Shown piece by piece: positions 1-64,000 of a stretch of 64,000 nt of DNA (positions are counted from its first letter, which is position 1; each line of letters starts with the position of its first letter). The stretch is from Thiotrichaceae bacterium (GTDB taxonomy: Bacteria; Pseudomonadota; Gammaproteobacteria; Beggiatoales; Beggiatoaceae). Below the pieces are notes generated by a model that saw only the letters and a program-made list of their open reading frames with translations, made no database searches and was not told where the DNA came from. The stretch is from NCBI GenBank assembly GCA_028688145.1, contig JAQTYU010000002.1, forward strand, positions 186,001 through 250,000, read 5' to 3'. Made by a program: the position numbers and the translations under genes.

Positions 1-1247
1 ACATGCGCTTATTGGCAAAAGATTATCCCAGCTTAAAAGTGATAAAACTTGAACAGAATTATCGCTCTAGTAATCGAATTTTAAAACTTGCCAATCACTT
101 AATTGGCAATAATCCGCACGTTTTTGAGAAAAAGCTGTGGAGCGATAAAGGTGCGGGAGAAATGACGCGGGTTATTGTCACTGATGACCAAGTCAACGAG
201 GCTGAAAAAGTGGTGACAGAAATCATGCACCACAAATTTAAACACCGCACTGAATATGAAGATTATGCGATTTTATACCGCAGCAATCACCAATCGCGGC
301 ATTTTGAAGCTGCGCTGCGTTCTTTTAATATTCCCTATTTTGTCAGTGGCGGCACTTCCTTCTTTTCCCGCGCCGAGGTGAAAGATATTCTTGCCTATTT
401 ACGCTTACTCGCAAATCCTGTGGATGATAATGCGTTCCTGCGTATTGCCAACGTGCCGCGCCGTGAAGTGGGCACAACGACTTTAGAAAAATTAGGAATT
501 TACGCCAATTCGCGCAATGTTGCCTTATTACACGCTTGTTTTGAATTTAATCTGACCACGATTTTATCGCGCCGCAATTTGGATGTGTTGTTGCATTTTG
601 CTGATTGGGTGAAAACAATGGCAACTCGCGCCGAAACTGAGCCGCCGAATGTCATCGCTCGCGCCGTGGTGGAAGGGATTCGTTATGAAGCCTGGCTCAA
701 AGAAACCAGCGAAACCAAAGAAGCCGCCAAACGCCGCATGAGTTACGTTGATGATTTACTCGATTGGCTAGACCAGCTTGCGGAAAAATACAGCACACTC
801 AGCGAGTTAGTTTCACACATCATGTTGCTGGATATTTTGGAACGCCAAAATGCCGACGCGCAACAAAAAGGGGTTGCCCTGATGACCTTTCACGCCGCCA
901 AAGGCTTGGAATTTCCACATGTGTTCATGGTGGGTATGGAAGAGGATTTATTGCCGCATCACAACAGCACCGACGATGCCGCGATTCAAGAAGAACGCCG
1001 CCTTGCCTATGTGGGCATTACCCGCGCCCAGAAAAGTTTAACGTTTACTTTGGCAGACAAGCGCAAACGTTATGGAAAATTAGAAGGTTGCGACCCGAGC
1101 CGCTTTCTCAAAGAACTGCCTGAGAATGAATTGGAATGGTTTGGGAAACGCATTCCCACCGCTTTGCAAAATCAAACGCCTGAAGAAAAGAAATCCGTGG
1201 GCAACGCGCATTTGGCGCATTTGAAATCTTTATTGGCTAATAAGTAA
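1..1247 (+). CDS. rep: ATP-dependent DNA helicase Rep, C-terminal part
   Basis: Superfamily 1 3'-5' DNA helicase that helps replication forks through protein roadblocks. The reading frame is open to the left window edge, so the N-terminal Walker A part is missing; about 414 of roughly 670 residues are present. Visible helicase motifs are LEQNYRSSNRIL (motif IV) near the start, GGTSFFSR, the motif V region MTFHAAKGLEF, and motif VI EERRLAYVGITRAQ. The match to E. coli Rep runs along the whole segment, including the closing HLAHLKSLLA stretch, which favours Rep over UvrD or PcrA. The first visible Met is internal, not the true start. The next gene is convergent. Confidence 0.95.
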   Translation, partial: MRLLAKDYPSLKVIKLEQNYRSSNRILKLANHLIGNNPHVFEKKLWSDKGAGEMTRVIVTDDQVNEAEKVVTEIMHHKFKHRTEYEDYAILYRSNHQSRHFEAALRSFNIPYFVSGGTSFFSRAEVKDILAYLRLLANPVDDNAFLRIANVPRREVGTTTLEKLGIYANSRNVALLHACFEFNLTTILSRRNLDVLLHFADWVKTMATRAETEPPNVIARAVVEGIRYEAWLKETSETKEAAKRRMSYVDDLLDWLDQLAEKYSTLSELVSHIMLLDILERQNADAQQKGVALMTFHAAKGLEFPHVFMVGMEEDLLPHHNSTDDAAIQEERRLAYVGITRAQKSLTFTLADKRKRYGKLEGCDPSRFLKELPENELEWFGKRIPTALQNQTPEEKKSVGNAHLAHLKSLLANK

Positions 1248-1267
1248 TTTCGTAGGATGCAATTCTA

Positions 1268-1393
1268 ACTGCGCCCCCAATCCCCTAAAGCACAGCCATC
1301 AAGTTAAGCACAGAATGAGCTTACGAGAAACTTGAGAATACAACAAGTTAAAGCTTAACTTAATGGCAGTGCGTCAGGGGGTGGGAGCGCAGT
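1268..1393. repeat. Degenerate copy of the CCCCTAAAGG palindromic repeat
   Basis: It starts ACTGCGCCCCCAATCCCC and ends with GGGGGTGGGAGCGCAG, the outer arms of the repeat family also found near 3.4, 4.6, 11.2, 35.3 and 41.9 kb. Inside it lies a second inverted repeat, GCCATCAAGTTAAGC (1295-1309) against GCTTAACTTAATGGC (1353-1367), with one mismatch. It lies between the convergent rep and acetoacetyl-CoA synthetase genes. Confidence 0.6.
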
Positions 1394-1411
1394 GAGGAAA
1401 TAATAAATTCC

Positions 1412-3367
1412 TTAACTTTGCAAAGCATCCAAATTAGCAAATAACTGTAAAGCTTGAGGATTTGCTAAAGCCTCCTGATTTTTTACTGCGCGTCCGTGCA
1501 CAATATGGCGCACTGCCAATTCCACAATTTTCCCGCTCTTAGTACGCGGAATGTCTTGCACCTGAATAATTTTACTCGGCACATGGCGCGGCGTGGTATT
1601 TTGGCGAATTTGCTGTTTGATTTTTTGAATCAAAGCCGCATCTAAACTCAGATTTTCCCGCAAGCGCACAAACAGCACCACGCGCACATCGCCTTCCCAA
1701 TCCTGCCCAATCACCAAACTTTCCAAAACTTCAGGTAATTGTTCAACTTGGCGATAAATTTCCGCCGTCCCAATCCGCACCCCGCCCGGATTTAACACCG
1801 CATCAGAACGCCCATGAATGATTAAACCTTGATGTTCAGTCAGTTCGACATAATCGCCGTGACACCAAATATTCGGATATTTGTCGAAATAAGCAGCGCG
1901 GTATTTTTCGCCCTGTGGGTCATTCCAGAAATAAATCGGCATTGACGGAAATGGCGCAGTGCACACCAATTCGCCTTTTTCGCCTTGAATCGGATTGCCC
2001 TCATCATCAAAAACTTCGACTTTCATGCCCAAACCACGGCTTTGTAATTCACCGCGCCACACGGGCAAAACAGGATTTCCCAATGCGAAACAGGAAACAA
2101 TATCTGTACCGCCTGAAATTGAAGATAATTGCAAATCTGCTTTAATCTCTTTATACACAAAATCAAAGCTTTCAGGCACTAAAGGCGAGCCTGTGGAAAG
2201 CATCGCTTTAAGCGGGCTTAAATCGTGAGTTTCACGCGGTTTTAAACCTGCTTTATTCACAGAATCGATAAATTTTGCGGAAGTCCCGAAAATAGTCATG
2301 TTTTCTTGCTCGGCGAAATCAAACAAAATATTTCCCGTGGGATAAAATGGCGAACCATCGTACAGCAATAAAGTGGCTTCCGAGGCTAAACCCGACACCA
2401 GCCAATTCCACATCATCCAGCCGCAAGTGGTGAAATAAAATAGCCTGTCGCCGCGTTTCACGTCGGTGTGCAGCAAATGTTCTTTTAAATGCTGCAATAA
2501 AGTCCCGCCCGCGCTGTGTACGATACATTTAGGCACGCCTGTCGTTCCCGAGGAATACATAATGTATAAAGGCTGTGCAAACGGCAATTGTGCAAATTCG
2601 ATGTTTTTTGGGGAGAAATCTGCAATAAAATCGGGTAGTAATATGGCGTTGGAAAGCGTATTTAAATCAGGTTTTGTGCAGGTATAGGGGAAAACGATTA
2701 CTTTTTCCACACTGGAGATTTCTTGCAAAATCTCAGGCAATAATTCCAAAGAATTAAAAGTCTTGCCGCCGTAAAAATAGCCATCGGCACAAAATAAGAT
2801 TTTTGGAGTAATTTGTCCAAAACGGTCAATTACGCCGCGCACCCCAAAGTCGGGCGAGCAAGATGACCAAATCGCGCCGATGCTGGTGCTGGCTAACATT
2901 GCAATTAAAGTATCTGGCGTGTTGGGCACGTAACCCGCGACGCGGTCGCCTGCTTGCACGCCCGCTGCGCGTAAGGCTTGTGCGAGTTGGGAAACACGGT
3001 CGTATAATTCGCCAAAACTCAAGCGTTGTCTAATGCGGTCTTCGCCCCAGAAAATCAGCGCGGTTTCGGCATCACGACGGCGCAATAAATTTTCTGCAAA
3101 ATTTAAACGCGCTTCGGGAAACCAACGTGCGGCTAACATTGATTCGCGTCCCGTTAAAACCGTAGAACCTTGGATTTCTGAAATAATTTTTCCAAATTCC
3201 CATACAGATTGCCAAAACTGTTCGATTTCAGTCACTGACCATTGGTATAAAGCTTCATAATCAGCTAATTGTAGTTGCCAACGTTGATTCACAGTTTTCA
3301 AAAACTGGGTGAGATTGCTGGCTTCAATTTGTGTGGCGGTGGGTTGCCACAGGGCTGGTGTGTGCAT
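1412..3367 (-). CDS. Acetoacetyl-CoA synthetase (acetoacetate-CoA ligase)
   Basis: ANL-superfamily adenylate-forming enzyme expected to make acetoacetyl-CoA from acetoacetate, ATP and CoA. At 651 residues it has the usual family length. It has an N-terminal cap that keeps the ACS-like [14 protein letters not shown] motif, the phosphate-binding loop [13 protein letters not shown] around residue 270, the [11 protein letters not shown]-type substrate pocket that marks acetoacetyl-CoA synthetases, and the C-terminal [10 protein letters not shown] hinge/lysine motif. The start codon has an AGGAGG-like sequence upstream (AAGGAGGAATTTCC on the minus strand). It sits downstream of a thioesterase and peroxidase-like gene on the same strand but is separated from them by a 90-bp palindromic repeat, so co-transcription is uncertain. 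Role in acetoacetate or PHB carbon recycling is inferred. Confidence 0.9.
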
Positions 3368-3413
3368 GGAAATTCCTCCTTGGTTGCTTTTTTATAATTG
3401 TTTTAAATTACTG

Positions 3414-3503
3414 ACTGCGCCCCCAACCCCCTAAAGGGGGCTAAACATTAAAGATTTTATGTTTAAAGTCCCCTTTAGGGGGTTTAGGGTTAGGGGGCGC
3501 AGT
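3414..3503. repeat. CCCCTAAAGG palindromic repeat, full copy
   Basis: A 90-bp imperfect palindrome. The left arm is ACTGCGCCCCCAACCCCC followed by TAAAGGGGGCTAAACAT; the right arm is its near reverse complement, ending GGGGGCGCAGT. Each arm also folds on itself through CCCCCTAAAGGGGG-type hairpins. It lies four bases beyond the stop codon of the YciA-like gene and could act as a transcription terminator. Confidence 0.85.
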
Positions 3504-3507
3504 TAAA

Positions 3508-3906
3508 TCAATATTGCGGCAACGGACGCTTGCGCCCATTTTCATCAATTCCTACGAAGGTAAAAGTCGCTTCCGTGACTTTCATCACCGTATTATCGCG
3601 GTGGCGACGTACCCATGTTTCTATATGAATCGTGAGCGAAGTTACACCAACTTTCAACAGGTTACAATAACAACTCACCTCATCACCCACAAAAACCGCC
3701 TGATGAAAACTCATTGCAGTCACCGCAACCGTGGCAACTCGCCCGCGTGCATATTGATAGGCATAATTGCCCCCTGCCAAATCCATTTGCGCCATCAGCC
3801 AGCCGCCAAAAATATCGCCATTGGGATTGGCATCGGCGGGCATGGCGAGCGTGCGTAAACTCAACATCCAATCAGGATCGTTTTCGTGGGGAAGTATTAG
3901 AAACAT
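3508..3906 (-). CDS. YciA-like acyl-CoA thioesterase
   Basis: Hotdog-fold thioesterase expected to hydrolyse acyl-CoA to free acid and CoA. The 132-residue protein carries the family signature LRTLAMPADANPNGDIFGGWLMAQMD, split here as LRTLAMPADANPNG and DIFGGWLMAQMD, in which the Asp of GDIFGGW is the catalytic acid in YciA and the long helix follows. The rest (HQAVFVGDEVSCYC, IHIETWVRR) follows YciA order. It starts 15 bp after the stop of the upstream peroxidase-like gene, so the two are probably co-transcribed. The N-terminal extension before LRTLAMP is about five residues longer than in E. coli YciA; the substrate cannot be told from sequence. Confidence 0.88.
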   Translation of the reverse strand: MFLILPHENDPDWMLSLRTLAMPADANPNGDIFGGWLMAQMDLAGGNYAYQYARGRVATVAVTAMSFHQAVFVGDEVSCYCNLLKVGVTSLTIHIETWVRRHRDNTVMKVTEATFTFVGIDENGRKRPLPQY

Positions 3907-3921
3907 GGTAAAAATTCCTTT

Positions 3922-4506
3922 TTAGGTGAAATCGCGCCCCATTTTGTAAAATTCTGAATTCGGACGCAGACTGATTAAATTTGCCATACGGTTCGACAAG
4001 GCGAAAAAGGCAGCAATTGCGCCAATATCCCAAATGTCTTCATCGGTAAAACCGTGGCTGTGTAACTGGGTGTAATCGTTTTCTTCCAAAGCCGCCGCAT
4101 CCAAAGACACTTTCACCGCAAAATCTAACATCGCTTTTTGACGCGGGCTTAAATTGGCTTTGAGGTGATTGACTGCGACTTGATCCGCAATTTCCGAATC
4201 TTTCGCATAAATCCGCAAAATTGCGCCGTGCGCCACCACACAATATAAACAATGATTGCGCCCACTGGTGGCAACCACAATCATTTCGCGCTCGGCTTTG
4301 CTTAAATTGCTTTGTTTTCTTAGCATTAAGGCATCGTGATAAGCAAAAAAAGCCCGAAATTCATCGGGGCGATGGGCAAGACTTAAAAATATATTCGGGA
4401 CAAAGCCCGCCTTTTCTTGCACAGCTAAAATTTTTTCGCGAATATCTTCGGGTAAATCCTGCAATTCAGGCACAGGAAAACGGCTGATTGTGACAGTATT
4501 CTGCAT
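3922..4506 (-). CDS. AhpD/CMD-family peroxidase-related protein
   Basis: Carboxymuconolactone decarboxylase/AhpD fold. The redox centre is seen as HCLYCVVAHG, with Cys86 and Cys89 forming the CxxC pair and His93 following, as in AhpD-type alkylhydroperoxidases. The opening (ISRFPVPELQDLPEDIREKI) and length of 194 residues match the group annotated as uncharacterised peroxidase-related enzymes rather than the shorter AhpD. It may reduce peroxides using a thiol partner, but no partner gene is nearby. An AGGAGCG ribosome binding site precedes the ATG. It is the first gene of a probable two-gene unit with the thioesterase. Confidence 0.85.
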   Translation of the reverse strand: MQNTVTISRFPVPELQDLPEDIREKILAVQEKAGFVPNIFLSLAHRPDEFRAFFAYHDALMLRKQSNLSKAEREMIVVATSGRNHCLYCVVAHGAILRIYAKDSEIADQVAVNHLKANLSPRQKAMLDFAVKVSLDAAALEENDYTQLHSHGFTDEDIWDIGAIAAFFALSNRMANLISLRPNSEFYKMGRDFT

Positions 4507-4606
4507 AAAACGCTCCTTTGATAGGCGTGTAAGTTACATGTTACGTAAACGGCAACTTCACGACAAAAAAATTTTGTTATTTTATTGGGAAATCAGAGCA
4601 CTTAAA

Positions 4607-4673
4607 ACTGCGCCCCTAACCCCCTAAAAAGGGGGCTAAACATATAGTGAATTATTTAATGTTCAAGGGGCGC
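4607..4673. repeat. CCCCTAAAGG palindromic repeat, short copy
   Basis: Begins ACTGCGCCCCTAACCCCC, continues TAAAAAGGGGGCTAAACAT and closes with a shortened right arm AAGGGGCGCA. It lies just downstream of acs on the minus strand, where it could act as a terminator. The inner right-arm hairpin of the full-length copies is missing. Confidence 0.7.
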
Positions 4674-4684
4674 ATTTTTAAAAC

Positions 4685-6625
4685 TTACTTCTTAACCGCA
4701 CGGTTGTCGATCAAGCTGTCAACGACGGTGGGGTCTGCCAAGGTCGAAGTATCGCCTAAACCATCGATTTCGTTGGCGGCAATCTTGCGCAGAATGCGGC
4801 GCATGATCTTACCAGAACGGGTCTTGGGTAATGCAGGGGCCCATTGAATAATATCAGGGCTGGCGATAGGTCCGATTTCTTCACGCACTAATCTAATTAA
4901 GTCTTTGCGTAATTCTTCGCTGGGTTCGATGTCTGCCATCAAGGTGACGTAAGCATAAATACCTTGTCCTTTGATGTCATGAGGATAGCCCACCACAGCT
5001 GCTTCAGCGACAGCTTCGTGTAAGACTAACGCGCTTTCGACTTCTGCCGTGCCCATACGATGACCAGACACGTTGATCACGTCATCCACACGACCCGTAA
5101 TCCAGTAGTAGCCATCTTCGTCACGACGTGCGCCGTCACCCGTGAAATACATACCGGGGTAGGTCTTCAAATAGGTGTCGATGAAACGTTGATGATCGCC
5201 GAAAATGGTACGCATTTGACCGGGCCAAGCTTGAGTAATGACTAAATTACCTTCGGTCGCGCCGTCTAAAATGTCGCCTTCGTTGCTCACCAAAGCAGGG
5301 GTTACGCCGAAGAAAGGACGGGTTGCAGAACCGGGTTTCAATTTGGTTGCGCCGGGTAAGGGGGTAATTAAAATCCCGCCCGTTTCAGTTTGCCACCAAG
5401 TATCTACAATCGGGCAGCGACCATCGCCAACCACGTTGTAATACCATTCCCACGCTTCGGGATTGATGGGTTCGCCCACGCTACCGAGTAAACGTAAACT
5501 CTTACGGCTGGTGGCTTTGACTAAGCCTTCGCCTTGACCCATTAACGCACGGATGGCGGTGGGGGCGGTGTAGAAAATATTGACTTGGTGTTTATCAACC
5601 ACTTGCCAGAAACGACCCGCGTCTGGATAGGTTGGTACGCCTTCAAACATCAAAGTGGTTGCGCCGTTGGCTAAAGGACCATAAACGATGTAGGAGTGAC
5701 CCGTCACCCAGCCCACGTCAGCAGTACACCAGTAAATATCGCCATCATGGTAGTCGAAAATATATTTGTGGGTGATGGCTGCATAGAGTAAGTAGCCGCC
5801 CGTGGTGTGTAACACGCCTTTGGGTTTACCCGTAGAACCTGAGGTGTACAGAATAAATAAGGGGTCTTCTGCATCGACTTCTTCAGGAGCGCAATCCGCA
5901 GAAACCTTAGCGATTTCTTCATGATACCAGCAATCTACGCCTTCTTTCATTTCCATGTGACGACCGGTGTGTCTTACGACGATCACGGTGGTGACGCTGG
6001 GGCAATCTTTAACGGCTTTATCGACGTTGACTTTCAAAGGCACGCCACGACCACCGCGCAGACCTTCGTCGGAGGTGATCACAACTTGACATTCGGAATC
6101 TTGTACACGGTCTTTCAACGCTTCAGGAGAGAAGCCACCGAATACGATAGAGTGCACGGCACCGATACGGGCAACGGCTAACATTGCAATCGCAGCTTCA
6201 GGAATCATCGGCAGGTAAATACAAACCCGATCACCCTTCTTCACGCCTTTGGCTTTCAATACGTTGGCGAGACGGCACACTTTTTCGTGTAATTCACGGT
6301 AAGTAATTTTCTTGTCCACATTGGGATCGTCGCCTTCCCAAATGATTGCAACTTGATCAGCACGGGTCGCTAAGTGGCGGTCTACGCAGTTGTAAGAGAC
6401 ATTTAATTTAGCCCCATCGAACCAACGAATTTTGCCTGTGTGATAATCACAATCTTGAACTACATCCCACTTCTTTGACCACGTTAAGAATTTGTCCGCT
6501 TGTTCGCCCCAGAAACCATCGACATCAGAGATAGAACGAGCATACATTTCTTGATATTGTGCATCATTGATCAGAGCGCGAGCAGCCGCTTCAGGTAGGA
6601 TGTCATAGATTTTTTCGTCAGACAT
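4685..6625 (-). CDS. acs: Acetyl-CoA synthetase
   Basis: AMP-forming acetate-CoA ligase, the high-affinity route for acetate assimilation. The 646-residue length is typical. The core P-loop is [18 protein letters not shown], followed by [19 protein letters not shown] and WWQTETGG, all diagnostic of Acs. The C-terminal [11 protein letters not shown] motif contains Lys606, the residue that Pat-type acetyltransferases modify and CobB-type sirtuins restore in characterised Acs enzymes. The start is supported by AAGGAG eight bases before ATG. A short inverted repeat lies in the 5' untranslated region. With the acetoacetyl-CoA synthetase and thioesterase downstream it forms a small acyl-CoA block, although repeats separate the genes. 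Confidence 0.97.
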
Positions 6626-6645
6626 TACATACTCCTTTAGTTTTC

Positions 6646-6666
6646 TACCCTCAACTTATGAGGGTA
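6646..6666 (-). promoter_or_regulatory. Inverted repeat in the acs 5' leader
   Basis: TACCCTCA and TGAGGGTA form a perfect 8-bp inverted repeat with a five-base spacer, about 20 bp upstream of the acs start codon. It could be a protein operator or a leader RNA hairpin just before the ribosome binding site. No regulator can be assigned from sequence. Confidence 0.45.
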
Positions 6667-7184
6667 TAAATTGGTGATGAGAATTGTTATAGTTAATTGC
6701 GCTTTTTTAGTTTTTAAACCGAGGCTTTTACATACTTTAACAGAGACTGGAACTCTTTTTAAGCCCTTTTTACAAAATATCCAAGCTTGTTAAAAAGTAA
6801 CCATAGCACAAAACCTATGGATTTAGCTTGTGATAGCCACTCTAAATTATATAACTCTATAATATAACGTGTAATTTATATATTATAATAATGGGCGTGA
6901 TGGCAAGTGAAACAGGGATTTCTCACAATAATTAATTATTAACCGCTAATATATTAATTTTTCTCATGCTCTTAGCCGTGATGATAAATTTTGCGGTTGC
7001 AGCAAAAAAAGCATGTCTCATGCTGACTGCCACTCAATTTAAAGAATAATCCTGATTTTATGATAAAGTTTACTTTCTCGTAAATCATGACAAAATAATG
7101 ACAACTACCATAAAATAGCGCAATCAGCTCTGTTTCAGGCTCATAATAACTGATTATTGCTGTTCACATTACTAGGATTGTGCA
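6667..7184. other. AT-rich intergenic region between divergent acs and NTF2-like gene
   Basis: About 520 bp without a credible gene. The middle part (near 6835-6900) is very AT-rich with several TATAAT-like stretches, so promoters for both divergent genes are likely here but cannot be pinned to one site. No repeat family member was recognised. Confidence 0.5.
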
Positions 7185-7601
7185 ATGCCAAAATTTCTTA
7201 CGTCCCAAGCTGCTGAAGCAGCGTTTTATGCTGCTTTTGAAGCGGCTGATCTTGAAACAATGATGCAAATTTGGGCGCAATCGGAAAAAGTTGCCTGTAC
7301 TCACCCCATGGGTCCGTGTTTACATGGACGCGATGTTATCGAACAAAGCTGGAAAACTGTGTTCAGCGAAGGCGCACGCATGACTTTTAGTCTGACCATG
7401 ATTCAGCAAAATATCAGCAGTGATATGGCGGTGCATGTTTTATATGAAAATATTAGTCTGCGCGACAGTGCCCATCTTGCTGCAACGCCCGTGGTATGTA
7501 CCAATATTTATAAATTAATCGAAGGCAATTGGCAGATGATTTTACATCATGCTTCATTAACGCCTTTGGATGTGGATGCGGAGCGTCAGGTGCGCCATTA
7601 A
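7185..7601 (+). CDS. NTF2-like (SnoaL/DUF4440-type) protein
   Basis: A 138-residue single-domain protein with the NTF2-fold pattern: an N-terminal helix pair (EAAFYAAFEAADLETMMQIWAQSE), the W.. .V.C.HP.G motif (VACTHPMGPCLHGRD), then beta strands ending with YKLIEGNWQMILHHAS. This arrangement is known from small proteins of unknown role annotated as nuclear transport factor 2 family or SnoaL-like. The HHAS closing motif and conserved CTHP suggest a ligand pocket but no reaction can be named. It stands alone between an AT-rich region and a repeat region; a TAGGA sequence precedes the ATG. Confidence 0.75.
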   Translation: MPKFLTSQAAEAAFYAAFEAADLETMMQIWAQSEKVACTHPMGPCLHGRDVIEQSWKTVFSEGARMTFSLTMIQQNISSDMAVHVLYENISLRDSAHLAATPVVCTNIYKLIEGNWQMILHHASLTPLDVDAERQVRH

Positions 7602-7618
7602 TCACTTGTTAAGCACAT

Positions 7619-8132
7619 TAACCTGAGTTCGGGATAAGAAATCTTTGTAGTAGGGTGGAATAGCGCAGCGTATTCCACCAAGGAAGGTGATAACTCTAGG
7701 TATGACACAGTTATAGTATTTTTATTTTAAAAATAGACTGAGAGAACATGTTCAAAAGCATGATTTAAATCATCAAATTGCTTTTTATATTAGTCTACCT
7801 TTAGCATTTAAATACTATAAATCGATAAGACCCTCATTGTACGGTAGAAGCCTGTAAAATCATCGCCACTGGAGCGACGAGGTAGTCATTCCAACGCTGG
7901 AGCGTTGGAACGAGACAAGTATCACGCTTCATGGTGTATCGTATTCCACCAAGAAAGGTGATAACTCTAGGTATGACGCAGTTAAATCGATAAGACCCTG
8001 ATGGGGTACGGTAGAAGCCTGTAAAATCCTCGCCGCTGGAGCGTTGGAACGAGACAAGTATCACGCTTCATGGTGGAATACGCTACGCTATTCCACCCTA
8101 CTACAAAAATTTCTTATCCCGAACTCAGGTTA
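7619..8132. repeat. Composite repeat block with 60-bp inverted ends
   Basis: The left end (7619-7680) and right end (8071-8132) are near-perfect inverted copies: both contain CCTGAGTTCGGGATAAGAAAT and the module GTAGTAGGGTGGAATAGCG. Between them is a direct duplication: GGTGATAACTCTAGGTATGAC at about 7686 and 7956, and AAATCGATAAGACCCT followed by ACGGTAGAAGCCTGTAAAATC at about 7819 and 7985, with GCGTTGGAACGAGACAAG also repeated. No transposase-like reading frame is inside. It resembles a non-autonomous element or nested insertion of short repeats. Confidence 0.75.
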
Positions 8133-8147
8133 CATTAAGAGTTTCTT

Positions 8148-8262
8148 GTCTGAATCAGGATTGACAGGATTGCCCGAATTCAGCAGGATTAAGTCTTCAT
8201 ACAGGGAAAATATTAAGCGTTTTAATTTTGAAAATCCTTGAATCCTGATTCAGACAATTGTT
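8148..8262. repeat. TGTCTGAATCAGGATT inverted repeat
   Basis: TTGTCTGAATCAGGATTGACAGGATT near 8148 is mirrored by AATCCTTGAATCCTGATTCAGACAA ending near 8262, written here only as the arms TTGTCTGAATCAGGATT and AATCCTGATTCAGACAA. The 80-bp centre has no recognised content. A related TTGTCTGAACCAC hairpin occurs at 29.0 kb. It lies directly upstream of the carbonic anhydrase gene. Confidence 0.7.
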
Positions 8263-8333
8263 ACAACGTCAGTATTCCCTAATAATTCAAAGCGTAAGCC
8301 TATCCCATTCAATCCAATCCTAAAAGGAAAATA

Positions 8334-9104
8334 ATGATGAAAAAACTTGCTCTCAGCATGATGTTATTGCTTGGCATTCCGTTCAACAGCTATGCCGACA
8401 TGCAACACCATCACCATGATTGGAGTTACGAAGAAGGCGAACAAGCCCCCGATAAATGGGGAAAACTTTCTCCCAAATATACGGTGTGCGCTGCGGGCAA
8501 AGAACAATCTCCGATTAATATTGATTCTAGCAAAGCCATCACCAGCGAATTGCCAAAACTGCAATTTGAATACACCAAAATTCCGCTGCAAATTGAAAAC
8601 AACGGACACACCATCCAAATCAATACCAATCACCAAGGCGGCAAGTTGCAAATTGGAGATGAAAGTTACGAATTAATTCAATTCCATGCCCACGCTCCTG
8701 CTGAAGAAAGCGTGGATGGGAAACGGGCGGAAATGGTGGTGCACTTAGTGCATAAAAATGCCGCAGGTAAATTAGCGGTGGTTGGGGTGCAATTTGAAGA
8801 ACAAGGCGATACGGAAAATCCCTTCCTCGCCACCTTGTGGAAAGTCATGCCCCAGCAAGAAGGCGATCCTGTCAAATTTGACACCCAAATTGATGTCAAA
8901 GATTTATTACCCGCCGATCACAATTACTACACCTTTGCAGGTTCGTTGACTACCCCGCCTTGCAGTGAAGGGGTAAAATGGATTGTATTGAAACAAGCGG
9001 TCAGTTTCTCCGCTGCACAGTTAGAACAATTCAAGGAAGTGTTTCACCATAACGCCCGCCCGATTCAGCCTCTAAATGATCGCAAGGTGTTATCCTCCAA
9101 TTAA
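8334..9104 (+). CDS. Alpha-type carbonic anhydrase, secreted
   Basis: Zinc enzyme for reversible CO2 hydration. Residues 1-22 form a signal peptide (MMKK, a hydrophobic core, then SYAD), so it should act in the periplasm. Alpha-class marks are EQSPINID, the zinc ligands His118 and His120 in QFHAHAP and His137 in VVHLVH, and FAGSLTTPPCSEGVKW near the C-terminus with the substrate-pocket Thr-Thr. The 17-residue spacing between the second and third His fits the bacterial subgroup. Two cysteines (residues about 55 and 208) could form the usual disulfide. The mature N-terminus begins with a His run (HHHH). RBS AAAAGGA lies before ATGATG. Role in bicarbonate supply or pH balance is inferred. Confidence 0.95.
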   Translation: MMKKLALSMMLLLGIPFNSYADMQHHHHDWSYEEGEQAPDKWGKLSPKYTVCAAGKEQSPINIDSSKAITSELPKLQFEYTKIPLQIENNGHTIQINTNHQGGKLQIGDESYELIQFHAHAPAEESVDGKRAEMVVHLVHKNAAGKLAVVGVQFEEQGDTENPFLATLWKVMPQQEGDPVKFDTQIDVKDLLPADHNYYTFAGSLTTPPCSEGVKWIVLKQAVSFSAAQLEQFKEVFHHNARPIQPLNDRKVLSSN

Positions 9105-9150
9105 GAACCCTTGGGCGGGGCAACTCGCCCACACTGATTGAAAGACACTT

Positions 9151-9939
9151 ATGCTAAACGGTAAAAAAATTGTTGTGGTGATGCCTGCGTATAATGCAGA
9201 ACGCACGGTGCGCCAAACTTATGCAGAAATTCCCCATGAAATTGTCGATGCGGTGATTTTGGTCGATGATAGAAGCTCGGATGCCACCGCCCAAGTTTCC
9301 AAGTCTTTGGGAATTCACACCATTTTGCACACCCAAAATTTGGGCTATGGTGGCAATCAAAAAACCTGTTATAAAGCGGCTTTGGAATTGGGCGCGGACA
9401 TTGTTATCATGTTGCACCCCGATTACCAATACACGCCAAAACTCATTACCGCAATGGCTTCATTGATTGCAAACGGCTTGTTTGATTGCGTGTTAGGCTC
9501 GCGCATTTTGGGCACGGGCGCGTTGGCGGGGGGAATGCCTGTTTATAAATACATCGCCAACCGCTTTTTAACTTTGTATCAAAATGTGCTGGTGAGTCAC
9601 AAGCTTTCGGAATATCACACCGGCTATCGCGCCTTTTCCAAAGAGATTTTACAAAGCTTGCCGTTGACAGAAAACTCGAATGATTTCGTGTTTGATAATC
9701 AAATGCTGCTGCAAATTATTTATGCAGGATTTCGCATTGGGGAAATCACTTGTCCGACTTTATATTTTGAAGATGCCTCTTCAATCAGCTTCCAACGCTC
9801 GGTAAAATATGGCTTAGGCGTGCTTAAAACCACGGTTGAATTTGTGCTGCATCGTGGAAAATTCCAACAAAGTCCACTATTTAGCTCGCTTGACGAATTG
9901 CGCGAACAACACCGCGCCCAGAATCTCAAAAAGCCGTAA
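9151..9939 (+). CDS. Family 2 glycosyltransferase, DPM1-like
   Basis: GT-A fold glycosyltransferase of 262 residues. It opens KIVVVMPAYNAERTVRQTY, has the nucleotide-sugar motif VILVDDRSSDAT, the metal-binding HPDYQY (in place of the usual DxD) and an LGSRILG acceptor-side loop, in the order of dolichyl-phosphate-mannose-synthase-like GT2 proteins. No membrane helix is evident, so it is probably a soluble or peripheral enzyme using a lipid or polysaccharide acceptor. The gene follows the carbonic anhydrase by 46 bp but shares no obvious function with it. Donor sugar and product cannot be told. Confidence 0.85.
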   Translation: MLNGKKIVVVMPAYNAERTVRQTYAEIPHEIVDAVILVDDRSSDATAQVSKSLGIHTILHTQNLGYGGNQKTCYKAALELGADIVIMLHPDYQYTPKLITAMASLIANGLFDCVLGSRILGTGALAGGMPVYKYIANRFLTLYQNVLVSHKLSEYHTGYRAFSKEILQSLPLTENSNDFVFDNQMLLQIIYAGFRIGEITCPTLYFEDASSISFQRSVKYGLGVLKTTVEFVLHRGKFQQSPLFSSLDELREQHRAQNLKKP

Positions 9940-9974
9940 ACACAGATTCATTTAAGTATCCTCAGGCTCTGCTA

Positions 9975-10017
9975 TTAACAGCATTGCTTGTATTCTATAA
10001 TACTGTCGTTTCGACAG
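9975..10017 (+). promoter_or_regulatory. Candidate dnaN promoter and inverted repeat
   Basis: TTAACA (9975-9980) and TATAAT (9996-10001) are separated by 15 bp, slightly short for a sigma-70 promoter. Immediately downstream is a perfect inverted repeat CTGTCG-TTT-CGACAG (10003-10017), which would overlap the transcription start and could be an operator or a 5' RNA hairpin. Confidence 0.5.
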
Positions 10018-10034
10018 CTTAACGGATGCCTTCC

Positions 10035-11156
10035 ATGTACTTTGAAATTCCCAGAAAAGAATTGCTCCCTTCTTTAAAAATGATTACCAGTGTCGTGGAA
10101 ATGCGGCAAACCTTGCCAATTCTTGGCAATGTGTTAGTACAAGTGGAAAATGCGACTCTGAAATTGACGGCGACTGATGCCGAAGTCGAAATTGCGTGCA
10201 CTTTGCCTTTAGAAGCCAGTTTAGATAGCAGCAATGATGGGGAAACCACGATTCCCGCGCGTAAATTATTCGATATTTGCCGCTCCTTGTCAGACGGTGC
10301 GCCGATTCAAATCAACAACCAAGATGCTGAAGAACGTGCCGTGGTGCGTTCTGGAAAAAGTCGTTTTACTTTATCCTGCCTGCCCGCCAGCGATTTTCCT
10401 TCACGCCAAGCGATTGAAGGGGTGTATCGTTTCAAATTCTCACAACGCACTTTGAAAGAATTATTTGCCCGCACCCAGTTTGCGATGGCGCAGCAAGATG
10501 TGCGTTATTATTTGAACGGCATTTGCTTGGATTTAAACAATGGGCGTTTGTCCGTGGTTGCAACCGATGGACACCGTTTAGCGATGGGCAGCGAGCCTTT
10601 TGATTTAGACGGACACGAGCCGATTCAAGTTATCATCCCGCGTAAAGCCGTCACCGAATTAACCCGCATGTTAGACGGTGCAGACAGTGAAGTCGAAATC
10701 GCCTTAGATGAACATCACATTCAAGTGACGCTTTCACAAAGTCTCAGCCTGAGCAGTAAATTGATTGATGGGCGTTTCCCTGACTATTTAAGTGTGATTC
10801 CGCATCGTACTGAACGCACTGCGGTGATTGCTGCGGATGCGTTGAAACAAGCCTTGTCGCGGGTTGCGATTTTGTCGAATGAAAAATATAAGGGGGTGCG
10901 TTTAAGCCTGTCGAATAATTTGTTGAAAGTGACGGCGCGTAACCCCGAACAAGAAGAAGCGGAAGAAGAATTAGAAATTGTTTATGAAGGCGAAGAATTT
11001 GAAATTGGCTTTAATGTCAATTACTTGCTGGATGTGTTGAGCGTAATCAATGCCAAAGAAGTGGACTTACGTTTTAACGACCCGAACAGCAGTTGTTTGA
11101 TTACCCCGCATGATGTGGAAAGCGTGCAATACGTGATTATGCCGATGCGCCTCTAG
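10035..11156 (+). CDS. dnaN: DNA polymerase III beta subunit (sliding clamp)
   Basis: Ring-shaped processivity clamp for DNA polymerase III. Three clamp domains are present with LPILGNVLVQV, TIPARKLFDICRSL, LPASDFP, QDVRYYLNGI, VATDGHRLA, ILSNEKYKGVRL and the universal C-terminus VIMPMRL, all in E. coli DnaN order. I choose the second Met (MYFEIPRKELL) as start because E. coli DnaN begins at the equivalent position; an in-frame ATG lies 9 bp upstream at 10026. Length is 373-376 residues. It stands apart from dnaA, recF or gyrB, which normally flank it; here the neighbours are a glycosyltransferase and a GspM-like gene. It appears intact and well conserved. Confidence 0.95.
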   Translation: MYFEIPRKELLPSLKMITSVVEMRQTLPILGNVLVQVENATLKLTATDAEVEIACTLPLEASLDSSNDGETTIPARKLFDICRSLSDGAPIQINNQDAEERAVVRSGKSRFTLSCLPASDFPSRQAIEGVYRFKFSQRTLKELFARTQFAMAQQDVRYYLNGICLDLNNGRLSVVATDGHRLAMGSEPFDLDGHEPIQVIIPRKAVTELTRMLDGADSEVEIALDEHHIQVTLSQSLSLSSKLIDGRFPDYLSVIPHRTERTAVIAADALKQALSRVAILSNEKYKGVRLSLSNNLLKVTARNPEQEEAEEELEIVYEGEEFEIGFNVNYLLDVLSVINAKEVDLRFNDPNSSCLITPHDVESVQYVIMPMRL

Positions 11157-11173
11157 GCGAATTGAAAACCCTC

Positions 11174-11265
11174 ACTGCGCCCCTAAATCCCCTAAAGGGG
11201 ACTTTAAAGATAAAAAATATTTATCTCTAATATCTAGCCCCCTTTAGGGGGTTGGGGGCTTCAGT
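11174..11265. repeat. CCCCTAAAGG palindromic repeat, full copy
   Basis: ACTGCGCCCCTAAATCCCC, then TAAAGGGGACTTTAAAGATA, then after a short AT-rich centre AGCCCCCTTTAGGGGGTTGGGGGCTTCAGT. It is nearly identical in layout to the copy at 41.9 kb. It lies 17 bp past the dnaN stop codon and may terminate its transcript. Confidence 0.85.
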
Positions 11266-11301
11266 AAAAATACCTCCTGCCCACAAACCGACTTCACCCC
11301 C

Positions 11302-11874
11302 ATGCCTATTGATAAACTGCTTGAAGAATTACGCAATAACACCCGTTTGCGCCTTGGCATTTGGCTGATTTTGGCAATTGTGTTGGGTTATAGCTTGTTG
11401 GTGATGGATGATTATCGCAAACAATTGGCAACGGAACATCAAAGCTTAGCCGAGCGTTTGGATAAATTAGAAACCTTGGTTAAACAAACAGTTTGGACGG
11501 AACGCGCCACCGCTGCCCATGCTTTGCAAGTGCAAGTTGAAAGCAAATTATGGGTGGCAAATAGCAAAGGTTTAGCACAAGCCAATGTACAAGCTTGGCT
11601 AGATGGTCAATTGAAATTATTGAAAATTACTGACCCGCGTTTAAAAGTAGAGGCGGCGGTAGAAAACAGTCAGCACCGCAATTTGTGGCAGGTCAGCGGG
11701 CAAATCGACGGTATTTTTACCCCTAGCACGATGGAACAGTTTTTATTGAATATTGCCACCCATCCGCAATGGATTCTGGTGGAACGTTTAGAAATTCGGC
11801 AAGGGCAGCCTTCTCGTTTCACGATGGTTGTCACCGCCTATTTTCAAGCCCCACAGCAGGCTTCCAGCACCTAA
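11302..11874 (+). CDS. GspM/PilO-like inner-membrane protein
   Basis: A 190-residue protein with one predicted membrane helix (about residues 18-34, LGIWLILAIVLGYSLLVM), a short cytoplasmic N-terminus, a coiled-coil segment (about 38-75) and a C-terminal alpha/beta domain containing LWQVSGQIDGIFTPSTMEQF and ILVERLEIRQG. This is the layout of type II secretion GspM and type IV pilus PilO proteins, whose ferredoxin-like domain is in the periplasm. Sequence identity is too low for a firm name. Other secretion genes (gspJ, gspK) lie 3 kb away on the opposite strand, so the system would be split. The preceding repeat separates it from dnaN. Confidence 0.55.
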   Translation: MPIDKLLEELRNNTRLRLGIWLILAIVLGYSLLVMDDYRKQLATEHQSLAERLDKLETLVKQTVWTERATAAHALQVQVESKLWVANSKGLAQANVQAWLDGQLKLLKITDPRLKVEAAVENSQHRNLWQVSGQIDGIFTPSTMEQFLLNIATHPQWILVERLEIRQGQPSRFTMVVTAYFQAPQQASST

Positions 11875-11934
11875 ATTGCTGCATGGCATAATTATTGATA
11901 TACCCCCTCTTCAAGTCATGCAGAGGAACTTATC

Positions 11935-12210
11935 ATGTTCGATGGCAGCACAGTGTTGGGTATGAGTTTAGTCGGATTGGGTCTTGGGGCATTCGTCCTG
12001 CTGCATTTGCTTCGACTACGTAATAAGTATTTATTTTCTTTGATATATTCCCCAGAGTTTGGCAATTTACCGCGTGTCTCTTGTTATGGCACGCCTGCAC
12101 CGCCCCGTCATCCAGAATTTCCTGCGGTGTTGAGCAGTGACTACCCCAGCGCGCAATTTGTCAATCCACACCACATGATTACAGGGGCTATCCGTATAGA
12201 AGCCATTTGA
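11935..12210 (+). CDS. Small single-helix membrane protein, unknown
   Basis: I do not recognise a family. The 91-residue product has one hydrophobic segment (about residues 7-27, VLGMSLVGLGLGAFVLLHLL) followed by LRLRNKY, which suggests a cytoplasmic C-terminal half, and then a Pro-rich region. A good ribosome binding site (AGAGGA, eight bases before ATG) supports translation. It follows the GspM-like gene by 60 bp on the same strand and could be in its transcript. It ends just before a transposase wreck, so its C-terminus might have been altered by that insertion. Confidence 0.5.
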   Translation: MFDGSTVLGMSLVGLGLGAFVLLHLLRLRNKYLFSLIYSPEFGNLPRVSCYGTPAPPRHPEFPAVLSSDYPSAQFVNPHHMITGAIRIEAI

Positions 12211-12289
12211 AGTCTTTGGTAAGATGTAAAATATGACGAATAAAGAATCAAAGCTAAACAAAATGAGCCCTTATTAATTAGCCCTTATT

Positions 12290-12730
12290 CAAGCAGCCTG
12301 AACGATGCAGAGTGGGCAATCGCATCCTATTCGATACGATGCTTTATCAACTCAAAAATAGCTGCAACTGGGCTGACCTCCCCCAAGGATTTTCCGCCTT
12401 ATTCAAGCGTCTATTGATATTACAAATAATAGAGGGCTTTGGACATCATCGATAAACTGATGTCTCGTTTACATGAAAGCCTCAGAGAGCACTCAAAAAA
12501 AACCTAAATGGACAAGCCCTGATAATGGTGGATTCCCAAGCGGTGAAGAATACCTGTCTCGCCAGTCGTCAGAGTAGGGGATATTGCTTTTACAATGCCA
12601 CCAACGGTATTAAAAGACATTTAGCAGTGGATAGAATTTAGGCTTTCCCTTGTTTACGCACTGTAGTAAAGCTAATATCAGCGATGACTTAGGTTTGATT
12701 GATTGGAAACTTTATGCGGTCAAAGTTGTA
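12290..12730 (+). pseudogene. Degenerate IS5-like transposase
   Basis: Fragments of an IS5-family transposase can be read in shifting frames: LNDAEWAIAS at the start, MLYQLKNSCNWADLPQ, DFPPYSSVY, DKLMSRLHES, VDSQAVKNTCLAS carrying the first catalytic Asp, GYCFYNATNGIKRHLAVD and finally DDLGLIDWKLYAV-like sequence. Several frameshifts, stops and an early deletion make it non-functional. It ends directly against half of a MITE-like repeat, which may be the relic of the element's own end. Confidence 0.7.
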
Positions 12731-12816
12731 TGGCGGCTACGCCTTATACACCCTACGTTTAATAAATATTTTTAAAATTAATATGTTATTACTTTAACTG
12801 CGTAACTCCTAAATCT
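12729..12816. repeat. Right half of the TTAGGAGTTACGCAG MITE-like repeat
   Basis: It contains GGCTACGCCTTATACACCCTACG, cited here as GCTACGCCTTATACACCC, then AATATGTTATTA and the terminal AACTGCGTAACTCCTAA. These align with the right half of the complete 125-bp element at 16.3 kb. The left end is missing where it meets the IS5-like pseudogene. Confidence 0.75.
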
Positions 12817-12864
12817 TTTTGTTTTGTGACGTTTAGTTAGCTTTAGAGGAGATACCGTTATAAT

Positions 12865-12909
12865 AAAAAAAGACCTGTTCAGCGACGCGCTTGCAACAGG
12901 TCTTTTTTA
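12865..12909. terminator. Bidirectional intrinsic terminator downstream of rpoH
   Basis: Stem AAAAAAAGACCTGTT against AACAGGTCTTTTTT with a 15-base loop. Read on the minus strand it lies 45 bp beyond the rpoH stop codon and ends in a T-run; the A-run on the other side makes it usable in both directions. Confidence 0.85.
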
Positions 12910-12953
12910 TATTTGGGGATTAAAACAGAGGATCACACAACGGTGATGCGAGA

Positions 12954-13820
12954 CTATGCCACGAGAGAAGCTAAACTCTTTTTGAGTTTTTTCATGGCAT
13001 TATTTTCGATTTGGCGAATACGTTCTGCGGAAACCTGATATTGATCCGCCAATTCTTGCAAAGTCGCTTTGTCATCATTTAACCAGCGTCTTTGTAAAAT
13101 ATCTTGGCTACGCTCGTCTAATTCTGACAAGGCGTGGTGTAATTGTCCGTTGCCATGATTTTCCCATTCATCTTGTTCGATCACAATCGCGGGATCATAA
13201 CGATTATCTTCCAAATAAGAGACGGGCGCGACGCTGTCGTTTTCATCGTCCATTTCCGTGGGCAAATCAAAAGAAGTGTCATTACCACTCAAGCGTGATT
13301 CCATTTCTAAAACATCTTTCGCAGTCACGCCTAAATCTTGGGCAACGTGATCGACTTCTGCTTTGGTCATCCAGCCTAAACGTTTTTTCGCACTGCGTAA
13401 GTTAAAAAATAATTTGCGTTGCGCTTTGGTGGTGGCAACTTTAACAATGCGCCAGTTGCGTAAAATATATTCATGAATTTCAGCACGAATCCAGTGCACT
13501 GCAAAGGACACTAAACGCACGCCGACAGTGGGATCAAAGCGTTTCACCGCTTTCATCAACCCGATACTGCCTTCTTGGACTAAATCACTTTGGGGTAAGC
13601 CATAACCGCGATACGTGTTCGCAATATGCAGCACAAAGCGCAAATGCGACATCACCAAGGTGCGTGCGGCTTCTAAATCATTGTGTTCACGATAACGGGC
13701 AGCAAGTTCACGCTCTTTTTCCACGGTCAACATGGGAATCGTACGGATGGCCTGCGCGTAGTTTTCTATGCTTTGTCCTGGAACGGCAAGTTGCAAATTA
13801 AGCGTCAATGTGTTCGACAT
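12954..13820 (-). CDS. rpoH: RNA polymerase heat-shock sigma factor (sigma-32)
   Basis: Alternative sigma factor for heat-shock promoters. It has region 2 with [20 protein letters not shown] and [19 protein letters not shown], the RpoH box segment around [17 protein letters not shown] that distinguishes RpoH from other sigma-70 proteins, and region 4 with [21 protein letters not shown]-like sequence (here [18 protein letters not shown]). I place the start at the ATG ending at 13820 ([10 protein letters not shown]), giving 288 residues, close to E. coli RpoH. A longer frame begins with GTG at 13865, but that codon lies inside the CIRCE operator and cannot be the true start. AGAGAG nine bases before the ATG is the likely ribosome binding site. 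Confidence 0.95.
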
Positions 13821-13858
13821 CCTTTTATGCTCTCTAGTGAGATTTGTTACTGTAAATT

Positions 13859-13885
13859 TTAGCACTCTACTGTCAAGAGTGCTAA
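13859..13885 (-). promoter_or_regulatory. CIRCE operator (HrcA site) overlapping the rpoH promoter
   Basis: The sequence is a perfect match to the CIRCE consensus TTAGCACTC-N9-GAGTGCTAA, nine of nine bases in each arm. On the minus strand the spacer begins TTGACA, a consensus -35 box, with TACAGT 16 bases further as a fair -10 box, so HrcA binding would block this rpoH promoter. The operator is 38 bp upstream of the chosen rpoH start codon. hrcA itself is not in the window. Confidence 0.9.
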
Positions 13886-14214
13886 TAATTTAATCGCAAA
13901 TAAATGTAAATTAAGACTTATACTTGAGCTTAATACTCATGTATTATTATGTCAATATGTGCTGAGTATGAGAAAACTGTAAAAATTGTCAAGTGTTTTT
14001 TATATGAAAGGCAGCAATAAATTGTTTTAAAGCGTGGGCGTAATGCTGCAATTTAATTGCACTATTAAAAAAATAACTTGTCAATTCAAGTTAATAGGGA
14101 AAATTCTGGAGAAGGGGCTGAAGGTAGTTAAAAGTTTTCGCTAATACCCACGATTTTAAATTTCTTTCATGCCCTCTGGTCTAAAGATAACACTAATACA
14201 GATAAGATATATGG
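13886..14214. other. AT-rich region between gspK and rpoH
   Basis: About 330 bp with no gene that I can support. It is downstream of gspK and upstream of the rpoH promoter. No strong terminator hairpin for gspK was found; further rpoH promoters could lie here but none stands out. Confidence 0.4.
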
Positions 14215-15168
14215 TTATTTATCGCGTGTTTCAAAACTTACGCCGTCTTGAATCCGTGAAACCACACGCACTTTATCCGTAATCCGTTCCAGCACGCTGC
14301 TCATCAGCGTTTGCCCACGATCCAATTGCACACGACTGCTGTATAAAAAATAATTGCTGCTCAAACTTAAACTTTGCGAATCAACCATTTTCAAACCTGC
14401 CAGCACGGGATTGGCGAGTACAGCTTGTAAAGTCTCAAAGGCTTTTTGATCGCGTCCCGCAATTAATTGAGTTGCCGCCGCTTCACTCAAACCTTCTGCC
14501 AAAGACATAATCACGGGAATTGTGGCGGTGTTTAAATTAATTTGGGTGCGCGTTGGCAAGGTACAAACATGCGGTAATAAGCGTTGATAAAATTCAGGAG
14601 TCATTCCCGCCAACAAACGCAGTTCGGTGGGACTTCGTAAGGCTTGATTCGCAGCACGATAGGACGGCGTTTTTAATAAATAGGCATTATCTTCCGCACC
14701 TTCGGGCAAGGAAATCTCGGCATCCGCATCCATCCAATCAATCACCACCTGCGACAAATTCACGGGCATTTGTAAGGCTAAAAGTAGGCGTTGAAATTGC
14801 TGCACATCTTCGGGGCTGACTTTGCCATCTTTCAGTAAATTATTTAAATTGAAGCGTCCTTGTAAATCTTCAATTTGCCCAATCATGCTGCCACCTTCGA
14901 TAGGAATCGCTGACAGCCGCATTGCCCAAATATCTTGTAAACCATCAATTTTATTCAGACTTAAATCGCGAATTAAAATCCGCATTGCCCAAGTTTCGCC
15001 GCCAAAAGCGTACTGCAAAGCTTGGTCGTGATGAATAAAATTGGTACTGCGCCGAATCGCTAGGTGCTGTTGACCGAGCATAGAAACCGCGACAATGGTC
15101 GCAAGCGCAGTGATTAATAATGCAGTAATCAGCGCAACGCCTGTTTGGTAAATAGGTTTAAAATTCAT
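14215..15168 (-). CDS. gspK: Type II secretion minor pseudopilin GspK
   Basis: Minor pseudopilin at the tip of the type II secretion pseudopilus. The N-terminus MNFKPIYQTGVALITALLIT has the prepilin peptidase site (Gly before VAL) and the hydrophobic helix, lacking Glu5 as is typical of GspK. The large globular domain is recognisable from DLQGRFNLNNL, VVIDWMDADAE, YRAANQALRSPTELR and the helix-hairpin-helix-like INLNTATIPVIMSL. I choose the ATG ending at 15168 because it overlaps the gspJ stop codon as ATGA; this gives 317 residues, close to family length. A start 39 bp upstream is possible but would lengthen the prepilin leader unusually. Confidence 0.88.
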   Translation of the reverse strand: MNFKPIYQTGVALITALLITALATIVAVSMLGQQHLAIRRSTNFIHHDQALQYAFGGETWAMRILIRDLSLNKIDGLQDIWAMRLSAIPIEGGSMIGQIEDLQGRFNLNNLLKDGKVSPEDVQQFQRLLLALQMPVNLSQVVIDWMDADAEISLPEGAEDNAYLLKTPSYRAANQALRSPTELRLLAGMTPEFYQRLLPHVCTLPTRTQINLNTATIPVIMSLAEGLSEAAATQLIAGRDQKAFETLQAVLANPVLAGLKMVDSQSLSLSSNYFLYSSRVQLDRGQTLMSSVLERITDKVRVVSRIQDGVSFETRDK

Positions 15169-15824
15169 GTGCCCGCCACTTGAAACAGTCGGGTGATTTT
15201 GCCCCATTTTTTCGAGGTTAAAGTAATTTCAATCGCACGGAATTGCGGGGTAACGCTGACCATGCCCACAGGCGGCGGTGTCACCACAACATTGCTGGCG
15301 GGATATTCAGTGAGCCATTGAAATTGCTCGTCTAACACCCGCCATTCCACGGATTTAATATCATCTAATAGCGCGATTTTATCGGCGCGGGAATCTTGGG
15401 CGCGGTCTAAAACTCGCCAACTGTAGCGCCATAAACTGTCTTGTTCGACAGTATAGGCGATGCGCTGCAATTGGCTACGCGCTTGCTGGGCAGGATTGCG
15501 CCAACCTGCTTGGGTAAATTCTAAACGCGCAGGGGAAGTATTACGCAGTTGTAGCACAGGTTGCACCTCGCCAAATTCATTGCGAATGCTACGCGGAATA
15601 AACTGTTCAATATCGCGCTGTATCCAACTGACGGCAGTTTGCAGCCGCGCCAATTGTTGCAGGGTAATTTCGGTGCGCTGCTGTATATCCATCACCGTCA
15701 ATAAACCGCTGTACGCTAAGCTTGCCAAAATCGCAAAAATTGCCATCGCGACTAGCAGCTCTAGCAAGGTAAATGCTTGTTGTAATCGTTTTGACTTGCA
15801 GCAGAAACAGGGAGAATATGCCAT
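15165..15824 (-). CDS. gspJ: Type II secretion minor pseudopilin GspJ
   Basis: Minor pseudopilin that partners GspK and GspI. It has the N-methylation signature AFTLLELLVAMAIFAILASLAY after a basic leader (KSKRLQQ), shown here as AFTLLELLVAMAIFA, with Glu5 present. Ala rather than Gly stands before the Phe. The soluble part contains VSWIQRDIEQFIPRSIR and LDDIKSVEWRVLD, which match GspJ rather than GspI or GspH. The gene overlaps gspK by four bases. gspG, H, I and L are not adjacent: the gene is divergent from a thioredoxin gene, so this looks like a detached fragment of a secretion operon. Confidence 0.85.
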   Translation of the reverse strand: MAYSPCFCCKSKRLQQAFTLLELLVAMAIFAILASLAYSGLLTVMDIQQRTEITLQQLARLQTAVSWIQRDIEQFIPRSIRNEFGEVQPVLQLRNTSPARLEFTQAGWRNPAQQARSQLQRIAYTVEQDSLWRYSWRVLDRAQDSRADKIALLDDIKSVEWRVLDEQFQWLTEYPASNVVVTPPPVGMVSVTPQFRAIEITLTSKKWGKITRLFQVAGT

Positions 15825-15872
15825 AATTATATTTCATTAGAACCAAAAATTATTACAAAGGAGGTTAGGATT

Positions 15873-16235
15873 GTGGCAACGTTAGAATTAACCGCACAGA
15901 ATTTTGAAGAAACCATCACCCAAAACGATATGGTAATTATTGATTTTTGGGCTCCGTGGTGTGGACCCTGCCGTAGTTTTGCACCGATTTATGAGCAAGT
16001 TTCAGAGAAATATCCTCATGCCGTGTTTGCGAAAATCAACACTGAAGTTGAGCAAGACTTATCCAATCACTTCAATATTCGTTCTATCCCAACGCTGATG
16101 ATTTTCCGTGAACAAATTATTCTGTTTATGCAAGCAGGCAGTTTACCCGCCTCTGCTTTGGAAGAAATTTTGAATAAGGCGCAAGCCTTAGATATGAGTG
16201 TTGTTCGTGATGAAGTGGCGAAACAACACGCTTAG
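15873..16235 (+). CDS. Thioredoxin-family protein
   Basis: A 120-residue thioredoxin-fold protein with the active site WCGPC (Cys30, Cys33), the preceding VIIDFWAP strand and the cis-Pro loop in IRSIPTLMIF. There is no signal peptide, so it acts in the cytoplasm as a disulfide reductase. It starts with GTG, supported by a very strong AAAGGAGGT Shine-Dalgarno sequence seven bases upstream. Phe and Ser replace the usual MIAP sequence after the active site (CRSFAPIYEQV), and the C-terminal helix is longer than in TrxA; it may be a second thioredoxin rather than the housekeeping one. Confidence 0.9.
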   Translation: MATLELTAQNFEETITQNDMVIIDFWAPWCGPCRSFAPIYEQVSEKYPHAVFAKINTEVEQDLSNHFNIRSIPTLMIFREQIILFMQAGSLPASALEEILNKAQALDMSVVRDEVAKQHA

Positions 16236-16249
16236 ATTTTGAGTGTTCC

Positions 16250-16326
16250 TGACTGTGCCCCCAACCCTCAAAAGGGACGTTGAAACATTAATCAATTGTT
16301 TCTGTTTCGTCCCCTTTAGGGCGGGT
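16250..16326. repeat. Degenerate CCCCTAAAGG palindromic repeat
   Basis: GACTGTGCCCCCAACCC, then AAAAGGGACGTTGAAACATTAA, and a shortened right arm GTCCCCTTTAGGGCGGG. It begins 15 bp after the thioredoxin stop codon. The outer right arm is lost. Confidence 0.6.
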
Positions 16327-16344
16327 TAAAGATTTTAATAACTA

Positions 16345-16469
16345 TTAGGAGTTACGCAGTTGAATTTATAAGCAGTTCATAGGGTGTATAAGGCGTAGCC
16401 GTCATACACCTTACGCTTGATAAATCTTTTTTACTTAATATGTTATTAATTCAACTGCGTAACTCCTAA
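16345..16469. repeat. 125-bp MITE with perfect 21-bp terminal inverted repeats
   Basis: The left end TTAGGAGTTACGCAGTTGAA(T) is exactly mirrored by the right end beginning ATTCAACTGCGTAACTCC at 16449. In the centre a second palindrome, GGGTGTATAAGGCGTAGCC followed by GTCATACACC, forms a hairpin. It has no coding capacity. No clear target duplication was seen. Half or altered copies occur at 12.7 and 23.6 kb. Confidence 0.88.
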
Positions 16470-16479
16470 TGGTTTCAAC

Positions 16480-16920
16480 TCCCCGCACACATTTTCATGA
16501 TTCCATCCGTCACCGAACTTATGTCCTTGTATCTACTTTGCAAACAAATAAGCACTCGCCTTCTCACTACTGATGTAATAGCGATCACTTTTAACCTATA
16601 TTTTCCCACGACAACCTTGGCGATAAACTAAAAGCAAACTACGTAAACCTGCCCATTCTTCCAAAGCAGCCACTATCTAGAGATTCATCCTATAACCTAC
16701 ATTACGACCATGAGTCTTTTATGTATCACTATGAACTGATTGTGGTTTTCTTTCCCAGACAGATTCTAACAACAGCTTACGCAGCTTCTTTTGATTCCCT
16801 TTCACAGGAATAACATAGCCGCGCTTATTCTTTACAATCAGCTCTACTGTTTTTTGAGTGTGAAACGCGTCTGAAGTAAATATAGCTTTCTCAACCTCTG
16901 GCTTTACGAGAGTCACTCCG
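16480..16920 (-). pseudogene. Degenerate ISAs1-like transposase
   Basis: Reading the minus strand, a 65-residue open stretch (16719-16916) gives FTSDAFHTQKTVELIVKN and YVIPVKGNQKKLRKLL, typical of the catalytic core of ISAs1/H-repeat transposases. Further downstream, after frameshifts and stops, ALEEWAGLRSLLLVYRQG, SDRYYISSEKASAYLFAK and HKFGDGWNHENVCG correspond to the family's C-terminal part. The N-terminal third is absent. It is a relic and sits next to the complete MITE. Confidence 0.75.
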
Positions 16921-17073
16921 TGTGTTTAGGTTTGAGAGTAAACTGCTTATATATTGTAAATCAATTGGTTAAAATATATTCTTATTTAACTGCATACTAT
17001 ACTATAGTCTTTGATGCAGCTCTCTCCTAAAGAGGGTTGAGGGCACGGTTGAGTTGTTTTTTGACGACACTGT

Positions 17074-17532
17074 CTAGCGCACCACTGAAGTTTTATTTTC
17101 AATCACACTGGGATTATTATAAATTTCAGTGACTTTACCGTTACTGGTTTCCAAAACCTGCCCCGGTTTTAACATCACCACTTTACCCGATTTCAACAAA
17201 GTGACTTCTAATTGTGGGCTAGGCGTGTTCATCAGTTTGGCATCAAAACTGGGACGCTCGTTATTATTGGCGTTGGGATAATCCAAAAATACGACGGGAG
17301 CTTGTCGCGGCAAAGAGACCACACCACGAAAACTAATTTGTGCGGGCGGTTCGGGTATTTCACTTTGTTTGGCTTCAGGGGTGTTAGGAAGGGGCGCGAA
17401 ACGCAATTTATCTAGTTCCGCACGCTGCTCGGGAGTCATGAATAAACGTTGCAAAGGTTCAGCCTGCACTGCCAACGCGCAAAACCCCAAAAACATGCCA
17501 ATAAGTCCCCAAAACAGGGCAATTTTTAGCAT
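17074..17532 (-). CDS. Exported protein, PilP/MshK-like
   Basis: A 152-residue protein with a signal peptide or membrane anchor (about residues 3-24), followed by EPLQRLFMTPEQRAELDKLR and a small beta domain (QISFRGVVSLP, then LLKSGKVVMLKPGQVLET). The FTPEQRA.LD opening and the short beta domain are familiar from proteins of pilus or type II secretion assembly (PilP, MshK, GspC-like). The name is tentative. Its ATG overlaps the stop codon of the quinone oxidoreductase gene (TAATG), so it is translated from the same leftward transcript as the efflux genes. Confidence 0.5.
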   Translation of the reverse strand: MLKIALFWGLIGMFLGFCALAVQAEPLQRLFMTPEQRAELDKLRFAPLPNTPEAKQSEIPEPPAQISFRGVVSLPRQAPVVFLDYPNANNNERPSFDAKLMNTPSPQLEVTLLKSGKVVMLKPGQVLETSNGKVTEIYNNPSVIENKTSVVR

Positions 17533-18530
17533 TATTCCACCACCAAAACAATTTTACCAAAATTCTGGTTTTGTTCCATATAATCATGGGCTTCCCGCAC
17601 TTTGCGCCATGAAAATACGGAATCAATAATCGGCTTGATTTTGCCCTCAGCCAGCACAGGTAGCCAACGTTGAGTAAAACGGGCAGTCATGGCGCGTTTG
17701 TCTGCCAAACTGCGCGAGCGCATCACACAGCCTAAAATTTGTAAACGCCGACTTAACACCAGCCCTAAATTTAATTCAGCTTTCGCGCCACCCATTAAAG
17801 CAAGCATCACCAAGCGTCCCGCAGGTTTGAGCACGGATAAATTACGCGCCAGATAACTTGCGCCTAAAAAATCTATAACCACATCCACACCCGCACCGTC
17901 AGTTATCTCTTTAATTTCTTCAACAAAATCTTGGGTGTGATAACAAATCCCGACATCTGCGCCCAAATCCAAAGCTTTTTGAATTTTGAGCGGAGAACCT
18001 GCGGTGATGTAGACCTCTGCGCCGCAATATTTTGCCAATTGAATGGCAGCCGTACCCACGCCGCTGCCGCCCGCATGAATTAACACGCGATTGCCCGCTT
18101 GCAAACGACCCAATTGAAATAAGCTTTCATCAGCGGTTAAAAATACCTCAGCCACCGCCGCCGCTTGGTGAAAATCCCAATGTTCAGGAATTGGCATTGC
18201 CATTGCCGCATCGCACAACGCGTATTCAGCATAAGCCCCGCCGCCAACTAAACTAAACACCCGCTGTCCCACTTCAAAACCTTGCACCGCACTGCCCCAC
18301 GCCACCACCTCGCCCGCCAATTCCAAGCCTAAAACTTCAGACTCGCCTGCAGGCGCGGGATATAAGCCTTTGCGCTGTAAAATGTCGGCGCGATTTAAGG
18401 CGGTGGCATGTACCCGCACCAATAATTGTTCGGGATTGGGAGTGGGGATGGGCAGCTCGCTGAATTTCAACACGTTGCTGCTGCCAAATCCGACCAAGGT
18501 GACGGCTTGCATTTGTTTAGTCTTTGCCAT
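17532..18530 (-). CDS. NADPH:quinone oxidoreductase, zinc-independent MDR type (PIG3-like)
   Basis: Medium-chain dehydrogenase/reductase without the catalytic zinc cysteine pattern. It has ALNRADILQRKGLYPAP and LGLELAGEVVAWG, typical of the quinone oxidoreductase/TP53I3 group, then the Rossmann motif VLIHAGGSGVGTAAIQLAK for NADPH and the closing VFSWRKVREAHDYMEQ. At 332 residues it has the usual length. Expected to reduce quinones or reactive enones in the cytoplasm. Its start overlaps the 3' end of the RND permease gene by 14 bp, suggesting translation coupled to the pump, possibly as a joint response to redox-active toxic compounds (inference). Confidence 0.9.
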   Translation of the reverse strand: MAKTKQMQAVTLVGFGSSNVLKFSELPIPTPNPEQLLVRVHATALNRADILQRKGLYPAPAGESEVLGLELAGEVVAWGSAVQGFEVGQRVFSLVGGGAYAEYALCDAAMAMPIPEHWDFHQAAAVAEVFLTADESLFQLGRLQAGNRVLIHAGGSGVGTAAIQLAKYCGAEVYITAGSPLKIQKALDLGADVGICYHTQDFVEEIKEITDGAGVDVVIDFLGASYLARNLSVLKPAGRLVMLALMGGAKAELNLGLVLSRRLQILGCVMRSRSLADKRAMTARFTQRWLPVLAEGKIKPIIDSVFSWRKVREAHDYMEQNQNFGKIVLVVE

Positions 18531-21500
18531 TTTTCTTAGGTTGTGGGTCTTTATTGGTTGCTTCGGGCTGTTCTTGCATCAGATCAGATTTGATGCGAAT
18601 GCCGCGCCGTGGCACACGTTTACGCAGGGAACGCTCGCTATTTTCAGGTTTTTGCGCTTCGCTTTCAGAGTCGGCATTAAGCAGTTGTGGACTATCCAAG
18701 GATTCTTTAGTTTGCGCGGCTAAGCCCAATTCTTGCGGCATTGCCACGGGCGGCACTTTCATCGAATCAGTGATGACGGTCACTGCAGCGGGCGTAGAAC
18801 TGGTGTTGGGGCTGGGCATGGTTTGTGACGAAGGCATCACCACGCTCGAAGCCACGGGCGGCGTATTCATTGCGACAGGGGTCGGCTGGGGCGGCGCGCT
18901 GGGAAAAAAGCGTTGTTGCAGCATCGCCCACAACATCATCACCCCACTGCGAACCACAATAAAGATTGCACGCAGCACATAAAACACCACCACGGCAATA
19001 TTGACCAGTTTCACCCAAATTCTTAACCATAGCGGGGTTTGATAGCCCACGGGCGCGGTAACTGCATCAGGCAAATCCAGCGCGTGAGCATTGCACAAAG
19101 CTTGTTTCCCAATACTTAAACAGCCTAGTGGAATCACCACCAAAGTCAAGATAGTCGAAATCATCACCCCAAACAGCAGGGAAATTGCCATGCCTTGGAA
19201 AATGGGGTCGAATAAAATCACCCCTGAACCTGCCACCAAGGCAAGCGCGGTAATCATAATCGGGCGCGTCCGTGTTTTACACGCCAGAATTACCGCATCT
19301 TGCAAAGGCGTGCCTTGCTGCACTTCGTGGATTGAGTAATCGACCAGCAAGATAGAATTACGCACAATAATCCCCGCCAATGCAATCCAGCCAATCATCG
19401 AGGTGGCGGTGAACGAGGCATTCATCAGCCAATGTCCGGGAATAATACCCAATAAAGTCAAAGGAATCGGGGCCATAATCACCGCAGGCACGACAAAATT
19501 ACCAAATTGCCACACCACTAAAATATAAATCAGCACCAAGGCTGCGCCAAATGCCAGCCCCATGTCGCGGAAAGTTTCAAAAGTCACCGTCCATTCGCCG
19601 CCCCATTCAAAGGAAGAACGTCCGTCGGAGGGGGGTGCACCGAAATAACTGCCTGAATTGACTTTGATGCCGTCGGGGGCGGTGTAATCTTTGAGCAGTT
19701 TTTCCACTTCAAACATGCCATAAATCGGCGCGCCCAAACGATAACGCTTATCTTCGCCTTGCATTCCAATGGCATCACCGACAACGAATTCTACAGGACG
19801 TAAATCTTTATGGAAAATTAAGGGGTCTTGCGGCACTTTCACAAACTTGCCCAATTCTGCCAAAGGCACAGTTTTTCCGATGTTGCTGCTAATTGGCAAG
19901 TCGTATAAACGGGTTAATTGTGAGCGCATCGCCAAAGGCACTTGCAGCACGATATAAGTCGGCTCTAACACCGTGCCCACTTTAATATCGCCCAATTTGA
20001 AGCCGCCCAATGCCATGCTGAGATTATTGTTAATCGAGTCAACCGCAATCCCACGGCGCACGGCTTTTTCAGTGTCCACTTCAAAACGCCAGACTTCATG
20101 CGGGCTTGCCATGAAATTATCCACATCCGCCAAAGTTTTAGCTTGGCTGAAAGTTTCGGTCATTTTTTGGGCAAATTGGCGACGGCTGGCATCATCAGGT
20201 CCATAAATTTCCGCAACGACGGATTGCAACACGGGCGGACCGGGTGGCATTTCTACCACGGTGATTTTTGCAGGGGAGTTTTTAATTAAGCCTGCAAGCA
20301 GTTCGCGGGCAGCCAGTGCGATTTCATGGCTGCTGCGGGCGCGATCTTTTTTGTCGGTGAGCTGAATATGAATATCGGCTTGCCACGGTTGTGCGCGCAA
20401 ATAATAATGGCGCACCATCCCGTTAAAATCAAAGGGTTGTGAAGTACCGACATAAGTTTGCACCGCCGTGACTTCAGGCATTTCCCGCAGTTTTTCTGCT
20501 ATTTGGAAAGTTAAATTTGCGGTGCTGGGCAAAGCTGTGCCTTCGGGCATGTCAACAAACACGTTGAATTCGGGCTTGTTATCCAAAGGCAACATTTTCA
20601 CTTCCACCGCTTGAAAATAAAACATTGAGCAGGCGGCAAAAAATGCGACCACTAAACCGACAAAAAAGGTCCAGCCTTTGAATTTATTATTGAACAAGGG
20701 CGGAATAATGCCGCGAAACCAGCTTTCTAATCTTTCGTTGTGATGATGTTCTTTATGGGCGGCGATTTGTAAGTTTTTCAGGGTGGGCTTGATACGCATT
20801 GCCAGCCACGGGGTGAAAATAAACGCGGCAAGGAGAGAAAATAACATCGCCACTGAACCCAAGGCAGGAATCGGAGCCATGTAGGGACCCATCATGCCCG
20901 ACACAAAACCCATCGGCAACAAGGCGGCAACCACGGTAAAAGTCGCCAAAATCGTGGGATTACCAACTTCACGCACCGCATCCACAGCAGTCGCGGTGTC
21001 GGTATTTTCTTTGAGCAGCCAGCGGCGATAAATATTTTCAATCACCACAATCGCATCATCCACCAAAATCCCGATTGAGAAAATCAGCGCGAATAAGCTG
21101 ACGCGGTCAATAGTAAAGCCCAAAATCCATGCGGAAAATACGGTAATTAAAATCACCACGGGAATCACTAAAGTCACCACAATCGCGGGACGAATTCCCA
21201 AAGTGAACAACACTAAAATCGTCACTGCGCCCGTGGCAATGAATAATTTCTTAATTAAATCATTGACTTTATCATTAGCGGTTTTGCCGTAATTGCGGGT
21301 AATTTCGACGTGCACATTGTCAGGAATCACGCGCCCTTTCAGCACTTCCACATGAGCAATCACTTCATTAGCGACGCTCACGCCGTTGGTGTGAATTTTC
21401 TTCGCCACTGCAATCGTGACCGCAGGTGTGCCATTGATTTGTGGCGTATTTTTCACCGTACCTTCGGGAACAGCGACATCATAACGATAGGCCGTGCCTG

Positions 21501-22377
21501 AAAAATAATTCACCATTTGCCGTGTGTCTTCCGCGCCTTGGCTGACGTTGGCGACATCGCGCACATAAACGGGCGCATTGGCATGTGTGCCGACCACTAA
21601 TTGCGCGACATCGACCGCCGTGCGTAAAAACGAGCCAGTGTACACGGTGAAATGGTTATTATCACTTTCAACATGCCCCGCCGCTTTTTCACTGTTGGCG
21701 GTTTGAATGGTATTCGCGACTTGTGCCAAGCTCAGCCCAAAACCCGATAAACGTTCAGGCATGATTTCGACGCGCACTTGTTCGGCACGTCCACCCACAA
21801 TGAAGCTTTGTCCTGTGCCGTTAATTTCCTTAAGATTTTGCATTACATCTAATGCCAGAGTACGCAAGGAGCTGTCGTCCACATCTTCAGACCACAGCGT
21901 TAAATTCACCACGGGCACATCATCAATGCCCTTGGGTTTAACCAAAGGCGGCGAAACCCCCGGTGGAATCTTGTCGAGATTAGATTGCAATTTGTCGTGA
22001 ACTTTGAAAACTGAAGTTTCCATATTTTCCCCGACTTCAAATTGTACCGTGACCATGCCTTGTCCATGCTCTGCGACAGAATACACATGTTTCACGCCGG
22101 GGATTTCGCTCATGATGCGTTGCAATGGGTCAATCGCGAGACTGGAAACTTGGGCAGAAGACGCGCCTGCATACTGCACAAATACGTCAATCATCGGCAC
22201 GGAAATTTGTGGGTCTTCTTGGCGCGGGGTAAAGGCTAAGCCTAAAATTCCCATGAATAACATTGCAAAAAATAACAACGGTGATAAGGGCGAATGAATA
22301 AAAGTTTTCGCCATGCGCCCTGCCAAACCTAAATTAGGTTGTGGGGGAGTCATTGGGGGGTGTTGTTGGTCAGTCAT
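18517..22377 (-). CDS. RND efflux permease with C-terminal extension
   Basis: Inner-membrane proton-driven pump of the RND (AcrB-like) class. The usual 12 helices and two large periplasmic loops are present. Asp440-Asp441 in SIGILVDDAIVVIENI (helix 4) is the proton-relay pair. The sequence PRQEDPQISVPM near the N-terminus and the GMQGEDK periplasmic segment suggest the divergent HAE-like subgroup often annotated as AcrB/AcrD/AcrF family. It is 1286 residues long against about 1030-1080 for the family. The extra part from about residue 1085 holds a 13th hydrophobic segment (about 1118-1143), then a Pro/Ser/Thr-rich stretch and a basic end (SLRKRVPRRGIRIKS). It lies 5 bp after the adaptor gene. 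Substrate unknown. Confidence 0.92.
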   Translation of the reverse strand: MTDQQHPPMTPPQPNLGLAGRMAKTFIHSPLSPLLFFAMLFMGILGLAFTPRQEDPQISVPMIDVFVQYAGASSAQVSSLAIDPLQRIMSEIPGVKHVYSVAEHGQGMVTVQFEVGENMETSVFKVHDKLQSNLDKIPPGVSPPLVKPKGIDDVPVVNLTLWSEDVDDSSLRTLALDVMQNLKEINGTGQSFIVGGRAEQVRVEIMPERLSGFGLSLAQVANTIQTANSEKAAGHVESDNNHFTVYTGSFLRTAVDVAQLVVGTHANAPVYVRDVANVSQGAEDTRQMVNYFSGTAYRYDVAVPEGTVKNTPQINGTPAVTIAVAKKIHTNGVSVANEVIAHVEVLKGRVIPDNVHVEITRNYGKTANDKVNDLIKKLFIATGAVTILVLFTLGIRPAIVVTLVIPVVILITVFSAWILGFTIDRVSLFALIFSIGILVDDAIVVIENIYRRWLLKENTDTATAVDAVREVGNPTILATFTVVAALLPMGFVSGMMGPYMAPIPALGSVAMLFSLLAAFIFTPWLAMRIKPTLKNLQIAAHKEHHHNERLESWFRGIIPPLFNNKFKGWTFFVGLVVAFFAACSMFYFQAVEVKMLPLDNKPEFNVFVDMPEGTALPSTANLTFQIAEKLREMPEVTAVQTYVGTSQPFDFNGMVRHYYLRAQPWQADIHIQLTDKKDRARSSHEIALAARELLAGLIKNSPAKITVVEMPPGPPVLQSVVAEIYGPDDASRRQFAQKMTETFSQAKTLADVDNFMASPHEVWRFEVDTEKAVRRGIAVDSINNNLSMALGGFKLGDIKVGTVLEPTYIVLQVPLAMRSQLTRLYDLPISSNIGKTVPLAELGKFVKVPQDPLIFHKDLRPVEFVVGDAIGMQGEDKRYRLGAPIYGMFEVEKLLKDYTAPDGIKVNSGSYFGAPPSDGRSSFEWGGEWTVTFETFRDMGLAFGAALVLIYILVVWQFGNFVVPAVIMAPIPLTLLGIIPGHWLMNASFTATSMIGWIALAGIIVRNSILLVDYSIHEVQQGTPLQDAVILACKTRTRPIMITALALVAGSGVILFDPIFQGMAISLLFGVMISTILTLVVIPLGCLSIGKQALCNAHALDLPDAVTAPVGYQTPLWLRIWVKLVNIAVVVFYVLRAIFIVVRSGVMMLWAMLQQRFFPSAPPQPTPVAMNTPPVASSVVMPSSQTMPSPNTSSTPAAVTVITDSMKVPPVAMPQELGLAAQTKESLDSPQLLNADSESEAQKPENSERSLRKRVPRRGIRIKSDLMQEQPEATNKDPQPKKNGKD

Positions 22378-22382
22378 GATAA

Positions 22383-23522
22383 TTAACGCGCCGCAGGCGT
22401 TGCAGTTTGATTAACCCAGCCTGAACTTACGCCAGCGGGCGGATTCAATTCGATCACTTCCCCAGCTTTTAAGCCGCTGAGAATGCTGACATGGGTGGCA
22501 TCCATTTCTTTCCCTGTGCGTACTAGGCGTAGTTCACGTTTATTATTATTGAGTACATAAATTCCGGGTAGACTGCCACGCCATAAAATTGCACTGCGCG
22601 GAATCACGGGCAAATTTTGCGCGGCAACACTCAAATCAGGGATTTCTACTTGCGCATATTGCCCAGGCCCTGTGCGTGTGCCAATGGGCAAATCACATTT
22701 AACGGTGACGGTGTGGCGTTGAGGGTCTGCAATCGGGAAAATCTGAGCAACACGTACTTGCATATTGGTGTTGAGCACATCTAATTTTGCGGGCAAACTC
22801 ATGCCCACACTGAGCGCGGGCACAAGTCGCGCGGGCACTTCGAGTTGTACTTGTAAATATTCAGTGTCGGCAAAATGCAATAAGGGCTGACCGGGTTGCA
22901 CACTGTCGCCAATTTCTACGAATTTCTTGGTGATAACGCCATTAAAGGGCGCACGTCCGCGCGCATCGCGCAGTTTACTGTCAATTTGTTCAATTTGTGA
23001 CTGGGCGCGAATTAATGAACCTCGGGCTTGGTCAATTTGCGTGCCGTAGGTGTGTAAATCGGCTTGGCGATCCACCACAGAATTATTTTGTCCCATAACA
23101 TCACCCATCGGTTTGGTGAAAAAATGGTCAAACATGCTAGGCATTCCCATCCCATTCATGCTGTGTGCGGTCGAGTTAGGTGACCACAGCTCACGCGAAT
23201 ATTGCACGCTGGCATTGCGCAATGAAGCATCTGCATTCATCATTTCAGCCACGGCGGCGCGGCGTTGCGCGAGTAATTCAGTGTCGTCCACAGTGACCAG
23301 AATCGTGTCTTTGGGGAAACGACTGCCTTCTTCGCCTATCAAGACATTAATTCGCCCCGGAATCTGGGCTGAAAGTGTCACTTCTTTGTAGGGGATAACC
23401 GTTCCCCCCAACATCACGCCCGTATTAATCGCATAATCGCGCACCACTTGGGTTTCCGCGTTGGCGAGAGGAGTCTGGCATAGCCAAATCAGGGGAATTA
23501 TTCTGGTGAGGTGTTTCAACAT
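22383..23522 (-). CDS. RND efflux periplasmic adaptor (membrane fusion protein)
   Basis: Periplasmic adaptor linking the RND permease to an outer-membrane channel. Signal peptide (MLKHLTRIIPLIWLCQTPLANA), lipoyl-like half-motif GGTVIPYKEVTLSAQIPGRI, a coiled-coil hairpin, the second lipoyl half RAPFNGVITKKFVEIGDSVQPGQPLLHF, then beta-barrel and membrane-proximal domains. I take the internal ATG ending at 23522 as start because a signal peptide then follows directly and AGGAAAGG stands seven bases upstream; the longer frame adds 12 charged residues. A Met/Asn-rich segment (SMNGMGMPSMFDHFF then KPMGDVMGQNN) is inserted in the hairpin region. No outer-membrane channel gene is adjacent. Confidence 0.9.
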   Translation of the reverse strand: MLKHLTRIIPLIWLCQTPLANAETQVVRDYAINTGVMLGGTVIPYKEVTLSAQIPGRINVLIGEEGSRFPKDTILVTVDDTELLAQRRAAVAEMMNADASLRNASVQYSRELWSPNSTAHSMNGMGMPSMFDHFFTKPMGDVMGQNNSVVDRQADLHTYGTQIDQARGSLIRAQSQIEQIDSKLRDARGRAPFNGVITKKFVEIGDSVQPGQPLLHFADTEYLQVQLEVPARLVPALSVGMSLPAKLDVLNTNMQVRVAQIFPIADPQRHTVTVKCDLPIGTRTGPGQYAQVEIPDLSVAAQNLPVIPRSAILWRGSLPGIYVLNNNKRELRLVRTGKEMDATHVSILSGLKAGEVIELNPPAGVSSGWVNQTATPAAR

Positions 23523-23590
23523 GCGTTCGCCTTTCCTAATGCGGAAAATAATGCTCAATATTTGAAGGTTTAGAAATCTTACACGCTAAA

Positions 23591-23757
23591 TTATAAGTAC
23601 GCAGGGTGTATAAGGCGTAGCCGTTATACACCTTTAACTGCATAAAGTATCAAATCGCAAGCTCTAAGGGTGGAATACGGCTTGCGCCTATTCCACCCTA
23701 CGCTTGATAAAGCTTTTTGAGTTAATTAGGTTGTTAATTCAACTAGTAACTCCTAAA
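23591..23757. repeat. Chimeric MITE-like repeat
   Basis: The left part, TACGCAGGGTGTATAAGGCG through GTTATACACC, and the right part, CTACGCTTGATAAAGC through AATTCAACTAGTAACTCCTAA, match the 16.3-kb MITE. Between them at 23667-23699 is a different palindrome, AGGGTGGAATACGGC with CCTATTCCACCCT, the module that forms the ends of the 7.6-8.1 kb block. One element thus carries modules of two families. Confidence 0.7.
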
Positions 23758-23823
23758 AGTTTAGTAGTATATTCTAATTTACTGGATGTGAGTCTGTACA
23801 TGGTTTTGGGTTATTCACTGTTC

Positions 23824-23858
23824 AAGACCTGCACGGTTTTAAAAACTGAGCAGGTCTT
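23824..23858. terminator. Hairpin downstream of the SCP2 gene
   Basis: AAGACCTGC (23824-23832) pairs with GCAGGTCTT (23850-23858). It lies 20 bp past the SCP2-gene stop on the minus strand. No T-run follows, so termination may be weak. The stem shares the AGACCTG core with the terminators at 12.9 and 32.4 kb. Confidence 0.5.
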
Positions 23859-23877
23859 CACACACAGCGTGCTTTAT

Positions 23878-24276
23878 TTACTTTACTTGTCCCATCGCAG
23901 TGAAGCTCTTGATAAAAGGACCTGCCATACGCGGGTCTTTGACCATTGCCATGTAATCACCGATTTTAAACTTCAATTTGCCCGTGGTATACGCCATCCC
24001 TAAGCCCATCATCCCGATGCCTTTGCTCAGCCATTTTTCCCAACTGTCACGGCTGGCGCGTAAATCCCAATTCAAATCTTCGCCCTGATAAGTGCCTGCT
24101 TTGACCGCACGCCCGTTTTCAATCACCAACACGCCAGAAGGCAATTCTTCGGTGTCGAAACCATAGGCAATGGTCGAGGTAAAATTGATGGCTGCCAACG
24201 CATCCGCCAATTCAGGTTCAGCATTCCATGCCTGCATATAAGCTTTCATCCACTCGTCTGAAAATAATTCAGCCAT
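23878..24276 (-). CDS. SCP2 sterol-binding-domain protein
   Basis: A 132-residue single SCP2-like lipid-binding domain. The first helix (DEWMKAYMQAWNAEPEL), the strand pair with GVLVIENGRAVKAGTY, the DLNWDLRASRDSWEKWL motif and the GKLKFKIGDYMAMVKD stretch follow the family order. Bacterial SCP2 proteins bind acyl chains or hydrophobic ligands; the partner is unknown. The start has AAGGAG seven bases upstream. It is monocistronic, between a repeat region and the divergent McrB-like gene. Confidence 0.85.
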   Translation of the reverse strand: MAELFSDEWMKAYMQAWNAEPELADALAAINFTSTIAYGFDTEELPSGVLVIENGRAVKAGTYQGEDLNWDLRASRDSWEKWLSKGIGMMGLGMAYTTGKLKFKIGDYMAMVKDPRMAGPFIKSFTAMGQVK

Positions 24277-24450
24277 GATATTCTCCTTGTTTTTAGATTA
24301 GAATACGGGTAACCAAAGGGGTTGAAATTGCGCGGTTAATAAAAAACAGCAGCACATAATTATTTCTGGTAAGCTGTTTACCGCTTGCGAGAACTCCGAT
24401 TTATGTCTGTAAATCTGCCTCAAACTAAGTTTTTATACTAACAACAAGCC

Positions 24451-24477
24451 TTCCCTAAAGCCAGTCTCCTTAGGGAA
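24451..24477. promoter_or_regulatory. Hairpin upstream of the McrB-like gene
   Basis: TTCCCTAA (24451-24458) and TTAGGGAA (24470-24477) form a perfect 8-bp inverted repeat with an 11-base loop, 50 bp before the start codon of the AAA+ gene. It may be an operator or a leader hairpin; the tail lacks a good T-run. Confidence 0.4.
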
Positions 24478-24527
24478 ACTTTATCGTATCTCCCCTAAAC
24501 TTTTCTGTATAACATTAGGAATTTGTT

Positions 24528-26384
24528 ATGAGTTTTATTACCGTCGGTAATGCCCTCGGCTGCACCATCAACTCACATCGCAGCGGCTGGGATGGCAATA
24601 TTTGTAAAAATGCAGAAACTTGGAATTGTTCAGCAAAACAACAGTTTCGTACTGATTATTGTCAACAAGGCGATCCGCGTTGTTACCATATTCATATTTT
24701 TGAAGATCATGACCCGCATTGTTTAATTGACGATTTAGGTATTGGCTGGTTATTAGAACCTTATCCTGAAGCGCTAAACAATCAAATTTTATTGTTTTGG
24801 GGAAAACGTTTTCAAGAACCGCGTGGCATCAGTGAAATTACCACCCGCCCTAAAGATTATGTGTTTGGTGCGTATCGGGTTCGCAGTGTTTCTCAGCAAA
24901 AAATCAATGAATTTAAAACTCTGTGGAGAATAGAGCCTTATCCTGATGGATGGACACGTTTTCAACTACCCCATATTTTAACCGTCTACTATAAAAGCAT
25001 TTTAGGCGGAGTCTATTTGAAAGAAGTGAATCGGGTGGCTGTGGAAAATATGTTTGAAAAAGCAGCCGAACAAGCGAATAGTCCGAATCCCAATTGGCAC
25101 GATCCCCGCGATATTGAACGCTTCAATTATTTCCACGAACATTTATCCGAATGGCTAGAAGCAGGCAAAGACAACGCGCAACACATTCAAGAATTGATGC
25201 ACGATACTCCCGCGCGTAATTATGGGCGCAGCCTACCGATGTTGCCGCAAGTCGTTCCTAACAGCAATGGCAGTAGCGGTAGCAGCGGCATTCTTCGTTC
25301 CTCCAGTCCCTTTGACGAACTGAAGAATTTTGAAGCGCGTAAAGCTCCCGTTACCCCAATCAGTCCAAACTTGGTAAAACCGTCCGTGCCGCGTGGCAAT
25401 GTTGAACCCTTGTCGCCGAGCTATCCCTTGCTCGAAAAAGACAGTGTGCGCGATAAGATTAAATCGGTGTACAGCAAAGACGTGTTAGAAGCGATTATGG
25501 CAGTGTCTTTGACTAAGAATATTTTAATTCTCACGGGCAATCCGGGCGTTGGGAAAAGTACACTCGCAATTGATTTAATTGACGATGCTGAGCGTAAGTT
25601 AATCGTGCCTGTGGGTTCGACATGGCGCGGGCGTGAAGATTTACTCGGTTATGTGAATCCCATCAGCAATGAATTTGAACCGACAGAATTCACTAAATTC
25701 CTCGCCAAAGCCGAAGCCGCTTGGCGTAAGGGCGATAAACGCACGTATTTGGTGATTTTTGAAGAGTTTAACCTCAGTCAGCCTGAATATTGGTTCGCCG
25801 ATATTTTGGTACGCTCGCAATATCCCGATGACCAAGAAAAGTTACGCACCATTGAATTGGGCGGCAAAAGCATTCGCGGTGTCGCCAATACCAGCCGCAT
25901 TTTAATCACCCCGACTTTGCGTTTTGTGGCAACCATTAACAATGACCACACCACTTTATCTTTGTCGCCTCGGGTATTAGACCGCGCCTCCATTGTCGAA
26001 CTGACTTTAGAACCCCGCGCCACGATTGAACGTGCGCGTTTGTATTTAGAAGAAATGCAAATCATGGCAATTGAAGAACTGGATGCCTTGTTAAAATACA
26101 AGGGCGCGATGTTCTCGTTGCGGGCGGCAGAGTCTTTACGACGCTGTTTGGACAATTTGCAAACCTTAGAAATGAACAGTCCTTGGGACGCGCTCGACAT
26201 CGTGCTATTGCAGCAAGTGTTGACCAAAGTGCGTTTAATGGTGGGCGATCCTTCTAATGAAAGCCTGATGCAAAGCCTTGAAGATTGGAGCGAAAGTTAC
26301 GGGAAATATCTGCGTAAATGCGCCAATTTAATTAATTCCTGGGCAGAAGCCTTAAAAGATGGTCGGGATGTGATTCAAGCGTGA
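24528..26384 (+). CDS. McrB-like AAA+ protein with N-terminal Cys/His module
   Basis: A 618-residue protein in three parts. Residues 1-200 form a module with GWDGNICKNAETWNCSAKQQ, CYHIHIFEDHD and ILLFWGKRF/YVFGAYRV, a pattern I associate with N-terminal domains of some defence-related helicases and ATPases; it may recognise a substrate. Residues 230-300 are a Ser/Gly/Pro linker. The AAA+ domain has Walker A GNPGVGKST (337-345), Walker B LVIFEEFN with Glu412-Glu413, a sensor region FVATINNDHTTLSLSPRVLDRAS and a C-terminal helical lid. The TINND...SPRVLDRA arrangement is that of McrB-type motors. It overlaps its partner gene by four bases (GTGA), so both are translated together. Defence role is inferred. 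Confidence 0.75.
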   Translation: MSFITVGNALGCTINSHRSGWDGNICKNAETWNCSAKQQFRTDYCQQGDPRCYHIHIFEDHDPHCLIDDLGIGWLLEPYPEALNNQILLFWGKRFQEPRGISEITTRPKDYVFGAYRVRSVSQQKINEFKTLWRIEPYPDGWTRFQLPHILTVYYKSILGGVYLKEVNRVAVENMFEKAAEQANSPNPNWHDPRDIERFNYFHEHLSEWLEAGKDNAQHIQELMHDTPARNYGRSLPMLPQVVPNSNGSSGSSGILRSSSPFDELKNFEARKAPVTPISPNLVKPSVPRGNVEPLSPSYPLLEKDSVRDKIKSVYSKDVLEAIMAVSLTKNILILTGNPGVGKSTLAIDLIDDAERKLIVPVGSTWRGREDLLGYVNPISNEFEPTEFTKFLAKAEAAWRKGDKRTYLVIFEEFNLSQPEYWFADILVRSQYPDDQEKLRTIELGGKSIRGVANTSRILITPTLRFVATINNDHTTLSLSPRVLDRASIVELTLEPRATIERARLYLEEMQIMAIEELDALLKYKGAMFSLRAAESLRRCLDNLQTLEMNSPWDALDIVLLQQVLTKVRLMVGDPSNESLMQSLEDWSESYGKYLRKCANLINSWAEALKDGRDVIQA

Positions 26385-27670
26385 ACCCGTTTATTCAGCA
26401 ACTGGTTGATGATTTAAAAGCCTTTTCAGCGGAATTGCTCGCGCCGGGTTTACACAATCCGCAGCAAGTTCCTGCTGGATTGGTCACTGTCTCCAATACG
26501 GCCGCCTTGTTGAAATCTATCGAGTTTTTGACAGCCTTGCTGCCAAAATTGGTGGACGAATTACAAACCACGGAAGCCTCGCGCACGGTGATGCTGCATT
26601 ATACCTCTGTGCCAAAACGTGCCAGTTTGTCGCGCCGCCCCAGCGATTATCAAGAAGATGCGCATAAAAATTTATTACCTGCGCGCTGGCTGACGACTTT
26701 GCCCGTGGCAGAAATTGATATTCGTCCGCTGCGTTGGCTGTTGTATTTGTTGGAATTGCAGCAAAGTGCCTTGAGCAATTTACGCACCCGCACTACCAAA
26801 TATATTGATAATTCCTTGCTCACCCAGCAAGGCAGTTCCAGTTATGCCCAAAGTGATCGCGCTACGTTATTAGACATGCGTACCCGTTTGGAAGAGGCGC
26901 AAACGCGGCTCGAACATGCGCGTTTAGCCTTAATGCGCGATGTGCATGTGCGCTTTTCGGCTTCACAAACTATTCCGCATCCTTATCCGCGCTCGCCTGC
27001 ATGGTCGCATTTACGCTTATATGCGCAGCAACTGATTAATCCGACTGAATATTTACCCAGTTTCTTACATAATTTATTGTATCGAACCTTGGAAATTGCC
27101 GACACCCCGTATTTATATCAGCGGTGGTGTGGGGTTAAATTGCTGAATGCTTTGGAAACCTTGGGTTGGATTTGTTATGACGACCCTGTCGGCGCGTTAT
27201 TTTTGGGCGGCGAAGTGCGTTTAAATAAACAAGATGTGCAGATTAGTTTGTGGGTGGAGCCGCGTTTTTCCAAGCGCAAAGCCCATCCTAGCGGCTTTAT
27301 TTGTAAAGAAGTTGCTGAAACCCATCCTGATTATTTTATTGTCACTCCCGGCCCGCATGGGGTGGATGATGCCTTTATTTTAGACCCGACCACCAGTGCG
27401 GCATCAGGGGTGCGTGAAGGCAAGGGTAAATATTTAGACACCATTGAATCTTTGGAAATGCTGACGGTGGCGGGTGTACCTGTGGTGCGTAATCCGATTC
27501 GTGCATGGTCAGCCGCGCCTTTACACACGCCGCATTGTGAACTTGGGGATATTGAAGGGCGCACGGGCACAATTCCAATGCACCCTTTAGATTGGAGTCC
27601 GCATCCCTTATTAGCTTGGTTGCGCGATGTCGAAGCCTATGCGCTGGCGTGGGGAAAACTGCGGATATAG
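26381..27670 (+). CDS. DUF2357/McrC-like partner protein, nuclease motif apparently lost
   Basis: A 429-residue protein translated from a GTG that overlaps the stop of the McrB-like gene. The N-terminal two thirds are helical, with a coiled-coil at about 165-190 (RTRLEEAQTRLEHARLAL). The C-terminal part has the layout of the PD-(D/E)XK domain of DUF2357/McrC partners: YLYQRWCGVKLLNALETLGW (Trp249) as the helix, then HPDYFIV (Asp317), then FILDPTTSA (Asp335). In active relatives the helix normally carries Glu and the last strand reads D-x-K; here Gln247 and Pro-Thr-Thr stand in those places, so cleavage activity is doubtful. The family call rests on order and spacing, not on a search. Confidence 0.6.
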   Translation: MNPFIQQLVDDLKAFSAELLAPGLHNPQQVPAGLVTVSNTAALLKSIEFLTALLPKLVDELQTTEASRTVMLHYTSVPKRASLSRRPSDYQEDAHKNLLPARWLTTLPVAEIDIRPLRWLLYLLELQQSALSNLRTRTTKYIDNSLLTQQGSSSYAQSDRATLLDMRTRLEEAQTRLEHARLALMRDVHVRFSASQTIPHPYPRSPAWSHLRLYAQQLINPTEYLPSFLHNLLYRTLEIADTPYLYQRWCGVKLLNALETLGWICYDDPVGALFLGGEVRLNKQDVQISLWVEPRFSKRKAHPSGFICKEVAETHPDYFIVTPGPHGVDDAFILDPTTSAASGVREGKGKYLDTIESLEMLTVAGVPVVRNPIRAWSAAPLHTPHCELGDIEGRTGTIPMHPLDWSPHPLLAWLRDVEAYALAWGKLRI

Positions 27671-27677
27671 TTTTAGC

Positions 27678-27770
27678 TTCCCCCTTTGAAAAAGGGGGAA
27701 TGAGGGGGATTTAAGATCGTGGGAATTTTAGAAATTTTTAAATCCCCCTGCCCCCTTTTTCAAAGGGGGG
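27678..27770. repeat. CCCCCTTTGAAAAAGGGGG palindromic repeat, full copy
   Basis: TTCCCCCTTTGAAAAAGGGGG, written as CCCCCTTTGAAAAAGGGGG, is followed by GGGGGATTTAAGATCGTGG and, after the centre, by TTTTTAAATCCCCCTGCCC and CCCTTTTTCAAAGGGGGG. The whole 93-bp unit folds as one long palindrome with a self-complementary hairpin in each arm. A near copy lies at 40.6 kb. It follows the McrC-like gene by only 8 bp. Confidence 0.85.
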
Positions 27771-27845
27771 TGAACAGCAGTAAGCTAATCCCCTATTTTT
27801 AATTAAATAAATATTAACTGAATGGCAGTAGGATAGAGTCTGACC

Positions 27846-28967
27846 ATGAGTGATTCCGATAATCTTGCCCGTTTTGAGTGTGAAGCTTCCCAAGGACGTT
27901 GTTTGGGAATGTGGACTCTGGCGGGCATTGCCAATTTAGAACGCCAGCTTTCCAAAAATTCCAAACCTGATACTTCAAAACTGTTGATTGATGGCAGCCA
28001 AATTGTCGCAATGGACAGTGCGGGCGCGTGGCTGTTATATCGCACGCGGCAACAATGGACACAGCAAGGTCTTATTATTGAATTGCAAGGGTTTAAACCT
28101 GAGCATTTAGCATTGATGGAAATGACCCATCATTATATGGCTGAATTACCTGCCGTTCCTAAGCTAGTAAAACCTTCGTTGTTGAATAGTTTGGGACAGG
28201 ATGTGGTGCAGCGCGGCGCGCGTTTTGTGGATTTTCTCGCCTTCATTGGGGAAATTTGCTTCACGATTGCGCGTTCTGTACGTTATCCACGCCGTATTCG
28301 GTGGCACGCGATTTTTGCCAATTTGCATGGTTCAGGAGTGCAAGCCTTGCCGATTGTGGGCTTAATGGCGTTTTTGATGGGCATTGTGATTGCTTATCAA
28401 GGCGGGGTGCAACTGAGTCGCTACGGCGCGAATATTTTAATTGTGGAATTGGTGGGCGTGACTTTATTGCGGGAACTCTCGCCTTTGTTGACGGCGATTA
28501 TTATTGCGGGGCGTAGTGGTTCGGCATATACGGCACAAATTGGCACGATGCGGGTCACGGATGAATTAGATGCCTTGCGCACGATGGGGATTCCGCCCAG
28601 TGAACTCTTGGTTTTGCCGAAGTTATTCGCCATGATTTTGGTGTTGCCTTTGATGACGGCGTTTTCAGATATTTTGGGGATTTTTGGCGGTATGGTGGTG
28701 GCGAAGTTTTCACTGGGTGTGAGTTTCACCGATTTTATTGAGCGTTTGCCGCGTGCGGTATCGTTTAAGCATTATTTGGTGGGTATTGGTAAAACGCCTG
28801 TGTTTGCGGCAATTATTGCGTTAATTGGCTGTTATCAGGGTTTACAGGTGCAGGGTGGGGCGGACAGTGTTGGCAAACAAGTGACGATTAGTGTGGTGCA
28901 GGCAATTTTCTTTGTGATTGTTGCTGATGCGTTTTTCTCGATTTTGTTTAGTATGTTGAAGATTTGA
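27846..28967 (+). CDS. STAS-MlaE fusion: lipid ABC transporter permease
   Basis: Permease of the MlaE/YrbE family, which moves phospholipids between the membranes together with an MlaF ATPase and an MlaD substrate-binding protein. Residues 1-110 are a STAS/MlaB-like domain (LLIDGSQIVAMDSAGAWLL), which in other bacteria is the separate MlaB subunit. The permease domain has five or six helices with ELVGVTLLRELSPLLTAIIIAGRSGSAYTAQIGTMRVTDELDALRTMGI, cited as LLRELSPLLTAIIIAGRSGS and DELDALRTMGI, the family's coupling region. No mlaF or mlaD lies beside it; the next gene is convergent. Length 373 is normal for the fused form. Confidence 0.9.
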   Translation: MSDSDNLARFECEASQGRCLGMWTLAGIANLERQLSKNSKPDTSKLLIDGSQIVAMDSAGAWLLYRTRQQWTQQGLIIELQGFKPEHLALMEMTHHYMAELPAVPKLVKPSLLNSLGQDVVQRGARFVDFLAFIGEICFTIARSVRYPRRIRWHAIFANLHGSGVQALPIVGLMAFLMGIVIAYQGGVQLSRYGANILIVELVGVTLLRELSPLLTAIIIAGRSGSAYTAQIGTMRVTDELDALRTMGIPPSELLVLPKLFAMILVLPLMTAFSDILGIFGGMVVAKFSLGVSFTDFIERLPRAVSFKHYLVGIGKTPVFAAIIALIGCYQGLQVQGGADSVGKQVTISVVQAIFFVIVADAFFSILFSMLKI

Positions 28968-29019
28968 TGGGAGTTTTTCACCGTATGACTCTATACTTAA
29001 TACATCCTACGCTGGCTAA

Positions 29020-29056
29020 TTGTCTGAACCACCATTTCTTTAAGTGGTTCAGACAA
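29020..29056. terminator. Hairpin between convergent genes
   Basis: TTGTCTGAACCAC (29020-29032) pairs perfectly with GTGGTTCAGACAA (29044-29056), leaving an 11-base loop. It lies between the ends of the MlaE-like and TPR genes and could stop both transcripts. The stem's TTGTCTGAA is shared with the repeat at 8.15 kb. Confidence 0.65.
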
Positions 29057-29077
29057 AAATATTAAATCTGAGAGAAG

Positions 29078-31063
29078 TTACTTTTCAATAACCCAATCTT
29101 CCAAGACCACACCAATTTTTCCAGGGAAAATCATAAAGGTGAGCTCTTTACCATCTCGTAATACATGCAGTGTTTTAGCCGCACCGTCTTTAGGTTCTTG
29201 ATTACGATGAGCAATGAAGTTGTGATAATTCAACACAGGTTGATTATCGTATTTAGTAAATATGTCACCCACTTGAATGCCTATTTTTGCAGTATGCTCG
29301 TCAGAAATCACTTCAGTGACTCGTACCTTCAGGCGGTTTTCTAAACCTGCAATATTTTTCCGAAAATTATTTCCGACCGTTAAAACAAGTGGGTGATCTA
29401 CCGGAAATATTTTTTTAAGTATTGTTAAAGCACGATCACACCATAGTATGGATTGGGAATAATTACCCTGTGCGTCATGCCATAGAGCAATATTATTCAG
29501 GCTAGTAGCAACGTCAGGGTGTTCCTTACCTAATACGTTTTCAAGTATTGCTAAACTTCGTTTATATAGGGGATAAGCTTGAATATAATTACCTTGGACT
29601 CTATGTAACTCAGCCAAATTGTTAAGATTAATGGCCACAAGAGGATGTTCCTTACCTAAAGTATTTTCTCTGATATATAAACTAGACTCATGTAAGGGTT
29701 TAGCTTGGATGAAATCACCCTGAGCTTCATACAATAAAGCAAGATTATTGAGGCTAGTGGCAATGAGAAAATGTTCTTTACCTAAAGATTTTTCCCAAAT
29801 TTTTAAACTGCGTTTATATAAAGATTCTGCTTGCATATGCTCGCCTTGGATTTGATACAATAAGGCGAGATTATTGAGGCTGGTGGCAACATCAGGATGT
29901 TCTTTTCCTAAAACAGTCTCTCTAATAAATAAACTGCGTTCATACAATAACTTAGCTTGAGTGTAGTTGCCTTGTATTCTATACAATTCAGCAAAATTAT
30001 TAAGACTTTGGGCAACATCAGGATGTCCTCCACCTAAAACTTGTTCTCTAATTGTTAGACTACACTCATACAACTGTTTGGCTTGGTTATAATTTCCTTG
30101 AGCCTGATGTAGTAACGCAAGATTATTAAGGTTAGTAGCAACAATAGGATGTTTCTTACCCAAAGATTTTTCTGAAATTTTTAGACTACGTTCATACAGT
30201 GGTTTAGCCCGATCATAATTTCCTTGGGTATAATACAGCAGGGCGAGATTATTGAGACTAGTAGCAATGTTAGAATCGTCCTCATTTAAGACTTTTTCTC
30301 TAATTGCTAAACTACGTTCATGCAATAATTGGGCTTGGATATAATCTCCTCTATCATAAAATAACACTGCAAGATTATTAAGGCTAGTGGCAATGTCAGG
30401 ATGTTCTTTTCCTAAGACAGTCTCTCTAATAAGTAAACTACGTTCATAAAAAAATTTTGCTTGATCATATTGACCAGCAATGTGCAATGAACCGCCTGCC
30501 TCATTTAGATAAAGCCCTAATTGCTCCTCATACTTTGCAGGCAATAACTCTACCGCCGCCTGATAATATTTTGCAGCTTCCAAATAAGCCAACTGCGCCA
30601 TTTTTAACTCACCATTGGCAAACTTTGACTCCGCCGCTGAAAGAAAACGCTTCTCAGCAACTTCCTGCAACAACTTCGCTGCTGCCACATCTTTATCACT
30701 GGCTTGGTTGTAAAGTAATTCTGCGCGGTCAAAATTACCTTGTTCTAACGCAGCTTTTGCCTCATTCAATAAATGTAAAACTTCAGAGTCATCCGAGGTA
30801 AATGCCTGAACTTTTTCCAATAAGTCTTTATAGCGATTCGCGATTTCAGTCAGAGTGCTGTCTAGTTTTTCTAAGGGCACTTGTTGCTTTTCCAAAGTCA
30901 GCAAAAAGCTATCTAAGATTTTCTGTGTTACCCCAAGTCTCTCGCTGGTAACACCTAACAACGTTGCAACACGTAAATATTCATCATGAGGAATTCCATG
31001 ATTATCAATAGAGACATGAATATTCCCACCCGCTTTGACATCCTTAAAATCCACTGTAGACAT
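29078..31063 (-). CDS. TPR-PDZ protein with effector-associated-like N-terminus
   Basis: A 661-residue protein. The N-terminus FKDVKAGGNIHVSIDNHG resembles the GGNI/xxGDI beta segments attached to effector-associated domains in bacterial conflict proteins. Residues about 25-100 are helical, 100-200 hold degenerate TPR units, and about 200-558 contain a ladder of kinesin-light-chain-type TPRs with a 42-residue period (ATSLNNLALLY.AQGNY.QA, LYERSLKI.E..LGKEHP), eight of them nearly identical. The last 100 residues form a PDZ-like domain (VTEVISDEHTAKIGIQVGDIFTKYDNQPV). No catalytic domain is visible, so it is probably a scaffold. It starts 18 bp after the small upstream gene, with AGGGGGAAATC before the ATG. 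Confidence 0.8.
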   Translation of the reverse strand: MSTVDFKDVKAGGNIHVSIDNHGIPHDEYLRVATLLGVTSERLGVTQKILDSFLLTLEKQQVPLEKLDSTLTEIANRYKDLLEKVQAFTSDDSEVLHLLNEAKAALEQGNFDRAELLYNQASDKDVAAAKLLQEVAEKRFLSAAESKFANGELKMAQLAYLEAAKYYQAAVELLPAKYEEQLGLYLNEAGGSLHIAGQYDQAKFFYERSLLIRETVLGKEHPDIATSLNNLAVLFYDRGDYIQAQLLHERSLAIREKVLNEDDSNIATSLNNLALLYYTQGNYDRAKPLYERSLKISEKSLGKKHPIVATNLNNLALLHQAQGNYNQAKQLYECSLTIREQVLGGGHPDVAQSLNNFAELYRIQGNYTQAKLLYERSLFIRETVLGKEHPDVATSLNNLALLYQIQGEHMQAESLYKRSLKIWEKSLGKEHFLIATSLNNLALLYEAQGDFIQAKPLHESSLYIRENTLGKEHPLVAINLNNLAELHRVQGNYIQAYPLYKRSLAILENVLGKEHPDVATSLNNIALWHDAQGNYSQSILWCDRALTILKKIFPVDHPLVLTVGNNFRKNIAGLENRLKVRVTEVISDEHTAKIGIQVGDIFTKYDNQPVLNYHNFIAHRNQEPKDGAAKTLHVLRDGKELTFMIFPGKIGVVLEDWVIEK

Positions 31064-31081
31064 GATTTCCCCCTGTTAAAA

Positions 31082-31540
31082 TCACGACTTTTTTGCAGAA
31101 ACTTTCAAACCAGTAATCTCAATATCTCCGCTAAAATCACCCTTCTTAATTTTCACCCCCGTCGCCTGTTCCCCAGAGACCGAGATTTCTTTCAAACGCA
31201 GATTCGCCGCTTTCACGTCTTCCAAATTAACCCCAATCGCCTGCGCCAATTGCGGCGCGTGTTCCTCGATTGCCGTCAACAAAGCCCGCGCTTGTTTTAA
31301 TAAATCATCATCTTTATCCGCGCCAGAATCCTGCAAATCTTCTTTCAAAGATTCACGTTTAGAAGCAGAGTCAGGTTTTTTCTCCAAAGCCTCCAAACTT
31401 GCATTGGCTTGCGGATGTTTTTCTTGAATACGTTTTTTAATCGCGGCGTATAAATCTTGAACAATCAACTTTGTAGTGCTGCCCAAAGCTTCAGCCGCGC
31501 CCGTTGCGATGGCGGTGACAATTGCTGCAATTGCGTCCAT
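31082..31540 (-). CDS. Small effector-associated-like helical protein
   Basis: A 152-residue protein. The N-terminus (AIVTAIATGAAEALGSTTKLIVQDLYAAIK, cited in part as ATGAAEALGSTTKLIVQDLY) is a hydrophobic Ala/Gly helix pair, followed by a charged helical middle with two short units (ASLEALEKKPDSASKRESL) and LLKQARALLTAIEEHAPQ. The C-terminus VNLEDVKAANLRLKEI then GVKIKKGDFSGDIEITGL is a short beta run. I have seen this layout in small proteins encoded beside STAND ATPases, caspase-like or TPR proteins in conflict systems. The GD(F)xGDI tail echoes the GGNI segment of the downstream TPR protein. AGGAG precedes the ATG. Confidence 0.65.
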   Translation of the reverse strand: MDAIAAIVTAIATGAAEALGSTTKLIVQDLYAAIKKRIQEKHPQANASLEALEKKPDSASKRESLKEDLQDSGADKDDDLLKQARALLTAIEEHAPQLAQAIGVNLEDVKAANLRLKEISVSGEQATGVKIKKGDFSGDIEITGLKVSAKKS

Positions 31541-31613
31541 AAAAATCTCCTAGAATGATGAGGAAAATCATACGCAATTTGAGGAATTAAAACAATTAGT
31601 TCCCTCAAGCTTA

Positions 31614-31731
31614 GAGCTTTTCACCTCCTTTGAAAAAGGGGGAAGCTAAACACCGTATCTAGCCTTGTTCTACGCTTAACCTAATGGTAGTTGAAGTGTA
31701 GGCTGTATAAGCGTAGCGTCATACACCTTAA
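31614..31731. repeat. Two short repeat remnants
   Basis: AGCTTTTCACCTCCTTTG-AAAAAGGGGGAAGCT (31614-31646) is the left hairpin of the CCCCCTTTGAAAAAGGGGG family. GTGTAGGCTGTATAAGCG with GTCATACACCTT (31697-31731) is the centre of the MITE-like family. Both are isolated fragments in a 280-bp gap that holds nothing else recognisable. Confidence 0.6.
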
Positions 31732-31823
31732 TAAATCCAAAAATAACCAAAAGCTTCATTTGAAAATCCCGTCCACTCAGGTGCATAACGGCTAAGCATC
31801 ATGCACCCCACAAACGAATGTCA

Positions 31824-32318
31824 TTACGACCAAACTCTACCGATATGAATCAACTTACAGCCCAGCGTTTGTTCAAGCTTTGCTAATTGTTTATCAGTGA
31901 CCGCCATCGAATCGCCAGGATCAGGCAGCCACAATTTAAACCGCGCAAAACCCGCATCATAGGGAAAACGAATATTTCCCGCGACCACTTCTTGATCGCA
32001 ACAAGGCATGGTTATTTTAGTGGCGATAGGATCATCGGATTCCCCTAGTTTTTCCTCAAAATGATGCCACCAAGTTTCCCCGTCCTCATTTTCTTCTAAT
32101 TCAAACCGATCCACGGTCTCGCCACAGGCAGGACAAATCAAAATTTCAAGACTATCACACCCATCAACAAAAGCAGGTTTTTCCCAAATACAGGACTGAA
32201 CCTCGTCGCCGCGATCAGGAAAATATTTTTCCATAAGCAACTTAGCCGCCGCAATGGCTTCCGTAGAGGGAACAAAATAGTGATCTGCTGGAATTAAAAC
32301 CGTCGTAAATTTAGCCAC
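31824..32318 (-). CDS. Hypothetical protein with CxxC and CC motifs
   Basis: I do not recognise a named family. From the GTG start at 32318 (VAKFTTVLIPADHYFVP), supported by AGGAG six bases upstream, the product has 164 residues; a longer frame from 32357 has no ribosome binding site. ICPACGETVDRFELEE and TMPCCDQEVVAGNIRFPYDAGFARF contain CxxC and CC pairs that could bind one zinc, splitting a ribbon over two segments. The rest is acidic with a C-terminal TDKQLAKLEQTLGCKLIHIGRVW that looks like a small alpha/beta cap. It is soluble. It is separated from the sulfate operon by a terminator and may be a free-standing gene. Confidence 0.6.
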   Translation of the reverse strand: MAKFTTVLIPADHYFVPSTEAIAAAKLLMEKYFPDRGDEVQSCIWEKPAFVDGCDSLEILICPACGETVDRFELEENEDGETWWHHFEEKLGESDDPIATKITMPCCDQEVVAGNIRFPYDAGFARFKLWLPDPGDSMAVTDKQLAKLEQTLGCKLIHIGRVWS

Positions 32319-32390
32319 AACACGCTCCTGAATTGAGAAAAAATAATAGCTCATCATAAATCTTTATCAGCAGATTCGCCGACAAATAAA

Positions 32391-32427
32391 AAAGACCTGA
32401 CAGGTTTTTGAAACCTATCAGGTCTTT
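32391..32427 (-). terminator. Intrinsic terminator of the sulfate transporter operon
   Basis: Outer stem AAAGACCTGA against TCAGGTCTTT, inner stem AGGTTT against AAACCT. On the minus strand a T-run (TTTTTTATTTG) follows. It lies 70 bp past the cysA stop codon. Confidence 0.85.
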
Positions 32428-32496
32428 AATAAAGCTTAAGCTTAGCCGTTCACCCCTTTTTTTAAAGGCACAGCCAAACTGATTTACACTAAAAGA

Positions 32497-33549
32497 TTAC
32501 GCCGCAGCAACCACAGCTCCAGATGCTGTAAATACTCGCATTTGTTTGGGTTTTACAAACACTTGATCGCCTTTCTTCAAATCCAAAGTGCGTGACAATT
32601 CCTTGCTCAATTCAGCTTCCAAGGTAATATCTTGCACATCCAATAATTCCACGCGCACTGTCGCGCCCAAACTGAGCACACTCAGCACGGTTGCAGCAAT
32701 GCTTTCACCATCAGCAATGCGGCTGATTTCCAAATCATGCGGGCGCACATAAGCACTCGCAGAAGCCACACGATTATCATCATTGGTGTGAAAATGCGAA
32801 TCCTGATCCAAATGCCCTTTAAACACGTTCACGTTGCCCAAGAATTGATAAACGAAAGGATTCACCGCATGTTCATACAATTCATCAGGCGTGCCGACTT
32901 GTTCAACTTGCCCTTTATTCATCACCACCACGCGATCTGAAACTTCCATCGCCTCTTCTTGATCGTGGGTCACAAATACGCTGGTGATATGCACGGTGTC
33001 GTGTAAATGACGCAACCAGCGGCGCAATTCCTTACGCACTTTAGTATCCAACGCGCCAAACGGCTCATCCAGCAACAACACTTTAGGTTCAACCGCCAAG
33101 GCTCGCGCCAAAGCGATGCGTTGCCGTTGCCCGCCCGAAAGTTGGCGCGGAAAACGATCTGCCAAACCTTGCATTTGTACCAAGTTCAATAAATCATCGA
33201 CCTTACTTTGAATTTGCTTATCGCTGGGACGCTGAGCGCGTGGCTTCATTCGTAAACCAAACGCCACATTTTCAAACACGGTCATGTGGCGAAATAAGGC
33301 GTAATGTTGAAACACAAAGCCCACTTGTCGATCCCGCACAGAACGCGCCGTCGTGTCTTCGCCATAGAAAAAAATCGAACCTTTATCAGCAAATTCCAAA
33401 CCCGCAATAATCCGCAACAGCGTGGTTTTACCGCAGCCTGAGGGCCCTAATAATGCCACCAGCTCGCCCGTGGGGATGTGCAAATTAATATTATTCAGCG
33501 CGTTGAACTTATTAAAGGTTTTGCTCACATTTTGAATTTCAATACTCAT
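32497..33549 (-). CDS. cysA: Sulfate/thiosulfate ABC transporter ATPase CysA
   Basis: ATP-binding subunit that drives sulfate or thiosulfate import. Walker A is GPSGCGKTT, the signature [15 protein letters not shown], Walker [13 protein letters not shown] and the H-loop [17 protein letters not shown]. The C-terminal beta domain of the CysA type ([11 protein letters not shown]) follows. I choose the ATG ending at 33549 ([10 protein letters not shown]) because it overlaps the cysW stop as ATGA; an upstream in-frame start lies inside cysW. Length is 350 residues. It is last of four genes, with a terminator downstream. Confidence 0.95.
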
Positions 33550-34418
33550 GATGCAACATCCGGATCGTTGATTAATACTTGGGTTTGAACACGCCATTCC
33601 ACAAAGGTTTTTAACGCCAAGGTGATTAAAGCCAAAATAGCTAATAGCGAAGCCACAGCGAAGGCAGCGATAAAGTTGTATTCGTTATAGAGGATTTCGA
33701 CATGCAAGGGCATGGTGTTGGTTAAGCCGCGAATATGTCCCGACACCACCGACACTGCACCAAACTCGCCCATTGCGCGGGCATTACACAAAATCACCCC
33801 GTATAATAAACCCCATTTGATATTAGGCAGGGTGACATGCCAAAAAGTTTGCCAACCCGTCGCGCCTAAAACCAAAGCGGCTTCTTCTTCATCATTGCCC
33901 TGCGATTGCAACAAGGGAATTAATTCTCGCGCCACGAAGGGAAAGGTCACGAAAATTGTCGCCAACACAATACCGGGCACGGCAAAAATCAGCTTTATAT
34001 CCGATGCCGCCAGCCATTCGCCAAACACGCCTTGCAAGCCAAATAACAACACAAAAATTAAGCCTGAAATCACGGGCGACACCGCAAACGGTAAATCAAT
34101 CAAGGTGATTAATAAGCTTTTGCCTGTGAATTCAAACTTGGCAATTGCCCACGCGGCTGCCACGCCAAACACTAGGTTTAAAGGCACAGCAATCGCGGCG
34201 GTGATTAAGGTTAATTGAATCGCGGCAATCGCGTCGGGTTCGACCATTGCGGCAAAATATTTGTTAATTCCGCCACGCAAGCCTTCGGTAAACACCGAAA
34301 TCAGGGGGATTAATAAAAATAAACTCAAGAAAATCAGTGTAATACTAATCAGTGTGTAACGCACCCAACGCGGTTCGGTAATGGCGGTTGATTGCGTTTG
34401 AACAGATAATGTGTGCAT
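33546..34418 (-). CDS. cysW: Sulfate ABC transporter permease CysW
   Basis: One of two membrane subunits of the CysTWA importer. At 290 residues it has six predicted helices and the cytoplasmic EAA loop [23 protein letters not shown] that couples to CysA, cited in short as [15 protein letters not shown]. The start region ([26 protein letters not shown]) holds the first helix. It lies 9 bp after cysT and overlaps cysA, so all three are translated together. The [15 protein letters not shown] motif after the EAA loop matches CysW and separates it from CysT. Confidence 0.94.
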
Positions 34419-34427
34419 AACAATTTC

Positions 34428-35258
34428 CTAACGGCAACGTTTGCCAGTCCACCATTGCAATAAGTTAATGAGAAATAACAAGATAAATGACACAACCAGC
34501 ATCACCACCGCAATGGCAGTCGCGCCTGCATAATCGTATTGCTCAAGTTTAGTGATGATGAGTAAGGGGGTGATTTCCGAAATCATCGGCATGTTGCCTG
34601 CGATAAACACCACTGAACCATATTCTCCCAAGCCCCGCGCAAAAGCTAAAGCAAAGCCTGTTAATAAGGGTGGGAAAATACTGGGGAAAATCACACATTT
34701 GAAAGTTTGCCAGCGCGTTGCTCCAAGGCTTGCGGCGGCTTCTTCCAGTTCACGTTCTAAATCTTGAAGCACGGGCTGCACCGTTCTGACCACAAACGGC
34801 AAACCGATAAAGGTGAGCGCAACAATAATTCCTAGTGGGGTAAAGGCAACTTTAATTCCCAAAGGTTCTAAATATTGCCCAATCCAACCATTGCTCGAAT
34901 AAATTGAAGCGAGCGCAATCCCTGCCACGGCTGTTGGCAAGGCAAAGGGCAAATCGACCAAGGCATCAATAAAACGTTTTCCAAAGAATTGATAACGCTC
35001 TAAAACCCATGCGACTAATAAACCGAAAAACGCATTAATCATCGCTGCTATCAATGCTGCGCCAAAAGTAATGCGATACGATGCCATCACCCGGGGTTCT
35101 GTGACTACCGTCCAAAAACGTTCCCAACCCATAGTTGAAGTTTTGAAAAACACCATTGACAAGGGAATCAACACAATCAAACTTAAATAAAAAATGGTAT
35201 AGCCCAGTGCGAGATGAAAGCCAGGCAAAACACTGTGTTGTTTAAGACGTAACAACAT
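34428..35258 (-). CDS. cysT: Sulfate ABC transporter permease CysT
   Basis: Second membrane subunit of the sulfate importer (also called CysU). Six helices in 276 residues; the EAA loop reads EEAAASLGATRWQTFKCVIFP, and GEYGSVVFIAGNMP follows as in CysT. The N-terminus LPGFHLALGYTIFYLSLIVLIPL is the first helix. AAAGGA precedes the ATG. It is separated from sbp by 143 bp that hold a palindromic repeat, which may reduce the amount of permease relative to binding protein. Confidence 0.94.
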   Translation of the reverse strand: MLLRLKQHSVLPGFHLALGYTIFYLSLIVLIPLSMVFFKTSTMGWERFWTVVTEPRVMASYRITFGAALIAAMINAFFGLLVAWVLERYQFFGKRFIDALVDLPFALPTAVAGIALASIYSSNGWIGQYLEPLGIKVAFTPLGIIVALTFIGLPFVVRTVQPVLQDLERELEEAAASLGATRWQTFKCVIFPSIFPPLLTGFALAFARGLGEYGSVVFIAGNMPMISEITPLLIITKLEQYDYAGATAIAVVMLVVSFILLFLINLLQWWTGKRCR

Positions 35259-35284
35259 CGGTATATCCTTTAACGTTAGGTATT

Positions 35285-35382
35285 AACTGCGCCCCAACCC
35301 CTATAAAGAGGACTTGTCTAGCTTCCCCCTTTGAAAAAAGGGGAGATTATTGTCTTCTCCTTTAGGGGCGGGGGGTGCAGTT
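35285..35382. repeat. CCCCTAAAGG palindromic repeat inside the sulfate operon
   Basis: ACTGCGCCCCAACCCC and CTCCTTTAGGGGCGGGGGGTGCAGT, cited as TTTAGGGGCGGGGGGTGCAG, are the outer arms. Its centre carries GCTTCCCCCTTTGAAAAAAGGGG, a hairpin from the other palindromic family (core CCCCCTTTGAAAAAAGGGG). It lies between sbp and cysT. Confidence 0.75.
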
Positions 35383-35401
35383 AAGCAGTTAAAATATGGC
35401 G

Positions 35402-36412
35402 TTATTTCTGGGTGCTCAGATAAATCTGGTCGAACACACCTTGGTCATCAAAGTGAGTTTTCTGGGCGGTGCGCCAGTCGACAAACAGTTGATTAATGGT
35501 AAATAATTCTAGCTTAGGGAATTTATTGGCAAATTTTGCCGCCACAATTTCAGCACGCGGACGGTAGAAGTTTTGAGCGGCGATAGTTTGCCCTTCGGTA
35601 GAATACAAATACTCAATGTAAGCTTGTGAAACGGCTAAGGTGTTGTGCGCTTTAGCAACTTTTTCGACCACGGCAACGGGGGGTTCTGCCAAAATGCTGC
35701 GTGAAGGGGTGATGATTTCAAAGCGGTCTTTGCCAAATTCTTGCAGGGCTAAAAAGGCTTCATTTTCCCAAGCAATTAATACGTCACCAATGCCGCGTTG
35801 TACGAAAGTGGTGGTTGCACCGCGTGCGCCTGAATCTAAAATGGGTACGTTTTTGAACAGTTTGGAAACGAATTCACGGGCTTTATCCGCGCTGCCTGTT
35901 TTCAATTGGGCGTAGCCCCATGCGGCGAGATAATTCCAACGTGCACCGCCTGAAGTTTTGGGATTAGGCGTAATCACAGAAACACCAGGTTTGATTAAAT
36001 CATCCCAATCTTTAATTTGTTTGGGATTGCCTTTGCGCACCAGAAACACAATAGTCGAGGTGTAAGGCGTGCTGTTATAAGGAAAACGGCTTTGCCAATC
36101 TTTGGGTAATAAGCCTGCTTTGTCGGCAATCGCATCAATGTCATACGCCAGTGCGAGAGTGACCACATCAGCCTGTAAACCATCAATCACAGAACGGGCT
36201 TGTTTGCCAGAACCGCCGTGCGATTGTTGAAGCTTAAGGGTTTCACCGGTTTTCTTTTGCCAATGCGCGATAAAAGCAGGATTATAAGCTTGATAAAGTT
36301 CGCGGGTGGGATCGTAAGAAACGTTTAATAAACTTACGTCAGCATACGCGGCAAAGCTGCTAAATAAGCAACTGAGCACTATCCAGCGAGATGAAAAGAA
36401 GGGTTTAAACAT
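35402..36412 (-). CDS. sbp: Periplasmic sulfate-binding protein
   Basis: Solute-binding subunit of the sulfate importer. A signal peptide ([20 protein letters not shown] then AAYA) is followed by [20 protein letters not shown], the classical start of Sbp/Cys[26 protein letters not shown] and [20 protein letters not shown] are the anion-binding regions. Length 336 fits. Sbp and CysP are hard to tell apart; sulfate is the default assignment. As the first gene of the operon it has AAGGATG before its ATG. In a sulfur-oxidising organism the system would serve assimilation when reduced sulfur is lacking (inference). Confidence 0.92.
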
Positions 36413-36820
36413 GATGACATCCTTAAAATAAATAATCCTGTAAGTGGCAAGTAATTTGCCTATACCTTAATGTTATCTGTGCAAGGGAGTGAACATGATA
36501 TACTTGCTTCTAACACTGCCTTACAACGATTCATGACGAAATAGTGGTCACTGTAGCAAATATTATATATTCATAAAAAGAATATAATTTTTATTATATA
36601 TAGCTTAATATTATATATTATCTCGAATTTTCACCTAATCTAGCGATTTAAGCTTATCGTCTACACCTCATTGTCGATAGACCTATTTGTGAAATAAGGG
36701 ATTACACCATTGATTAAGCCTGCTACAGACCACCGAAATTTCAACAATGTCACCATCATCTACTTTTGCACTACGCTATGGACATGCTCGGTGAGCCGTG
36801 AGAAAAATTAGGAAATAACC
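36413..36820. other. AT-rich divergent promoter region
   Basis: About 400 bp between sbp (leftward) and the PAS gene (rightward). The part at 36560-36620 is almost pure A/T with TATATA runs in both directions. Promoters for both genes are expected here. No CysB-type or other operator could be identified by eye. Confidence 0.4.
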
Positions 36821-39800
36821 ATGCCAGTTAATAATCCACGTCACTCCCGCTTTTTTTGGCGTTCTTCTGGACTCTTTGGGATTCTTGACTTTGAACGCCA
36901 GTTTAAAGAGGTCAATGCTGCTTGGGAAAAAGTGCTCGGTTTGACCACGGGACAACTGCTTGCCAAGCGTTTTTTAGACTTTGTGCATCCTGAAGATCAG
37001 CCGTCCACCCAGTATTATTTTGATCAATTGGATACAGGCTTGCCCTCGGTTTCATTTTCCAACCGTTACCGTCATCACGATGGCAGTTATCGGCATATTC
37101 TTTGGGAAATTAATGGAGCGGCTTCGGTCGAATATGCGTTTTATGCGGTGGGGATGGACATCACCGCACGCGAGCAGCCGATGGTGGCTGATGAAATGAT
37201 CAGCGTGTTGCAAGAAGGGGTGGTGTTGCAATATGCCAATGGCACGATTGGCGCGTGTAATCCCAGTGCAGAGCGTATTTTAGGCATTTCAGCCGAACAA
37301 ATGATGGGCTGGACTTTAATCGACCCCGACTGGCGCACGATTCGTGAAGATAATTCTCCCTTCCCTGCGGAAACCCATCCTGCAATTTGCACTTTGCGCA
37401 CGGGACAATCTTACGCCGATGTGGTGATGGGGATTGTGAAATCTGATGAAAGCGTCACTTGGATTCGGGTAAATTCTTACCCCTTGTGGCGCGATGATGT
37501 GACTACGCCGTATGCGGTCGTCATCTCGTTTTCCGACATTACCCATTACAAAGAAACTGAACAAGCCCTGCGTAAAGATTCCGATCGCGGCAGCAGCAAT
37601 ATTGTCAGTGATAATAATTACGACTTGTGGGATTGGGATTTAGCCAGCCATGAAGTGAATTTTTCCCCGCGCTGGAAAAAAATGCTGGGTTATGAAGAAC
37701 ATGAATTAAGCAATCATATCGATACCTGGCATCAGCGTATTCACCCCGCCGATTACAAGCGGGTGATGGCAGACATTCAGAATCATATCGATGGTTTAAC
37801 CCAAGTTTGTGAAAATACCCACCGTTTGCAACATAAAGATGGGAATTATCGCTGGGTGTTAAATCGTTCGGTGATGGTGCGCGATGCCAGCGGCAAGCCG
37901 CAGCACATGGTGGGCACGCATGTCGATATTACCGAGCCGCGCCGTATTGAAGAAGAATTACAAGAAACCGAAAAGAAATATCGGCAACTCATGGAAGTTG
38001 AAACCGATGCGGTGTTTTTGCTGGATGCCGAAAGTTTAGAAATTTTAGATTCCAATAAAACGGCTTCACAATTATATGGTTATAGCCGCAATCAATTATT
38101 GCAAATGAAAGCCCTTGATTTATCCGCGCAGCCTGAACGCATGGCAAAAGTGATGAAAAAAGGGATAAAGCTCGCTTCGCAGCAATATCACAAAAAACAA
38201 GATGAAACGGTGTTTCCTGTGGAAGTGGTGGCGAATCCTTTCGTGTGGAAAGGGCGACAAGTGTTAATGGCAGCCATCCGCGACACCAGCGAACGCCAGC
38301 GGGTGGAAACTGCGCTGTGGGAAAATGAATCCAAATACCGCCAATTGTTTGAAGCGGCTTCTAATCCTACCATCGTGTTTGATGCCAATACGCAACAAGT
38401 GTTTGATGTGAACCGCGCCGCGATTGATTTATACGGCTACAGCAAAGAAGATTGGTTGCACATGACCACAGAAGATGTGTCCGCAGAACCCAGCAAAGGG
38501 CGCGGCGCGTTTAACAGCAGCAATAAGAAAGTTCAAGTCATTCCCTTGCGCTGGCACAAGAAGAAAGACGGCTCGGTGTTTCCCGTGGAAATTTCAGCGG
38601 GCAATACTTACCTGTTTCAAGGACGCTCTTTGATTTGTGCCACCTTGCGGGATATTACCGAGCGCAAAGCTGCCGAAGAAGCTTTACGTAAAGAACGCGA
38701 TTTTATCAATACCTTGGTGCAAGCTTCGCCCGCCTTCTTCTGTGCGATTGATCCCGATGGTAAGACGCGGATGATGAATAAGGCAATGCTGAATTCTTTG
38801 GAGTACGAACTCGAAGAAGTGGTGAATGCTGATTATTTAATGACGGTCGTGCCAGAACAAGAACGCTCCTTCGTTGCCCAAGAATTTGAAAGCCTGATTA
38901 AAACCATGCAGCCTTCTTTGATGGAAAGCCATGTGCTCAGTAAATCAGGCAAGCATTTGCTGGTGGAATGGCATAGCCGCGCCATTGTGAAAGCCAATGG
39001 TGCATTGGATTATTTGTTCGCTGTTGGGATTGATGTCACCGAGCGCAAAAAAGCCCAAGGACATTTACGGCTGTTTAAATCCATCGTCGAAAACTCGCAA
39101 GAATCGATTGTTATCAGTAATACTGATGGTCAATTAATTTACGCCAACCCCGCTTATGAACGATTATTCGGGCGCGAATTGAAAGATCAGAGCGGTTTAA
39201 TCAATCATGATATTTACCCAGCCTCCGCCTTGGGGGTGTTAGAAAATGAAGCCATGTTCACAATTAAACAAGGACATAGCTGGGAAGGGGAACTCGAAGG
39301 CTTGGATCGGGACGGCAACTTATTCCCGATTTGGCAGCGTTTCGACGCAGTGCGCGACAATCAAGGCAATGCCTCATTTATCTTTGGGTTGATGCACGAT
39401 ATTAGCGAGCGCAAACGCATGTGGGAAACCTTGCGGCGGCAGTGGGAAGAGCAACAAATGATCTTCAACGCCGTGCCTGCGATGATTTGGTATCGTGATG
39501 AAAATAATCATCTGGTGCGCACCAATAAGCTCGCGCTGGAATTATTTGGCAAAGAAAACGAGCAGATTCAAAAATATACCGATTGCAGTGCGGTGATTAG
39601 CGCGGGCGAATCGCAGTATGGCATGGTACAAGCGTATCATGGCGAAGAAGGCGAAATTCGTTGGTTAAGTCTCGATAAGATTCTTTATCATGACAGCCAA
39701 GGCAAAATTATTGGGGTTATCGTGTTTGGGATGGATATTACTGAACACAAGCAAACTCAAGCGACTTTGCAAGCCAGCGAAGAACGTATGTATCTCGTGG

Positions 39801-40525
39801 TTGAAAACATGCCGATTATGCTGAACGCCTTTGATACTGAAGGCAATATTGTGATGTGGAATCGCATGAGTGAGGAAATCACGGGCTATCCTGCGCACGA
39901 AATTGTCGGCAACGCGCACGCTTTGGAAATGCTTTATCCCGATACGTCTGACCGCAATCGGATGTTGACCAAGTGGCATTCTTTGGATGGCACAGATAAC
40001 ACCTGGGAAACCCGCCTGCTGTGTAAAGATGGGCACATTAAGAATATTACGTGGTGCAGCGTCGCCAAACAATTCCCGATTCCGAGTTGGTATGCGTGGC
40101 ATATTGGACAAAGTGTGTCTATCAGCAGCAAGCCCACTCTGACCGCTTCGCGTGATACGGAAAATTTATCCGCCTCGACCGTGGACAGCACGAAACTAGG
40201 GATTTGTTTAACCGATGATCGCGGGCGTTTCTTGCAAGTGAATCGTGCTTATGCGGATTTATATGGTTATCGCGCTGAAGAATTGGTGGGGCAACCCTTC
40301 ACTTTGGTGTTGCCGCTGAATACACATAATGATGCAGTGCGCGATTATTACAGCTTGTTGATGACGCATGAAGAACCCACGATGGTGAAACATCGCACCG
40401 ATCAGCATCGCAACGGCACTACTTTTGAAGTGCATGTGCTTTCAAGCCGCGTGATTTTAGAAGATAAACGCCGCATGATGTTGACGATTGTCGCCAGAAT
40501 ATTTGAAAGTAAACGTTTGGGATAA
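36821..40525 (+). CDS. Ten-PAS-domain protein without output domain
   Basis: A 1234-residue soluble protein built almost entirely of PAS/PAC units, each ending in a DITE(R)-type linker. The units start at about residues 11, 118, 262, 385, 505, 630, 755, 880, 985 and 1125. PAC ends seen are VGMDITAREQ, ISFSDITHYK, THVDITEPRR, RDTSERQR, RDITERKAAEE, GIDVTERKKAQ, MHDISERKR, GMDITEHKQT. Units four and five are similar and may be a duplication. No histidine kinase, GGDEF, EAL, methyl-accepting or DNA-binding domain follows; the frame ends right after the tenth PAS. No membrane helix was seen. AGGAAAT precedes the ATG. It could be a sensor scaffold that acts through another protein. Confidence 0.85.
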   Translation: MPVNNPRHSRFFWRSSGLFGILDFERQFKEVNAAWEKVLGLTTGQLLAKRFLDFVHPEDQPSTQYYFDQLDTGLPSVSFSNRYRHHDGSYRHILWEINGAASVEYAFYAVGMDITAREQPMVADEMISVLQEGVVLQYANGTIGACNPSAERILGISAEQMMGWTLIDPDWRTIREDNSPFPAETHPAICTLRTGQSYADVVMGIVKSDESVTWIRVNSYPLWRDDVTTPYAVVISFSDITHYKETEQALRKDSDRGSSNIVSDNNYDLWDWDLASHEVNFSPRWKKMLGYEEHELSNHIDTWHQRIHPADYKRVMADIQNHIDGLTQVCENTHRLQHKDGNYRWVLNRSVMVRDASGKPQHMVGTHVDITEPRRIEEELQETEKKYRQLMEVETDAVFLLDAESLEILDSNKTASQLYGYSRNQLLQMKALDLSAQPERMAKVMKKGIKLASQQYHKKQDETVFPVEVVANPFVWKGRQVLMAAIRDTSERQRVETALWENESKYRQLFEAASNPTIVFDANTQQVFDVNRAAIDLYGYSKEDWLHMTTEDVSAEPSKGRGAFNSSNKKVQVIPLRWHKKKDGSVFPVEISAGNTYLFQGRSLICATLRDITERKAAEEALRKERDFINTLVQASPAFFCAIDPDGKTRMMNKAMLNSLEYELEEVVNADYLMTVVPEQERSFVAQEFESLIKTMQPSLMESHVLSKSGKHLLVEWHSRAIVKANGALDYLFAVGIDVTERKKAQGHLRLFKSIVENSQESIVISNTDGQLIYANPAYERLFGRELKDQSGLINHDIYPASALGVLENEAMFTIKQGHSWEGELEGLDRDGNLFPIWQRFDAVRDNQGNASFIFGLMHDISERKRMWETLRRQWEEQQMIFNAVPAMIWYRDENNHLVRTNKLALELFGKENEQIQKYTDCSAVISAGESQYGMVQAYHGEEGEIRWLSLDKILYHDSQGKIIGVIVFGMDITEHKQTQATLQASEERMYLVVENMPIMLNAFDTEGNIVMWNRMSEEITGYPAHEIVGNAHALEMLYPDTSDRNRMLTKWHSLDGTDNTWETRLLCKDGHIKNITWCSVAKQFPIPSWYAWHIGQSVSISSKPTLTASRDTENLSASTVDSTKLGICLTDDRGRFLQVNRAYADLYGYRAEELVGQPFTLVLPLNTHNDAVRDYYSLLMTHEEPTMVKHRTDQHRNGTTFEVHVLSSRVILEDKRRMMLTIVARIFESKRLG

Positions 40526-40559
40526 TTTTTAAAGCAAGCCCCTAACCCCTACTTTAACC

Positions 40560-40653
40560 TCCCCCTTTGAAAAAGGGGGATTGAGGGGGATTTAAGATCG
40601 TGGCAACTTGTGAGATTTTTAAATCCCCCCAGCCCCCTTTTTCAAAGGGGGAG
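40560..40653. repeat. CCCCCTTTGAAAAAGGGGG palindromic repeat, full copy
   Basis: CCCCCTTTGAAAAAGGGGG, then GAGGGGGATTTAAGATCGTGG, cited as GGGGATTTAAGATCGTGG, then TTTTTAAATCCCCCCAGCC and CCTTTTTCAAAGGGGG. It has the same arms and the same AAGATCGTGG core as the copy at 27.7 kb. It separates the PAS gene from the ubi hydroxylase gene. Confidence 0.85.
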
Positions 40654-40692
40654 CAAATATAAAACACCTATTTCGAGTCAAGGTAAGTGAAC

Positions 40693-41901
40693 ATGTCCCC
40701 AGAATATGATGTCATCATTGCCGGTGCTGGTTTGGTTGGTGCAAGTTTAGCCTGTGCTTTGTTGCAAGGCGGTTTAAACGTTGCCCTGATTGAAGCCGCG
40801 CCGCCGCAAACTTTAGATTTGCAAACTTGGGACATTCGTACCTTCGCCTTGACACGCGCCTCTGAACGGATTTTAGAAAACTTAGGGGTTTGGCAAGATT
40901 TGGCGCGGGTCAGCCCATTTACTAAAATGGAAGTCTGGGATGCCAACGGGGTCGGCGCGATTCATTTCGATTGCACCAGCCTTGCAGAACCCGTGCTAGG
41001 ATATATTGCCGAACAACGGGTGTTACAAAGCAGTTTAAATGCACGTTTGCAACAGTTTGAAAACTTAGAAATTTATCGCCCTGCAACACTGCACAGTTTA
41101 GAATTGCGTCAAGATAAAATTCAGGTCGAATTAAGCACGGGACAGCATTTACAAGCGCGTTTATTGGTGGGGGCAGAAGGCGCAAATTCAAATATTCGCA
41201 CGCTGGCAGGCATTGGCTACGTGATGAAAGACTATGCTCAACAAGCAATTATTGCGAATGTGCAGACTGAACTTCCCCATCAATGCACCGCTTGGCAACG
41301 TTTTTCTAGTACCGGCCCTTTAGCTTTTTTGCCGCTTTATGACCCACATCACAGTTCTATTGTGTGGAGTGCGGACACTCCACTGGCGCAGCATTTAATG
41401 CAATTGCCCGAAGCCGAATTTTTAGAAGCCTTGGGCGCAGCATTTGCCCATCGTTTGGGAAAAGTCACCGCCACCACTGAACGCTTATTATTTCCGCTAC
41501 AACGCCGTACTACGGACACCTATATCAAACCGCGCATTGCTTTGGTGGGCGATGCTGCCCACACCGTGCATCCTTTGGCGGGGCAGGGCGTGAATTTGGG
41601 TTTATTAGATGTCGCTGCATTAAGTGAAGTGCTCTTACAAGCGATGCAGGCACGGCAAGATATTGGACATTTCAGCAATTTACGGCGTTATGAACGTTGG
41701 CGTAAAGGCAATAATTTACTGGTGGCAAGCGCGATGAGTGGATTTAAACATTTGTTCGGTAGTCGTTTGCCCGTGGTGCAGTGGGCGCGGAATTTTGGCT
41801 TACAACTGACCGACGCGGCAACGCCTGTAAAACAAATGGTGATGCGTCATGCGATGGGCTTGGCGGGAGATTTACCGCCTTTGGCGCGCTTGCGTTCATG
41901 A
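40693..41901 (+). CDS. UbiH/UbiF/VisC-family FAD-dependent hydroxylase
   Basis: Flavin monooxygenase that hydroxylates the ring of a ubiquinone precursor. FAD-binding VIIAGAGLVGASLACALL at the N-terminus, the DG-type motif LLVGAEGANSNIR in the middle and the second FAD motif ALVGDAAHTVHPLAGQGVNLGLLD (cited as GDAAHTVHPLAGQGVNLG) are all present. About 402 residues. The start is either GTG at 40687 or ATG at 40693; AAGG lies at a better distance from the ATG. Which of UbiH, UbiF or UbiI it represents cannot be decided without a tree. It precedes hemE on the same strand with a repeat between them. Confidence 0.9.
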   Translation: MSPEYDVIIAGAGLVGASLACALLQGGLNVALIEAAPPQTLDLQTWDIRTFALTRASERILENLGVWQDLARVSPFTKMEVWDANGVGAIHFDCTSLAEPVLGYIAEQRVLQSSLNARLQQFENLEIYRPATLHSLELRQDKIQVELSTGQHLQARLLVGAEGANSNIRTLAGIGYVMKDYAQQAIIANVQTELPHQCTAWQRFSSTGPLAFLPLYDPHHSSIVWSADTPLAQHLMQLPEAEFLEALGAAFAHRLGKVTATTERLLFPLQRRTTDTYIKPRIALVGDAAHTVHPLAGQGVNLGLLDVAALSEVLLQAMQARQDIGHFSNLRRYERWRKGNNLLVASAMSGFKHLFGSRLPVVQWARNFGLQLTDAATPVKQMVMRHAMGLAGDLPPLARLRS

Positions 41902-41905
41902 ATTT

Positions 41906-41996
41906 ACTGCCCCTAAATCCCCTAAAGGGGACTTTAAAGATAAAGAATAATAACGTTTTTAGTCTTTAGCCCCCTTTAGGGGGTTGGGGGCACAGT
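41906..41996. repeat. CCCCTAAAGG palindromic repeat, full copy
   Basis: ACTGCCCCTAAATCCCC, then TAAAGGGGACTTTAAAGATA and, after the centre, AGCCCCCTTTAGGGGGTTGG and GGGCACAGT. It is the closest relative of the 11.2-kb copy. It starts five bases after the hydroxylase stop codon. Confidence 0.85.
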
Positions 41997-42064
41997 TAAG
42001 ATTTCCCCCGCACTTTAGGGACGAAGTAAAAATAAACTCTTCTAATCATCTTAAAATAAACATA

Positions 42065-43141
42065 ATGAACCCATTAAAAAATGACCGTTTTTTACGCGCC
42101 TTGTTGCGCCAACCTGTTGATGTCACCCCTGTATGGATGATGCGTCAAGCAGGGCGTTATCTGCCTGAATACCGCGCCACCCGCGCCCGTGCAGGCAATT
42201 TCATGAATTTGTGCCAAACCCCTGAACTGGCGTGTGAAGTGACTTTACAGCCTTTAGCACGTTACGCATTGGATGCCGCAATTTTATTTTCCGACATTCT
42301 CACCATTCCCGATGCGATGGGTTTAGGACTGACTTTTGCCGAAGGTGAAGGCCCACAATTTGCCCGCCCCGTGCGTACGGCTGCCGATGTGGCTGCCTTG
42401 GGTGTGCCCGATCCACATCAAGAATTACGTTATGTGGTCGATGCGGTGAGTTTAATTCGCCGCGAATTGGCAGGCAGCGTGCCTTTGATTGGATTTTCAG
42501 GCAGCCCGTGGACGCTTGCAACGTACATGGTGGAAGGGCGCGGCACCAAAGAATTTCGTTATGCCAAAGGCTTGATGTTTGAACAGCCCAAAGTAATGCA
42601 CCAATTATTAGACACTTTGGCAAAATCCGTGACCCTGTATTTAAACGCACAAATTGCCGCAGGGGCGCAAGCAGTGATGATTTTTGATACTTGGGGCGGC
42701 GTGCTCACCACCCGCGATTATGCCGAGTTTTCCTTGCACTACATGCAGCAAATTCTCGACGGTTTGACCCGCGAAGTGGATGGGCAAAAAATCCCCGTGA
42801 TTTTATTCACCAAAGAAGGCGGTGAATGGTTAGAAGCACAGGCGGCTACGGGTTGTGATGCCTTAGGAATTGATTGGAAAAGCCCGATTGCCCAAGCACG
42901 GCGGCGCGTCGGTGATAAAGTTGCTTTGCAAGGCAATATGGACCCTTGCGTACTCTATGCCAGCCCCGAGCGCATTGAAGCAGAAGTGGCGACAATTTTA
43001 GCAAGTTTTGGACAAGGTTCAGGACATGTGTTTAATTTGGGACATGGCATTCACCAACATGTCGATCCTGAACGGGTTAAGGGATTTATTGATGCGGTGC
43101 ACCGTTTAAGTGTGCCTTATCACCAAGCAGTAAACGCATAA
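42065..43141 (+). CDS. hemE: Uroporphyrinogen decarboxylase
   Basis: Removes four carboxyl groups from uroporphyrinogen III to give coproporphyrinogen III in haem synthesis. The two family signatures are present: [16 protein letters not shown] near the N-terminus, with the catalytic Arg residues, and [30 protein letters not shown] holds the essential Asp, and [15 protein letters not shown] is the usual C-terminal motif. I choose the ATG at 42065 ([10 protein letters not shown]), which gives 358 residues as in E. coli; the longer frame runs back into the palindromic repeat. The gene is intact. Confidence 0.97.
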
Positions 43142-43220
43142 ACTCAGGACTTGACGGTTTATCCTCAAAATAGGATACACTGTAATTCTTTCATTATTCG
43201 CTTCACAATAAGGAATTTAT

Positions 43221-43640
43221 ATGGCTAGAACGACTGCGAGTTTTTCATGGAGTTTCTTTTTCCTGCGCTTTTTATTGGCAATTATCGTGGTTTTTGGCAC
43301 GTATAACCCCAGCGGGTTATCTTATACCCATTGGGCTTTAATCGACTTGCACAGCTTCAATGTGGTTAAGGCTTTAGTGGGCTTGTTATTATTGGGTGGC
43401 TGGGGCGTGCTCTTACATGCAACCTATCATTCATTGGGCGTGATTGGCTTGGTGATGGTCACTTTATTTTTCAGTTTGTTGTTCTGGTTTTTATTAGATG
43501 TGGGTAAAAATTGGTTGCCTACGAATTCACACGTAATCCAATATGTTTTATTGTTAGTGGTCTCGTTTGTGCTGGTGATTGGGGTAGTCTGGTCACATCT
43601 GTATCGCAAGCTTACAGGACAGATTGACGTCGCTGATTAA
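43221..43640 (+). CDS. DUF6524-type small membrane protein
   Basis: A 139-residue protein with four predicted membrane helices: about 10-27, 50-66, 72-92 and 104-126. The sequence RFLLAIIVVFGTYNPSGLSYTHW, cited as VFGTYNPSGLSYTHW, with LVGLLLLGGW after it, matches the proteobacterial DUF6524 family of unknown role. A TAAGGAAT ribosome binding site precedes the ATG, and a good terminator follows, so it is a single-gene unit. hemE upstream is separated by 79 bp, which contain a possible promoter. Confidence 0.8.
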   Translation: MARTTASFSWSFFFLRFLLAIIVVFGTYNPSGLSYTHWALIDLHSFNVVKALVGLLLLGGWGVLLHATYHSLGVIGLVMVTLFFSLLFWFLLDVGKNWLPTNSHVIQYVLLLVVSFVLVIGVVWSHLYRKLTGQIDVAD

Positions 43641-43699
43641 GTTAAGGCGTGTCATATTCGCTACACATAGATAGCGTAAAGTCATCGGATGAATAGAGG

Positions 43700-43728
43700 G
43701 GGTGGGCAAATCTAGCTCACCCTTTTTT
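43700..43728 (+). terminator. Intrinsic terminator after the DUF6524 gene
   Basis: GGGTGGGC (43700-43707) pairs with GCTCACCC (43715-43722), with one G-T pair, and is followed by six T residues. Confidence 0.85.
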
Positions 43729-43981
43729 ATGGGCTGAATCTAGCCGTCAATCCTTTAACTGAAAATCCCCAAATTTTCAGACAATTGTACTTCGAGAGAG
43801 AACATAAACCAGACCGCGAATAGGCTCGCATTTATATGGGTAATTACCTATGCTTAACAGGCATGTATTTATCTGTATGTTCAGATTTATAAAATAACTC
43901 AGTCTTCAATAGTCTCCTGCGGTTACGCATGAGCATCGATCTAGAAAATATCTTCTGATATTGATTGTGTAGGGTCTATTT
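43729..43981. other. Leader region of the hybrid kinase gene
   Basis: About 250 bp without a gene between the terminator and the kinase start. It must hold the kinase promoter, but no convincing -35/-10 pair or operator could be singled out. Confidence 0.4.
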
Positions 43982-46900
43982 ATGGATAACGGGTTTACTT
44001 TAGATTGGTTCGCGCTTAGCCCCAATATACTCTGCTTGTTCGACGCACAGGGTCGCTTACACGCGGTGAATCCTGCTTGGGAACAACAAGTGGGCGTTTC
44101 CATTGCACAGGTCGATAATTGGTTTGAATTACTGCATCCCGTAGAACATGCCGCTAGCCTACAGGCAGTGCTTGAATTAGCCAGCACACCAGAACAAAAC
44201 CTGTGTTTAGATACCCGTTACTTGCATCAAAAACAGCATTATCACTGGCTACAATGGCAAATTAAATATCTACCCGAGCGTCAACTGTACTGCGCAAGTG
44301 CAAGCAATATCAGTGCTTATAAAACCGCGCCAAACCCGATTCCTATCGAACCTGTATTGTCTGAACCTGAAGCGGTGCTCGACAGTTTGTTCAAAGCAAT
44401 GCCTGTCGGCATCTGCGTCACCAATCCACAAGGTTATTTTGTTCAGGTTAATCCCGCATTTTGCCAATTATATGGTTACACGCCGCAGGAATTGATCGGG
44501 CAACATGTCACCCTAATTTTGCCCCCCGAACATCGCGTTATTTTGGGCGAATTACATGAAAGCTTTTTCCATACCATCGAGAAAAAATTACATCGCTACT
44601 TGCCCGCCCTACACCATGATGGCAGCATTTTTGATGTCGAAATTTATGCACGTATTGTTGAATTTGCCGAGCACGCTTTAAACATCACCTTGTTTATCGA
44701 TGTCACTGAAAAGTTGCAAACCGAAGTGGCATTGCATAAACAACAAGAAGCATTTGAAACGATTTTTAATTCCGTCCCCAGCATGATTTGGTATTCTGAT
44801 ATCAATCATGTCGTCATGCGTGCCAATCAAGCCTTTGCACGCTTTTTAAATTTGCCCATTTCTGCCATCGAAGGGCAAACCCTGCAACAATTGCTACCGC
44901 AGCGTAATCCTGAATATCAACTGCGGAATGCAGAAATTTTACGTACCCGCCAAGCCGTTTATGGCTGCAAAGAATGTTTAACCCTGCCATCAGGAGAACA
45001 TCGCTGGTTACAAATTGATAAAGTGCCTTATCATGATGCAGAAGGGCAAGTGACAGGCATTATTGCAATTGCGGTCGATGTCACTGACTACATCATTACC
45101 ACCCACGCTTTGCAAGAAAGCCAAGAACGTTACGCTTTGGCAGTGAGTGCCAGCAAAACCGCCATTTTTGATTACAACATTGTCCAAAAGTCTTTATATT
45201 TAGACCCGCACTTTATCAGTTTAATGGGCTATTTACCCAACCCAATGCCGCTTAATAGTGATGAATGGCGTGCAATCATTCATCCTGAAGATTATGCACA
45301 TGTTCATCAAAGCAGTTGCGCATATATTGAACAAAATATTCCAGATTATTCTTTAGAATTCCGCTTATTAGACGCACAAGCCCACACCCGTTGGGTGTAT
45401 CTGCATGGGCATTTAGTCAAAGATGAAAATGGTGAATCCACGCGTGTACTCGGCACAATTACCGACATCACCACCCGCAAAAAGACCGCAGACAGCCTAC
45501 ATCAACATGAAATTGCTTTGCGTAACAGCGAGCATTATCTGCAAACCGTCCTCAGTAACACCCCAATCAGTCTGTTCACCATCGACATGCGTGGGATTTA
45601 CACCTTCTCGCGCGGCAAAGGTTTAAGCTTATTCAATTTACGAGAAGATGAATTAGTTGGTAAATCTGCGTTTGAACTCAACCGCTACTATCCGCATGTG
45701 ATTGCAGACATTCAACGCGCCTTAAAAGGCGAAACCTTTTCCAGCGTACTATGGCGCAACGAACTGGCATTTGAAACCAAATACACCCCGCTGTTCAACG
45801 AACGTAATGAGCTAATTGGCACCGTCAGCGTCTTCATTGACATCACTGAATACAAACGCACCGAACAAGCCCTGCAAAAACAAGTGCAACAAAACCGCTC
45901 GATTTTACAAAGCTCAATGGACGGTTTTTGTATGACCGATTTGAGCGGGCGTTTTTTTGAAGTGAATCCCGCTTTTTGTACGTTGTTAGGTTACAGTCGT
46001 GAATATTTATTGGGCACGTACTTGGCGGAAGTTGCCGCCCCCGATGCTGTCGATTCGCTAGAACATATTTTGAGCGCGTTAATCACCAAACATACGGCAC
46101 GTTTTGAAACCCGTTTAAAACATTGTTTAGGCTCGGTGCTGGACGTTGAAGTGAGCAGCAATCTCGTACAAATTGCTGAAGAAAAAGTATTTTTAATTTT
46201 TACCCGTGACATTAGTTTGCGCAAACGGGGTGAAGCTGAATTACGTCAAGCCAAAGAATTGGCGGAAGTTGCCAACCGCGCAAAAAGTGAATTTTTAGCC
46301 GCCATGAGCCACGAAATTCGCACGCCCATGAATGCGGTGATTGGCGTGACTGATTTATTATCTAACACTACCCTCACCCCGCAACAACAGCGTTATGCGG
46401 AAATGATTAAAACCTCGGGGGAAAATTTACTTAATGTTATCAATGATATTTTAGACTTTTCTAAAATTGAAGCGGGCAAATTGGTGTTAGAACACATCGA
46501 ATTTGATTTAACCCGTGTCACTAATGAAGTAATTGATTTATTTGGTATTGCTGCTTACAGTAAGGGTTTAAAACTCGCTTGCCGTATGCCACAACAAATG
46601 CCCTCTTGTTATTTACACGGTGATCCCAGCCGTTTAAAACAGGTGTTAAACAATCTCATCGGCAACTCGCTGAAATTCACCGAGCAAGGTGAAATTGTGT
46701 TGACTGTCAGTATGCTTGCCGAGTATGAACAATGTGTTAGTTTATGTTTTGAAGTGACTGATACAGGGATTGGAATCAGCCCTGAGACAATTAAAAGTTT
46801 ATTTCAGGCTTTTTCACAAGCCGACAGTTCGACTACGCGGCGCTTTGGGGGCACGGGTTTAGGTTTGACAATTTCCCGCCGCCTCATTCAAATGATGGGC

Positions 46901-48274
46901 GGTGATATTGGGGTGCATAGCGTTGTAGATAAAGGCAGCACCTTCTGGTTTAACCTGCGCTTTGATAAATCTTGCCGCAGTTTGCCGAACTTGCTGGATT
47001 CTCATAAGGTCAACAGCAGCCAATTACAACAATTGCGGGTGTTGATTGTCGATGACTACGCCACCAATCGTGAAATTTTACAAACCCAAATTCAACATTG
47101 GGGGCTGGAAGCAGAAACCGCCCTCAGTGGAGCGCAGGGGTTGCAGCGTTTAAAAGACAGTTTATTGCAGACCCATCCTTATGATTTAGCAATTATTGAT
47201 TACATGATGCCTGATATGGATGGCGTGGAATTGGCGCGGCATATTCGTGCCATCCCGCGCTTGAGCCAATTGCCAATTATCATGTTGACTTCGGTTTATC
47301 AAATGCACAGCGGTGACGAGTTAAAACAATTAATTAACTTATGCCTGCATAAACCTGTGAATCAGGGCAATTTATTCAATGCCTTATTGCAAACGATGGG
47401 GCTAGTCAAAGCAGAGAATAAAGAGCTTAGTGCGGGTGAGCACGAAATTTCGTTAACCACCACACAGTTTTGGCATGTATTGTTAGCCGAAGATAATGTC
47501 ATCAACAAGGAAGTCGCGGCTGAAATGCTCAAAAATTTGGGTGCGAAAATAACTTGGGTAGAAAATGGTCAGCAGGCGTTATCTGCGGTGCAACAGCAAG
47601 ATTTTGATTTAATTCTGATGGATTGTCACATGCCAATTATGGATGGTTTCGCTGCCACCCAACAGCTCAAAACTTGGTTTAAGCACCATCATATTCCTAA
47701 ACCACCGCCGATTATCGCGCTCACAGCCAATGCCATGCAGGGCGATAAAGAACGCTGTTTACAAAGTGGTATGGATGATTATTTGAGTAAACCGATTAAA
47801 ACCCAAGATTTATATGCAATGGTGCGCCATTGGTTGCCGCATTTATACGTGAAACCTATCTCTCGACCCCCAATTTTACCGCTGTCGCTTATACCTTCTA
47901 CGTATAATCAGCAAGTGGTACTTGATCTGCATTATTTAGCACAAATGCGGCTTGAAATGCGAACGCGCGGTATTGAACGCTTAATTGATTTATATTTGCA
48001 AGAAGTGCCGAATTACATCAAAGCCGTGCATCAAGCTGTGGAAAGTGAAGATTATGAAACTTTATACATGGCGGCGCACAAGTTGAAAGGCAGCAGTGTG
48101 AATATGGGCGCATCGCAAATTGTGCAACTGTGTTTAGAATTGGAAACCGCTGCCCGTAGTCACAGTTTGATACAAGCCCGTAGTTTAGCGGCGTGTTTAA
48201 GTCCTGTATTAATTCAATTAAAAGCGGCATTATTGGCGCAGAAAGCACAATATGCGGAAGAAACGCGTTCCTAA
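43982..48274 (+). CDS. Hybrid sensor histidine kinase with six PAS, two receivers and HPt
   Basis: A 1430-residue soluble sensor kinase with a complete internal phosphorelay. Six PAS/PAC units span about residues 1-760 (PAC ends include [46 protein letters not shown]). The HisKA H-box is SHEIRTPMN with His777. The ATPase domain has [17 protein letters not shown] and [14 protein letters not shown]. Receiver 1 has Asp1073 in [14 protein letters not shown], receiver 2 has Asp1214 in [14 protein letters not shown], and the HPt domain has His1366 in AAHKLKGSS. No membrane helix, so the signal is cytoplasmic. No response regulator or target gene is adjacent. Its third PAS resembles the eighth PAS of the output-less protein upstream. 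Confidence 0.93.
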
Positions 48275-48295
48275 GAAAGACCTTCTTTAAATTTT

Positions 48296-48328
48296 AGGAC
48301 TGGCAGTGCTTGGAGCACTGCCAGTCCT
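48296..48328. terminator. Strong hairpin between convergent genes
   Basis: AGGACTGGCAGTGC (48296-48309) and GCACTGCCAGTCCT (48315-48328) are perfectly complementary with a five-base loop. It lies between the ends of the kinase and glycosyltransferase genes. T-runs are missing on both sides, so it is either a Rho-aided terminator or a palindromic repeat. Confidence 0.6.
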
Positions 48329-48349
48329 TGAACCCTGTAGCATACGAAT

Positions 48350-49198
48350 TTACTTATTGTTTAAAGCCTGCGACGTAGCATATTGATTTAAACCTTGTTT
48401 TGCCAAAGTATGCGTGGTTTTCAAAATCTTCTGCAAACGTTGCCGATTATCGACTTCATGGCTGCGATCTTGTTCAGGATGCCACAAATGCAGCACAGGC
48501 ACAGCAAAACGTCCCTGTTTACGATGCGCCCCGCTACGAATCAAACGCACCACTAAATCTGCGTCCTCATGTCCCCAGCCTTGGAAACGTTCATCAAAGC
48601 CATTGATTTTAATTAAATCGGTGCGCCACGCTGCCAAATTACAAGTTTTTGCCCCTTGCCAACGTTTCGGCTGACGTTTCCGCAAAAAACTATCGGGCAA
48701 TCGCCACAATGGTAATAAGCGATTGATTCCACCTTGAAAGTAATGCTGTATCCATTGCTTTGCCTTCCATGTCCAAAACGGTTCTTGGGTGCTGATAATT
48801 TCTAAAGTCAAATGCTCGCCGAGCAAAATCCGATTGCCCGCCACAAACCAATTCTTTTCCGCTAAGTGTACATGCCGCTGAATAAAATCAGGAAAGGGCA
48901 CACAATCGCCATCCATGAAAATAATATATTCACCCTGCGCCACCGCTAAAGCCCGATTTCTCGCCATCGCCGCGCGAAAACCTTCATCAGTTTGCCAAAG
49001 ATGTTGCACAGGAAAATTGAGTTGGGGGCTGAGTTGCCTAATTAACTCGCGGGTTTCCGAGGTAGAACCATCGTCGGCGATAATCACCTCAAAACTAACA
49101 TTTTGTAATTGTTGAACTTGTAACGCCTGCAACACCAAAGCCAGCGTACTGGGGCGATTATAAGTGGTGAGAATGATGCTCAGATTTTTTGGTCGCAT
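48350..49198 (-). CDS. Family 2 glycosyltransferase with 7C-type C-terminal domain
   Basis: A 282-residue GT-A enzyme. LSIILTTYNRPSTLALVLQAL and FEVIIADDGSTSETREL form the nucleotide-binding half, YIIFMDGDCVP has the DxD metal site, and GFDERFQGWGHEDADLVVRL is the motif of the galactosyltransferase-type C-terminal domain (Glyco_transf_7C), as in chondroitin-polymerase-like enzymes. Its start overlaps the upstream glycosyltransferase gene by 41 bp, so the two are one translational unit. A role in lipopolysaccharide core or capsule is inferred; the sugar is unknown. Confidence 0.87.
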   Translation of the reverse strand: MRPKNLSIILTTYNRPSTLALVLQALQVQQLQNVSFEVIIADDGSTSETRELIRQLSPQLNFPVQHLWQTDEGFRAAMARNRALAVAQGEYIIFMDGDCVPFPDFIQRHVHLAEKNWFVAGNRILLGEHLTLEIISTQEPFWTWKAKQWIQHYFQGGINRLLPLWRLPDSFLRKRQPKRWQGAKTCNLAAWRTDLIKINGFDERFQGWGHEDADLVVRLIRSGAHRKQGRFAVPVLHLWHPEQDRSHEVDNRQRLQKILKTTHTLAKQGLNQYATSQALNNK

Positions 49199-49943
49199 GT
49201 TCTTGTAAATACATTAGTTTTAAATAGCGGTAGTACGTGCCTTCTGCATTTGAGACTGCCAACATGAAGCCTTCACGCCCATCTAAAAAGCCCGCACGTA
49301 AAATATAAGTGCGAAAAAACGTCCACAGTCCATGAAAAATTGCTTGGCGTAAACTGCCTCGTTTGCCGCGTTGGAAACGCATTTGCGCGCTGGCAGTGGA
49401 GTACGCATCGACTTTGGCGAGCACTTCTTCCAAAGACGAAAATGAATAATGCAATAAGGGCGTGTTTAATGTGCCTTGCGTGCCTGTTAATAGCTGCAAT
49501 TGTTCATGTACCAAGTCATCGCTAAAGCGGGCGGCATTGCGTCGAAATAAGCGTAGCACGTAATCGGGTGACCAGCCACTGTGTTTAATCCAACGACCGC
49601 AATAACAGGATTGGCGCGGAATTTGGAAAGCAGCGTGCGACTGGGTTAAAGCGTTTAAAATTGCTTGTTTTAACGCAGGCGTGACTTCTTCATCGGCATC
49701 AAGGGATAAAATCCAGTCGCCTTGCGCATAACTCAAGGCACGATTTTTCTGCACCCCGAAGCCTTGCCAATCGGTATTAATAAAAATTTTGTCGGTGAAA
49801 ACACGAGCGCGGGTGAGGGTATCATCGACGCTGCCTGAATCGAGAATAATAATCTCATCAGCCCAACTCACCGAAGTTAAACAACGGCTAATATGGGCAG
49901 CAGCGTTTTTCGTGATGATAACAACAGAAAGGCGGGGTGGCAT
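49158..49943 (-). CDS. WaaE/KdtX-like glycosyltransferase
   Basis: A 261-residue GT2 protein with the pattern of lipopolysaccharide core beta-1,4-glucosyltransferases: LSVVIITKNAAAHISRCL, WADEIIILDSGSVDDT, GFGVQKNRAL and ILSLDADEEVTP with the DxD-like metal site, then CYCGRWIKHSGWSPDYVLRLF, cited as WIKHSGWSPDYVLRLF. The ATG begins right at the end of the T-run of the ribosomal-operon terminator, and no Shine-Dalgarno sequence is visible. No later Met keeps the first beta strand, so this start is probably right and the gene depends on readthrough or on an unusual start. Confidence 0.87.
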   Translation of the reverse strand: MPPRLSVVIITKNAAAHISRCLTSVSWADEIIILDSGSVDDTLTRARVFTDKIFINTDWQGFGVQKNRALSYAQGDWILSLDADEEVTPALKQAILNALTQSHAAFQIPRQSCYCGRWIKHSGWSPDYVLRLFRRNAARFSDDLVHEQLQLLTGTQGTLNTPLLHYSFSSLEEVLAKVDAYSTASAQMRFQRGKRGSLRQAIFHGLWTFFRTYILRAGFLDGREGFMLAVSNAEGTYYRYLKLMYLQEHATKKSEHHSHHL

Positions 49944-49968
49944 AAAAAAACCGAGGTTTCCCTCGGCT
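49944..49968 (-). terminator. Intrinsic terminator of the ribosomal protein operon
   Basis: On the minus strand CCGAGG-GAAA-CCTCGG is followed by seven T residues. The GAAA tetraloop and T-run make it a canonical terminator, directly after rplQ. The T-run touches the start codon of the downstream glycosyltransferase gene. Confidence 0.93.
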
Positions 49969-49972
49969 TTAC

Positions 49973-50347
49973 TTAAGCTTGTACAGCGTCAGGTCTGTCA
50001 ACTAATTCAACGATAGCTAAAGGAGCTTTGTCGCCGGGACGGAAACCGCATTTCAGAATGCGTAAATAACCACCGGGACGAGCCTTATAACGAGGCCCTA
50101 ATTCGTTGAATAATTTGGTCACGATTTCACGATCACGTAAGCGTGCAAAAGCTAAACGACGCTTGGCAACGGTGTCTTCCTTTGCCAAAGTGATTAAAGG
50201 TTCTGCCACACGGCGCAGTTCTTTAGCCTTAGGTAAGGTCGTGGTAATGATTTCATGACGCATTAACGCAGCAGCTAAGTTTTTAAACAAAGCTTTGCGG
50301 TGACTGCTGTTACGATTAAGCTGTTTTCCAGAAAGACGGTGACGCAT
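49973..50347 (-). CDS. rplQ: 50S ribosomal protein L17
   Basis: 124 residues. [20 protein letters not shown] and [17 protein letters not shown] are the L17 hallmarks; L17 sits at the base of the large subunit near the exit tunnel. Last gene of the alpha operon, 13 bp after rpoA. The C-terminal [11 protein letters not shown] is intact. Confidence 0.97.
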
Positions 50348-50360
50348 AATTCTATCCTAA

Positions 50361-51353
50361 TCAAGAATGGCTTTGAGTTTGATCGTAAAGTCCGGGCGGT
50401 GGCCAATTATCCAAACGCATCCCTAATGACAAGCCCCGTGAGGCTAAGACATCTTTGATTTCCGTCAGGGATTTTTTGCCCAAGTTTGGAGTCTTTAACA
50501 ACTCGTTTTCCGTCTTTTGGATCAAATCACCAATATAGTAAATATTCTCTGCCTTCAAACAATTAGCAGAACGTACCGTCAACTCGAGTTCGTCCACAGG
50601 ACGCAGGAGAATGGGGTCAATATCCACTTGTTCAGGCTTACTTTCAGTTTCCACTTTGCCTTGTAAATCGACAATCACGGAAAGCTGGTCTTGTAAAATG
50701 CTCGCTGCTTGACGGATGGCGGGTTCTGGATCAATCGTACCGTTAGTTTCCAACTCAATAATGAGTCGGTCTAAGTTTGTGCGTTGTTCCACCCGTGCAT
50801 TTTCGACACGGTAAGCAACCCGAATCACGGGGCTAAAGGAGGCATCTAACTTTAGACTGCCAATCGGCGTATCTTCTTCAAGACGCTGACTGGCAGGACG
50901 ATAACCCCGTCCTAAAACCACCCGCAATTCCATGCTCAATTCACCTGATTTGGTCAGGTTCGCAAGGACATGTTTAGGATTCATGATTTCGACATCATGA
51001 TCGGTTGCTATGTCAGAAGCGTAAATCGTACAGGGTCCTTTTTTACTCAACCGCAATAACATTTCACTGCGTCCGTGCATACGGATTGAAACGCCTTTGA
51101 GATTGAGCAAAATTTCCGTCACATCTTCTTGTACCCCTTCGATGGTAGTGTATTCATGCAACACCCCATCGATTTTGGCTTCGACAATCGCAGCCCCGGG
51201 TAAAGATGATAGCAGCACTCGTCTGAGGGCGTTGCCTAAAGTGTATCCAAAACCCCGATCTAATGGTTCTAAGGTAACTTCGGCGGTGGTGTCGCTGAGT
51301 TTCTTAACATTCACCACACGCGGCTTTAATAATTCCGTGAGATTGGATTGCAT
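50361..51353 (-). CDS. rpoA: RNA polymerase alpha subunit
   Basis: 330 residues, the usual length. The N-terminal assembly domain has [20 protein letters not shown] and the beta-contact YRPASQR; the C-terminal domain has [20 protein letters not shown], in which the Arg of VRSANCLK is the UP-element contact in E. coli. It lies in the usual position between rpsD and rplQ. The C-terminal tail ([15 protein letters not shown]) is slightly longer than in E. coli. Confidence 0.98.
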
Positions 51354-51380
51354 AGCATTCCCTCTTGAAGAGACAAAGGA

Positions 51381-52001
51381 TTACTTCGAGTACAACTCAA
51401 CAACGAGTTGTTCGTTGATGTCGCTAGGCAATTCCATACGCTCAGGCGCTGCTTTGAAAACCCCTTGCATCTTATCGCTATCTACTTCAACCCATTCGGG
51501 GAAACCATATTCTTGTGCGCTGGTTAAGGATGCCTTAATCCGCAATTGAGTACGGCTCTTTTCACGAATGCTAATTACGTCTTTAGCGTGCACTTGGTAA
51601 GAAGCGATGTTCACTGTCTTGCCATTTACGGCAATTGCCTTGTGGCTGACTAATTGGCGAGCTTCTGCGCGAGTGACTGCAAAACCCATACGATAGACCA
51701 CGTTGTCTAAACGGCATTCCAACAAACGCAACAAGTTTTCACCAGTAGAACCTTTACGGCTGCTGGCGGTTGCGTAGTAGTTTGCGAATTGACGTTCTAA
51801 CACGCCATACAATCTACGTAATTTTTGCTTTTCACGTAACTGGGTCGCATAGTCAGATAAACGTTGACGCTTATCCCCATGTTGCCCGGGTACTTTATCT
51901 AATTTGCACTTGCTGTCTAAGGCACGTGCACGACTCTTTAAAAATAAGTCAACCCCTTCACGGCGGCTTAACTTACACTTAGGACCTAAATATCTTGCCA
52001 T
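51381..52001 (-). CDS. rpsD: 30S ribosomal protein S4
   Basis: 206 residues. [16 protein letters not shown] at the N-terminus and the S4 RNA-binding domain [20 protein letters not shown] with [12 protein letters not shown]4 initiates assembly of the 16S 5' domain, and in E. coli it represses its own alpha operon. It has no four-cysteine zinc site, as expected for this form. Confidence 0.98.
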
Positions 52002-52012
52002 GCGCGCTCTCC

Positions 52013-52411
52013 TTAGACTCTACGCTTTTTCGGTGGGCGGCAACCGTTATGGGGAATCGGTGTCACGTCCACAATGCTGATAATCTTAAAGCCATTAGCG
52101 TTTAAGGCACGAACTGCGGATTCACGACCTGGACCTGGTCCTTTAATGCGGACTTCCAGATTCTTCAAACCAAATTCCTTGACCACGTTGCTGACGCGCT
52201 CGGCAGCGACTTGCGCTGCGAAGGGGGTGCTTTTCCGTGAACCACGGAAACCGCTGCCACCTGACGTTGCCCAACCGAGGGCATTGCCTTGACGATCGGT
52301 AATCGTGATGATCGTATTGTTAAAAGAGGCATGGATGTGGGCGATCCCATCCGTTACCGTCTTTTTTACCCGTTTGCGGGTACGTGCTGCTGCTGGTGCT
52401 GTCTTTGCCAT
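52013..52411 (-). CDS. rpsK: 30S ribosomal protein S11
   Basis: 132 residues. [19 protein letters not shown] and [20 protein letters not shown], with the C-terminal [19 protein letters not shown]11 lines the platform next to the mRNA exit. It lies 11 bp before rpsD and 15 bp after rpsM. Confidence 0.98.
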
Positions 52412-52426
52412 AGTGTGTCCGTGATT

Positions 52427-52783
52427 TTACTTACGTATCGCTTTACGAGGGCCCTTACGGGTACGAGCATTGGTGCGAGTGCGTTGACCGTGCATTGGTA
52501 AACCACGCCGATGCCGGATGCCGCGATAGCAGCCTAAATCCATCAAGCGCTTGATATTCATTGCGATTTCACGGCGCAAGTCACCTTCTACGTTGAATTT
52601 GGCAACTTCTGTACGCAAGGTTTCCAATTGACTTTCAGTCAATTCTTTGACTTTTACATCAGGGGCTATACCTGCTGCAGCGCAAATCTGACGCGCGCGT
52701 GTAGGACCGATACCATAAATCGCCGTCAAGGCAATGACCGTATGTTTTTGAACTGGGATATTGATACCCGCTATACGTGCCAT
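52427..52783 (-). CDS. rpsM: 30S ribosomal protein S13
   Basis: 118 residues. [20 protein letters not shown] at the start, the helix-two-turn-helix [12 protein letters not shown], and the basic tail [19 protein letters not shown] that contacts the P-site tRNA. First gene of the alpha operon; the 74-bp gap from rpmJ may hold the alpha promoter and S4 target. Confidence 0.98.
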
Positions 52784-52857
52784 AATTATTCCCCTAAGCG
52801 GTGGCTAGAGTTAAAAAAGTGTGAAATTTTATACAGTTTCATCATCAATTTCAACCT

Positions 52858-52971
52858 TTAACCTTGCCGTTGTTTATGCCGTGCATCGGTGCAGATAACG
52901 CGCACGATGTTCTTACGGCGAATGATTTTACAATTGCGACAAATTTTCTTTACTGAAGCCCGAACTTTCAT
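52858..52971 (-). CDS. rpmJ: 50S ribosomal protein L36
   Basis: A 37-residue gene too short for most gene tracks: [37 protein letters not shown]. Cys11, Cys14, Cys27 and His32 form the zinc ribbon of the zinc-bound L36 form. It lies 18 bp after secY and ends the spc operon in the gammaproteobacterial order. Confidence 0.96.
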
Positions 52972-52989
52972 TTCTCATCTCCACACGCA

Positions 52990-54321
52990 TTAGCGCAATA
53001 TTGGGCGATTTCCACGTAAATTTGCTTTCCGCATCAGCCCTTCATATTGATGTGACATCAAATGGGCTTGCACCTGTGCCATGAAATCCATGACCACGAC
53101 GACGATAATCAGCAGAGAAGTTCCCCCAAAAGAGAATGGGACGTGCCATTGTAAGTGTAAAAACTCTGGCAACAAGGAAACGGCGGTGATATAAATCGCC
53201 CCTGCTAAGGTCAGCCGTGAAATGATTCTGTCAATATATTCGGCAGTTTGTTTACCGGGTCTCACCCCTGGAATAAACGCTCCCGATTTCTTGAGGTTAT
53301 CTGCTGTTTCTTTGGGATTAAATACCAAGGCGGTATAGAAGAAACAGAAGAAGATAATGGCAACAGCATACAGCATCACATATAAGGGTTGACCGGGTGA
53401 AAGCGTTTGAGAAAGTTCTTTTAACCATCCCATGCCCTCAGCACTTCCAAACCATCCCCCCAGCGTTGCGGGGAAAAGAATGATACTTGATGCAAAAATA
53501 GGTGGAATCACACCTGCCATATTGAGCTTCAAAGGCAAATGGCTGCTTTGCCCTGCGTACAATTTGTTTCCGATTTGGCGTTTCGCATAATTGACGGTAA
53601 TACGCCGTTGACCACGTTCCACAAACACCACGAAGGCTGTGACTGCTAATACAATGACAAACAATAATAAAACGGTTAGGAGGTGCATTTCGCCTGTACG
53701 GGCTAATTCTAATGTGCCCCCAATTGCGTGAGGTAAACCTGCCACAATCCCTGCAAAGATGATCATGGAAATCCCGTTACCAATGCCGCGTTCCGTAATT
53801 TGTTCGCCCAGCCACATTAAAAATAAAGTGCCTGTTACCAAGGTTGCGGTTGCAGTAACCCGAAATCCAATGCCTGATTCTATCACAACATTTTGACTTT
53901 CTAAGGCAATTGCAACACCCAACGCTTGAACCGTGGCTAAGATTAACGTGCCATATCGTGTGTATTGTGTAATCTTATGCCGACCTGACTCCCCTTCCTT
54001 ACGCAATTGTTCGAGTTTCGGAGAAACAATCGTTAATAATTGCATAATAATGGAGGCAGAAATATAGGGCATAATCCCTAACGCGAAGACCGAGAAACGT
54101 TCTAATGCGCCCCCTGAAAACATGTTAAACATGTCCAGAATGGTGCCACGTTGCTGGTCAAACATATGCGCTAAGGCAACTGGGTCAATTCCGGGCACGG
54201 GAATAAATGTCCCGATGCGGAATACAATTAGCGCACCTAACAGAAACAACAGACGTTGTCTAAGCTCGGTGAGCCGTCCTAGTTTTCCTAATTCACTGCC
54301 CGATAAGCCGCTGATAGCCAC
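52990..54321 (-). CDS. secY: Protein translocase subunit SecY
   Basis: 443 residues with ten membrane helices; channel subunit of Sec[12 protein letters not shown] in the first helix region, [19 protein letters not shown] and the cytoplasmic loop with [15 protein letters not shown]-like sequence all match. The start is GTG ([14 protein letters not shown]), immediately after the rplO stop codon with no gap, so it depends on coupled translation. It shows the bacterial long cytoplasmic loop with [18 protein letters not shown]. Confidence 0.97.
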
Positions 54322-54753
54322 TTAGTCCTCGATACTGCCGTTTGCAGCTTCAATTGCAGCGCGTGCACCTGCGGTGACCGCTAAACCACTTAATTTAACT
54401 GCTTTGGTAATTTTTCCCGACGCGATAACTTTAGCGCGGCGACAGTCTTGAGGTACGAGCTTAGCGGTTTTCAGTGCGAGCAAGTCGATGACATCAGCTT
54501 TCACTTTTTCCAACTCGTGCAAACGGATTTCAGCCGTTTGTGCAGTGATAGAGACGAAACCCACTTTAGGTAAACGTCTTTGTAAAGGCATTTGACCGCC
54601 TTCAAAACCTATTTTACGAAAGCCGCCTGAACGAGAGTGTTGCCCTTTGTGCCCAGTACCGCTGGTTTTACCTAAACCGCTACCAATACCACGACCAACA
54701 CGTCTAGCCGTTTTCTTAGAACCTTCTGCAGGTTTGAGTGTGTTCAGATGCAT
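54322..54753 (-). CDS. rplO: 50S ribosomal protein L15
   Basis: 143 residues. The N-terminus [14 protein letters not shown] and the Gly-rich RNA-binding arm [20 protein letters not shown], then [15 protein letters not shown]. Two bases after rpmD and directly abutting secY. Confidence 0.97.
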
Positions 54754-54755
54754 CG

Positions 54756-54941
54756 TTAGGCACTCTCTTCGATTTTTAACAGATAAGCCACTTTGTTAAT
54801 CATGCCACGGGTTGCAGGAGTATCTTCAACGGTGACAGAGTGGTTCAAATGACGTAAACCTAAACCTTTCAAGCAAGCTCTGTGGTTAGGTAAGCGTCCA
54901 AAGCCGCTGCGAATTTGGGTGAGTTTGACAGTTTTTTTCAT
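54756..54941 (-). CDS. rpmD: 50S ribosomal protein L30
   Basis: 61 residues. [40 protein letters not shown] and [13 protein letters not shown] follow the bacterial L30 pattern. Five bases after rpsE. Confidence 0.96.
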
Positions 54942-54946
54942 CGCGC

Positions 54947-55456
54947 TTATCCCAGAATTTCTTCAACAGTCTTGCCACGTTTGCTAGCAATGGATTGTGG
55001 GCTATTAGAATCCAACAATCCTTTGAAAGTCGCACGAATCACGTTCATTGGGTTAGAAGATCCGAAACTCTTAGCGAGTACGTCATGCACTCCTAACACA
55101 TCAAACACCGCACGCATTGCACCGCCTGCAATCACCCCAGTCCCTTCAGATGCGGGCTGCATGTAAACCATCGCAGCACCGTGAGAAGCTTTCACAGGAT
55201 GTTGTAAAGTGGCACCATTAAGGTGAACTTTTTGGATGTTTTTGCGCGCATTGTCCATAGCTTTTTGAATTGCCACGGGCACTTCACGGGCTTTGCCATA
55301 ACCAAAGCCAATGCGACCTTTTCCATCGCCAACTACGGTGAGCGCGGTAAAGCTGAAAATACGCCCGCCTTTCACCACTTTAGCTACGCGATTCACTGCG
55401 ACCAATTTCTCAAGCAGTTCATCGCTTTTTGTCGTTTGTACGTCGTAATTTGCCAT
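54947..55456 (-). CDS. rpsE: 30S ribosomal protein S5
   Basis: 169 residues. The N-terminal double-stranded-RNA-binding-like domain has [20 protein letters not shown] and [14 protein letters not shown]; the C-terminal domain has [20 protein letters not shown] and [14 protein letters not shown]5 helps decoding accuracy. It lies 11 bp after rplR. Confidence 0.98.
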
Positions 55457-55467
55457 TATTCGCTACC

Positions 55468-55824
55468 TTAGAATTGCAGACCATTTTCACGGGCTGCATC
55501 TGCTAATGCTTTGACTCTGCCGTGATACTTAAACCCAGAGCGATCAAAGGCAACACTGGAAACTCCAGCGGCTTTCGCACGTTCTGCAATGGTTTTACCA
55601 ATAATTGCCGCAGCGTCGATATTGCCACCGTAGTTGCCCAAGTCTCTGAAGACTTTGTCTAAAGTAGAAGCACTGGCTAATACGACAGAACCATTGGGGG
55701 CAATTACTTGTGCATAAATATGGCGTGGCGTTTTATGTACACATAATCTGTGCACGCCCAAGACTTTGATCTGAGCGCGTGTACGACGTGCACGGCGCAA
55801 TCTGACTTCTTTCTTCTTGTCCAT
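55468..55824 (-). CDS. rplR: 50S ribosomal protein L18
   Basis: 118 residues. [20 protein letters not shown] is the basic arm that binds 5S r[23 protein letters not shown] and [20 protein letters not shown] are family motifs. Eight bases after rplF. Confidence 0.97.
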
Positions 55825-55832
55825 GCTAATCC

Positions 55833-56366
55833 CTATTTCTTCTTCGTTTCTTTGAGGATAATCACTTCATCCGAATAACGTACGCCTTTGCCTTTATAAG
55901 GTTCAGGTGGACGAAAGGCACGAATCTTGGCGGCAACTTGCCCGACCAATTGCTTATCAGTACCTTTGACGAGAAGTTCGGTTTGGGTAGGCGCTTCAAT
56001 GGTAATGCCTTCAGGAATAGGGAAGTTCACAGGATGTGAGAACCCTAAAACTAAATTCAAATTGCTGCCTTGTACTTGTGCACGATAACCCACACCGACG
56101 AGGTTTAACTTTCTTTCAAACCCTTGGGTTAAGCCATGAACAATATTATTTAATAATGCACGGGTCGTTCCTGCTAATGCATTTGCAGAAATCGAGGTAT
56201 TACGGGGTGCAAAAGTCAACACGTTGTCTGTCAAAGTCACTTCGACATCAGCGTGCACGTTGAGTTCAACCGCACCTTTGTTAGTCTTTACTTTGACTAA
56301 CTGTTCTTGAATATTAACTTCGGTACCTTTAGGTAACGCAATCGGATTCTTAGCAATTCTTGACAT
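55833..56366 (-). CDS. rplF: 50S ribosomal protein L6
   Basis: 177 residues with two related domains. [19 protein letters not shown] opens the first; the second has the 23S contact [19 protein letters not shown] near the C-terminus. Twelve bases after rpsH. Confidence 0.98.
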
Positions 56367-56378
56367 CGCGCACCTGCC

Positions 56379-56771
56379 TTATGCCACGACACAGAGAACT
56401 TCACCGCCGTGACCTGCAGCGCGTGCAGCCCGATCAGTCATGAGTCCTTTGGAAGTGGAAATGATAGCAATCCCTAAACCACCTAATACTTTAGGTAATT
56501 CATCTGTCGGCTTGTAAATACGCAAACCTGGCTTGCTAACCCGTTTTACTTGAGAAATTACGGGCTTGCCTTGATAGTATTTCAAAGTGACGGTTAAAGT
56601 CGCTTTAACATCGCTCGTAACACTGTAATCTGCAATGTAACCTTCAGCTTTCAACAACTCTGCAATCGCTTTTTTAAGCGTAGAGGCGGGCATGGTTACT
56701 TGTTGCTTACGTGCAGATTGTCCGTTACGAATACGCGTTAACATATCGGCAATTGGATCGGTCATACTCAT
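56379..56771 (-). CDS. rpsH: 30S ribosomal protein S8
   Basis: 130 residues. [20 protein letters not shown] at the start and [20 protein letters not shown] near the end, the S8 signature. In E. coli S8 binds its own mRNA in the spc operon near rplE; whether such a site exists here was not examined in detail. Confidence 0.98.
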
Positions 56772-56783
56772 TCTAAATCCTCC

Positions 56784-57089
56784 TTACCAACTTGCCTTGA
56801 CTAAACCGGGAATGAAACCTTGCATCGCAGCTTCACGCAGCTTGTTACGAGCTAAGCCAAATTTACGGTAAAAGCCGTGTGGACGACCCGTAATGCGGCA
56901 ACGGTTGCGCTTACGGCAGGGGCTGGAATCACGTGGCAATGCTTGAAATGCGTTACGCGCAGCATCACGTTCTTCGTCGCTCAGTTTTAAATTGCTCATC
57001 GCTTCTTTAAGCGCGGCACGTTTCACTGCGTACTTTGCCACAGTTTGCGCACGCTTCAATTCGCGGTTGATCATACATAATTTTGCCAT
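56784..57089 (-). CDS. rpsN: 30S ribosomal protein S14
   Basis: 101 residues, the long zinc-free form: the region that holds two CxxC pairs in the short form reads [20 protein letters not shown] with too few cysteines for zinc. [20 protein letters not shown] and the final KASW are conserved. Confidence 0.97.
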
Positions 57090-57101
57090 GACAATCTCAC
57101 A

Positions 57102-57641
57102 CTAGGTTCTTAATGGGAAGCTGAACGCCGTCAATAAGGCACGACCTTCTTCATCGGTGCAGGGACTTGTGGTAATCACGATATTCATCCCACGAATCGC
57201 ATCGATTTTGTCGTAGTCGATTTCGGGGAAAATGATTTGTTCGCGAACACCCAAGCTATAATTCCCGCGTCCATCAAAAGCTTTAGCACTGAACCCACGG
57301 AAGTCACGGATACGAGGAATTGCGATGCTGACTAAGCGATCGAAAAACTCGTACATACGGTCACGGCGCAACGTCACTTTACAACCAATTGGCCAGCCTT
57401 CACGAATTTTGAAGCCTGCAATCGAGTTACGTGCTACGGTCACGACAGGTTTTTGACCTGCAATCGCCGTCATGTCTGCTACCGCTTTTTCAATAATTTT
57501 CTTGTCGCCAACGGCTTCGCCCAACCCCATATTCAGGGTGATTTTTTCAATCTTGGGCACTTGCATAACGCTGGAATAGCCGAATTGTTTCATCAATTGC
57601 GGCACAATCGTGGTTTGGTAATACTCTTGCAATCTCGCCAT
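57102..57641 (-). CDS. rplE: 50S ribosomal protein L5
   Basis: 179 residues from the ATG ending at 57641 ([20 protein letters not shown]), which has GAGGG upstream; a longer frame would overlap rplX by 29 bp and adds residues not found in L5. Conserved: [34 protein letters not shown] and [17 protein letters not shown]5 binds 5S rRNA. One base separates the start from the rplX stop codon. Confidence 0.97.
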
Positions 57642-57642
57642 G

Positions 57643-57966
57643 TTACCCTCTGTCTTCGATAACTTCGCCATTGGACTTGAAATAACGTACTTTCGTACCG
57701 TCTTCCAAGAACTTAAACCCTACCTTTTCACCCTTGTCGGTGCTAGGGTTAATCAAGGCTATGTTAGAAATCTGCAGAGGCATTTCCTTATCCACGATGC
57801 CCGATTGTGAGCCGTGCATAGGATTGCCTCGGGTATGGCGTTTTACTAAGTTAATGTTCTCAACCACAACGCGATCTTCGCCGTGAAGACGGACGACTTT
57901 ACCGCGCTTGCCTTTATCTTTACCAGCGATGATCGTTACTTCATCGCCCTTTTTAATTCTACGCAT
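57643..57966 (-). CDS. rplX: 50S ribosomal protein L24
   Basis: 107 residues. The KOW motif [20 protein letters not shown] and [21 protein letters not shown]24 starts large-subunit assembly. 26 bp after rplN. Confidence 0.97.
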
Positions 57967-57992
57967 GGTCTTTTTAACCCAGATTAAAGCTT

Positions 57993-58361
57993 TTAGAGCA
58001 CTTCGGGAGCGAGAGAGATGATGCGCATAAAGCGTTCACTTCTCAACTCGCGGGTCACAGGCCCGAAAATGCGTGTCCCGATAGGTTGTTGCTGGTTATT
58101 AAGTAATACCGCTGCATTGCCATCAAAACGTACTAAAGAACCATCGGTACGTCTTACCCCATGACGGGTTCTGACCACAACTGCGCTATACACTTCACCT
58201 TTTTTCACCTTGCCGCGAGGAATTGCTTCCTTAACGCTGACCTTGATGATGTCACCAATGCCAGCGTAACGGCGATGCGATCCACCCAACACTTTGATAC
58301 ACATCAGGCGACGTGCACCACTGTTATCGGCGGCATCCAGCATCGTTTGCATCTGTATCAT
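57993..58361 (-). CDS. rplN: 50S ribosomal protein L14
   Basis: 122 residues. [20 protein letters not shown], the [20 protein letters not shown] segment and [20 protein letters not shown] are diagnostic. First gene of the spc operon. The 101-bp gap upstream, unusually large for this cluster, could hold the spc promoter; its sequence is AT-rich. Confidence 0.98.
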
Positions 58362-58462
58362 TTGTTCTTACTCCAAATGTTGACTGTTACCGACCGCAAA
58401 AAAGGCGAATGATAACACATCAATTCTACTAATGAAAACCATTTAGCACACTTTCAGGTGTG

Positions 58463-58735
58463 TTATTTAGCTGCATGTTCTACAATTTTGACCAATTGCC
58501 ATGCTTTAGTTTTTGCTAAAGGGCGGCATTGCTCAATCATCACTACATCGCCTTCTTGACAGCTATTGCTTTCATCGTGTGCGTGGAGTTTGGTAGAACG
58601 CTTGATATATTTGCCATATTTAGGATGTTTAACCACACGTTCTACTAAAACGGTGATGGTTTTTTCCATCTTATTGCTGGTTACGCGACCGGTGAGGGTG
58701 CGGATAACCTTAGTTTCGGTGCTTTGTTCGCTCAT
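58463..58735 (-). CDS. rpsQ: 30S ribosomal protein S17
   Basis: 90 residues. [20 protein letters not shown], then [19 protein letters not shown], an OB-fold protein of the small subunit. Overlaps rpmC by four bases (ATGA). Last gene of the S10 operon. Confidence 0.97.
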
Positions 58736-58926
58736 GCGGCTCTACCTTTTTCTGTGAGGACAGTCTTCACACGCGCAATATTGCGTCTTACCACTTTGAT
58801 TTGGGTATGACGATTTAATTGCCCACTGGCTTTCTGCATCCGCAGGGTAAACTGTTCACGCAATAAGCTAAGCAATTCTTTTTGCAAATCTGCTACGCTT
58901 TTTTCTTTAAGTTCACGTGCTTTCAT
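58732..58926 (-). CDS. rpmC: 50S ribosomal protein L29
   Basis: 64 residues, two helices: [20 protein letters not shown] and [21 protein letters not shown]29 sits at the tunnel exit beside L23. Its ATG overlaps the rplP stop (TAATG). Confidence 0.96.
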
Positions 58927-59339
58927 TACATCACCGTCCGACAGACAAACGTAGTTTTAACAGAGAGCTTTGCAGAGGCTAAACGGAAAGCTTCGCGTGC
59001 AACTTCTTCAGAGACCCCTTGAATTTCATACAGGACTTTGCCTGGTTGAATCAAAGCGACCCAGTATTCTACGTTCCCTTTCCCCTTACCCATACGAACT
59101 TCTAAAGGCTTTTTGGTAATAGGTTTGTCAGGGAAAATCCGAATCCAAATCTTACCACCGCGTTTGATATAACGGCTAATGGTACGACGTGCTGCTTCGA
59201 TTTGACGCGCGGTAATCCGTCCGCGTCCAATTGCTTTAAGACCAAATTCCCCGAAACTGACGCTGCTTCCACGCGTAGCCAAGCCACGGTTTCTGCCTTT
59301 CATCTGCTTTCTGAATTTGGTGCGCTTAGGTTGTAACAT
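58926..59339 (-). CDS. rplP: 50S ribosomal protein L16
   Basis: 137 residues. [20 protein letters not shown] and [20 protein letters not shown], with [21 protein letters not shown]16 organises the A-site region. The Arg targeted by the YcfD oxygenase in E. coli L16 lies in the equivalent region but its modification cannot be judged here. Confidence 0.98.
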
Positions 59340-59345
59340 GACGAC

Positions 59346-60014
59346 TTATCCTTTCGCTTTTTCGGCGACGGGTTCGGCAGTCTGTTTACCGATGATTTCG
59401 CCTTTAAAAATCCAGACCTTGATTCCAATCACGCCATAAGTGGTATGGGCTTCAGCGGTGCCGTAATCAATATCAGCACGTAAAGTATGCAAAGGCACGC
59501 GCCCTTCACGATACCATTCCATACGCGCAATTTCTGCACCGTTCAAACGTCCGCTGACGTTGATACGAATCCCTTGTGCGCCTAAACGCATAGCATTGCC
59601 CACAGCACGCTTCATTGCACGGCGGAACATAATCCGACGTTCTAATTGTTGCGCAATACTGATTGCAACTAAGGTTGAGTCTAATTCAGGTTTACGAATT
59701 TCTTCGACGCTGATATGAACGGGAACACCCATCATTTCAGAAACTTGCTTACGCAAGCTATCGATATCTTCACCTTTTTTCCCAATCACAATCCCAGGAC
59801 GCGCGGTGTGGATAATAATCCGTGCATTGCGTGCAGGACGTTCAATCCGTACTTCGCTGACAGAGGCCTGAGCCAATTTCTTTTGAATAAATTGGCGAAC
59901 CTTCAGGTCGGTGTTCAGATAATCTGCAAAGTCTTTACTGCTGGCATACCACTTAGAAGACCAATCTTTAATGATCCCTAAGCGAAATCCCGTAGGATGT
60001 ACTTTTTGACCCAT
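59346..60014 (-). CDS. rpsC: 30S ribosomal protein S3
   Basis: 222 residues. [20 protein letters not shown] at the start; the KH domain has [20 protein letters not shown]; the C-terminal domain has [20 protein letters not shown] and [21 protein letters not shown]3 forms the mRNA entry with S4 and S5. Slightly shorter at the end than E. coli S3. Confidence 0.98.
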
Positions 60015-60025
60015 AATATTATCTC

Positions 60026-60358
60026 TTAACGATCCGCAACCGTCACGGTAACGTGACTGGTACGTTTGCTAATTCGGTTACCGCGACCCTTGGCTCGGGC
60101 GTGCATACGTTTCATAGTAGGGCCTTCATCTACACAGATGGCTGAAACGCGCAACTCGTCGATATCGGCACCTTCATTGTGTTCAGCGTTAGCAATTGCA
60201 GCTTCCAACGTTTTCTTAACGATAACGGCTGCTTTCTTGGTGCTGAAGTTTAAAATATTGAGGGCTTTCTCTACGGGCAACCCACGAACCAAATCCGCTA
60301 CTAAACGGCATTTTTGCGCAGAAATATGCGCGTATCTATACTTGCTATAGGCTTCCAT
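60026..60358 (-). CDS. rplV: 50S ribosomal protein L22
   Basis: 110 residues from the ATG ending at 60358 ([17 protein letters not shown]), preceded by AGGGTGA; a GTG one codon earlier is also open. The tunnel loop region [20 protein letters not shown] is conserved. Confidence 0.97.
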
Positions 60359-60367
60359 CACATCACC

Positions 60368-60646
60368 CTAACGCTTGGATTTCTTGTCTGCTGCCGCATG
60401 TCCGCGATAGGTGCGGGTAAGCGCAAACTCGCCGAGTTTATGACCCACCATATTTTCACTGACAAATACGGGGATGTGTAGCTTACCGTTGTGCACAGCA
60501 ATAGTCATACCCACCATATCAGGAATTACCATCGAGCGACGCGACCATGTTTTAATGGGGCGTTTATTGCTGCTAGCTTGTGCGGCATCCACTTTTTTCA
60601 ATAAATGGAGGTCGACAAAAGGTCCTTTTTTAATTGAACGTGGCAC
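60368..60646 (-). CDS. rpsS: 30S ribosomal protein S19
   Basis: 92 residues. [20 protein letters not shown], then [20 protein letters not shown] and [20 protein letters not shown]. Six bases before rplV, 22 after rplB. Confidence 0.98.
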
Positions 60647-60668
60647 GGTTAAGTCTCTTTAGTCTCTG

Positions 60669-61490
60669 TTACTTACGACGATGCACAATCATACGATCTG
60701 TGCGTTTATTATGCCGGGTCTTAGCGCCCTTAGTGGGGAAACCCCAAGGTGTCACTGGATGACGACCTGCAGTAGTTTTCCCTTCACCCCCACCATGTGG
60801 GTGGTCTACGGGGTTCATTACCACACCGCGAACGGTAGGACGAACGCCACGCCATCTGCTTGCACCTGCCTTGCCAAGCGAGATGAGATTATGTTCAGAG
60901 TTACCAACTTCGCCAATACATGCACGGCAGTCAACTAACACTTTGCGCATTTCGCCAGAACGCAAACGTAAGGTTGCATGAGCACCTTCGCGTGCGACTA
61001 ACTGAGCTGAGCCGCCAGCACTACGTGCTAACTGCGCACCCTTACCGGGTCTCAATTCGATACAGTGTACGGTGCTCCCCATGGGAACATTCCGTAGTGG
61101 CATACAGTTACCGGGCTTAATCGGCGCATGTACCCCAGACATGATAGGAGAACCAACGCTAATCCCGCGAGGTGCGATGATATAACGGCGTTCGCCATCT
61201 GCATATAACAACAATGCAATATTTGCAGTGCGGTTAGGATCGTACTCAATACGCTCCACTTTTGCAGGGATACCATCTTTTGTACGTTTAAAGTCAATCA
61301 CGCGATAATGCTGTTTGTGTCCCCCACCAATATGGCGCACAGTGATGTGACCATTATTGTTGCGACCACCATGTCTAGATTGTTTTTCTAGTAAAGGTGC
61401 GTAGGGTTTACCTTTATGCAACTCATGCGTGCTGACTCTTACGACGAAGCGGCGACCTGCTGAAGTGGGTTTTGCTTTCACCAAAGCCAT
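60669..61490 (-). CDS. rplB: 50S ribosomal protein L2
   Basis: 273 residues. The C-terminal signature [20 protein letters not shown] includes the His near the peptidyl transferase centre. [20 protein letters not shown] and [20 protein letters not shown] are also conserved. One of the most conserved proteins in the window. Confidence 0.98.
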
Positions 61491-61518
61491 GATGCTGTCC
61501 TTCTACTTAAGAAACGGA

Positions 61519-61815
61519 TTACTCCGCTCCTGCAAAATTGATATCGTAACCTGCTTGTAAGCCCACGTAAGCTTTTTTCCAATCAGAACGTTTCCCACGG
61601 GTACGTCCGAAATTCTTACGTTTGCCTAATACATTCACGGTTTGTACGCTGTCGACTTTGACACTGAACAACAGCTCAACGGCTTGCTTAACTTCAAGCT
61701 TGGTAGCATTGGTTGCCACTTTGAATACAAACTGATTATTCTTTTCCGTTGTCCGCGAGGCCTTTTCAGACACATAAGGCGCAAGCAGAACTTGCATTAA
61801 ACGGGCTTGATTCAT
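61519..61815 (-). CDS. rplW: 50S ribosomal protein L23
   Basis: 98 residues. [20 protein letters not shown] and [20 protein letters not shown], with [17 protein letters not shown]. Docking site for trigger factor and SRP at the exit. Its start overlaps the rplD stop by four bases. Confidence 0.97.
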
Positions 61816-62438
61816 GCTAATCTTTCCTCAAGTTTCTTCAATGCAGCAACGGTGATCATCACTTTTTCGTACCCGACTAAAATCACGGGGTCTAAACTTT
61901 CCACGTTGCTTAAGCCGATCGTGTACACATTACGCGCCGCCAACCACAAATTATCTTCAATAAACTCATCACCAACTACAATTAACACGTCAGTTAAGTT
62001 TAAAGTTTTTAATTGTGCTAACAGTTCGCAAGTTTTTGGCGTAGGAACATCTAACTGCTCCACCACAATCAAACGTTCTGAACGGATCAACTCAGACACA
62101 ATTGAAGACAACGCAGCGCGATACATCTTCTTATTGATCTTTTGTGAGTGATCTTGTGGCACTGCCGCAAATGTCGTACCACCACCACGCCAAATCGGGC
62201 TACGAATAGAGCCTGCGCGAGCACGCCCCGTCCCTTTTTGCCGCCAAGGTTTGATCCCGCCGCCACGAACTTGGGCACGAGTCTTCTGAGCGCGCGTTCC
62301 TGCACGACCACCCGCCAAAAAGGCGGTGACGGCTTGGTGCACTAAGGGTTCATTAAATTCTCTGGCAAACACTGCATCCGAAACGCTTACCGCGCCTGGA
62401 TTGCTATTATTTGCCGTCGCTTGTAGATTCAATTCCAT
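61812..62438 (-). CDS. rplD: 50S ribosomal protein L4
   Basis: 208 residues. The tunnel loop reads [20 protein letters not shown] with [12 protein letters not shown]. In E. coli L4 represses the S10 operon through its leader; here rpsJ follows tuf with no leader, so that mechanism would need another site. Twelve bases after rplC. Confidence 0.97.
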
Positions 62439-62450
62439 GCTTGTTATCTC

Positions 62451-63095
62451 TTAGCGTTTTGCTTTCACAGCAGGAAGCACAATCACATCACCACCTGTGG
62501 CACCTGGAACTGCGCCTTTGATCAGTAAGAGGTGTCTGTCTGTATCAACGCGGACGACTTCGAGGCTTTGTACGCTACATTGTACGTTCCCCATGTGCCC
62601 TGCCATTTTCTTGTTCTTGAACACGCGACCAGGCGTTTGGTTTTGCCCAATAGAACCCGGTACGCGGTGTGAACGGGAGTTACCGTGCGTCGCATCTTGC
62701 GTTCTAAAGTTGTAACGTTTTACCGTCCCTGCAAAGCCACGACCTTTAGAAATGCCCGTGACATCAACTTTTTGACCAGCAGTGAACATATCAACAGTCA
62801 ATTCATTGCCTGTTTTTAAGTCCTTGCCTTCTTCTTCAACCAGACGGAATTCCCAAAAACCACGACCTGCTTCCACATTAGCTTTTGCCAAATGTCCTGC
62901 AGTGGGCTTATTGATACGGTGTGCAGCTTGCGTTCCGCAAGTGACTTGCACAGCACGATAACCGTCCGTTTCATCCGTTTTAACTTGCGTTACACGGTTT
63001 GGTGTTGCTTCAATTACAGTCACAGGAATGGAATGCCCGTCTTCCGTAAAGACCCGAGTCATACCACACTTCCGACCGACAATTCCCATTGCCAT
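62451..63095 (-). CDS. rplC: 50S ribosomal protein L3
   Basis: 214 residues. [20 protein letters not shown] at the start; [20 protein letters not shown] and [20 protein letters not shown] in the loop that reaches the peptidyl transferase centre, including the Gln that PrmB methylates in E. coli L3. 46 bp after rpsJ. Confidence 0.98.
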
Positions 63096-63141
63096 GTTTT
63101 TTATAACCTCATGGATTTCTATTAATAATTGTCAATGACAA

Positions 63142-63453
63142 TTAATTTAATTTGATCTGAACGTCAACGCCTGCTGCTAAATCCAGCTTCATTAAAGAAT
63201 CTACAGTCTTATCCGTAGGATCGATAATGTCTAACAAGCGTTTATGAGTGCGAATCTCATATTGATCCCGCGCATCTTTATTGACGTGGGGAGAGGTCAA
63301 CACCGTAAAACGTTCTTTCTTTGTAGGCAACGGAATTGGACCGCGTAATTGCGCCCCAGTACGTCGTGCAGTTTCTACAATTTCGCGAGCAGATTGATCG
63401 ATCAGACGATGATCAAATGCTTTTAAACGAATCCGTATACGTTGATTTGCCAT
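63142..63453 (-). CDS. rpsJ: 30S ribosomal protein S10
   Basis: 103 residues. [20 protein letters not shown] and [20 protein letters not shown] with the loop [16 protein letters not shown]10 also acts with NusB in antitermination. Its ATG overlaps the tuf stop codon (TAATG), and AAGGTG inside tuf serves as ribosome binding site. Confidence 0.98.
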
Positions 63454-64000
63454 TATGCAATCACCTTAGCTACTACGCCTGCGCCAACGGTACGACCACC
63501 TTCACGAATTGCAAAGCGTAAGCCTTCATCCATTGCGATTGGGTTGATCAGTTTCACGGTGACTTTCACATTATCCCCAGGCACTACCATTTCAATGCCT
63601 TCAGGTAAGCTTACAGCACCCGTTACGTCGGTGGTGCGGAAATAAAATTGTGGACGGTAACCATCGAAGAATGGCGTGTGACGACCGCCTTCCTCTTTGC
63701 TTAACACATACACTTCAGCTTCGAAGTGGGTATGTGGGAGAATAGAACCCGGTTTAGCTAATACTTGACCCCGTTCCACGTCATCACGCTTAGTACCACG
63801 CAATAACACACCAACGTTGTCACCTGCTACACCTTCGTCTAACAACTTGCGGAACATTTCAACGCCCGTGCAAGTGGTTTTGACAGTATCACGAATCCCA
63901 ACGATTTCAACTTCTTCGCCGACTTTCACTTTGCCGCGTTCAATACGCCCCGTCACCACGGTACCACGACCGGAGATGGAGAATACATCTTCAATCGGCA
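63453..64000 (-). CDS. tuf: Elongation factor Tu, C-terminal part
   Basis: GTPase that delivers aminoacyl-tRNA to the ribosome. Only the last 180 or so residues are inside the window; the frame is open to the right edge ([20 protein letters not shown]), so the GTP-binding domain is cut off. Domain 2 has [20 protein letters not shown] and [20 protein letters not shown]; domain 3 has [20 protein letters not shown] and ends [21 protein letters not shown] shorter internal start near 63959 is not real. It lies immediately before rpsJ, as in many gammaproteobacteria. Confidence 0.97.

Follow-up and report, generated by a model that had tools for sequence, protein, structure and literature searches.

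The window analysed here is a 64,000 bp stretch of a Thiotrichaceae bacterium genome (GenBank assembly GCA_028688145.1, contig JAQTYU010000002.1, positions 186,001 to 250,000), and within it two genes, here called A and B, form a pair of open reading frames with the four-base overlap that the preliminary description had stated, GTGA (Table 1). Gene A encodes an AAA+ protein with an unusual N-terminal module and gene B a putative McrC-like partner; a transport gene block diverges from A, and a repeat hairpin lies downstream of B. In this genome some 21 kb separate the pair from the ribosomal-protein/rpoA cluster.

Table 1. Features of the A-B locus (positions are those of the window)
Feature	Position	Strand	Remark
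Conserved divergent neighbours of A	18517..24276	-	RND permease (18517-22377), HlyD-type adaptor (22383-23558), 132-aa protein (23878-24276)
Gene A, 618 aa	24528..26384	+	N-terminal Cys/His module, linker and McrB-like AAA+ (NxD branch)
A residues 1-215, N-terminal module	24528..25172	+	80-87% identical to most relatives
A residues 12-65, C12 H17 C26 C34 C45 C52 H54 H56 C65	24561..24722	+	Invariant in 33 sequences
A residues 216-305, variable linker	25173..25442	+	
A residues 306-618, AAA+ domain	25443..26381	+	
A Walker A GNPGVGKS, residues 337-344	25536..25559	+	
A Walker B LVIFEEFN, residues 408-415	25749..25772	+	Invariant
A NxD signature N471-N472-D473	25938..25946	+	Sensor 1 region; invariant in 33 sequences
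Gene B, DUF2357/PDDEXK_7-like, 429 aa	26381..27670	+	GTG start; first 4 bases shared with A
B residues 37-188, predicted long helical arms	26489..26944	+	Putatively McrC-stalk-like; AlphaFold2 secondary structure, low overall confidence
B residues 239-348, PD-(D/E)XK-like core	27095..27424	+	
B Gln247, in LYQxW motif	27119..27121	+	Gln also in intact-looking relatives
B Asp317 (of HPD)	27329..27331	+	In alignment, opposite the RPD Asp of PDDEXK_7
B Asp335-Pro-Thr337	27383..27391	+	Asp kept; Thr where D-P-K has the catalytic Lys
B Lys348	27422..27424	+	Invariant; sole nearby invariant Lys as candidate migrated catalytic Lys
Hairpin of dispersed CCCCCTTTTTCAAAGGGGG repeat	27680..27769	.	Downstream of B; no mobile-unit boundary

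The gene A protein matches PADLOC PDC-M26A (E = 2.7e-25) and is 30% identical over 297 aa to the Mrr_N-McrB-like AAA protein P0002; by homology it is a McrB-like AAA+ protein, as first described, and belongs to the NxD branch as defined by Bell et al. 2024 (PMC11090510). Its Walker A motif is intact, whereas in the Walker B motif Glu412-Glu413 replaces the Asp-Glu of McrB in every sequence, a conservative change that leaves Asn415 in place (the E. coli McrB counterparts are D279/E280/N282; PMC6624300). The Cys/His module noticed earlier at its N-terminus is real in the sense that the nine Cys and His residues are unchanged in all 33 aligned sequences, and they are a probable metal site.

The gene B protein has no Pfam match at E ≤ 1 (the gathering scores of PF10117, PF04411 and PF09823 are not reached), and direct BLASTP gave no alignment with PDDEXK_7 proteins. 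Profile comparison by hhalign, on the other hand, aligns it with the PDDEXK_7/DUF2357 family across the catalytic domain (probability 91%, E = 9.4e-7), with a score of 58.5, whereas the best of 150 column shuffles reached 25.2; judged from these profiles, B is a PDDEXK_7/DUF2357 homolog, in agreement with the DUF2357/McrC-like assignment made from the single sequence. The structure search recommended at that time gave a divided answer. Foldseek with both AlphaFold models of B (pLDDT 62 and 65, a modest confidence) returned nothing at E ≤ 0.001, but the isolated domain, in a moderate model, has as its best VIA match BsoBI, a PD-(D/E)XK enzyme (Z 6.2 across 153 residues), with HsdR 3h1t, 1y88 and Cas4 8d3l also among the listed matches; these weakly favor a PD-(D/E)XK relationship. 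The higher-ranked VIA rows for the full model are mostly unrelated long-helix proteins, and its superposition on McrC 6ut7 (Z 6.5, rmsd 15) is too loose to carry weight.

The nuclease site of B does read Gln247 and Asp335-Pro-Thr-Thr, as had been reported, and among 32 aligned orthologs Gln247 and residues 335-337 are invariant and residue 338 is Thr in 30. The two substitutions do not have the same meaning. Gln247 had been taken for a lost catalytic residue, but it is not a lesion, because three intact-looking PDDEXK_7 proteins that keep D-P-K (L104-L106) also have Gln in their LYQxW motif, and it was therefore discarded as proof of inactivation. Thr337, in contrast, stands at the position of the catalytic Lys in 32 of 32 orthologs, all of which retain PD (316-317) and Asp335, while each of the five PDDEXK_7 proteins in the alignment with B has the Lys of D-x-K; E. 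coli McrC uses Asp244, Asp257 and Lys259 for catalysis (PMC6624300). The suspicion of a dead nuclease thus stands, with Thr337 shared by all 32 orthologs: the site is probably inactive, although Arg345 or Lys348, both also invariant, could supply the missing charge. The nuclease-like domain is under purifying selection, with dN/dS of 0.03-0.12 (0.03-0.18 for the whole of B and 0.02-0.08 for A).

The distribution of the two genes was followed in a set of 43 genomes identified as Beggiatoaceae by named relatives. Both genes are present in 34 of them, each in single copy, and both are missing from eight, seven of which form one RpoB clade (the eighth genome is 52% complete); the one genome with B alone is 63% complete. 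In the clade without A and B the RND/HlyD/132-aa block is kept and a different conserved neighbor takes the place of A; the root of the tree is uncertain. The trees of A and B share 17 of 26 and 15 of 25 splits, respectively, with the RpoB tree (at most three in 1000 permutations), and the A and B distances are correlated with each other (0.92, or 0.87 without a fast pair), also when RpoB is taken into account (partial correlation 0.93, or 0.79 without that pair). In evolutionary rate A is about as slow as RpoB; its N-terminal module is 80-87% identical to that of most relatives and 71-72% in G015 and G019, against 73-82% for RpoB, so that in most genomes it exceeds RpoB in identity. The genes are adjacent only in G000, G015 and G019, which span two RpoB lineages (G000, and G015 with G019), G000 and G015 having the same neighbors; in the other genomes with both, about 30 relatives, they lie apart, and the adjacent McrB and McrC genes of a McrBC operon are thus not found in most genomes that carry A and B. 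The pair is therefore not the two-gene cassette that it seemed to be from one genome, but two vertically inherited, family-wide, single-copy and usually unlinked genes that co-evolve beyond RpoB even though they are usually unlinked.

The surroundings agree with this picture. Among the 28 A loci that are informative, 24 keep the RND/HlyD/132-aa arrangement, which makes this a fixed locus, and B lies in relatives beside murA, glmM, an MFS gene, rpoH or pilU-like genes. Among the family loci compared, just the RND/HlyD/132-aa block, murA, glmM and the like recur as neighbors; no restriction or modification gene recurs near A or B, nor is a HEPN or other nuclease gene a recurrent neighbor of either, so a catalytic partner adjoining the pair was rejected and the proposal that the pair recruits another effector is without genomic support. 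As to the defence islands for which the preliminary description proposed to look, the pair lies in a core, non-island setting. The preliminary description had also placed repeats on both sides of the pair. There is one inverted-repeat hairpin, downstream of B, with no counterpart upstream, and its repeat is dispersed through the genome (114 arms at ≤1 mismatch). Relatives of the pair were not found in phages, plasmids or viral contigs; matches on Rhizobium plasmids (E 2-5) looked phosphodiesterase-like on inspection by eye and were taken as chance. With no patchy spread, discordant phylogeny, island context or two-sided repeats, a mobile accessory unit with flanking repeats was dismissed for these single-copy, vertically inherited genes in stable or house-keeping surroundings.

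The N-terminal module of A also occurs outside A. In G019 it is fused to NsnA, beside NsnB (a predicted defence pair on which no literature was found), and at the DNA level the fused copy matches the A gene of G019 itself with 92.8% identity, a closeness that marks the graft as recent; the module thus appears to be a portable sensor. A remote likeness may join it to the N-terminal module of the PDC-S68 RecD-like helicases (local hhalign score 29.5 against a maximum of 25.9 in 200 shuffles, probability 22%; the global mode was not above chance). The NsnA fusion and the remote likeness to predicted defence helicases together point to a defence-type ligand. In 299 Pseudomonadota genomes the module gave one match only, spurious and with stops.

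On balance we favor the view that A and B are a domesticated McrBC-type motor and its pseudo-nuclease partner, which serve as a house-keeping sensor or remodeller and not as a mobile restriction cassette; the earlier suggestion that the pair "senses or remodels rather than cuts" is the most likely reading. The seeming loss of the cutting chemistry in a pair that is fixed and slow-evolving in most giant sulfur bacteria suggests such a role, though slow evolution by itself is still compatible with immunity. In this scheme A would form an NTPase ring whose N-terminal module may recognise a ligand or nucleic-acid structure that stays constant in the cell, the helical arms of B would reach into the ring and activate its NTPase in the manner of McrC, and the nuclease-like domain of B may hold nucleic acid but leave it uncut. 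As a descendant of a type IV restriction machine, the complex would have been retained for a house-keeping task particular to these bacteria. A more specific history can be put forward only tentatively: a complete type IV restriction machine may have been domesticated in the ancestor of the giant sulfur bacteria, its nuclease disarmed and its genes drifting apart yet co-evolving, with the ring now essential in a chromosome, RNA or division task of polyploid or giant cells and the sensor module still lendable to NsnA.

Within the PD-(D/E)XK superfamily the catalytic Lys is known to have migrated in some members, and Lys348 or Arg345 in the following helix could replace the lost Lys in a rearranged site, so that the pair would be a fixed and still active type IV restriction system. 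The invariance of D317, D335, R345 and K348 and the strong constraint on the nuclease-like domain speak for such an enzyme, but the D-x-K Lys of all five aligned PDDEXK_7 proteins, the lack of recurrent restriction or modification genes nearby and a near-universal, unlinked and vertical inheritance unlike that of restriction systems make it unlikely. We consider it similarly improbable that the pair is a fixed immune sensor that detects phage and signals to an effector encoded elsewhere, after the manner of McrBC-like systems with an inactive PD-(D/E)xK fold and a partner nuclease. That A falls in the branch where inactive McrC proteins of this kind occur (PMC11090510), and that its module is shared with NsnA beside NsnB and remotely resembles that of the PDC-S68 helicases, would suit a sensor of this type; the published systems, however, encode the partner nuclease close by, immune sensors usually diversify whereas A is as slow as RpoB, and the setting is core and non-island. 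It is very improbable that A and B have no functional relation to each other and overlap in the source genome by accident. Their separation in some 30 relatives would fit, but their near-perfect co-occurrence (34 genomes with both, one with B alone, eight with neither), rates correlated even given RpoB, adjacency in two RpoB lineages with the same neighbors in G000 and G015, and the partnership established for McrB and DUF2357 proteins argue otherwise.

If the house-keeping reading is true, the motor and the nuclease-type partner of a McrBC-like defence machine have both been kept for a cellular task. A and B make a defined lineage-wide gene pair that is testable in culturable Beggiatoa, and the Cys/His module is a portable candidate sensor found in a core protein and, newly grafted, on a predicted defence protein. 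The locus is also a warning that a McrBC-like operon in one genome is not necessarily a defence island.

Among known systems, McrBC itself (type IV restriction; E. coli K-12, Thermococcus gammatolerans) shares with the pair an AAA+ motor with an N-terminal specificity-type domain and, in the source genome, a downstream DUF2357 plus PD-(D/E)XK partner; A differs in NxD rather than NxxD, the Glu-Glu of Walker B and an unrelated N-terminal module, and the pair in a B protein without the catalytic Lys, mostly unlinked genes and fixation in one family. We found no literature on McrBC in Beggiatoa. The NxD-branch McrBC systems, including the CoCoNuTs, share the NxD signature and include McrC homologs with inactive PD-(D/E)xK folds, but CoCoNuTs have a HEPN or other nuclease gene beside the inactive McrC and carry a long coiled-coil on their McrB-like motor (Bell et al. 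2024; PMC11090510, which does not mention Beggiatoa or describe such a system for Beggiatoaceae). For A and B no such nuclease gene recurs alongside and a coiled-coil fusion was not seen; the linker of A is short and variable. The closest intact-looking counterparts found are the Mrr_N-AAA protein (PDC-M26A; P0002) and the PDDEXK_7 proteins (L105/L106, L104), which are confined to G010, G029 and G015; they likewise have NxD and LYQxW and are mutually unlinked, but carry an Mrr_N specificity domain and a full RPD...DPK site. In the PDC-S68 helicases (a PADLOC candidate) an N-terminal HxxGWxGx[IV]C module has its further motifs colinear with those of A, but is fused to a helicase rather than to an AAA+ domain. 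The nearest parallel in fate is PcdA of Staphylococcus, a McrB-family AAA+ protein that occurs in a single lineage and serves cell division instead of restriction, with EVE domains, degenerate Walker motifs and no McrC partner (PMC10602043); A differs from it in an intact Walker A motif, a different N-terminal module and the partner B, so that the present pair would go beyond PcdA, in which only the motor was kept.

The two overlapping genes claimed in the preliminary description are indeed present. No family exceeds its curated cut-off for the product of gene A in a family profile search, where an AAA signal is nevertheless clear below those cut-offs. Its match to PADLOC PDC-M26A (E 2.7e-25) and its 30% identity over 297 residues to P0002, a relative's protein with Mrr_N and AAA_5 domains, bear out its description as a McrB-type AAA+ protein. 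All 33 A sequences compared share Walker A, N415, N471-N472-D473, R482, and R486, and Walker B is E412-E413. The NxD motif marks a McrB-like GTPase branch in which some McrC homologs have inactive PD-(D/E)xK domains, always with a gene for a HEPN or other nuclease nearby (PMC11090510).

The partner, B, has no match in Pfam, NCBIfam, or PADLOC. Its profile matches that of five PDDEXK_7 (PF04411) proteins with 91% probability (E 9.4e-7) and a score of 58.5, whereas 150 column shuffles reach 25.2 at most; its C-terminal domain by itself scores 56.7 (shuffled maximum 22.8). B thus appears from its sequence to be related to PDDEXK_7 proteins and to have an altered site, in agreement with the DUF2357/McrC-like assignment made before. 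Its LYQxW, HPD (316-317), and D335-P motifs align with LYQ/ExW, RPD, and D-P/A-K of that family. The proposed inactivity of the nuclease stands in part: Gln247 is not a lesion and says nothing about activity, since three of the five PDDEXK_7 proteins, all with D-P-K, also have Gln there, but Thr337 replaces the Lys found in all five. The substitution is common to the relatives, as 32 B sequences share E238, Q247, E293, E313, D317, D330, D335, P336, T337, R345, K348, and E356. Because the catalytic residues of Escherichia coli McrC are Asp244, Asp257, and Lys259 (PMC6624300), we infer that B has probably lost cleavage activity.

An AlphaFold2 model of B from 30 orthologs (pLDDT 62, pTM 0.45) has long helices at 37-68, 115-148, and 154-188 followed by an alpha/beta domain, which in isolation reaches pTM 0.67 and pLDDT of about 80-90 across residues 245-334. 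Foldseek finds no significant match to either model, and the VIA-align Z-scores of the isolated domain, with the restriction enzyme BsoBI first (6.2; 153 residues, rmsd 5.1) and HsdR 3h1t (4.3), 1y88 (4.1), and Cas4 8d3l (3.3) at lower ranks, all PD-(D/E)XK proteins, lie within the range attainable by chance; the predicted structure is therefore compatible with that fold without proving it.

Features of the window and of relatives' genomes
Feature	Location	Strand	Remarks
Gene A	24528-26384	+	ORF
Gene B	26381-27670	+	ORF; 4 bases common to A and B
Hairpin downstream of B	27680-27769		z -6.7; member of dispersed repeat family
Repeat CCCCCTTTTTCAAAGGGGG sites	27680-27769, 31624-31642, 35325-35343, 40561-40651		
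Sulfate transport genes	32-35 kb		near pair
SecY, RpoA, S4, L2 genes	50-61 kb		core genes near pair
TPR-rich protein	29078-31540		C-terminal PDZ-like part; range also covers the 152-aa protein upstream
P0001	L063:4059-6925		G019:C11
Second McrB-like (Mrr_N-AAA, NxD)/PDDEXK_7 pair	L066:4826-6859; L105, L106, L104		in G010, G029, G015

Whole-genome searches place A orthologs in 34 and B orthologs in 35 of 43 genomes of the family; eight have neither, and one that is 63% complete has B without A. One further match to A, the 35th, comes from another AAA protein of G016 whose 28% identity is confined to the AAA part. B is absent from all 53 genomes of other families of the class. Scanning 84,980 species with two conserved peptides, an approach limited to near relatives, turned up 31 loci, titled Parabeggiatoa, Thiomargarita, Thioploca, Marithrix, Halobeggiatoa, Albibeggiatoa, Beggiatoa, Thiotrichaceae or Thiotrichales, and one gammaproteobacterium; on these names the family is taken to be Beggiatoaceae. 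The P value for co-occurrence of A and B (6e-8) disregards relatedness and is a weak guide, as the absences may stem from a single event; of the eight genomes with neither gene, seven group in one RpoB clade (support 1.00).

The genes are adjacent only in the window's own genome, G015, and G019, and are far apart elsewhere (for example, 60 kb in G002 and 430 kb in G010). A is divergent from a block of RND permease, HlyD adaptor, and 132-aa protein genes at 24 of 28 informative loci. Genomes of the clade that lacks A and B retain this block, with other genes where A would stand. B lies beside murA in several genomes and elsewhere beside glmM, MFS/ssb, rpoH, pilU-like, or pha-type genes (named by eye from sequence). 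The block-A-B order common to the window's genome and G015 suggests that adjacency is ancestral and that B later relocated. Repeats had been reported on both sides, but only the downstream hairpin was found; it belongs to a genome-wide family of 114 arms, often paired 71-72 bases apart, and has no counterpart upstream of the pair in the window. The mostly unlinked genes, stable A locus, core-gene surroundings, and one-sided, dispersed repeat lead us to reject the proposed mobile cassette. The nearby TPR-rich protein may form a signaling pair with a 152-aa protein encoded upstream of it, whose short C-terminal motifs resemble its N-terminus.

RpoB is 73-82% identical to that of the window's genome, and in most genomes the A N-module (residues 1-215) is 80-87%, the A AAA domain 74-84%, and B 61-70% identical. 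Identities are lower in G015 and G019 (71-72%, 79-80%, and 55%), although RpoB is close; in these two of the three genomes with adjacent genes, A and B evolve much faster than RpoB predicts. The RpoB tree shares 17 of 26 splits with A and 15 of 25 with B (at most 3 in 1000 permutations), A and B distances correlate at 0.92 (0.79-0.93 once RpoB is allowed for), and dN/dS in close pairs is 0.02-0.08 for A and 0.03-0.18 for B. Several relatives' rpoB genes (including L152 and L154-L157) are much longer, with open frames of 1490-2135 aa and with model breaks around positions 369-400 and 1070-1106, the pattern that inteins would produce.

The N-module has invariant C12, H17, C26, C34, C45, C52, H54, H56, and C65, a motif that we take to belong to a helicase-associated module. 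A query sequence of this type matched plasmid proteins of that kind, which are PDC-S68 candidates; the N-module scores 29.5 against their module profile, above all 200 shuffles (maximum 25.9), but with a probability of only 22% and at chance in global mode, so that kinship is a lead rather than membership. In G019, P0001 joins an A-type N-module to a GmrSD_N/NsnA-like protein (NsnA E 3.7e-124) beside an NsnB-like ATPase (NsnB E 4.3e-83). Over 663 bases the DNA of this module is 92.8% identical to that of A in the same genome, which marks the fusion as recent and the module as portable; in P0001, what is predicted to be a sensor module has been added to a predicted defense system.

A and B are thus a lineage-wide, slowly evolving, mostly unlinked yet co-evolving McrB-like motor and Lys-less PDDEXK_7 partner. 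On balance they are probably a domesticated sensor or remodeler; PcdA of Staphylococcus is a precedent for the diversion of McrB-family proteins to housekeeping (PMC10602043). That B is still an active nuclease with a rearranged site seems unlikely: the invariant Lys348 may be a migrated catalytic Lys, but Thr337 occupies the position of the family's own. It is similarly doubtful that the pair is a fixed immune sensor, since in contrast to the NxD-branch systems with inactive McrC, whose motif A shares, no HEPN or other nuclease gene recurs beside A or B across relatives.

The component kinds of A and B are already known, and it is their combination that is unusual. Their closest intact-looking counterparts are the Mrr_N-AAA proteins with an NxD-E motif (adjoined by a ZorA-like gene in G029) and the PDDEXK_7 proteins with a full RPD...DPK site of three relatives, which resemble A and B in the NxD motif and in being encoded by unlinked genes, but differ in having the Mrr_N domain and the complete DPK Lys where B has Thr337.
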